This document shows, piece by piece, positions 1 to 33,506 of a stretch of 33,506 nucleotides of DNA. Position numbers and translations under genes: made by a program. The notes under the pieces are model-generated. The model searched no databases, was not told where the DNA came from, and saw only the letters and a list, made by a program, of their open reading frames with translations. Each line of letters opens with the position of its first letter. Position 1 is the first letter of the stretch. This DNA comes from Alcaligenaceae bacterium. GTDB lineage: Bacteria; Pseudomonadota; Gammaproteobacteria; Burkholderiales; Burkholderiaceae_B. Location: the NCBI GenBank assembly GCA_013205565.1, contig JABMMM010000328.1, positions 1 through 33,506 on the forward strand, read 5' to 3'.

Positions 1-659
1 CGCGGAAAATGCGTGGCCAGAAAGCGCCCCTTGTGCAGCGCAAGCGCATGGGGCCAGGCGCCCAAGCTTAGCAAAAAGCGTTCGGGAGTCTGCCGTGTAC
101 TCGCGCAAGCGGCTTCCAGCGCTTTCCAGACTTGCGAGTTTTTGTCGGGGCGGGTAATCAGGCTGACAGCAATTTCGGCGACTTCGGTCGGTAGCGTGCC
201 AGCGACCATTTGGTCTGCCCATTCTTGCGTGAGCGCAGCCTGCCGTTGTTTTTTTTCGAGAGCGGCCAAGGCCACGGTCAGGATTTCAGGTGGTGCCGCC
301 TTGTAACGTCCGCGGCCGCGTCGATGAAAATAAACCGGCGCGCTGTGTAAGCGCAGCAGCAGCGTGGTTTTTTCGAGCGTAGTGGGGGCGTGACCAAAGT
401 AATCTAGGCTAAGCGCTTCTACGTCAAACTCTTCTTGTGGCGCGCACTCCCAAAGAAATTGCAAGTCAATCTCGTGAGATAGGGCGTCGGCCTGCGCGAG
501 CAATTCGTCGGGGGCAGGCGTTGAAAAGTTGTACAGGCAATGACTGCGCTTGATTTTGCTGCGTTTGCCTGTGCTGGATTCGACTTGCAGGGCGGCATCG
601 GCCTCTGACAGGATATGACCGGTTTTAAAAGACCCATCTTCTTCAAATAAAACGTACAT
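1..659 (-). CDS. RNB-domain (RNase II/R-like) ribonuclease, N-terminal part, cut by window edge
   Basis: Reading from an ATG at 659, 219 codons are open to the window edge, so only the N-terminal part is present. The protein begins MYVLFEEDGSFKTGHILSE and continues with a stretch rich in basic residues (SSTGKRSKIKRSHCLYNF). From memory this start matches the RNase II/RNase R-like exoribonucleases that Burkholderiales carry beside mpl. These degrade RNA 3' to 5' in the cytoplasm. The catalytic RNB domain with its metal-binding aspartates would lie beyond position 1, so activity cannot be judged here. The gene starts 70 bases after the mpl stop on the same strand with no clear terminator between, so co-transcription with mpl is likely. 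The SD is weak (GGAA about 7 bases upstream). The family call comes from the N-terminus and context only. Confidence 0.75.
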   Translation of the reverse strand, partial: MYVLFEEDGSFKTGHILSEADAALQVESSTGKRSKIKRSHCLYNFSTPAPDELLAQADALSHEIDLQFLWECAPQEEFDVEALSLDYFGHAPTTLEKTTLLLRLHSAPVYFHRRGRGRYKAAPPEILTVALAALEKKQRQAALTQEWADQMVAGTLPTEVAEIAVSLITRPDKNSQVWKALEAACASTRQTPERFLLSLGAWPHALALHKGRFLATHFP

Positions 660-729
660 GCAGTGTTCCGATAAAAACTGAGAGGGCGCGGTAAGCCTGA
701 AACGCCAGATCAAAAAAGTGTGAGGCGGG

Positions 730-2100
730 CTAGGTCTGAATGGTCGCCAGCGCGCGAAGTAACTTGTTGTGAATGTCTGCAAAGTCACCGTTGCTCATGA
801 TGACGATATGATCCCCGGACCGAGCCTGGGCATTAAGCGCCGCGAGTAAGGCCTCGAGTTGCTGGTGGGCGTGCAACCGTGGACCCAGAGCCGCCAGCAC
901 GACGGCAGGCTCCCAGCCAAGCGCTGCCTTACCCTCGTTTTGGCCGAAGCAAAACACCAGATCGGCGGCCTGCAGCGCCTGCGGCAAACGCGCCGCCATT
1001 GTGCCCAGTTTCATGGTGTTCGAGCGAGGCTCAAGCACGGCAAGAATTCGTTGCGCGCCGACTTTGGCACGCAAGCCCTCAAGCGTCGTTTGAATCGCGG
1101 TGGGGTGATGAGCGAAGTCATCATAGACGCTAATTCCTCTGACGGTGCCGCGAAGCTCTAGGCGGCGTTTGACGCCAGCAAACTGGCAAAGCGCGGCGAT
1201 GCTTTGTTTGGGCGTGACGCCGACGTGAGTCGCGGCAAGCAGCGCGACCAGAGCGTTGTGCTGATTGTGCTTGCCTGTCAGCGACCAGTGCACTTGCCCA
1301 AGCTTGAGCGCGCCGTTGAAGAGGTCAAACGAGCTGGCGTCAACCGTGCGCGTGTGCCAGCCAGTCATTGCTCCTGTCGTTGTGACTTCGCTGTAGCAGC
1401 CCCGCTCAAGCACGCGGGCAAGCGCCTGATCTTGGGCCGGAGCAATCACGAGCCCCGTGCGAGGAACCGTGCGCAGCAGATGATGAAACTGGGTTTCAAT
1501 CGCGGCGAGATCAGGAAAAATATCTGCGTGGTCGTACTCAAGATTATTCAGAATCGCTGTGCGCGTGCGATAGTGCATAAACTTTGAGCGCTTATCAAAA
1601 AACGCGGTGTCGTATTCGTCAGCTTCGATCACAAAGAGCGACGAGTCGGCTTGGTAACGGGCCGAGACTTCGAGCCCCGGTGCGACGCCACCAATTAAAA
1701 AGTTTGGTTTGAGCCCGGCTTGTTGCAAAATCCAGGCCAGCATTGAGCTGGTCGTGGTTTTGCCGTGCGTACCCGCAACGGCAAGCACGTGCTGGCCTTG
1801 CAGAATATGCTGACCGAGCCATTGGGGGCCCGACATGTAGGGCAGGCCGGCATCCAGAATCGCCTCGATTAAGGGGTTGCCCCGCGTGATGACATTACCA
1901 ACGATAAACAAATCGGGTTGCAGGGCGAGTTGCTCAGGCGCAAAGCCCTCAAGCAAATCAATGCCCTGCTCTTGCAGTTGAGTGCTCATGGGTGGGTAGA
2001 CGCCTGCATCGCAGCCTGTGACACGGTGGCCGGCCGCACGCGCAATCAGCGCGAGCCCTCCCATGAAAGTGCCACAGATACCTAAAATATGCAGATGCAT
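730..2100 (-). CDS. mpl: UDP-N-acetylmuramate:L-alanyl-gamma-D-glutamyl-meso-diaminopimelate ligase
   Basis: Mpl recycles cell-wall tripeptide. It joins L-Ala-gamma-D-Glu-meso-DAP to UDP-MurNAc in the cytoplasm using ATP, returning murein turnover products to synthesis. The 456-residue protein has the Mur-ligase layout: an N-terminal nucleotide-binding start (HILGICGTFMGG), the ATP P-loop GTHGKTTT at about residues 110-117, EADEYDTAF at about 159-167 and NNLEYDHADIF at about 185-195. FMGG, rather than the glycine pattern of MurC, and the DEYDTAF block favour Mpl over MurC. An ATG two codons upstream (2106) is possible, but GGGGAG sits almost against it and about 8 bases from the ATG at 2100, so I chose 2100. 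It is divergent from the thioredoxin-like gene. It fits functionally with anmK and the M23 peptidase elsewhere in the window. Confidence 0.95.
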   Translation of the reverse strand: MHLHILGICGTFMGGLALIARAAGHRVTGCDAGVYPPMSTQLQEQGIDLLEGFAPEQLALQPDLFIVGNVITRGNPLIEAILDAGLPYMSGPQWLGQHILQGQHVLAVAGTHGKTTTSSMLAWILQQAGLKPNFLIGGVAPGLEVSARYQADSSLFVIEADEYDTAFFDKRSKFMHYRTRTAILNNLEYDHADIFPDLAAIETQFHHLLRTVPRTGLVIAPAQDQALARVLERGCYSEVTTTGAMTGWHTRTVDASSFDLFNGALKLGQVHWSLTGKHNQHNALVALLAATHVGVTPKQSIAALCQFAGVKRRLELRGTVRGISVYDDFAHHPTAIQTTLEGLRAKVGAQRILAVLEPRSNTMKLGTMAARLPQALQAADLVFCFGQNEGKAALGWEPAVVLAALGPRLHAHQQLEALLAALNAQARSGDHIVIMSNGDFADIHNKLLRALATIQT

Positions 2101-2147
2101 GAACATTCTCCCCGCCGCATTGTAGAGTGAGACGGTATGATGTCAGC

Positions 2148-2726
2148 ATGAAACGACGAACTGTTCTGCTCGGTGCGGGTGGTCTGGCGGCGATGGCCGT
2201 TACAGGCTGGGCGGCCTGGCGCAGCTCTTCGCGTTCGGCGCCCGCGGCTAACCGTGCTGTGGGGGCGCTTGGCGCCCAAACGCCTGCAGCGCAACCGAAT
2301 CCGCGCGCTTTATTCGACGCGCGCCTGCCTGGGCTTGATGGTCACGAGTTCGCCCTTCAGACACTAATCGGCCAACCTCTGGTGGTTAATTTTTGGGCAA
2401 CTTGGTGCGCGCCCTGTGTGCAAGAACTGCCATATCTGAACAGTATGGCTAAAGAGTTACCAAATATTAAATTTGTGGGCATTGGTATCGATACAGCGCA
2501 AAACATCGGTCAATTTGTTGCTAAAATACCGGTTTCGTATCAACTGCTCGTGGCAGGGCATGCAGGCATCGCGCTGCTGCGCGAGTTAGGCAATAGTGCG
2601 GGTGGGTTGCCTTTTACCTTGCTGTTCGACGCAAATGGCAGTATTTTCGATTCAATTCTTGGTCAAATCGAACCCCTTGACCTGCGGCAGCGAATCGATC
2701 GCCTGGTTGCCAAATCGAAGACGTAG
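2148..2726 (+). CDS. TlpA/ResA-type thioredoxin-like protein, membrane-anchored or exported
   Basis: This 192-residue protein starts MKRRTVLLG followed by a hydrophobic segment to about residue 24, an N-terminal signal or anchor with two arginines that may suit the Tat route. Residues about 57-190 form a thioredoxin fold of the AhpC-TSA/redoxin type, with the active site WCAPC at 86-90 (Cys87 and Cys90) and a cis-proline loop GGLPFT near 155. The family reduces or exchanges disulfides in the periplasm, often for cytochrome c maturation or oxidative stress. The partner here is unknown. An upstream GTG at 2127 would add seven residues before the basic signal start, so ATG 2148 is preferred. It lies about 107 bases before aroQ, a pairing common in Bordetella-type genomes. 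Confidence 0.85.
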
Positions 2727-2833
2727 ATAGACAAATCGCAGCAATTAGCGTAAAAAAGCGCTCTGTTGACTTGATTTGTCTCTTTCAGCGTCAAGCTTTG
2801 TCTTCTCTAATCTTTTTCATCCGAGCGTCACGT

Positions 2834-3280
2834 ATGGCACAACGCCTTCTTGTCCTGAACGGTCCGAACCTGAACTTGCTGGGGCTGCGCGAACCGCATC
2901 TCTATGGCCACACGACGCTCGCGCAGATTGAGGCGGGACTCGTCGAATTGGCAAGCAGTTTAGGCGCAACGCTGACGGCGTATCAAAGCAATCACGAGGG
3001 TGAGCTGGTCGACCGGATTCAAGCGGCCTACACGGACGGCACCGACTTTATTGTGATCAACGCGGGTGCTTATACCCACACCAGTGTGGCGATTCGCGAT
3101 GCTTTGGCTGCGGTAAAGATTTCCTTTATCGAAGTGCACCTTTCGAACGTCTACCAGCGCGAGCCCTTTCGGCATCACTCTTACTTGTCTGACTTAGCGG
3201 TCGGGGTGGTGGTGGGCTTGGGCGCCTATGGTTACCACGCTGCTGTGCGTTATGCCGTGCAGTCTGGGCAAACGGCTTAA
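2834..3280 (+). CDS. aroQ: type II 3-dehydroquinate dehydratase
   Basis: AroQ removes water from 3-dehydroquinate to give 3-dehydroshikimate, the third step of the shikimate pathway. The 148-residue length is right for the dodecameric type II enzyme. Visible signatures are [13 protein letters not shown] at the start, the catalytic tyrosine region PHLYG near residue 24, [31 protein letters not shown] and the histidine block [17 protein letters not shown]. The open frame extends 21 codons further upstream, but that stretch is unlike the family and [10 protein letters not shown] is the normal start, so I used ATG 2834. It lies just before accB, and aroQ-accB-accC is a very common linkage in proteobacteria. 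Confidence 0.96.
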
Positions 3281-3328
3281 CGCCAGATTTGTTCGGGGCT
3301 GTTCAATTTAGACCTTTACGGAAACATC

Positions 3329-3775
3329 ATGGACCTTAGAAAAATCAAAACTTTGATCGACCTCGTGTCAGAATCTGGCATAGCCGAGCTCGAAATCACC
3401 GAGGGCGAGGGCAAGGTTCGCATTGTTAAATTTTCGCAAGCGCAGCAGCCAGTCGCGTATGCGGCGGCACCTGCGGGCTACGCACCCTCGGCGCCTGTTG
3501 CGCCCGAAGGTGGGGCGGCTCCGGCTGCGCCCGTGGTTACGGGCCATACCGTGAAAGCACCGATGGTGGGCACCTTTTATCGCGCCGCCAATCCGGGCTC
3601 AGCCGCCTTTATTGAAGTTGGGCAAACGGTCAAAGAGGGCGAGCCTTTGTGCATCATCGAGGCCATGAAGTTGCTCAATGAAATCGAAGCCGATAAATCC
3701 GGAGTCATCACCGAGATCTTGGTCGAAAACGGTGAGCCCGTTGAATACGGCCAACCGCTTTTTGTGATCGTCTGA
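3329..3775 (+). CDS. accB: acetyl-CoA carboxylase biotin carboxyl carrier protein
   Basis: This is the biotin carrier subunit of acetyl-CoA carboxylase. It carries carboxybiotin from AccC to the carboxyltransferase for malonyl-CoA synthesis. The 148-residue protein has the usual N-terminal helix ([18 protein letters not shown]), an Ala/Pro-rich flexible linker at about residues 36-70, and a C-terminal biotinyl domain from about 73. The biotin-accepting lysine is in [10 protein letters not shown] at Lys114. It ends one base before the accC ATG, so the two are almost certainly translated from one mRNA, giving coupled subunit amounts. Confidence 0.97.
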
Positions 3776-3776
3776 T

Positions 3777-5123
3777 ATGTTTGAAAAGATTCTGATCGCC
3801 AATCGGGGCGAGATTGCCCTGCGCATTCAGCGTGCATGCCGTGAAATGGGTATCAAAACCGTAGTCGTGCATTCTGAGGCCGACCGCGAAGCCAAGTATG
3901 TCCGCCTGGCCGATGAGTCGGTGTGTATCGGCCCGGCCGCTTCGCGCGATAGCTATTTAAATATGCCCGCTATTATTGCGGCTGCTGAAGTCACCGACGC
4001 CGAGGCAATTCATCCGGGCTATGGTTTTCTTTCCGAAAACGCTGACTTTGCCGATCGTGTCGAAAAAAGTGGTTTCGTGTTTATCGGACCGCGTCCCGAG
4101 TCGATTCGTCTGATGGGTGACAAGGTCAGCGCCAAGCGAGCCATGATCGAGGCTGGCGTGCCAGTGGTGCCAGGCTCGCCCGGCGCGTTGCCCGAGGATC
4201 CGGCCGAAATCCTTCGCCTGGCCCAAGAAGTGGGCTACCCAGTCATTATTAAGGCAGCCGGTGGTGGCGGTGGTCGCGGCATGCGCGTGGTGCACACCGA
4301 GGCGGCCTTGCTCAATTCGGTTGCGATGACAAAAACGGAAGCGGGTGCGGCGTTTAACAATCCTGAAGTGTATCTAGAAAAGTTTCTTGAAAATCCACGG
4401 CACATCGAGATTCAAGTCTTAGCTGACGGCGGTCGCAACGCAGTCTGGTTAGGTGAACGTGATTGCTCGATGCAGCGCCGGCATCAAAAAGTCATCGAAG
4501 AGGCACCCGCGCCGGGTATCGCCCGTAAATTGATCGAACGTATCGGCGAGCGTTGTGCCGAGGCGTGCCGCAAGATCCAATATCGCGGTGCAGGCACCTT
4601 CGAATTTTTATACGAAAACGATGAGTTTTATTTTATCGAGATGAATACCCGGATTCAGGTCGAGCACCCCGTGACCGAACTCATCACCGGAATCGATCTG
4701 GTGCAACAGCAGATTCGTATCGCCGCGGGCGAAAAGTTTACGCTGCGCCAACGCGACATCCACTTCAAAGGTCATGCGCTTGAGTGCCGGATTAATGCTG
4801 AGGATCCGTTTACCTTTGTGCCCAGCCCTGGGCGTGTGACGAACTGGCATACGCCCGGCGGCCCGGGTGTGCGGATTGATTCACATGTATTCAATGGCTA
4901 TTTTGTGCCACCCTATTATGATTCGATGATTGCCAAGGTGATCACCTACGGCGATACCCGTGAACAGGCGTTGGCGCGTATGACCATTGCCTTGTCTGAG
5001 ATGGTTGTAGAAGGGATTAAAACCAATATCCCGTTGCACCGCGAGTTAATGGTTGACAGTCGTTTTATGGCGGGCGGCACCAGCATTCATTATCTTGAAC
5101 ACAAGCTTGCCGCGCGGCCTTGA
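3777..5123 (+). CDS. accC: acetyl-CoA carboxylase, biotin carboxylase subunit
   Basis: AccC uses ATP and bicarbonate to carboxylate the biotin on AccB, the first half of the acetyl-CoA carboxylase reaction. The 448-residue length is the family norm. The N-terminal biotin carboxylase domain starts [20 protein letters not shown]. The ATP-grasp region has the glycine-rich loop [10 protein letters not shown] around residues 164-173, the block [20 protein letters not shown], and [16 protein letters not shown] with metal-binding and catalytic residues. The C-terminal domain holds [13 protein letters not shown]. It follows accB after a single base (TGA-T-ATG). accA and accD are not in the window, as expected for this split-locus arrangement. 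Confidence 0.98.
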
Positions 5124-5176
5124 GCCGGCTTTGCCTGCGCGCCATAGCCTGATGCCCTCGGCCATCGGAAGCCCCC

Positions 5177-6079
5177 ATGCGTGAATTGGTGTTGTTGTGC
5201 CCTGGCGAGCTGGCCGAGGCGTTGTCTGACGCGCTTCTCGAGGCCGGAGCCCTGTCGGTGTCGGTTGAAGATGCCGACTCTGACACCGAATACGAGCAGC
5301 CCTTGTTCGGGGAGCCTGGTAGCGAACCCAACACGCAAGCCTGGAGCCGTAACCGCGTGATTGTGCTGTTAGCGGATGGCACCGACCCTGAGCAGTTGCT
5401 CGCCGCTGCTCGCCTTGATCTTGAGGTCGACGCCGAGCTGACCTGGCATCTGCGCCCAGTGCCAGATGCTGACTGGGTCCGGTTGACACAGTCTCAGTTT
5501 GGTCCCATCACAATCGGCTCGCGGATATTGATTGTTCCGAGTTGGCATGCTGACAAAATGCCGCTTGAGCCCGAACCCGGGCGCATTGCGATTCAACTCG
5601 ACCCCGGGCTGGCGTTCGGCACGGGCAGCCATCCCACAACGCATTTGTGCTTAGAGTGGCTGGCCGCAGAGTTGCCCCCTGATGCGGCGGTGCTGGATTA
5701 TGGCTGTGGGTCGGGTATTCTGGCGATCGCCGCAGCCCTGTTGGGCGCGCGCGTAATCACAGGGGTCGACATCGATGAGCAGGCGGTACAGGCGACACGC
5801 GATAACGCCCTGGTGAATCGTGTCGTCTTGCACGCATTGTTGCCTGATGACCTGACTGAGGGTCTGTTTGACGTGGTCGTTGCAAATATTTTGTCAAATC
5901 CTTTAAAAGTTCTGGCTCCGATGCTTGCCGGGCGAGTGCGTTCCGGAGGACAATTGATTTTGTCAGGTGTGCTCGAGCGGCAAGCGCAAGAGGTTGCTGC
6001 TGTGTATGCGCCTTGGCTGGCGTTGTCGGTTTGGCAAGCCCGTGACGGCTGGGTTTGTTTGGCTGGTTGTAAGGCCTAG
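5177..6079 (+). CDS. prmA: ribosomal protein L11 methyltransferase
   Basis: PrmA trimethylates ribosomal protein L11 using S-adenosylmethionine. The 300-residue protein has a divergent N-terminal substrate-recognition domain (about 1-95, acidic) and a class I methyltransferase domain. Visible motifs are LDPGLAFGTGSHPTT at about 141-155, the SAM-binding loop VLDYGCGSGILAIAA at about 172-186, the acidic GVDIDEQA near 197-203 and VVANILSNPLK, the motif IV block of this family. It lies 53 bases after accC on the same strand; accBC-prmA is a standard betaproteobacterial cluster. Confidence 0.96.
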   Translation: MRELVLLCPGELAEALSDALLEAGALSVSVEDADSDTEYEQPLFGEPGSEPNTQAWSRNRVIVLLADGTDPEQLLAAARLDLEVDAELTWHLRPVPDADWVRLTQSQFGPITIGSRILIVPSWHADKMPLEPEPGRIAIQLDPGLAFGTGSHPTTHLCLEWLAAELPPDAAVLDYGCGSGILAIAAALLGARVITGVDIDEQAVQATRDNALVNRVVLHALLPDDLTEGLFDVVVANILSNPLKVLAPMLAGRVRSGGQLILSGVLERQAQEVAAVYAPWLALSVWQARDGWVCLAGCKA

Positions 6080-6129
6080 CCGCCCGCGGACTGCCCCGAA
6101 CTTTGCTGCCCACTCCTGAGGTCACTTCA

Positions 6130-7140
6130 ATGAGTCTTGTCACGCGTTGCCCAAAGTGCCAAAGCGATTTTATGGTTTCGCTTGAGCAACTGCGCGTGCA
6201 CGACGGCTTGGTCCGGTGCGGTAACTGTACCCACATCTTTGACGGCCATGTGGCGCTTAAAAGTCAGTTGCCTACCTTAACGCAACGAGCCGCTACGCAG
6301 CAACCGCCACAACAACCGCCGCAGCCACCGCCACAGCCACCGCCGTCCACGCCACCGCCGTCCACGCAAGCGCCGAGTTGGCAGGGCGGTCGTGAACCGC
6401 TTCGTGCACCCGCGCAAGAACTCGGTGCCCCCTCGGTGTTGCGTCGCCGGGCACAGACCGGTGCAGAGCTCAAGTACGCGGCACCCGAACCTTTTGCCGC
6501 AGTCTTTCCCGAGCCCTACTATCAAGATCCTCACGACGAGACCGGACCGCAGCTACGTGTGCGCGGCGATGCGCGTTTGCGGGGCGAGGCACCCGCTTCG
6601 GTTGGGCGCAGTCCCCCCGATTTTTTAATCGACGAAACTCCCTTAGACGGCCTGCGTAAGGGACTTTGGCTGCTACTGATCACCGCGGCGAGCCTGGTGT
6701 TGCTCGCACAGTTGGCGTATGTCTACCGCAACGAGTTAGTGACGCGGGTACCGAGTCTTCTGCCGGTGGCGCGCGCAGCCTGCGAGCCACTAAAATGCGC
6801 AGTCTCTTTTGTGAGGCATCTTGAGCGCATCACGATTGAAGCAACCTCGCTCGAGCAAGCGCCGGGTGGCCAGGAAGAGGGTCAGCCAAGCACCCTGGCG
6901 CTTAAGTTTTCGATGCGCAACCGTTACGATAAGATTCAGCCCTGGCCACATCTCTCGCTTGAACTGAGAGACGCCTCTGGCACCGCTGTTATCCGAAAAG
7001 TCGTGCCGCCAGAGCAGTATTTACCTCAACATTTGGTGGGCCGCCCTTTTGGGGCGAATCAAGAGATTCATATTCATTTGCCAGTCACGGTAAGCGGCTT
7101 GCAAATTAGCGGTTTTCAGCTGTATTCATTTTTTCCTTAA
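6130..7140 (+). CDS. zinc-ribbon and DUF3426 membrane protein
   Basis: This 336-residue protein has three parts. An N-terminal MJ0042-type zinc ribbon carries Cys7, Cys10, Cys30 and Cys33 (TRCPKCQ and VRCGNCT). A long disordered proline/glutamine-rich linker covers about 55-165, and one transmembrane helix lies near 178-198. The remaining 138 residues form a DUF3426 domain that should be outside the cytoplasm if the zinc ribbon is inside. The function is unknown; the layout suggests a sensor or scaffold linking cytoplasm and envelope. ATG 6130 is chosen because MSLVTRCPKC is the conserved start, although the frame is open nine codons earlier. It sits between prmA and a PfkB kinase (9-base gap), an order I recall from Bordetella-type genomes. 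Confidence 0.85.
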   Translation: MSLVTRCPKCQSDFMVSLEQLRVHDGLVRCGNCTHIFDGHVALKSQLPTLTQRAATQQPPQQPPQPPPQPPPSTPPPSTQAPSWQGGREPLRAPAQELGAPSVLRRRAQTGAELKYAAPEPFAAVFPEPYYQDPHDETGPQLRVRGDARLRGEAPASVGRSPPDFLIDETPLDGLRKGLWLLLITAASLVLLAQLAYVYRNELVTRVPSLLPVARAACEPLKCAVSFVRHLERITIEATSLEQAPGGQEEGQPSTLALKFSMRNRYDKIQPWPHLSLELRDASGTAVIRKVVPPEQYLPQHLVGRPFGANQEIHIHLPVTVSGLQISGFQLYSFFP

Positions 7141-7149
7141 GAGACCAGT

Positions 7150-8091
7150 ATGACCCAGCCCGTATTAATTTGTGGTTCTGTCGCGTTTGACACCATTGCC
7201 GTGTTTGAAGGCCAATTTAAAGACCATATCCTGCCTGACCGCATTCACGCGTTAAGCGTATCGTTTTTGGTTCCTAGAATGCGGCGTGAGTTCGGTGGTT
7301 GTGCGGGCAATATCGCTTATAACTTGAAGCTTCTTGGCGGCAATCCCGTGCCCGTGGCAACCGTTGGTGAAGACGCCACGGATTACCTGCAGCGTTTTGA
7401 GCAGTTCGGGATCAATACCCGCATGATTCGCAGCTTGCCCGGCACGTTGACTGCGCAGTGTTTTATCACCACCGATCTTGACGACAATCAGATTACTGCG
7501 TTTCATCCGGGTGCGATGGAGCGTTCTGCCGAGAACGATTTGACGGGCGAACGGGCCGCCTGGGCAATTGTGGCGCCTGACTCAAAGGCGGGCATGATGG
7601 CTCACGCTAAACGCTTGCATGCGCAAGGCACGCCCTTTATCTTTGACTTAGGTCAGGCGATGCCCTTGTATGACGGCAAAGATATTCTTGAGATGGTATC
7701 GCTTGCACAGGCACTCACGGTCAACGACTACGAGGCCAGCGTAGTTGAACAGCGCACAGGCAAAACAATTGCGCAATTGGCGCAGGGTTTGCAGGCTGTG
7801 GTAGTGACGCGTGGTGCGACTGGTGCAAGCCTTTATACTGAGGGCCAAGAGCATCATATTGCGCCAGTCATTCCAGAGGCCGTGCTCGATCCAACCGGTT
7901 GTGGTGATGCGCATCGTGGTGGCTTGCTCTATGCGCTGACGCTTGGCTGGACTTGGATCGAAGCCTGTAAGCTTGGCAACCTGATGGGCTCAATTAAAAT
8001 TGCTTCTCGGGGTCCGCAAAATCATGCACCCACGCGCGCCGAAATCGACGCGCAACTGTATGCTCATTACGGCAGTCGACTGCCTGGCTAG
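7150..8091 (+). CDS. PfkB-family carbohydrate/nucleoside kinase
   Basis: This is a 313-residue ribokinase-fold (PfkB) small-molecule kinase. It starts VLICGSVAFDTIAVFEG, has the glycine-rich motif FGGCAGNIAYNLKLLGG at about 48-64 that closes over the substrate, and the anion-hole/catalytic motif DPTGCGDAHRGG at about 247-258 with Asp253 as likely base. The usual signature is GAGD followed by a small residue and Phe; here it is GCGD followed by AHR. The short length and substrate-end sequence resemble the adenosine kinase-like branch more than ribokinase or fructokinase, but the substrate cannot be told from sequence. It begins 9 bases after the DUF3426 gene, so the two are probably co-transcribed. 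Confidence 0.82.
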   Translation: MTQPVLICGSVAFDTIAVFEGQFKDHILPDRIHALSVSFLVPRMRREFGGCAGNIAYNLKLLGGNPVPVATVGEDATDYLQRFEQFGINTRMIRSLPGTLTAQCFITTDLDDNQITAFHPGAMERSAENDLTGERAAWAIVAPDSKAGMMAHAKRLHAQGTPFIFDLGQAMPLYDGKDILEMVSLAQALTVNDYEASVVEQRTGKTIAQLAQGLQAVVVTRGATGASLYTEGQEHHIAPVIPEAVLDPTGCGDAHRGGLLYALTLGWTWIEACKLGNLMGSIKIASRGPQNHAPTRAEIDAQLYAHYGSRLPG

Positions 8092-8117
8092 ATGATAGTT
8101 TTTTTTGGAGTCTGAAG

Positions 8118-8627
8118 ATGAGTCTACCTACACGGCTAGTGCGTACGAACGGGGTGCGCGTCGTGGCGGGCGTTGCACTGCTGGCAAGTGTTGCGCTGGT
8201 GTCTGGGTGCGCTAAGCCAAGCGCCTCGGCAAACGTTTATACCTATGGGCAAGCGCAACGCGACCAAGTCGTGCGCAACGGCACCGTGATTAATGTACGA
8301 CCGATCACTATTCAAAATGAACGCACCTCGGGTGCGGGTGTTGTGGCAGGCGGTGCAGTCGGTGGCGTCGTCGGCAGCACGATTGGCGGCGGTACGGGTC
8401 GCACGTTGGCGGTTTTAGGCGGGGCAATCTTAGGAGCCTTGGCGGGCGACGCCGTTGAAGACCGCGCAGGTAAAAAAGATGGACTCGAGATCACTGTGCG
8501 GTTAGACAACGGCGAGACCCGCGTGATTGCGCAAGAGGCCGACGTACCTTTGGCGTTAAATCAACGGGTGCAGGTTGTCAGCGGTGCAGGCCCGACGCGT
8601 GTCGTACCCGTCGGTCAAAATAACTAA
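8118..8627 (+). CDS. glycine-zipper outer-membrane lipoprotein (SlyB/Pcp-like)
   Basis: This 169-residue lipoprotein has a signal peptide with lipobox VSGC, lipid attachment predicted at Cys31. A glycine-zipper segment follows at about residues 70-115 (repeated GG spacing such as GVVAGGAVGGVVG), typical of the 17-kDa antigen/SlyB/Pcp group. The C-terminal 50 residues form a small beta-rich domain (LEITVRLDNGETRVIAQEAD). Lipoproteins of this group sit in the outer membrane and help envelope integrity; SlyB responds to divalent-cation stress in enterics, which cannot be assumed here. GGAG lies about 9 bases before the ATG. It is the last gene of the plus-strand run and is convergent with the YggT gene; I see no convincing terminator in the 74-base gap. 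Confidence 0.87.
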   Translation: MSLPTRLVRTNGVRVVAGVALLASVALVSGCAKPSASANVYTYGQAQRDQVVRNGTVINVRPITIQNERTSGAGVVAGGAVGGVVGSTIGGGTGRTLAVLGGAILGALAGDAVEDRAGKKDGLEITVRLDNGETRVIAQEADVPLALNQRVQVVSGAGPTRVVPVGQNN

Positions 8628-8701
8628 CTCCGCTTTTTGCTCCTCAGCATAAACGCCCTTTGAGCGGCTCTGGGATCTCGTGGGTGTGGGCAACAGCTTC
8701 A

Positions 8702-9265
8702 CTACACGCCCAATAACGAAAAACTGATGCGATTCAGAACCATCATGGCGATTTGCGCCAACACCAAAAGAACAAGTGCCGATAGATCCAGTCCGCCTAA
8801 GTTCGGCATAATGCGCTTGATGGGCTCAAGCAAGGGCGCGGTTAAGGTGCGCAGAACCGGCATGACAGGCGATAGCGGATTGATCCACGACAGCACGGCT
8901 TGAATTAGCGTAAGCCAGACGATTAGGTTTAAGGCCCAGCGCGCAACGGTCACCAGCGCCGCTCCGAGTAAGCCTGGAATCTGCTTTGGGCTAAGCATGA
9001 CGCCGGTTGAAGTCAGCCAAAGCAGCGAAAGAAACACCACAGCGATTAGAAAAGTACCGACCAGGCTGGCACCGTCAAAGCCCTTGGCAGACGGAACAAG
9101 CGTTCGTAAAGGCTGCACAAGCCAGTTGGTGGCCTGCATAATCGCTTGCGACATTGGGTTAGAGGGATGTAGCTTGACCGCGTAGATCCAGGCGCGTGCT
9201 AAGAGCGCAGCACCTAACAAAGAAAAAACAATTTCAAGCAAAAAGCGCAAGATTTCACCAAGCAT
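8702..9265 (-). CDS. YggT family integral membrane protein
   Basis: This 187-residue protein begins MLGEILRFLLEIVFSLLGAA and contains two copies of the YggT domain (roughly residues 1-85 and 95-187). Each has hydrophobic helices and a conserved loop: NWLVQPLRTLVPS in the first, TAPLLEPIKRIMPNLGGLD in the second. YggT proteins are inner-membrane proteins linked in other bacteria to ion homeostasis, osmotic stress or cell division; the biochemical role is not settled. The frame is open 18 codons further upstream, but the ATG at 9265 has GGAG about 8 bases upstream and gives the standard start. It stands alone on the minus strand between the lipoprotein gene and the histone-like gene terminator. 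Confidence 0.9.
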   Translation of the reverse strand: MLGEILRFLLEIVFSLLGAALLARAWIYAVKLHPSNPMSQAIMQATNWLVQPLRTLVPSAKGFDGASLVGTFLIAVVFLSLLWLTSTGVMLSPKQIPGLLGAALVTVARWALNLIVWLTLIQAVLSWINPLSPVMPVLRTLTAPLLEPIKRIMPNLGGLDLSALVLLVLAQIAMMVLNRISFSLLGV

Positions 9266-9436
9266 GCGGCAACTCCGATAAAAAACTGTGGTGGGCACGA
9301 GTGGGTGGCGACCCTTCAAGAGGCAACGCCTCTATGGCATTATCGCAGCTTCTGAGCACGACTGAGCATGCGAGGCTTGGCGCTTACACACCATCCTTGT
9401 TGGTAGGCTGTGCGCTGGCCGCGAGTTAGACAAGTT

Positions 9437-9467
9437 GAAAAAAAACCACCCGGCGAACCGGGCGGTT
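9437..9467 (-). terminator. intrinsic terminator with UUCG loop after the histone H1-like gene
   Basis: On the minus strand AACCGCCCGG, loop TTCG, CCGGGTGGTT forms a 10-bp stem with one G-U pair (9444-9467). It runs into a tract of eight or more T ending at 9437. UUCG is an unusually stable tetraloop. The hairpin lies 28 bases beyond the TGA at 9495, the stop of the shifted frame of the histone-like gene, so it fits the longer version of that gene. Confidence 0.88.
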
Positions 9468-9494
9468 TGAACTTACAAACCTTAGCTATTAAGC

Positions 9495-9620
9495 TCAGGG
9501 ACGGCCACCCGTAGGAAACGGCCACGAGGCTGCAGGATTCAGGGCTGTCTTAGCACCTGGTGCAGCTGCGGTCGAAGGGGCAGCGGCTGCCGGCTTTTTA
9601 GCGGCTGGCTTTTTAACTAT
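9495..9620 (-). other. out-of-frame C-terminal continuation of the histone H1-like gene (-1 frame)
   Basis: If the reading frame slips back one base at the A tract 9620-9629, translation avoids the TAG at 9617-9619 and continues for 41 codons to TGA at 9495. The encoded tail first continues the same Lys/Ala/Pro repeat style (VKKPAAKKPAAAAPS). It then changes to a unique end, TALNPAASWPFPTGGRP, which looks like the real C-terminus of betaproteobacterial histone H1-like proteins; this comparison is from memory. The compositional continuity and the terminator directly after it argue that this is part of the gene. It may be reached by programmed or transcriptional slippage, be switched by tract length, or be disconnected by a sequencing error or recent mutation. 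Confidence 0.8.
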
Positions 9621-9901
9621 TTTTTTTTTGCTGCTGGCTTTTTTGCTGCTGCTTTTTTAGGAGCGGCTTTTTTAGCGACTTTCTTGACAGCCTTTTTTGC
9701 TACTTTTTTAACAGCTTTTTTTGCTGCTGGCTTTTTAGCTGCAGCTTTTTTAGCTGCGGGCTTCTTAGCCGCGACTTTCTTTACTGCCTTTTTAACGACT
9801 TTCTTAGCTGCGACTTTCTTGACTACCTTTTTGGCCGCTGGCTTTTTAGCTGCGGCTTTCTTGGCAGGGGCTTTCTTTGCTGCTTTTTTGGCTGTTGCCA
9901 T
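9617..9901 (-). CDS. histone H1-like lysine/alanine-rich DNA-binding protein (frame-0 product)
   Basis: Frame 0 encodes 94 residues, almost wholly imperfect repeats of Lys-Lys-Ala-Ala-Ala-Lys-Lys-Pro and Val-Lys-Lys-Val/Ala type, beginning MATAKKAAKKAPAKKAA. This composition matches the eukaryote-H1-tail-like nucleoid proteins of Bordetella (BpH1) and relatives, which bind DNA non-specifically and compact the nucleoid. The start at 9901 is supported by AAGGAG about 7 bases upstream; the frame is open 20 codons further but that leader is not of this composition. Frame 0 ends at a TAG immediately after ten consecutive A bases. The -1 frame continues to 9495 (see the separate entry), so the true gene is probably 9495-9901, about 135 residues. 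Confidence 0.85.
   Translation of the reverse strand: MATAKKAAKKAPAKKAAAKKPAAKKVVKKVAAKKVVKKAVKKVAAKKPAAKKAAAKKPAAKKAVKKVAKKAVKKVAKKAAPKKAAAKKPAAKKK
9620..9629 (-). repeat. homopolymer of ten A (minus strand) at the frame junction of the histone-like gene
   Basis: Ten T on the plus strand, ten A in the mRNA sense, directly before the frame-0 TAG. It contains the slippery heptamer A-AAA-AAA. Eleven or eight A would join the two reading frames at the DNA level. Such tracts are prone to polymerase slippage in replication and transcription, and to ribosomal -1 shifts. Confidence 0.95.
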
Positions 9902-9983
9902 GGTAATACTCCTTGGTTCAGGGTCCCAAACGTTAAACCCGTGCTTGACGCATCCCACCATGGGATTTTGTGTCGCCCGAGTT

Positions 9984-10041
9984 ATTCATCGGCACAAGCC
10001 GCTACCAGATTTCGGTAGCAAAGCGGTTTGTGCTAATGAAT
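9984..10041. repeat. imperfect inverted repeat / hairpin 1 downstream of nrdB
   Basis: Paired blocks are ATTCAT (9984-9989) with ATGAAT (10036-10041), GCACAA (9992-9997) with TTGTGC (10028-10033), and CCGCT (9999-10003) with AGCGG (10022-10026), plus ACC with GGT near the loop. Small bulges separate the blocks. No T-tract follows on either strand, so it is not a standard intrinsic terminator. It is the distal member of three consecutive hairpins after nrdB and lies upstream of the histone-like gene. Confidence 0.65.
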
Positions 10042-10050
10042 CCGGCACAG

Positions 10051-10096
10051 CCATTTGAACTGCCTCTCGCAATGAGGCGCGAACCAGTTCAAATGG
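10051..10096. repeat. 12-bp perfect inverted repeat / hairpin 2 downstream of nrdB
   Basis: CCATTTGAACTG (10051-10062) is the exact reverse complement of CAGTTCAAATGG (10085-10096). The stem can extend by GCCTC with GAGGC around a short loop, leaving a six-base bulge on one side. No T-tract follows. With its neighbours it probably forms the 3' end of the nrdAB transcript or protects it from exonucleases; that role is inferred. Confidence 0.75.
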
Positions 10097-10098
10097 CA

Positions 10099-10126
10099 CC
10101 AGAGGGCGGGCCTAACCGCCTTCTGG
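10099..10126 (-). repeat. hairpin 3 immediately downstream of nrdB
   Basis: CCAGA (10099-10103) pairs with TCTGG (10122-10126), and the inner GGCGG/CCGCC blocks extend the stem with one mismatch around a short loop. It is the first structure the nrdB transcript would form, 38 bases after the nrdB stop. No clear T run follows, so any terminator role would be atypical or Rho-assisted. Confidence 0.55.
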
Positions 10127-10163
10127 CATGTACTGCAGCGTCTTGAATCACAAAGCGGTGGAT

Positions 10164-11366
10164 TTATTCCCAGTTAAGGGCACCCCCGGTTTGGTATTCA
10201 ATGACGCGTGTTTCGAAAAAGTTACGTTCTTTCTTTAGATCAATCATTTCTGCCATCCACGGGAAGGGGTTCTCTTCTTGTGCGAACAGCGGTTCGATGC
10301 CGATTTGCTGGCAGCGACGATTAGCAATGAATCTAAGATATGACTTGAACATCGGTGCATTCAGACCCAGCACGCCGCGAGGCATGGTGTCTTCAGCATA
10401 GGCGTACTCAAGATCGACCGCTTTGGCAAAAAGCGCGCGAATTTCTTCGCGAAAAGCGGGGGTCCAAAGCTGGGGATTTTCGAGTTTGATGGTATTGATC
10501 AGATCAATACCAAAATTGCAGTGCATCGATTCATCACGCAGGATGTACATATACTGTTCTGCAGCACCCGTCATTTTATTTTGGCGACCGAGCGCAAGAA
10601 TTTGCGTAAACCCGACATAAAAGAACAGACCTTCCATCAGGCAAGCAAAAACAATCAGCGACTTCAGCAGTGTTTGATCGTTTTCAAGTGTGCCTGTCTT
10701 AAAGTGGGGGTCAGCAATCGCATCGATAAACGGAATCAGAAACTGATCTTTAGCCCGAATCGAGGGCACTTCGTTGTACGCATTGAAGATTTCTGATTCA
10801 TCTAAATCGAGGCTTTCAACGATATATTGATAAGCGTGCGTGTGAATGGCTTCTTCAAAGGCCTGGCGTAATAAAAACTGCCGGCATTCAGGAGCGGTGA
10901 TGTGGCGATAGGTGCCCAACACGATGTTGTTAGCAGCCAAAGAATCGGCCGTGACAAAAAAACCAAGATTGCGCTTGATGATGCGACGCTCGTCTTCGGT
11001 TAACCCTGTTGGGTTTTTCCAGAGGGCGATGTCACGAGACATATTGATCTCTTGGGGCATCCAGTGATTTGCGCAAGTGGCGATGTATTTCTCCCAGGCC
11101 CATTTGTATTTAAAGGGAACCAGTTGATTGACATCGGTCTGACCGTTAATGATGCGTTTGTCAGCAGCATTCACGCGGGTGGCGGCGTGAGCCTTCACGG
11201 GCACCTGTTTGAGGCCGAGCGTGGGCAAGGCAGCGTCACCAAAAACGCCGCTTGCAGCGCGAGAAGGCAAAGAGGCAGTCATCGCTTGTGCGAGGGCTGC
11301 GGGCATCAGACCAGCACCTGCGAGAGGTGTTGTCTGTGTAGTGGGTTCGTCGTTCCAGGTCAGCAT
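10164..11366 (-). CDS. nrdB: class Ia ribonucleoside-diphosphate reductase beta subunit
   Basis: NrdB carries the di-metal/tyrosyl radical cofactor that activates NrdA for aerobic conversion of ribonucleotides to deoxyribonucleotides. The 400-residue protein has all the expected ligands: Asp141 ([11 protein letters not shown]), Glu172 and His175 (EEAIHTHAY), Glu245 ([12 protein letters not shown]), and Glu279 and His282 (LRDESMH). The radical tyrosine is present at Tyr179, four residues after His175, so this is not a class Ic enzyme of the Chlamydia type, which has Phe there. The tail [10 protein letters not shown] is the NrdA-docking end. About 75 extra N-terminal residues compared with E. 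coli are Ala/Pro-rich. It starts 16 bases after nrdA, in one operon. Confidence 0.97.
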
Positions 11367-11382
11367 TATTTTCTCAGTCGCA

Positions 11383-14301
11383 TTATTGGCAGGCTTCGCA
11401 CTCTTCGAAACCTGGATCGCCAGGTCTCATGGTGCAGGCCACGCCCAAGATTTCGGGTTCGGGTAGCGCTTGTGTGGCCGCCATTGCAAACGTGCCGCTC
11501 GTTGAGCTGGCGCCCGCTGCATTGACCGCATTCAGTTCGCCGCCTCGGCCGGTTGATTTTTCGGCGCTAGTGGCACCGAGTGTGCGTAGGTAGTAAGTCG
11601 TTTTCAAACCACGCAACCAAGCCAGCTTGTAGGTGTCGTCAAGCTTCTTGCCTGAGGCACCAGCCATATAAATATTCAAAGATTGCGCCTGATCAATCCA
11701 CTTTTGACGACGTGCGGCGCACTCGACAATCCAGGTGGGTTCAACTTCAAAGGCAGTGGCGTATAGAGCACGCAGTTCGGCAGGAACGCGATCGATGCGG
11801 GACAAGCTGCCGTCGAAGTACTTCAAGTCGGCGACCATAACTTCATCCCAGAGGCCAAGTTTCTTGAGGTCACGAACAAGATGTTCATTCACCACAGTGA
11901 ACTCGCCGGAGAGGTTCGATTTAACGTACAAGTTTTGATATGTTGGTTCTATACATGCGGACACACCAATAATATTCGAAATTGTTGCGGTTGGGGCAAT
12001 TGCAACGCAATTAGAGTTACGCATGCCGTGTGTTTTGATGCGTGCACGCAACGAATCCCAATCGAGCGTGGTGGATTCATCGACTTCAACATAACCACCA
12101 CGATGCTCGCGTAACAACGCGATCGAGTCATGAGGCAAGATGCCGCGTGACCAGAGCGAGCCATCAAAACTTGCGTAACGACCGCGCTCTTGTGCGAGCT
12201 CGCTTGAGGCGCTGTACGCGTAATAGCAGACCGCTTCCATTGAGCGATCAGCAAAGTCGATTGCTGCTTGTGTGGCATAGGGCACGCGCATCACGTGCAG
12301 GCAATCTTGAAAGCCCATGATGCCAAGGCCGACTGGACGATGGCGAACGTTTGAGTTGCGCGCCTTATCCACCGCGTAGTAATTAATATCGATCACGTTG
12401 TCTAGCATGCGCATCGCGATCTTGATCGTGCGTTGCAGTTTGTCTTGATCCAACTCTTGCGTGCCGTCGGCGTTGTGCTTGAGGTGCGCCATCAAGTTCA
12501 CTGAGCCCAGGTTGCAGACCGCGATTTCAGAATCGTTGGTGTTGAGCGTGATCTCGGTGCACAGGTTCGAGCTGTGGACTACACCAATGTGTTGCTGAGG
12601 CGAGCGGATATTGCAAGGATCTTTGAAGGTGATCCAAGGGTGGCCAGTTTCAAACAGCATCGAGAGCATTTTGCGCCAGAGGTTTGTGGCGGGCATCGTT
12701 TTATGCAAAGGCAAATCACCGCGGGCGGCTTTCTCTTCGTAGCCAACGTAGGCTTTTTCAAAGGCGACGCCGACTTTGTCGTGCAGATCTGGGCAGTCTG
12801 ACGGAGAAAATAGTGTCCAGTTGCCGCCTTCGAGAACGCGCTTCATGAACAGGTCGGGAATCCAGTTGGCCGTGTTCATGTCGTGGGTGCGGCGACGCTC
12901 GTCACCGGTATTTTTGCGAAGTTCGAGGAACTCTTCGATGTCAAGGTGCCACGATTCGAGGTAGCAGCAGACGGCACCCTTGCGTTTGCCGCCCTGGTTC
13001 ACCGCAACGGCGGTGTCGTTGACAACTTTTAAGAAGGGTACGACGCCCTGGCTTTCGCCGTTTGTACCTTTTATGTGACTGCGCATCGCACGCACGGGCG
13101 TCCAGTCGTTGCCCAGGCCGCCTGCGTATTTAGCCAGCAGGGCGTTTTCTTTGATGGCTTCGTAGATGCCATCAAGGTTGTCTGCCACGGTCGTGAGATA
13201 GCAAGAAGACAGTTGCGAGTGCAAGGTGCCAGCGTTAAACAGCGTTGGCGTCGAGCTCATGAAATCGAATGACGACAAAATTTTATAGAACTCGATCGCA
13301 CGGGCTTCGCGATCGATCTCGGCAATGGCTAAGCCCATGGCCACGCGCATAAAAAACACTTGGGGCAGCTCGATGCGTTGGCCACGCAGGTGCAAGAAGT
13401 AGCGGTCATAAAGTGTTTGCAGGCCGAGGTAGTCGAACTGCAAGTCGCGACTGGCGTCCAACGCCGCCGCCAAGCGCGGCAGGTCATAGCGCGAGAGTTC
13501 TGAATTTAACAAGCCGCCCTCAACCCCTCGCTTGATAAACTTCGGAAAGTAGGTCGCGTACTGGGTGGTCATGGCTTCTTGAGAGACTTCTTCGCTTAAC
13601 ACTTCTTTGCGAATGGTGTGCAAAAGTAAACGCGCCGTGACCTTGCTATAGGCTGGATCGTTTTCGACCATGGCGCGTGCGGCCAGAATCGCTGATTTGT
13701 AGACTTCGTCAACGGGTACGCCGTCGTACAGGTTTTTGAGTGTTTCTTTTTGAATCGTGGCGGTATCAACGAATTCGCCCAAGCCGAAACCGGCAGCTTC
13801 GATGGTGGCTTGTAGTTTTGCGAGGTCGAGCGGCTTGCGTATGCCGTTTTCGACCACGTTGAGGGTGGGTGCCTCGGTGGGGGCTTGTTCGGCTTTGTTT
13901 TTCGAGCGCTCTTGTGAGCGCCGCTCGCGATAAAGCACATAAGATCGGGCGACATCGTGTTCACCCGAGCGCATCAGCGATAGTTCGACAGCATCTTGGA
14001 TGTCTTCGATGTGAAACGTGCCACCGTTGGGACGGCTGCGCATCAGGGCGGCGACGACCTGGTGCGTCAGTGAATCGACGAGTTCGCGCACGCGCGCCGA
14101 GGCGGCGCCTTGCCCGCCGTTGACCGCCAAAAAGGCCTTGGTCATGGCAATGCCAATTTTGCTAGGCTCAAAGTTCACCACTGCGCCGTTGCGCCGGATG
14201 ATGTGATACTGCGTCCAAGCAGCTTCGTTGAGCGGCGCGGCTGTTGCCGCGAACGGTGGGGTGAGGCCTTGGCGTTCGACGGGATTGGTAGTGGTTTGCA
14301 T
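11383..14301 (-). CDS. nrdA: class Ia ribonucleoside-diphosphate reductase alpha subunit, with two ATP-cone regions
   Basis: NrdA is the catalytic and allosteric subunit. The 972-residue protein is about 200 residues longer than the E. coli enzyme. The difference is mainly a tandem N-terminal region: a canonical ATP cone at about 32-130 ([18 protein letters not shown]) and a second, degenerate one at about 147-235 ([15 protein letters not shown]). The catalytic barrel follows, with the reductive cysteine in [11 protein letters not shown], the active-site block [23 protein letters not shown] and the radical-transfer tyrosine pair [10 protein letters not shown]. The C-terminal redox pair is CEACQ. 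The frame is open to 14340, but ATG 14301 has AGGAG about 9 bases upstream and gives [12 protein letters not shown], so I chose it. It leads the nrdAB operon behind paired NrdR boxes. Confidence 0.96.
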
Positions 14302-14323
14302 AAAATAGGGCTCCTGCGATACG

Positions 14324-14451
14324 AGCGTGGCACACGCCACGCTAAGAGTTCTGTGTGAGTCTTTCGGTCCTGCTGCCTAGCTGACTGTCGTTGTCACTCA
14401 GCAGTCATATTCGCCTCAGACAGGATCGTTTTGTCTTAAGGCGGAGGCGAA
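14324..14451 (-). promoter_or_regulatory. structured 5' leader of nrdA (three hairpins)
   Basis: Between the NrdR box and nrdA three stems can form in the mRNA. One pairs TTCGCCTC (14410-14417) with GAGGCGAA (14444-14451), with an inner AGACA/TGTCT stem at 14418-14422 and 14432-14436. The second pairs TGACTG (14382-14387) with CAGTCA (14402-14407). The third is a perfect 8-bp hairpin, AGCGTGGC, loop ACAC, GCCACGCT (14324-14343), ending about 10 bases before the AGGAG of nrdA. A riboswitch, attenuator or protein-binding leader are all possible; I do not recognise a named family. Confidence 0.5.
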
Positions 14452-14456
14452 GAGTA

Positions 14457-14472
14457 ACACTACATGTGGTGT
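14457..14472. promoter_or_regulatory. NrdR box 1 upstream of nrdAB
   Basis: ACACTACATGTGGTGT is a near-palindrome, 14 of 16 bases symmetric, close to the known NrdR operator pattern acaCwAtATaTwGtgt. It lies about 156 bases upstream of the nrdA start. NrdR represses ribonucleotide reductase genes when dATP is high, and its gene is in this window at 29801-30271. This is the stronger of two boxes. Confidence 0.78.
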
Positions 14473-14487
14473 TTTTATTAACGAACT

Positions 14488-14503
14488 GTACTAATTCTAG
14501 TGG
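14488..14503. promoter_or_regulatory. NrdR box 2 upstream of nrdAB (weaker)
   Basis: GTACTAATTCTAGTGG carries the palindromic core ACTA-ATTC-TAGT and matches about 10 of 16 positions of the NrdR pattern. It begins exactly 31 bases after the start of box 1, about three helical turns, the usual spacing for tandem NrdR boxes. The spacing makes the weak match more credible. Confidence 0.6.
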
Positions 14504-14959
14504 TTCAGGTCTAGATACGCAATACTCATCCTTTAAATTTATTTATTAGTATTAACCCTTGAATTTATTCAAAAAAAGAGCTAGACAATCAGCCGTAGTC
14601 AACACGACTCTATACACCTTTGCGGTAATTGGCCTTGTTGAAAAAGCGTATGGGTTAAATTTATTTTTTTTATAAAAAAGTGTGGTGAAAATACAAAACT
14701 AAGTGCGTCTCAAAGGCTTTGCTTCGTTAAATAATGCGCTGACGGTTTGGTTTTGCTGCAATATGTCGTTATTCCCTGATTTTCTTTTTTGACAAGGTCG
14801 GCTGGTGCGGCACTGACCGGCGGGCTCGGCGAGACTGTGCGAAGCGCGGCCTCGCGAGGGACTGAGGCAGAACGGTAAGAGGACGTGGCGCGAGGTAGTG
14901 GGTCGATACAGTGATTCACGGTATTTCAATCGAGTGAAAACAACGGGGTTGGGTCGGCA
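14504..14959. other. long AT-rich intergenic region between nrdA and the lipoprotein gene
   Basis: About 450 bases without a convincing gene. The part 14510-14700 is strikingly AT-rich (for example around 14531-14556 and 14655-14680) with the palindrome TTTTTTATAAAAAA near 14666-14679. At 14559-14572 lies TTGAATTTATTCAA, with the TTGA-N6-TCAA layout of FNR/CRP-family sites. The part 14700-14959 is GC-rich. Two overlapping minus-strand reading frames (about 69-76 codons, 14699-14929) are open there, but neither resembles a known protein and neither has a good SD. The AT-rich half probably serves the nrdA promoter as an UP element or nucleoid-protein site. Confidence 0.5.
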
Positions 14960-15463
14960 ATGTTTGAATGGGGTGTGGGCAGGTGGTTGGTGCTTGGGTG
15001 CTTGGGCTTGCTGGCGGCCTGTGGAATTCCCCGCCCCCCTGACTCCGCCCTAATTTTGGCCCCCGACGGCTTAAGCGAACCCGTTTGCGTCGTACCACCC
15101 GCGCAGCACCCGTTGATTGGTAGCTGGTATGTCGTGCGAAAACAAAGCGGAGTGGCGGGCGAAATCCAGATGCTGTTGACGCTGTCCGCCGACGGCAAAA
15201 TGCGCCAGCAGACGCGGGTCAAGCAGGGGCGTAATATCCGCTCTGAACTACGCGAGACCGGTTGTTGGGATGCCCCGACAGGCAAGCTAGTGGCTCGGGT
15301 GAGTCGTTCTAACGGCGAACTGGTTGATTACCGTGATCCGGTCTATACCAATACGTATCTTATTGAGCGCAACGACTCGACGCGACTGACTTATCGCGAA
15401 GAGCGGCCCAATAGTCGGCCCGAGGTGGCACAAAAAGTGCCAGCTAGTTTTCGGCTGATGTAA
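14960..15463 (+). CDS. small hypothetical lipoprotein
   Basis: This 167-residue protein has a signal peptide and lipobox LAAC, with the lipidated cysteine near residue 21. After a Pro-rich linker, residues about 48-150 look like a small beta-barrel of lipocalin-like character: [38 protein letters not shown], then [19 protein letters not shown] and [18 protein letters not shown]. The repeated strand-turn pattern and the initial G-x-W resemble extracytoplasmic lipocalin-like domains, but I do not recognise the family. The SD before the ATG is weak. Its last 20 bases overlap the end of gltX on the opposite strand. Confidence 0.72.
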
Positions 15464-16862
15464 AGGCCGCCAGCCTGGTCAGCACGGTTTCTTTACCTAA
15501 AATTTCTAGCACCGCGTCGACGGCTGGGGTTTGGGTGGTGCCAGCAACGGCCACGCGTAGTGGGATGGCGAGCTGAGGCATCTTGAGGCCGTGGGTGGCA
15601 AGCACAGTTTTAATCAGAACGCCAAGGGCCTCGCGGCTCCAGGAGATTGGTGCGGCTTGGTTTGCGAAATCTCGTAGTGCCACGCGTGCGGCTGCGGTGA
15701 GGTGTTGCGCAATCAACTCGTCGGTGGCCGGCCTGAAGGGGCCACAAAATAGCAGGGCGCCCTCGGCGAGTTGTTCTAAGGTTTCGGCGCGGTCTTTAAA
15801 GAGCCTGACCACAGCGAGCAAATCAACTTGAACGGGGTTGCCACCGCGGGCGACAATTCGGGGGGCAACGGCTTGTGCCAGTGTGTTGTCGTCGGCTTGT
15901 TTAAGGTAATGGGCATTGACCCAGTTTAGTTTTTTGGGATCCCACTGAGCGGCCGATTTAGACAGGTGGCTTGGATCAAACCAGTCAACGAGTTGCTGGC
16001 GCGAAAAGAGTTCATCGTTGCCGTGACTCCAGCCCAGACGCGCCAGATAATTGACCATGGCCTCAGGCAAATAGCCCTCGCGGTCATACTCCATGACGCT
16101 GACGGCGCCGTGCCGTTTCGAAAGTTTTTCGCCGTCGGGACCTAAGATCATTGGGACATGTCCGTACTCGGGCACGGGGGCGCCCAACGCGCGCAGGATC
16201 GTGATTTGTCTGGGGGTGTTGTTGACGTGATCATCTCCGCGCAACACGTGAGTGATGCGCATATCCCAGTCGTCAACGACGACGCAAAAATTATAGGTGG
16301 GCGTGCCGTCGGGGCGAGCGATGACCAGATCGTCAAGCTCGGTGTTTTCAAAACTGATGGGGCCTTTGACCAGGTCGACCCACGCGGTTGCACCGTCTTG
16401 GGGGCTTTTGAAGCGCACCACGGGTTTGCGCCCGGCTGGGATGGCTGGCAAGACTTTGCCGGCTTCGGGGCGCCACGTGCCGTCGTAGCGAGGTTTGAGG
16501 CCTTGGGCCCGCGCTAAATTGCGCATCGCCTCGACCTCTTCATTTGAGCTGTAACAAGGGTAGGCCGTACCGGCAGCCAGCATGCTCGCGACCACGGTCC
16601 GATAGCGGGTCATGTGCTGCATTTGATAAAAAGGGCCCTCGTCTGGCGTCAGGCCCAGCCAGTGCATGCCTTGAAGAATCGCTTGTACGGCCTCGGGAGT
16701 CGAGCGTTCGAGGTCGGTGTCTTCAATGCGCAGAATAAACGTGCCACCAAAGTGCCGGGCGAATGCCCAAGAAAAGAGCGCCGTACGCGCTCCACCCAAG
16801 TGAAGGAAGCCCGTAGGCGAGGGTGCAAAGCGCGTGCGTACAGGGGGGCGAGCAGAAGTCAT
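15444..16862 (-). CDS. gltX: glutamyl-tRNA synthetase
   Basis: GltX charges tRNA-Glu with glutamate. The 472-residue length is normal. Class I aminoacyl-tRNA synthetase signatures are present: [19 protein letters not shown] with the HIGH-equivalent HLGG at 21-24, [33 protein letters not shown], and the KMSKS-equivalent KLSKR at about 246-250. The C-terminal anticodon-binding half follows. It is the last gene of a minus-strand operon after yjgA and a carboxylesterase, starting 4 bases after the esterase stop. The SD is weak, so translation may depend on coupling. Its 3' end overlaps the convergent lipoprotein gene by 20 bases, leaving no room for a separate terminator. Confidence 0.97.
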
Positions 16863-16866
16863 AAGA

Positions 16867-17544
16867 TCAGGTCAACAATACGCTTTGTAAAAAGCTCGAA
16901 ATATCCGCGATTTCGGTCGGGTGAACCGAGTGCGGCATGGGGTATGTGTGCCATTGCACGCGATAGCCGAGCGCTTGAAGCTGGGCGTGAGCTGCCTCGG
17001 CGCGTTCCGGCGCTACCACCGGATCATGGCTGCCGTGTGCTAAAAAAATTGGGGTATCCAGATTGGCGCTGTGATGCTCTTTTTGAGCCAGCGCACTCAA
17101 GGGTAAATAACCCGACAAACCCATCAAGCCCGCAAGTTTATAGGGAACACGAAGGCCCGTGTGTAACGTCATGGCGCAGCCCTGCGAAAAACCGGCCAAC
17201 ACGATCTTGGTGCTGGGTACGCCGCGCGTGTTTTCCCGCGCGATCAGCGCCAGAATTGCACGCTCTGACGCGCGAATGCCCGCCTCGTCTTCGCGCTTGA
17301 CCAGCTGTGGCGTCAAGATGTCGTACCACGAGCGCATCGCCATGCCGCCGTTGATGGTGACGGGTTGAATCGTGGCGTGCGGAAACACAAAGCGGACCGC
17401 CAGTGAAGCGGGTAAGCGCAGTTCGGGCACGATCGGTGCAAAGTCGTTGCCATCGGCTCCTAGGCCGTGAAGCCAAATGACGCTGTGGGTGGGGTTTGGA
17501 GCGGTTTCGTATTCAACACAGTCAAGCAGGGTGTTCTCAGTCAT
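16867..17544 (-). CDS. carboxylesterase/phospholipase-type alpha/beta hydrolase
   Basis: This 225-residue cytoplasmic esterase belongs to the carboxylesterase/phospholipase_2 family (EstB/YpfH/acyl-protein-thioesterase-like). Family motifs are [15 protein letters not shown] near 21-35, FVFPHAT near 53-58, the nucleophile elbow GFSQG with Ser120, GSHDPVV with catalytic Asp174, and [12 protein letters not shown] with catalytic His205. These enzymes hydrolyse short acyl esters; the natural substrate is unknown. Its ATG overlaps the yjgA stop (ATGA) and it is followed after 4 bases by gltX, so it is the middle gene of a tightly packed operon. Confidence 0.92.
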
Positions 17545-18137
17545 AGCGATGCGTTAGGGTCTTGTGAAGATTCGTTTGAAGGGTCTTGCGCAGTCTCTTG
17601 AAGCGTCTTGAGTGCCTGAAACAGCGCGCGATAGTGCTTGCGCAAAGGGTCTTGCCCCTGCCGCAGGTTTTCGTTCGCTGCCATTTCTTTGCGCCCCTCT
17701 CTAATAAAGGTGCGTAGTTGTTGGATATCAGCGTGCGGATATTTTTGTAGCAATACAGTGAAGGCGGCGTCTTCTTTGAGTAAGCGGTCGCGCAGCGCCT
17801 CGAGGCGGTGCATGGCCTGTGTTTGCTCACGTGAGCCGTTTTTCCAGGTTTCGAGCTGCGCACGGATTAAGTCAGCCTGGGCATCACGCATAAGCTTGCC
17901 AACAAAATGCACCTGCCGGCGCAGGCCTTCGCGGCTAGTGGTGCGTTGCGCTAAGCGGATCGAGTCATAGAGCCGTTCAGACAAAGGAAGCTGTTTGAGG
18001 CGCTCGGGGGAGAGCTCGCACAGCTCTTTGCCTAAGTCGACCAAAGCAAGCATCTCACGCTTGACATGGGATTTGCTGGGGCCGTCATAAAGCGAGTCGG
18101 GGGAGTCTTCTGGGGTTTCAGGTAAATCAGTCATCAT
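17541..18137 (-). CDS. yjgA: ribosome-associated protein YjgA (DUF615)
   Basis: This is a highly charged cytoplasmic protein of about 198 residues of the DUF615 family, which associates with late 50S ribosomal precursors. Typical features are [19 protein letters not shown] near the start, [20 protein letters not shown], the long helical middle [10 protein letters not shown], and [20 protein letters not shown] with a basic end. The frame is open from a GTG at 18158, but two consecutive ATGs at 18137 and 18134 give the family-like [11 protein letters not shown] start; I used the first. It overlaps the downstream esterase by four bases and is divergent from pmbA with only about 36 bases between the starts. 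Confidence 0.9.
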
Positions 18138-18173
18138 ACGGCTATCATAAAGCCTCACGCGAATGGACCCCTA

Positions 18174-19541
18174 ATGGCTACTTCAATTTCTTTTCTTCCC
18201 GTTGCCGAAAATCGCCCGATTTTCGAAGATTTAGTGACGCAAGCGCTTAATCACGCAAAAAAACTTGGGGCAAGCGATGCCGCCGCCGAGGTCTCAGAGG
18301 CCCAGGGGCTGGCAGTCTCGGTGCGCAAAGGGCAGGTCGAAACCGTCGAACAGACGCGTGACCGCTCAATGGACATTACAGTCTTTGCGGGGCAGCGCAG
18401 GGGTTCAGCGTCGACCTCTGATTTTTCACCCGCAGCGTTGCAACAGACCGTTGAAGCGGCGTGGCATATTGCCCGCTACACGGCACAAGACCCGTCCGCC
18501 GGGTTGCCAGAGGCCGAGTTGCTAGCCTCCGACGTCAAGCATACGCTCGAGCTACATCACCCCTGGGCGCTTAGCGTGGCGCAGGCCACCGAGCTTGCGG
18601 TTGTTGCCGAGCGCGCCGCGCTTGATACGGACAAGCGCATCACCAACACCGAGGGTGCGGGGGTCGACACGCACGAAGGCCACTTCATACTAGGCAACAC
18701 GCGCGGCTTTTTAGATGGTTATGCCTACTCGCGCCATGGCTTGTCGGTCGCGCCGATCGCTGGCCGCGGGCAGTCGATGCAGCGCGACTACTGGTACACC
18801 AGCGACCGTCGCGCCAAGCGTCTGGCCGAGCCCGCAGCGGTTGGGCGCTATGCCGCCGAACGGGCCTTATCGAGGCTGTCGGCGCGTCGGATTCCAACGG
18901 GGCACTTCCCGGTACTGTTTGAGGCGCCGCTAGCACTTGGTCTGCTCGGCGCCTTGACGCAGGCCGTGAGCGGTGGTTCGCTTTATCGCAAGGTCAGCTT
19001 TTTAGTGGATTCGCTTGGCCGCGAGATTTTCCCTAGGCATCTTTCTATTACCGAAGATCCCCACATCAAGGGCGCGATGGGTAGCTCGCCGTTTGATGAA
19101 GAAGGTGTGCGAACCCAGGCGCGCGATCTGGTGCGTGACGGCGTGCTGCAAGGCTATTTATTGTCAATCTATACCGCGCGTAAATTGGGGATGGTCACTA
19201 CCGGCAATGCCGGAGGCTCGCACAACCTTGAGCTGACCTCGAGCCTGACGCGGCGCCAAGATGATTTGCCCGCGATGCTAAAAAAAATGGGCACGGGCTT
19301 GCTGGTCACAGAGCTAATCGGACAGGGTGTTAATTACTTAACGGGCGACTATTCACGTGGCGCGTTTGGGTATTGGGTCAAAAATGGCCAAATTCAACAC
19401 GCCGTGCAAGAGGTCACGATCGCGGGCAATCTAAAGGATATGTTTGCCCAAATCGTGGCGGTCGGAGCTGACACTATCACGCGTGGCAGCAAAACGACCG
19501 GGTCGATTTTGCTTGAAAACATGGCAATTGCAGGTACCTAA
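18174..19541 (+). CDS. pmbA: metalloprotease-related protein PmbA/TldE
   Basis: PmbA (TldE) pairs with TldD to form a heteromeric protease. It is known from microcin B17 maturation, CcdA degradation and peptide-modification pathways. The 455-residue length is close to E. coli PmbA (450). Visible family features are KLGASDAAAEVSEAQGLAVS and VRKGQVETVEQTRDRS near the N-terminus, ITNTEGAGVDTHEGHF in the middle, and the C-terminal GNAGGSHNLELT and TRGAFGYWVKNG-like block (SRGAFGYWVKNGQIQHA). tldD is not in the window, as usual. It is divergent from yjgA, an arrangement also found in E. coli. The SD before the ATG is weak. Confidence 0.95.
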   Translation: MATSISFLPVAENRPIFEDLVTQALNHAKKLGASDAAAEVSEAQGLAVSVRKGQVETVEQTRDRSMDITVFAGQRRGSASTSDFSPAALQQTVEAAWHIARYTAQDPSAGLPEAELLASDVKHTLELHHPWALSVAQATELAVVAERAALDTDKRITNTEGAGVDTHEGHFILGNTRGFLDGYAYSRHGLSVAPIAGRGQSMQRDYWYTSDRRAKRLAEPAAVGRYAAERALSRLSARRIPTGHFPVLFEAPLALGLLGALTQAVSGGSLYRKVSFLVDSLGREIFPRHLSITEDPHIKGAMGSSPFDEEGVRTQARDLVRDGVLQGYLLSIYTARKLGMVTTGNAGGSHNLELTSSLTRRQDDLPAMLKKMGTGLLVTELIGQGVNYLTGDYSRGAFGYWVKNGQIQHAVQEVTIAGNLKDMFAQIVAVGADTITRGSKTTGSILLENMAIAGT

Positions 19542-19706
19542 GCGCTGAGGAAGTCAGGTAAGTTGAGAGGCATACTTCGGGTCAAATCAAGAGCTAAACA
19601 CGGGCAAACACCTAGTTGTTTAAGGTGGTTTAAGCTCAAGGGGGCGGTGTAATATTCTCGATTCTGGGTCGTTACAAAGACTCAAGTTAATTTAAGGAAA
19701 CTTCGT

Positions 19707-20804
19707 ATGCAACGTCGTTCGTTTTTAAAGAAAGCCAGCCTAGGGGCTGTCGCCGGGACAGCTGCTGTTGCGGCACCCGTATTTGCGCAAGACGCGCCCA
19801 CGCTGAACTGGCGCCTGGCCTCGAGCTTTCCTAAAAGCCTGGATACGCTCTTTGGTACGGCCGAACTCTTTTCAAGGTACTTGTCAGAGGGCACAGGCGG
19901 TAAGCTTTCTGTGCGCACCTTCGCTGCGGGCGAAATCGTGCCACCTTTTCAGGTGCTAGACGCCGTGCAAAAAAATACGGTCGAAATGGGGCATTCAAGC
20001 GGCTATTACTACATCGGTAAAAATCCCTCCCTCGCGTTTGATACGGCCGTGCCGTTTGGGCTGAACTCGCGCCAAATGAACGCCTGGATGTGGGAAGGTG
20101 ATGGCATGAAGCTAATACGCGATTTGTACAAAGAGTACAGTATCGTGAACTTTCCGCTAGGTAATACGGGCACCCAAATGGGTGGTTGGTATCGCAAAGA
20201 AATCAAAACCGTTGAAGATATCAAAGGTTTAAAAATGCGAATTGCCGGCCTCGCGGGTGAGGTCATTACCCTTTTAGGTGGCCTACCTCAGCAAATACCC
20301 GGCCCCGATATTTATCCAGCGCTCGAAAAAGGCACGATCGACGCGGTCGAATGGGTTGGCCCGTACGACGACGAGAAAATGGGGTTTGCCAAGGTGGCGA
20401 AGTACTACTATTACCCCGGTTGGTGGGAAGGTGGCGCGCAAGTCTCCCTTTACGTCAACCAAGGCGAATGGGAAAAACTTCCGAAGGGATACCAAACACT
20501 TATCGAAGCTGCGAGCCGTGCCTGCACGGCAACCATGCAGGCGCGTTATGACAACCTGAATGCACAAGCGCTGCGTCGTTTACTGTCGCAGGGCACCTTG
20601 TTGCGGGCTTTCCCGCGCGCGGTCATGGATGCTTGTTGGGACGCCTCGCTGAAGGTTTTCGCCAACTACTCGGCTAAAAGCCCTCAGTTCAAAACGATTC
20701 ACGACAACTACATGGGCTATCGCGACCAAGTTGTGCCTTGGTTCAGATTGGCTGAGGCCTCTTACGATCAGTACGTCGGGGCAGCGCTTTCGCGTCAAAA
20801 GTAA
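19707..20804 (+). CDS. TRAP transporter substrate-binding protein (DctP family), Tat-exported
   Basis: This 365-residue periplasmic solute-binding protein has a clear Tat signal, MQRRSFLKKASLGAVAG, with cleavage expected near VFAQD. It has the TRAP DctP fold: WRLASSFPKSLDTLFG, RTFAAGEIVPPFQVLDAVQ, VEMGHSSGYYYIGKNPSLAF, and the substrate-arginine region KGLKMRIAGLAGEVITLLGG. The residues EWVGPYDDEKMGFAKV and YYPGWWEGG resemble the alpha-keto-acid binding subgroup (TakP-like), so a 2-oxo acid ligand is plausible but not shown. The DctQ and DctM membrane partners are absent here. It lies between pmbA and the rplM operon and ends at its own strong terminator. Confidence 0.92.
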   Translation: MQRRSFLKKASLGAVAGTAAVAAPVFAQDAPTLNWRLASSFPKSLDTLFGTAELFSRYLSEGTGGKLSVRTFAAGEIVPPFQVLDAVQKNTVEMGHSSGYYYIGKNPSLAFDTAVPFGLNSRQMNAWMWEGDGMKLIRDLYKEYSIVNFPLGNTGTQMGGWYRKEIKTVEDIKGLKMRIAGLAGEVITLLGGLPQQIPGPDIYPALEKGTIDAVEWVGPYDDEKMGFAKVAKYYYYPGWWEGGAQVSLYVNQGEWEKLPKGYQTLIEAASRACTATMQARYDNLNAQALRRLLSQGTLLRAFPRAVMDACWDASLKVFANYSAKSPQFKTIHDNYMGYRDQVVPWFRLAEASYDQYVGAALSRQK

Positions 20805-20850
20805 GCCGGTTTGGCCCCGTCAGTTACGCGTGGATGGGGTTTTAAACCAA

Positions 20851-20885
20851 ACGGGTGCAAGCAATTTGGCTTGCACCCGTTTTTT
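20851..20885 (+). terminator. intrinsic terminator of the TRAP binding-protein gene
   Basis: ACGGGTGCAAGC (20851-20862), loop AATTTG, and GCTTGCACCCGT (20869-20880) form a perfect 12-bp stem followed by a T run to 20885. It lies 47 bases after the TRAP gene stop. Its descending arm overlaps the proposed -35 of the rplM promoter. Confidence 0.92.
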
Positions 20886-20895
20886 ATTGTAGAAT
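20866..20895 (+). promoter_or_regulatory. probable sigma-70 promoter of rplM-rpsI
   Basis: TTGGCT (20866-20871), an 18-base spacer and TAGAAT (20890-20895). A start near 20902 would give a leader of about 115 bases before rplM. The -35 falls inside the upstream terminator stem, so terminator and promoter are fused in about 45 bases. Confidence 0.5.
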
Positions 20896-21017
20896 CAAAG
20901 GCTTTCCTCCAATAACTGGGCTGGTGCACGGGCGGGTTACACGCTTTGGCAACAGTTAAAAGGTTATTTGAGGGCCCGTCTGGGATGGTCTCGGGCAGGT
21001 ATTTTTAGGATCCAATC

Positions 21018-21452
21018 ATGAAGACATTTGTGGCTAAGCCGCATGAAGTCCAACGTGGCTGGTTCGTGATTGACGCGAAGGGCAAAATCCTCGGTCGTGT
21101 GGCCAGCGAAGTCGCACACCGTTTGCGCGGTAAGCACAAACCAGAGTTCACGCCCCACGTTGATACAGGCGATTACATCGTCATTATCAACGCAGCAGAT
21201 ATCGTCGTAACCGGTAACAAGACGCAAGATAAAAAATACTTCCGTCACACAACGTATCCAGGCGGTATTCGCGAAACAAACTTCGCCAAGCTGCAAGAAC
21301 GTTTTCCGGGTCGTGCGATTCAAAAGGCCGTTAAGGGCATGTTGCCTAAAGGCCCGCTGGGTTATGCGATGATTAAAAAGCTCAAGGTCTATGCGGGTGC
21401 AGAGCATCCCCATTCGGCCCAACAGCCACAGCCCCTCGAACTCAAAGGATAG
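21018..21452 (+). CDS. rplM: 50S ribosomal protein L13
   Basis: This is L13 of the large ribosomal subunit, an early assembly protein binding 23S rRNA. The 144-residue length is normal. The start [60 protein letters not shown], and the C-terminal [21 protein letters not shown] are all typical. It is the first gene of the rplM-rpsI operon, 3 bases before rpsI. The leader of roughly 115 bases could hold autoregulation; I see no clear recognised motif. Confidence 0.98.
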
Positions 21453-21455
21453 GCC

Positions 21456-21848
21456 ATGATCGGTAATTGGAATTACGGAACCGGCCGCCGCAAGACTTCG
21501 GTGGCTCGTGTCTTCATGAAAAAAGGTGCAGGCAAGATTGTTGTCAATGGCAAGCCCGTTGACGAGTACTTTGCCCGTGAAACTGGCCGGATGGTCGTGC
21601 GTCAACCGCTCGAACTGACGGGTCATTTAGTTTCGTTTGATTTTCATATCAACGTTCATGGCGGCGGCGAAAGCGGTCAGGCCGGCGCGGTACGTCACGG
21701 CATTACCCGTGCGTTGATTGATTACGATGCAACGTTAAAGCCATCACTGTCTAAAGCAGGATTGGTGACACGTGATGCACGTGAAGTCGAACGTAAGAAA
21801 GTCGGCTTTCACAAAGCACGTCGTCGTAAACAGTTCAGCAAGCGCTAA
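21456..21848 (+). CDS. rpsI: 30S ribosomal protein S9
   Basis: This is S9 of the small subunit, whose C-terminal arginine touches the P-site tRNA. The 130 residues include [37 protein letters not shown], the conserved [20 protein letters not shown], and the end [16 protein letters not shown] with the invariant C-terminal SKR. It follows rplM after 3 bases and is followed by a strong terminator at 21896. Confidence 0.98.
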
Positions 21849-21895
21849 GCCAAGCGCCGAACCAAACGCCCGAGGCAGCACGTTGGCCTCAGTGC

Positions 21896-21924
21896 AAAAA
21901 GACCGCGCAAGCGGTCTTTTTTTT
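21896..21924 (+). terminator. intrinsic terminator of rplM-rpsI
   Basis: AAAAAGACCGC (21896-21906), GCAA tetraloop and GCGGTCTTTTT (21911-21921) form an 11-bp stem, followed by further T to 21924. The GNRA-type loop and T run mark a strong Rho-independent terminator 48 bases after the rpsI stop. Confidence 0.95.
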
Positions 21925-22016
21925 CTGGTCAACGTATCACGTAGGTGTGGGATAATCATCATCAAAGTGTGTTGCAGCCGCAGCACGTTCGCAGCCATCG
22001 ATTGAGGGGTCTGGGC

Positions 22017-23078
22017 ATGACACAAGCTTTAGCAAAACGGATCAAGGTCGGCATCGTGGGTGGTACTGGTTACACGGGTGTCGAACTGTTGCGCATTTTG
22101 TCGCAGCATCCAAATGCCGAGCTAACCGCGATTACCTCGCGTCAAGAAGACGGGCTGCCGGTGGCCAATATGTTTCCTAATTTGCGTGGCCACGTAAAGC
22201 TCGCCTTTTCAGCGCCCGACAAAGCGCCGTTGACGGGTTGTGATGTTGTCTTTTTTGCAACCCCCCACGGCGTGGCGATGGCTCAGGCACCTGAGCTTCT
22301 GGCCGCTGGAGTTAAGCTCATTGATTTGGCGGCTGATTTTCGCTTGCAAGATATTCAGGCCTTTGAAAAGTGGTACAAAATCCCGCACACCTGCCCCGAG
22401 ATCCTCAAAGAGTCGGTATATGGTGTGGTTGAGTTAAACCGGGCAGCGGTTGCCAAGGCGCGCGTAGTGGGTAATCCAGGCTGCTATCCAACAACAGTGC
22501 TGCTGGGTCTGGCGCCTTTGCTTGGTGGCAAACCGTTGATCGACACCGCTGATCTGATTGCTGACTGCAAGTCAGGCGTGAGTGGGGCCGGCCGCAAAGC
22601 CGAGGTCGGTAGTTTGCTGTCTGAGGCAAGCGACAACTTCAAGGCCTATGGCGTGGCCGGGCACCGTCACCAGGCTGAAATTGATGAACAGTTACAACGT
22701 TTGGCTGGCGGGCCGGTTGGGCTGACGTTTGTCCCTCATCTTGTGCCAATGATTCGTGGCATGTTCAGTACGATCTATGCGCGTATCTTGCCCGAAGCGC
22801 GCGGGGTCGATTTTCAGGCACTCTTTGAGGCACGTTACGCCAACGAAGCCTTCGTGGATGTCATGCCCTTTGGTAGCCAACCTGATACCCGTTCGGTGCG
22901 CGCCTCAAACACCTTACGCATCGCTTTGCAGCGCCCAGGTAACGGCGATCGGTTGATTATTTTGGTGGTGCAAGACAACCTAGTCAAAGGGGCTTCGGGC
23001 CAGGCCGTTCAAAATATGAATCTGATGTTTGATCTGCCCGAACACACCGGTTTGAATCAAGTCGCGATTCTTCCTTAA
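22017..23078 (+). CDS. argC: N-acetyl-gamma-glutamyl-phosphate reductase
   Basis: ArgC reduces N-acetyl-glutamyl phosphate to the semialdehyde with NADPH, the third step of arginine synthesis. The 353-residue protein starts [21 protein letters not shown] with the dinucleotide-binding [11 protein letters not shown] loop. The catalytic cysteine is in [19 protein letters not shown], with further conserved blocks [13 protein letters not shown] and [18 protein letters not shown]. The frame is open 24 codons upstream, but that stretch is not family-like and GAGGGG lies about 7 bases before ATG 22017. A DUF6776-type gene follows after 12 bases. Confidence 0.96.
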
Positions 23079-23090
23079 ACCCGTTTGCGC

Positions 23091-23888
23091 ATGACAAAGG
23101 CAGTAGAGCGGTTACTTGTTGTACCAGTCGGCGCGGCTTTGTTGCTGTTGTCGCTTGGTGCAGTCTTAGGGGCCTTTATTGTCGGGGGGCCCAGCACAGA
23201 CGTTGTGGCCCTGCGCTTGCACAGCGAGCGCATCGCTTTGCTGCAGGGGCGAGCTGAACTTCAGGCCGAGCGCACCGAGCTTGACTCGCAACTCAGCCAG
23301 GTCACGCTTGCGTTAGCGACCGAACGTGCTGCGCGCACCGAACTTGAGAACACGCTGGCGGGCGTGCAGGCTGCGCTTGGTCAAAGTCAAGATCAACTGG
23401 CTTTCTTTGAAAATCTGCTACCGCCGGGCCCTCAGGGTGCGCTTGATATTCGTGCAATCGAAGTTCACCAACAAGCCGATAGTTTGCGGTATCGGGTTTT
23501 ATTGACGCAAAGTGGCAAAGCGAAGAAGCGGTTTTTGGGGGCGCTTCGGTTTATCGCAACAGTACGTTGCAAGGACGAGGCGCAGACCTGCGAGCAGCAA
23601 CTGGTGTTGCAGCCACTGTTAGCCCAATTGCCTGAAGCCGCTGAGATTTTGCCTAAAAATTTGGCGCAAGAGACCACGTACCAAGCACAAGACCAAGCGC
23701 AGGCATGCTCGGGGGAAGCGTCACGTGCACGCCCCGAGCGCGTGTCAGGCCCGTTTGCGCTCGATTTTGCGCAGTTTCAGCGAAGTCAGGGCTGGCTCGA
23801 GATTCCTGCTCGTGTGGTGCTGAAATCAGTGACGGTGCAAGTGCTTGAGGGGGCGATTGTCCTTGCGTCTAAAGTGGTTGCTCTATGA
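23091..23888 (+). CDS. DUF6776-like membrane-anchored coiled-coil protein
   Basis: This 265-residue protein of unknown function begins with one N-terminal transmembrane helix (about 10-32, LLLLSLGAVLGAFIVGG). A coiled-coil rich in Glu, Gln, Arg and Ala follows (about 40-105, for example LQGRAELQAERTELDSQLSQ). A beta-rich C-terminal domain then starts with LDIRAIEVHQQADSLRYRVL. This layout and the position between argC and erpA match proteins I remember as DUF6776 in Burkholderiales. A TTG two codons earlier (23085) could also start it, but ATG 23091 is preferred. It is probably in the argC transcript. Two cysteine positions (RCKDEAQTC) could form a periplasmic disulfide. Confidence 0.7.
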   Translation: MTKAVERLLVVPVGAALLLLSLGAVLGAFIVGGPSTDVVALRLHSERIALLQGRAELQAERTELDSQLSQVTLALATERAARTELENTLAGVQAALGQSQDQLAFFENLLPPGPQGALDIRAIEVHQQADSLRYRVLLTQSGKAKKRFLGALRFIATVRCKDEAQTCEQQLVLQPLLAQLPEAAEILPKNLAQETTYQAQDQAQACSGEASRARPERVSGPFALDFAQFQRSQGWLEIPARVVLKSVTVQVLEGAIVLASKVVAL

Positions 23889-23972
23889 GTGTGCCCCACA
23901 CTTGCGGTATAGTTGACCAATGAACTCAAGTATCGTGTTAGTTAGTATCGTCCACTAGGACAGGAGTCTCTC

Positions 23973-24341
23973 ATGAGCATCGCTACACAAACCGTAGACC
24001 TTCAAGCCCCCCCTACGCCGATTTTGTTCACAGATTCGGCAGCCGCTAAGGTCAAAGATCTGTTGATCGAAGAGGGCAATTCAAATCTCAAGCTGCGCGT
24101 GTTCGTGCAGGGCGGAGGTTGCTCTGGTTTTCAATATGGCTTCACCTTTGATGAAGACGTCAACGAAGACGACACAACTCTTGAAAAAAATGGCGTGGCG
24201 TTGTTGGTCGACCCCATGAGCTTTCAGTATTTGGTTGGCGCCGAGATCGACTACAAAGAAGACATCGAAGGTTCGCAATTTGTGATCCGTAACCCAAATG
24301 CCGCAACCACCTGCGGCTGTGGTTCATCGTTCTCAGTCTAA
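23973..24341 (+). CDS. erpA: iron-sulfur cluster insertion protein ErpA
   Basis: ErpA is an A-type carrier that delivers Fe-S clusters to apo-proteins, including isoprenoid-synthesis enzymes. The 122-residue protein has the three conserved cysteines: Cys50 in [12 protein letters not shown], and Cys114 and Cys116 in [11 protein letters not shown] at the C-terminus. The acidic FDEDVNEDD insert is typical. AGGAG lies about 6 bases before the ATG. It follows the DUF6776-like gene after 84 bases, enough for its own promoter, but I could not assign one. It is convergent with anmK. Confidence 0.95.
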
Positions 24342-24438
24342 GTCTCAGTCGACACCTACGTCGACATCTGAAGCTAAGCTTTGACGCAATTACACTGAAG
24401 TCAGGCTCGCCACGTTGTGACGTGGCGCTGTGACTCAT

Positions 24439-25560
24439 TCAGGCGGGCCAGGTCGCGCCCAAGATGCGGGCGCCACGCGCTCCCGTCACGCTTGGGTTGC
24501 CCACCGCAAGGTTGCGTTGTTGCGCCCAAGCAAGCCAGGCAAAAGCCAACGCCTCAACATCCTGAGTGGCTACCCCAGCCTGCGCTGTTGTTTGAAGCGC
24601 GCAGGGCAACGCCCCCTTCAAGCCCGCAACGATGGCGCTGTTGCGTGCGCCGCCGCCGCAGAGCAAGACGTCTTGCACCTCGGGGGCATAGGCTAAGATC
24701 GCCTGCGTGGCCGACGCAACAGTGAAAGCACAAAGCGTTGCCTGCACATCTTGTGGGGTGAGCGTCTGGCCGGGCGCCAGGCGCCCCGCGCAGTGCTGTA
24801 CGCGAGGCGCGAGCCATTCAAGGTTAAACAGATCGCGCCCCGTCGACTTTGGCGGTGGTAGCGACAGCCAAGGCTCTGAGTCGCAGAGTCGCTTAAGCAA
24901 GGCCTCGTGTACCCGCCCTTGCGCGCCCCAAGCGCCGTCAGTATCAAAGGCTTGTCCGGTGTGCAGCTGACACCAGCTATCCATCAGCGCGTTCGCGGGG
25001 CCCGTATCAAAGCCTAGCGGCTCGTCGCCTGGTCGTAAAATCGTGATGTTTGCGATGCCACCCAAGTTCAAAATCACGCGGGTATAGTTTGTCGAAAAAA
25101 TACCAGCATGAAACATTGGCACCAGTGGGGCGCCTTGCCCGCCGGCTGCGACATCTCGGCTTCTAAAGTCGGCGACCACCGCGATACCGGTGAGCTCGGC
25201 CAAGAGCGCCGGCGCATTCAGTTGAATCGTATAGCCAAGGTTTGGCTGGTGTCTGACCGTTTGGCCGTGCGCGCCGATGGCCGCAACCTGTCGAGCCGAA
25301 AGTTTGGCGTGGTTGAGTGTTTGTTCGACTAGGCTGGCATAGAGCTTTGTTAAACGGTTGGCTGCCAGTGCGGCGCGCGCAAGCTCATCGGGGCCCGAGG
25401 TATTCAGGGCAAAGAACGCGTCGCGCAGCGACGGCTCAAACGCGCAGTCTGCGCGTGCAAGCACAGTGGGTTTGCCGTTTGCATCAAAGCGGGCTAGCAC
25501 GGCGTCGATCCCATCGAGGCTCGTGCCTGACATAAGGCCGATGTAGTGTGAGGCGCTCAA
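24439..25560 (-). CDS. anmK: anhydro-N-acetylmuramic acid kinase
   Basis: AnmK opens and phosphorylates 1,6-anhydro-MurNAc to MurNAc-6-phosphate during cell-wall recycling. The 373-residue protein has YIGLMSGTSLDGIDAVLARF at the start, the catalytic GAHGQTVRHQP block, VVADFRSRDVAAGGQGAPLVP, LGGIANITIL, and LGFDTGPANALMDSW. The only plausible start is a TTG at 25560 (Leu codon read as Met): no ATG or GTG lies between it and the nearest upstream in-frame stop, and the first internal ATG is within LMSGTS, too late for the fold. It begins 14 bases after the M23 peptidase stop on the same strand, so the pair is likely co-transcribed. Confidence 0.95.
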   Translation of the reverse strand: MSASHYIGLMSGTSLDGIDAVLARFDANGKPTVLARADCAFEPSLRDAFFALNTSGPDELARAALAANRLTKLYASLVEQTLNHAKLSARQVAAIGAHGQTVRHQPNLGYTIQLNAPALLAELTGIAVVADFRSRDVAAGGQGAPLVPMFHAGIFSTNYTRVILNLGGIANITILRPGDEPLGFDTGPANALMDSWCQLHTGQAFDTDGAWGAQGRVHEALLKRLCDSEPWLSLPPPKSTGRDLFNLEWLAPRVQHCAGRLAPGQTLTPQDVQATLCAFTVASATQAILAYAPEVQDVLLCGGGARNSAIVAGLKGALPCALQTTAQAGVATQDVEALAFAWLAWAQQRNLAVGNPSVTGARGARILGATWPA

Positions 25561-25574
25561 GATCGACGCTCGCG

Positions 25575-27002
25575 CTAGCGCACGGCGACGCTGCTGATTT
25601 CGGGCACGACCTCTTGAAACTGAGCTAAGACTTGAAGCTGCTGCCGATAAGGGGCAATCGCATGCGCAAACTGAACGCGTTGCTCAGGTTCAAGCGGGGT
25701 CGCTGCAGGCATCGCGGCTGTGGCAGACAAAGGGTCAATCGGTTTGTCGGCCACCCGGAACTCGTAGTGCAGGTGTGAACCCGTGGACCAGCCAGTCGAC
25801 CCCACATAGCCGATCAGCTGGCCCTGTGCGACCTTAGTGCCCACCGTCATGCCTTCTGCGAAGCGGCTTTGGTGTGCATACAAAGTCGTGATTTTGCTGT
25901 GATGCTTCAGAATGATGGTGTTGCCATAGCCAGAGTGCCAACCCGCGAGTTGCACGACGCCATCAGCCGTTGCGTGAATCGGCGTGCCAGTCGGGGCGAC
26001 GTAATCTACCCCAGGGTGGTGGCCTGACCAAGCTTGATTGGCGGTCAGCGTACGCATGCCGAAGGTTGAGCTTACCCTTGAGAACTTGATCGAATTACGG
26101 AGAAACGCCCCGCGCAGGCTTTCGCCTTCAAGGTCGTAATAGCTGCCAGCCTTGCCATCTGGGCTAAACCAAACCGCAGTGGCTGCTTTGCCCTTGTTGA
26201 TGAATTCGACGGCTAACACCCGTCCGGAACCGGCTGGACGACCCTCAAACGTGCGGTTCTCGTAGACGACCCTGAACTGGTCGCCGCGATGAATTCCTCG
26301 AAAAAAGTCGATTTTGCTGCCTAAGACCTCAGCTATTTGCGTGGTGATGCCCTCGGGGATACGTGCGGCGTCAGTGGTCGCGAAAAGCGAACGTTCGATG
26401 GTGCCCACGGCGACCTCAATGTGGACCTCGCTGGGCAGTTCGAGCTCTTCAGCGGTAAAGCCTGTGCTGCTGGCACTGATTTGCAAAAGTTTGACGGTTG
26501 GCTGACCGTTGGAGTCGCTGTTGGGCGTGTGAAAGTAGCGCACCCACTGTAGTTGACCGTTGTGATCCGTTGCCGCCTGCACCGACCGCCCAGGTACGAG
26601 CTTGCTGGCGAAGCGAACTTTTGGTTCTTTAACCAAATAAGCCGACAGGCTTGGGTCGGTAACGTCTAAGCGTTTAAGAACCGTCGCAATCGTGTCACCC
26701 GAGCGAATACGCGTCTCGGTCACGTAGGGGGTGTTGGCCGCCGCGGCAGTGTGCTCCGTCGGCGTTGGGTATGCCTCAAGCGGAAACGGCAACACGTTCT
26801 GTACCAAGCTTTGCTCGGGCGCAATTGGTTCTGTCTGCGCTGGCTGCACCGTGCCAACGGCTGCGGCACCGACACAAAGCAAAAGGGCCGTGCCGAGCAA
26901 CAGGCTGCGCAAAAAACGCGAACCGAGTGCGAGTTGGTCTGACGTGCCTAGTCTGTTGGGGGCGAGTGCTCCTGCGCTGGCTAGGTCGTTTTGTTGAGTC
27001 AT
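25575..27002 (-). CDS. M23/LytM-family peptidoglycan endopeptidase
   Basis: This 475-residue envelope murein hydrolase has an N-terminal cytoplasmic tail, a transmembrane or signal segment at about 32-51, and an OapA/LysM-like region (VTETRIRSGDTIATVLKRLD) near 94-113. A central domain with the block SKIDFFRGIHRGDQFRVVYE follows, then a C-terminal M23 domain. The zinc ligands are visible: His329 and Asp333 in HHPGVDY, and His412 in SHLHYEF, with His410 and the His377 region (TTLYAHQS) completing the site, so it should be active. It is of the MepM/ShyA type that cuts peptide crosslinks. ATG 27002 is chosen over an open upstream extension because AGGA lies about 12 bases before it and the extension is not family-like. 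It is divergent from tyrS and followed by anmK. Confidence 0.9.
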   Translation of the reverse strand: MTQQNDLASAGALAPNRLGTSDQLALGSRFLRSLLLGTALLLCVGAAAVGTVQPAQTEPIAPEQSLVQNVLPFPLEAYPTPTEHTAAAANTPYVTETRIRSGDTIATVLKRLDVTDPSLSAYLVKEPKVRFASKLVPGRSVQAATDHNGQLQWVRYFHTPNSDSNGQPTVKLLQISASSTGFTAEELELPSEVHIEVAVGTIERSLFATTDAARIPEGITTQIAEVLGSKIDFFRGIHRGDQFRVVYENRTFEGRPAGSGRVLAVEFINKGKAATAVWFSPDGKAGSYYDLEGESLRGAFLRNSIKFSRVSSTFGMRTLTANQAWSGHHPGVDYVAPTGTPIHATADGVVQLAGWHSGYGNTIILKHHSKITTLYAHQSRFAEGMTVGTKVAQGQLIGYVGSTGWSTGSHLHYEFRVADKPIDPLSATAAMPAATPLEPEQRVQFAHAIAPYRQQLQVLAQFQEVVPEISSVAVR

Positions 27003-27146
27003 TAAGCGATAATCCTGTTTTGCTTGGTCGTGCGCGCAACCCCGCGCGATTACACTTGGGGACGCCGAACGCGTTGCTTTGGGTTTGCGTATGATGAACG
27101 GCAAAGTCCATGCAAGAAAACAACAATGTTAGCCGATTTTGCTTTG

Positions 27147-27174
27147 TTGAGTCTTTTTTTAAAATGTTTAATAT
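27147..27174 (+). promoter_or_regulatory. probable sigma-70 promoter of tyrS
   Basis: TTGAGT (27147-27152), a 16-base T/A-rich spacer and TAATAT (27169-27174). A start near 27181 leaves a leader of about 15 bases. No SD is visible before the tyrS ATG. Confidence 0.45.
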
Positions 27175-27195
27175 ACCTAGCGGCTTATTTCTGAT

Positions 27196-28422
27196 ATGTC
27201 AATGCAAAAATATACAATCACCCAAGATACTGAAGCCCAACTGAGGGTGGCTCTGCGCGGCTGCGATGAATTGCTGGTGCAGGCCGAATTCGCTCAAAAA
27301 CTGGCACGCAGTCAAGCGACTGGGATTTCACTTCGAATTAAGCTTGGTTTAGACCCTACGGCACCGGATATCCACCTCGGTCACACCGTGGTGCTCAATA
27401 AGATGCGCCAGTTGCAAGACTTAGGGCATACCGTCATTTTTTTGATTGGCGATTTTACGTCGATGATTGGAGATCCCTCGGGTCGCAACACCACGCGGCC
27501 CCCACTCACTCGCGAGCAAATCGCTGAAAACGCAAAAACTTATTACGCGCAGGCAAGTTTAGTGCTTGATCCGTCTAAAACCGAGATTCGTTATAACTCT
27601 GAGTGGTGCGACCCCTTGGGCGCGCGCGGCATTATTCAGCTTGCCTCGCGTTACACCGTGGCTCGCATGATGGAGCGCGACGACTTCACCAAGCGTTTTA
27701 AGGGTGGCGTGCCGATCTCGGTGCACGAGTTTTTATATCCGCTGATGCAGGGCTATGACTCGGTCGCCTTGAAATCCGATCTTGAACTTGGCGGCACGGA
27801 TCAAAAATTTAATCTACTGGTGGGGCGCGAGCTGCAAAAAGAGTATGGTCAAGAACCACAATGCATTTTGACCATGCCGCTCTTAGAAGGCCTTGATGGC
27901 GTCGAAAAGATGTCTAAGTCCAAAAACAATTACATCGGGATTGGTGAGGCGCCCGACTCGATGTTTGGCAAATTGATGTCGATCTCTGACACCTTGATGT
28001 GGCGCTATTTTGAGCTGCTGTCGTTTGACAGCCTTGAAGACATCGCTAAGCTGCGTGCCGAAACCGAAGCTGGGCGTAATCCTCGCGACGCTAAAGTCCA
28101 ACTGGCTCAAGAAATCATTACACGCTTTCACTCAAAGCAGGCTGCACAAGCCGCGTTGGCCAACTTCGAGGCAAGGTTTCGCGACGGTGCCATCCCAGAC
28201 GATATGCCCGAAGTGACCTTGGCAGGCGCCCCGCTTGGGGTGCTTAAGGCGCTGCGTGAGGCCGGTCTGGTCGCCTCGGCTACTGAAGCGCAGCGAAACG
28301 TTGAACAAGGTGGCGTCAAGATCGATAGCGTTAAAGTTGAAGACAAAGGTTTGCAACTACCGGCTGGCACCTATGTGATTCAGGTGGGCAAGCGTAAGTT
28401 TGCGCGCGTCACCTTATCCTAG
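27196..28422 (+). CDS. tyrS: tyrosyl-tRNA synthetase
   Basis: TyrS charges tRNA-Tyr. The 408-residue class I enzyme has the HIGH-equivalent HLGH at 60-63 ([18 protein letters not shown]), the tyrosine-pocket and dimer region [22 protein letters not shown] at about 179-200, a standard KMSKS at 238-242 ([11 protein letters not shown]), and a C-terminal S4-like RNA-binding domain from about 340. The HLGH/KMSKS pair and spacing put it with the H. influenzae-type group rather than the E. coli type. No SD is seen before ATG 27196; a second ATG two codons later is an alternative start. It is divergent from the M23 peptidase gene. Confidence 0.96.
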
Positions 28423-28543
28423 CCCTTGAGCGTGACGCCAGAACGCAGGTGCTAGCAGGGGCATATGTGTTGCCCACGGGCGAGACCCCGCTAGGCGAAG
28501 TACACTAAAGACAACTAATTTTGCAGCCTCGCCAGGAACCCTT

Positions 28544-29788
28544 ATGTTTGACCGTAAATTGACCCTTGATCGCGTTGACCCAGATGTTTGGGCTGCGATC
28601 CAACAAGAAGACACTCGCCAAGAGCAGCACATCGAGCTGATCGCGTCTGAAAACTACGCCAGCCCTGCAGTCATGCAGGCGCAGGGTTCGCAGATGACGA
28701 ACAAGTACGCAGAGGGCTATCCTGGCAAGCGTTATTACGGTGGTTGCGAGTATGTCGATATCGTCGAGCAACTGGCCATTGATCGTCTTAAAGCATTGTT
28801 TGGCGCTGAGGCGGCCAACGTTCAGCCTAACTCGGGCTCGCAGGCGAATCAGGCGGTGTATCTGGCGTATTTAAAACCCGGTGATTCTGTGCTGGGCATG
28901 AGTTTGGCTGAGGGCGGCCATTTAACCCATGGTGCAAGCGTCAACTCCTCGGGCAAACTGTATAACTTTCATCAATATGGTTTAGACGGCAACGAAGTGC
29001 TCGATTACGACAAGGTTGAGCACTTGGCTAAAACACAAAAGCCCAAAATGATCGTGGCGGGTGCTTCAGCCTATTCGTTGCGTATGGATTTTGAGCGGCT
29101 GGCACGTATCGCTAAAGACAACGGTGCCTTGTTGCTTGTGGATATCGCGCATTACTCAGGCTTGGTGGCCGGTGGCGCTTATCCTAACCCTGTGCCTTAT
29201 GCAGATTTTGTTACCTCAACCACGCACAAGTCTTTGCGTGGCCCACGTGGCGGGGTCATCATGATGAAAGCCGAGCACGAAAAAGCGATTAATTCAGCAA
29301 TTTTTCCGGGTATTCAGGGCGGGCCCTTGATGCATGTGATTGCAGCCAAGGCTGTGGCGTTTCACGAAGCGGCCACGCCAGAATTTAAAACCTACGCTGC
29401 GCAAGTGGTTAAAAATGCACAGGTATTGGCGCAGACTTTGGTTAAGCGCGGCTTGCGCATTGTGTCGGGCCGTACTGAAAGCCATGTGATGCTTGTCGAT
29501 CTGCGCGCTAAAGGCGTCAACGGCAAAGAGACAGAAGCTGCGTTGGGCCAGGCGCATATCACAGTCAATAAAAACGCTATCCCGAACGACCCCGAAAAAC
29601 CCTTTGTGACAAGCGGTATTCGTTTAGGGACGCCAGCGATGACGACCCGTGGCTTCAAAGAGGCTGAGGCCGAACTCACCGGCAACTTGATTGCTGATGT
29701 GCTTGATCATCCGCGTGACGAAGCCAATATCGCAGCCGTGCGCGCACGGGTTCATGCGTTGACGGCAAGCTTCCCGGTTTATCGATAA
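28544..29788 (+). CDS. glyA: serine hydroxymethyltransferase
   Basis: GlyA interconverts serine and glycine, feeding one-carbon units to tetrahydrofolate. The 414-residue PLP enzyme has [52 protein letters not shown], and [18 protein letters not shown]. The PLP-binding lysine is in [13 protein letters not shown] at Lys229. AGGAA lies 6 bases upstream of the ATG. nrdR follows 12 bases after its stop, an association of glyA with nrdR and rib genes that is common in betaproteobacteria and joins one-carbon, dNTP-control and flavin functions. Confidence 0.98.
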
Positions 29789-29800
29789 CCAAGGGCGCCG

Positions 29801-30271
29801 ATGAAGTGTCCCTTCTGCGGGCATCCTGATACGCAAGTGGTTGACTCGCGCGGGGCTGACGAGGGCGATTTTATTCGTCGTCGCAGGCGCTGCGTTGAGT
29901 GCGACCGGCGTTTTACCACTTACGAACGCCCTGAGCTTTCAATGCCTTCGGTGGTTAAGCGGAACGGGAGTCGGCACGATTATGAGGCAGGCAAGTTGCG
30001 CGCGAGCTTATCGCTTGCGTTACGCAAACGCCCGATCAGTACCGAAGATGTTGACGCGGTGGTGATGCGGATTGAAGACAAATTGCTGACAAGTGGTGAG
30101 CGCGAAGTGTCTACTGAATTTTTGGGTGAGCTCGTAATGGCCGAACTTAAAAAACTTGATAAAGTCGCCTACGTGCGGTTTGCTTCGGTGTATAAAAGTT
30201 TTGAAGATATTGGCGAATTTGTTGAGGCGATTCGCGAGATGCAGGGCCCACCTTTGCGGCGCAAGACATGA
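29801..30271 (+). CDS. nrdR: transcriptional repressor NrdR
   Basis: NrdR is the nucleotide-sensing repressor of ribonucleotide reductase genes. The 156-residue protein has an N-terminal zinc ribbon with Cys3, Cys6, Cys31 and Cys34 ([10 protein letters not shown] and [11 protein letters not shown]), then an ATP cone at about 49-139 ([19 protein letters not shown]) that binds ATP or dATP and sets the oligomer and DNA-binding state. It lies between glyA and ribD and overlaps ribD by four bases (ATGA). Its likely target nrdAB is in this window behind a pair of NrdR boxes. Confidence 0.98.
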
Positions 30272-31479
30272 ACCAGCCTTATACGCGCGGTATGGATACG
30301 CGCAATCCTGAGCAGGATGTTTTTTTCATGCGTCAGGCGCTTGCCTTAGCCGAAGGGGCGCTGTATGTGCCCTCGCCTAATCCGCGTGTCGGTTGCTTGA
30401 TCGTACGTGAGGGCCAAGTATTGGGCCGAGGTGCGACGCAGGTGGTGGGCAGCCATCACGCAGAGATCATGGCGTTAAACGACATGAAGGCCAAAGGGTT
30501 TAATGCTCAGGGTGCAACGGTTTATATCACGCTCGAACCGTGCAGCCATCATGGTCGTACACCGCCTTGTGTCGATGCCTTAATCGCCGCTGGCCCTAAG
30601 CGCGTGGTATTTGGCCACTTTGATCCGAACCCTAGTGTTGCTGGGCGCGGGATGCGTGGCTTGCGCGAGGCTGGCATTGAAGTCAACGTGGGTGTGTGTG
30701 CAGAGTTGGCGCTTGAGCTGAATCCCGGGTTTGTCTCGCGCATGACGCGTGGCATGCCTTATGTTTGGATGAAAGCGGCTGCGTCGCTCGATGGGCGTAC
30801 GGCGTTAAGCAATGGCGTTTCACAATGGATCACTGGCCCCGAGGCGCGTGCCGATGGGCACCATTGGCGTGCACGTAGTTGCGTGGTGCTAACGGGCATT
30901 GGCACTGTGCGCGCCGATAATCCAAAAATGACTGTGCGACATGTCGTGACCCCACGGCAACCCAAGCGTGCAGTGATTGATCCCGGCTTTGAAATTGATG
31001 AAGATGCTGCCGTGCTGACGGGCGGCGATGCGTTTGTTTTTGTCGGTGACAGCAACCCCGAAAAGGCTGCACGGTTCGCTGCACGTGGTGTGCAAGTGGT
31101 GTGTGTGCCAGAGGCTGGCGCACCGCCAGTCGGTCAAACACGCCGTCGCATTGATATGCGCGCGATGATGCAATGGTTGGCTGCGCAAGGGCATAACGAA
31201 GTGCATTGCGAAGCGGGTTCGGGCTTAAACGGTGCGCTGCTTGATGCGGGCTGTGTAGATGAGTTGCTGGTGTACATGGCACCGATGCTGCTAGGCGAGG
31301 GTCGAAGCATGGCGCAGTTGCCGGTGCTGACGCAACTTGAGGGCGCGAAGCGCTTTGAGTTTATTGAAGCCAAGCAGTTGGGTACAGATATTAGAGTGCG
31401 TGCGCGCCTGCCTGAGCGGTGGCGCGAACTGATGCAAAGCATTCACTTAATCGAAAGCAACACAGGAAAGGTGCAATAG
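30268..31479 (+). CDS. ribD: bifunctional riboflavin deaminase/reductase RibD
   Basis: RibD carries out the second and third steps of riboflavin synthesis: deamination of the pyrimidine, then NADPH reduction of the ribosyl group. The 403-residue protein has an N-terminal cytidine-deaminase-like domain (about 17-150) with zinc ligands His64 (SHHAEIMAL, catalytic Glu66), Cys92 and Cys101 ([12 protein letters not shown]). The C-terminal reductase domain starts [17 protein letters not shown] and holds [10 protein letters not shown]. The ATG at 30268 overlaps nrdR; an internal ATG at 30292 is an alternative start, and most homologues align from about FMRQAL. ribE starts one base after its stop. 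Confidence 0.95.
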
Positions 31480-31480
31480 G

Positions 31481-32098
31481 ATGTTTACCGGAATCGTCGC
31501 GGCAGTTGGTCAAATTCAAAGTATCGAACCCTTTGCGGGCGACAAGGCTGATACGGGTGTGCATATCAAGATTCACGCGGGCGGTTTACCGTTAGCTGAC
31601 GTGGGCCTTGGGGATTCAATCGCGATTCAAGGCGCGTGCATGACGGTGGTGTCCAAGCACGCTGATGGTTTCTCGGTGGACGTGTCACGCGAAAGCCTGC
31701 GCCTGACGATGGGGCTTGACGCGTTAGGCCCTGTGAACTTAGAAAAATCCTTGCGTATTGGCGATCAGATCGGTGGGCATTTGGTTTCGGGCCATGTGGA
31801 TGGCTTGGGCGAAGTCGTGAAGTTTGAGCCCGTTGGTGAGTCATGGGAGCTTGTTGTGCAAGCACCCGCCGCGCTCGCAGCCTTTTTAGCCTATAAGGGA
31901 TCGATCACCGTGAACGGCGTCAGCCTAACTGTGAATCGTGTAGACGATGTGGCGGGTGGCACCCGCTTTAGTATCAACTTGATCCCGCATACGATCGCCG
32001 TGACCACCTTGCAACATTTAAAGGTGAGTCAACGCGTCAACCTAGAGGTGGATACGATTGCGCGCTATGTGCAGCGGATGTTGTCGTTGTCGAAATAG
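31481..32098 (+). CDS. ribE: riboflavin synthase alpha subunit
   Basis: This enzyme joins two molecules of 6,7-dimethyl-8-ribityllumazine into riboflavin. The 205-residue protein starts with the canonical MFTGIVAAVGQI and has two lumazine-binding repeats (about 1-97 and 98-195). The first contains GDSIAIQGACMTV and the second GSITVNGVSLTVNRV, with link IGDQIGGHLVSGHVDG. It follows ribD directly. The usual next genes ribBA and ribH do not follow; the neighbour is a convergent transporter gene two bases away, so rib genes are split in this genome. Confidence 0.96.
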   Translation: MFTGIVAAVGQIQSIEPFAGDKADTGVHIKIHAGGLPLADVGLGDSIAIQGACMTVVSKHADGFSVDVSRESLRLTMGLDALGPVNLEKSLRIGDQIGGHLVSGHVDGLGEVVKFEPVGESWELVVQAPAALAAFLAYKGSITVNGVSLTVNRVDDVAGGTRFSINLIPHTIAVTTLQHLKVSQRVNLEVDTIARYVQRMLSLSK

Positions 32099-32100
32099 TT

Positions 32101-32640
32101 TTAAAACCATAATCGAGCAAGCACCAACACCAGTCCGCCCATGCAAAGCACGGGCAGTGGGTTGATTGTTTTAAAACGCCAAAATATCCCGGCAGATACA
32201 GCTGCGATTAACCAAGGCGTGACGCCGCCCGAGGTTGAGCGCAGGATGATGATTGCGCTGGTCAGCAAAAGCCCCGAGGCCAAGGGGGCGAGGGCGTTCT
32301 GCACAATTGTTGTCCAGGGCCTGTCATGACTTTTGTGCCAGGCGCGCGTCACAAAATACGCCAAGATGGTTGAGGGCCCAAACAACGCAAGCGAGGCGAC
32401 TAACGCACCTTGCCAGCCACTCACTTGCCAACCAATCAAGGTGGCCAACAAGGCGCCTGGCCCTGGCGCCGCACGCGAGATTGCAAACAAATCGATAAAT
32501 TGTGCGTGGGTCAGCCAGTGATAAACGTCGACGGCTTGCAGATGCATGTCACCCACGACACTTTGCCCACCACCCACCGAGATCAGCGATAAAGGTGCAA
32601 AGACAACAAACAGATCCAGATAAATGTTTGAGGTTTTCAT
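32101..32640 (-). CDS. chromate transporter-family protein, second half (short-chain CHR)
   Basis: This 179-residue integral membrane protein is a single CHR (PF02417-type) domain. Conserved elements are FAPLSLISVGGGQSVVGDM near 14-32, SRAAPGPGALLATLIGW (the family PGP motif) near 54-70, and several hydrophobic helices to the C-terminus. Short-chain CHR proteins work as pairs with opposite topology, here with the gene at 32640-33254, whose TGA overlaps this ATG (TGATG). Some family members export chromate; many others have unknown substrates, so the transport claim is only by family. It ends two bases from the ribE stop on the opposite strand. Confidence 0.88.
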   Translation of the reverse strand: MKTSNIYLDLFVVFAPLSLISVGGGQSVVGDMHLQAVDVYHWLTHAQFIDLFAISRAAPGPGALLATLIGWQVSGWQGALVASLALFGPSTILAYFVTRAWHKSHDRPWTTIVQNALAPLASGLLLTSAIIILRSTSGGVTPWLIAAVSAGIFWRFKTINPLPVLCMGGLVLVLARLWF

Positions 32641-33254
32641 CAGGCACGCGGCGTTGTCGGTTTGGAGCTGATACGCTTTTGATGAATATTGGCAAACAAG
32701 AGCCCAACAAGTGCCAAACCCAAAATGACGGGCACAAGTGGCAGCTTTAATAAAAACAGTGCGATAAAAACTGAAATACTAAGCGCGAGGGGCCACAAGC
32801 CTATGCGATATGAGCGTTTAAGCCCGCGGATGCCAACCGCGGCCGTGAGCCCCATCGCGCTTGCCGCCAAACCTTCAAGAAAATCGTGAATCCAGCTGAT
32901 TGAACCCAAATCAAGTAAGACAATACTGAGCAGTACAGCCAAAATCATTGGGGGCACGATTAAAGCCATCACCGATACCAGCCCGCCCAGACCGCCACGC
33001 AGTTTGTGACCGATGTGTAAAGCCAGGTTTGCCACATTGGGCCCTGGCAAGATTTGGCTGATCGTAAGCGCACTCATGAATTCGTCTTCGGTCAAAAAGT
33101 GATACCGATCCACAAAGTCACGGTACATCCAGCCCGAAATGCCTCCACCAAAACTGGTTGCGCCAATTTTGGCGAACAGAATAAAAAGCAGCCCGAGTGT
33201 TGGGGCTGGCGTGGGCGAGGCCGGGGGCGTTGGGGTGAGCGTGGATGCTGACAT
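32640..33254 (-). CDS. chromate transporter-family protein, first half (short-chain CHR)
   Basis: This 204-residue membrane protein has a Thr/Pro-rich N-terminal segment (about 1-20), then a single CHR domain: LFILFAKIGATSFGGGISG near 24-42, LTISQILPGPNVANLALHIG near 64-83 with the PGP motif, and further helices to about 192, ending with a short basic tail. It forms a translationally coupled pair with the downstream CHR gene (TGATG junction). I see no SD-poor or broken region, so both halves look intact. Convergent tRNA-Ser lies beyond its start, read the other way. Confidence 0.88.
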   Translation of the reverse strand: MSASTLTPTPPASPTPAPTLGLLFILFAKIGATSFGGGISGWMYRDFVDRYHFLTEDEFMSALTISQILPGPNVANLALHIGHKLRGGLGGLVSVMALIVPPMILAVLLSIVLLDLGSISWIHDFLEGLAASAMGLTAAVGIRGLKRSYRIGLWPLALSISVFIALFLLKLPLVPVILGLALVGLLFANIHQKRISSKPTTPRA

Positions 33255-33304
33255 GAACGCTAGTATAGGGATCGGCGGCCTAGGCTGCTGGGGTATGGTG
33301 CTGC

Positions 33305-33333
33305 TTATTTGGCACAGCTGCCTCTGTTAGAAT
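33305..33333 (+). promoter_or_regulatory. probable promoter of tRNA-Ser
   Basis: TTATTT (33305-33310), a 17-base spacer, an extended -10 (TGT before TAGAAT, 33328-33333) and a GC-rich discriminator (GCGAGGC), typical of stable-RNA promoters. The tRNA begins at 33351. Confidence 0.55.
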
Positions 33334-33350
33334 GCGAGGCTTGTTACAGC

Positions 33351-33441
33351 GGACAGGTGGCCGAGCGGTTGAAGGCGCACGCCTGGAAAGCGTGTATACG
33401 TTCATAGCGTATCGGGGGTTCGAATCCCCCTCTGTCCGCCA
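33351..33441 (+). tRNA. tRNA-Ser (anticodon GGA)
   Basis: The 91-base gene folds as a class II tRNA. The acceptor GGACAGG pairs with TCTGTCC (one G-U), followed by discriminator G and an encoded CCA. The D arm is GCCGAGCGGTTGAAGGC. The anticodon stem CACGC/GCGTG holds loop CTGGAAA, anticodon GGA. A long variable arm (TATACG...CGTATC) and the T arm GGGGGTTCGAATCCCCC complete it. GGA reads UCC and UCU serine codons. Confidence 0.97.
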
Positions 33442-33506
33442 ATGGTAAAAAACACTGAAAATAACAATAAAATCAATGACCTACGAACAAGTAGGTTTCT
33501 CACTTC
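33442..33506 (+). other. AT-rich tail after tRNA-Ser, cut by window edge
   Basis: The last 65 bases are clearly more AT-rich than the rest of the window and hold no gene. ACCTAC (33479-33484) can pair with GTAGGT (33491-33496) over loop GAACAA, followed by TTCT, a weak terminator candidate for the tRNA. Because tRNA 3' ends are frequent integration sites, the change in composition could also mark the edge of an inserted element, but too little is seen. Confidence 0.4.

Follow-up and report, generated by a model that had tools for sequence, protein, structure and literature searches.

Two described bacterial systems lie close to the gene analysed here. In dnaX, a chromosomal A tract (A_AAA_AAG in Escherichia coli, nine A's in Thermus) is recoded to give products with two different C-termini, through slippage of the ribosome or of the polymerase depending on the species (relevant parts of PMC3711429). 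In tssM1 of Citrobacter rodentium, a poly-A run precedes a premature stop, and an added A gives full-length protein beside the truncated form; the polymerase slips at 20–25% on its A11 tract, and the parts of the paper dealing with the site report that no Shine-Dalgarno (SD) motif or structure was found there (PMC4256274). While tssM1 is a secretion gene with an A11 run, a stop 28 nt further on and an occurrence in few species, the present gene has an A9 or A10 run, a directly adjacent stop, a nucleoid protein as its predicted product and a distribution over two genera. In E. coli dnaX the shift leads to a shorter product, whereas here it would lead to a longer one, and the window's genus lacks the SD motif and the clear stem of E. 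coli dnaX.

With the family NF038053 (Burkholderiales histone H1-like DNA-binding protein) the gene shares a Lys/Ala/Pro repeat body and the C-terminal motif. Among the rows listed, NF038053 relatives outside the two genera are encoded in one open frame with few exceptions, whereas the gene in the window is broken. A literature search found no description of frameshifting for this gene; neither "histone" nor "Polynucleobacter" occurs in the main text of PMC3711429, the supplements or database of which may hold the cluster unnamed.

The locus and its protein family

The window, the whole 33,506-nucleotide stretch of DNA that was analysed, carries the gene on its minus strand. An ATG start (9901–9899) is preceded at a distance of 7 bases by an SD-like AAGGAG (9909–9914), and the frame-0 part (9617–9901) runs for 94 codons to a TAG stop (9617–9619) that directly follows an A10 tract (9620–9629; GCA AAA AAA AAA). 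The −1 frame reads ATA (from 9620) GTT AAA and continues for 41 codons (9495–9620), ending in WPFPTGGRP (...NPAASWPFPTGGRP) and a TGA stop (9497–9495). The final 41 codons of the gene are out of frame by −1 with what precedes them. A TAG right after ten A's with a 41-codon −1 tail was what a sequence-only reading had described; direct reading confirmed it, and most readable genes of the genus share it. The frame-0 part is the predicted short isoform, and the tail would form the C-terminus of a predicted long isoform of ~135 residues. The same reading had placed a strong terminator 28 bases after the TGA. In fold calculations, an intrinsic terminator hairpin at 9468–9443 (minus strand; 11 pairs, TTCG loop, T tract) is indeed strong, with −19.1 kcal/mol and a z score of −4.68, but it begins 26 bases 3' of the tail stop.

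The gene sits 3' of two ribonucleotide reductase genes identified by Pfam, its upstream neighbour being nrdB for the small chain (10164–11366, minus strand; PF00268), which we used as a tree marker. It lies next to the small-chain gene in 143 of the loci searched with this chain by tblastn, and in ORF maps of nine named loci, drawn from both lineages, the surroundings agree up to the ends of the loci. Opposite the Lys/Ala-rich body, a 124-residue open frame at 9684–10058 (plus strand) is probably a by-product of body composition. Elsewhere in the same genome, a second stretch (G000:C266:938-1127; L002) matches part of the gene body at 71% identity, and a tRNA-Ser with anticodon GGA lies at the end of the window (33351–33438, plus strand).

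We scored body and tail against NF038053 as separate pieces, not joined, so that both are read against a cut-off of 80 bits set for the whole protein. The body matches positions 2–108 of 195 with 23.4 bits and the tail positions 154–195 with 46.8 bits, both below this cut-off. Among in-frame relatives, L031 and L098 pass it (100.8 and 83.8 bits) and L041 falls below (65.7 bits). The window pieces do not reach the 40-bit cut-off of Pfam HC2 (PF07382), scoring 24.3 and 26.5 bits.

Distribution of the break and constraint on tail and tract

Genes were located via their tails, and tail-less genes are therefore absent from the sample; the match-free genomes left out amount to 3 of 32 in the window's genus (Zwartia, Jezberella, Sheuella) and 14 of 186 in Polynucleobacter. 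All gene counts and Fisher P values ignore kinship. The tail is present in 29 of the 32 genus genomes, the window's included. Four of these genes are cut by a contig end, and the 25 readable ones comprise 20 with A10-TAG, two with A9-G-TAG in the same register (22 shifted genes together) and three in frame. Shifted genes occur in isolates of Zwartia vadi, Zwartia panacis and Jezberella montanilacus; the gene of the Sheuella amnicola isolate is in frame. A sequencing or assembly error or a recent mutation, the plain alternative offered by the sequence-only reading, could be suspected from the homopolymer at the site and from the origin of the window in a bin of 337 contigs. However, other genus genomes, cultured isolates among them, have the same break, and its conservation in register across many species leads us to reject this explanation for the lineage and to regard it as extremely improbable for this bin.

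Two side observations concern the genus assemblies. The contigs L020, L021, L025 and L032 start just after the tract or inside the tail, as if the assembly had broken in a repeat-rich gene. Moreover, L059, L074, L111 (titled Bordetella parapertussis), L109 (Candidatus Methylopumilus) and L110 (Gammaproteobacteria) belong to genomes of the window's genus (G005, G006, G008, G012 and G009, respectively), and these public titles look wrong.

A pattern scan of named genomes, which required nine A's, was used for names and lists matches as a lower bound, returned many Polynucleobacter isolates with GCA AAA AAA AAG TAA followed by a −1-frame tail. The tail was found in 172 of 186 Polynucleobacter genomes. 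From the 172 matched genomes we took 110 genes, the 30 best-scoring and 80 chosen by hand, with the listed in-frame rows deliberately included; 108 were parsed, and L194 and L242, in which the tail motif is absent, were dropped. An equivalent break in the −1 register, mostly A9-G-TAA, is present in 91 of the 108. The remainder comprises six genes without a recognised start, two in another register, seven in frame and two that are cut. Five of the six genes without a recognised start have a tail frame of 40–55 residues, and L197 has a further break in the tail: in L080/L197 (Polynucleobacter aenigmaticus) the tail frame is itself broken again, with 28 residues open and one stop inside the match. 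L237 (G285) and L243 (G318), single tips on the nrdB tree, have one A fewer, need a shift in the opposite direction and may be recent lesions. In L203/L361 (G324) the stop follows A6-G, an A10 run lies ~20 nt upstream, and sister species are in frame. The Polynucleobacter arrangement and the in-frame revertants are additions to the earlier reading.

In the family of the window's genus, the tail was found in 193 of 268 genomes, and outside the genus the tail frame, among the matches listed, is at least 106 residues long except in G097, at a contig end. In the family of Polynucleobacter outside that genus, the tail frames among the matches listed are at least 146 residues long, with the exceptions of G538 (80 residues), G479 (74 residues), G609 (at a contig end) and one of two matches each in G782 (80 residues) and G708 (95 residues). 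An order-wide draw gave the tail in 64 of 399 genomes, with a tail frame below 72 residues only in the window genome, six genomes with Polynucleobacter coordinates, G841 (at a contig end) and G888. As candidates for further shifted genes, G841, G609 and G097 were rejected on their contig-end coordinates; in G888, a short gene, tail and start share a frame, and G538 seems to be built in the same way. A third shifted lineage, represented by the metagenome bin L048 and similar bins, was likewise rejected, as only L048 is shifted, at another A run, and nine others whose start is recognised have an in-frame gene of 117 residues.

On an nrdB tree of 118 rows, built from one gene with FastTree and with weak branches, the shifted state extends over most of each genus; in-frame species are nested within, and one in-frame species is basal in Polynucleobacter. 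A minimum of 12 state changes is needed if the two registers are counted apart. Since in-frame relatives lie between the lineages, the shifted state would require either two origins or one origin with several losses.

Within both genera the tail is clearly under purifying selection in the −1 frame, to judge by substitution patterns. The 20 genus tails gave pS 0.386, pN 0.038 and dN/dS 0.071, and 71 distinct Polynucleobacter tails pS 0.316, pN 0.099 and dN/dS 0.259. Over the last 16 codons dN/dS falls to 0 and 0.039, respectively; gene finding by tail lowers dN/dS somewhat, and most of all in these codons, because the search motif lies there. The tail could also be read as a peptide in its own right, translated when ribosomes re-initiate downstream of the stop. 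GTG or TTG codons do occur in the open tail frame upstream of the motif (2 of 20 genus and 67 of 91 Polynucleobacter genes), yet the tail frame has no ATG 5' of the motif in any of 111 genes and is fused to the body in in-frame relatives, leaving re-initiation scarcely credible.

The spelling of the junction sets it apart from the gene bodies. The junction Lys triplet reads AAA AAA AAR in 20 of 20 genus and 90 of 91 Polynucleobacter genes (110 of 111), and Lys triplets in the bodies are so spelt in 0 of 6 and 1 of 307 cases (1 of 313), where the longest A runs measure 5–7, with one of 10. Ahead of the tract, Ala is encoded by GCA in 19 of 19 genus and 71 of 78 Polynucleobacter genes, compared with shares of 29% and 13% among Ala codons before Lys in the bodies. 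The contrast with the bodies is needed to make per-site conservation of the tract telling, because near-fixed third positions also occur in 7 of 35 Polynucleobacter and 3 of 39 genus tail columns. The adjacent stop is TAG in all 20 genus genes, and TAA in 90 and TAG in one of the 91 Polynucleobacter genes. Run length is A8–A10 in 110 of 111 genes, with A8 in seven and A6 in the remaining one. As a check on homologues proposed in the earlier reading has borne out, both genera conserve the tail in the −1 frame and keep the A tract at the junction.

That reading had also suggested on/off switching by tract length. Such phase variation, in which replication slippage would alter the tract within populations, might be expected at A9–A10 runs, which are generally mutable, and both in-frame and shifted states occur in each genus. 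Against it, 111 of the 113 shifted genes whose start is recognised share the −1 register, the other direction being confined to the two single tips. Most differences at the tract, GCA/GCT and A10-T/A9-G-T among them, are substitutions rather than length changes, and in this comparison between species we did not find tract length to vary among close relatives, as in a phase-variable locus. Switching by tract length is thus disfavoured, and phase variation appears very unlikely.

By contrast, these comparisons lend good support to the other proposal of the sequence-only reading, that slippage at the A tract lets one gene yield two proteins. As break, tail and tract are all conserved, we suggest, with a probability of roughly 0.8, that the H1-like nucleoid protein is subject to conserved slippage recoding that yields a short and a tailed isoform. 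Most transcripts or ribosomes would stop at the TAG to give the Lys/Ala-rich 94-residue form, and a fraction would slip on the A tract to give the ~135-residue form with the conserved C-terminus of the family. That both proteins exist, and in what ratio, we infer from the sequences.

Polymerase or ribosome

Whichever machine slips, the sequence of the long protein is identical. For the A10-TAG of the window, we consider it slightly better than an even bet that RNA polymerase adding one A is the main step. Programmed transcriptional realignment has a threshold of more than ~7 A's at the frame transition according to the pertinent text of PMC3711429, and the tract of the window has ten. The A11 tract of tssM1 is a precedent for such polymerase slippage. 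The GCA codon lengthens the run beyond what a ribosomal heptamer needs, which we count for the polymerase, and 18 of 20 genus genes carry the A10-T form rather than A9-G with its A_AAA_AAG. The two otherwise directed genes, L237 and L243, would not be served by a single −1 ribosomal slip and could be served by polymerase slippage.

Slippage of the ribosome by −1, as an alternative to or partner of the polymerase, is given a chance a little below one half in the window. An in-phase heptamer (X_XXZ_ZZN) precedes the frame-0 stop in all 111 genes, as A_AAA_AAG or A_AAA_AAA (the latter in the window), and A_AAA_AAG is kept where the run shrinks to A8 (seven genes) or A6 (one gene). The uniform −1 direction in 111 of 113 shifted genes is a mark of ribosomal frameshifting according to Antonov et al. 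2013, where orthologues with both shift directions are a criterion for transcriptional realignment (PMC3711429, sections concerned). P. alcilacus has a single tRNA-Lys, with anticodon UUU (38 of 38 tRNA matches read), and Zwartia vadi has one UUU and no CUU among 30 ARAGORN calls, which derive from 36 matches, some hitting the same gene twice, the rest mostly long tRNAs. In the window's own genome, no tRNA-Lys was found among the 20 tRNAs named in 21 loci of an incomplete bin. In vitro, E. coli ribosomes have been seen to slide along runs of AAA codons (PMC9207662, in the part concerned); however, the relevant passages of PMC4363877 describe little sliding on A9 or A10 in vitro, and those E. 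coli heptamers that shift without stimulators reach 2.1–10 times a background of 0.055% (PMC4066793, relevant section).

An SD-like motif upstream of the site is found in 0 of 111 genes, which we count for the polymerase. All eight pairs of a stem that lies 3 nt downstream of the stop (6 nt from the heptamer) are present in 42 of the 91 Polynucleobacter genes, a point for the ribosome, but the stem is missing in the genus and in other Polynucleobacter groups; we keep it as a lead, the sole downstream structure retained as a candidate. The window has no clear structure downstream of the site (z −0.58), again a point for the polymerase; in the genus the downstream folds tend only weakly towards structure (mean z −1.47, 4 of 20 under −2), and the 23 of 91 Polynucleobacter genes sampled have a mean z of −1.21. 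In the genus, alignment folds near the site are weak, with z between −0.4 and −1.9 for windows whose start lies in columns 0–60; one Polynucleobacter window reaches z −4.4 but only −1.9 kcal/mol. With these points on both sides, −1 programmed ribosomal frameshifting on A_AAA_AAG or A_AAA_AAA as the main step, with mRNA of uniform length, is a tenable but less probable account. The ribosomal share is probably higher in Polynucleobacter, given its A_AAA_AAG motif.

Isoforms, revertants and possible roles

Slippage recoding likely provides a nucleoid protein in two isoforms, one of which lacks the conserved tail; what the short one is for is a separate question. In-frame species nested in both genera, several of which lack the tract, count against recoding, and because such revertants exist, some without a tract, the short form would be dispensable in some species. 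The break may then be a tolerated lesion, a one-base loss that became fixed while slippage made enough tailed protein, the short form itself serving no purpose. In agreement with this, the revertants L188 and L190–L193, for example, have no run of eight or more A's and should not make the short form. On the other hand, the shifted state persists in most of two genera despite synonymous divergence (pS 0.39 and 0.32), and the break is kept, and the stop beside the tract retained, although a one-base reversal is easy at such a tract. We rate a tolerated lesion a serious possibility at somewhat under even odds.

That selection maintains a recoding switch, at one and the same site of an orthologous gene in most of two betaproteobacterial genera, to set the isoform ratio is the more speculative and on balance unlikely reading; the ratio could then couple nucleoid packing to physiology. 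Slippage would give the long form from A9-G and A10-T genes and the short form from in-frame A10-G-TAG genes, in which the loss of one A would suffice, and evolution between the states may have swapped the default form rather than invented one. Polymerase speed, nucleotide pools or tRNA-Lys modification might govern the isoform ratio.

Bacteria of Polynucleobacter and its neighbours are common in fresh water. On the present sequence evidence, most of the species sampled would express a histone-like protein across a frame break, in a gene that would appear as a stub of ~60–130 residues after ordinary gene calling. If recoding is confirmed, a chromatin-type protein would join the recoded genes, and the runs of A6 to A10, followed by G or T, together with the in-frame revertants, would form a natural series for the gain and loss of slippage sites. 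The finding also makes it testable whether bacteria tune nucleoid composition via slippage of the polymerase or the ribosome.
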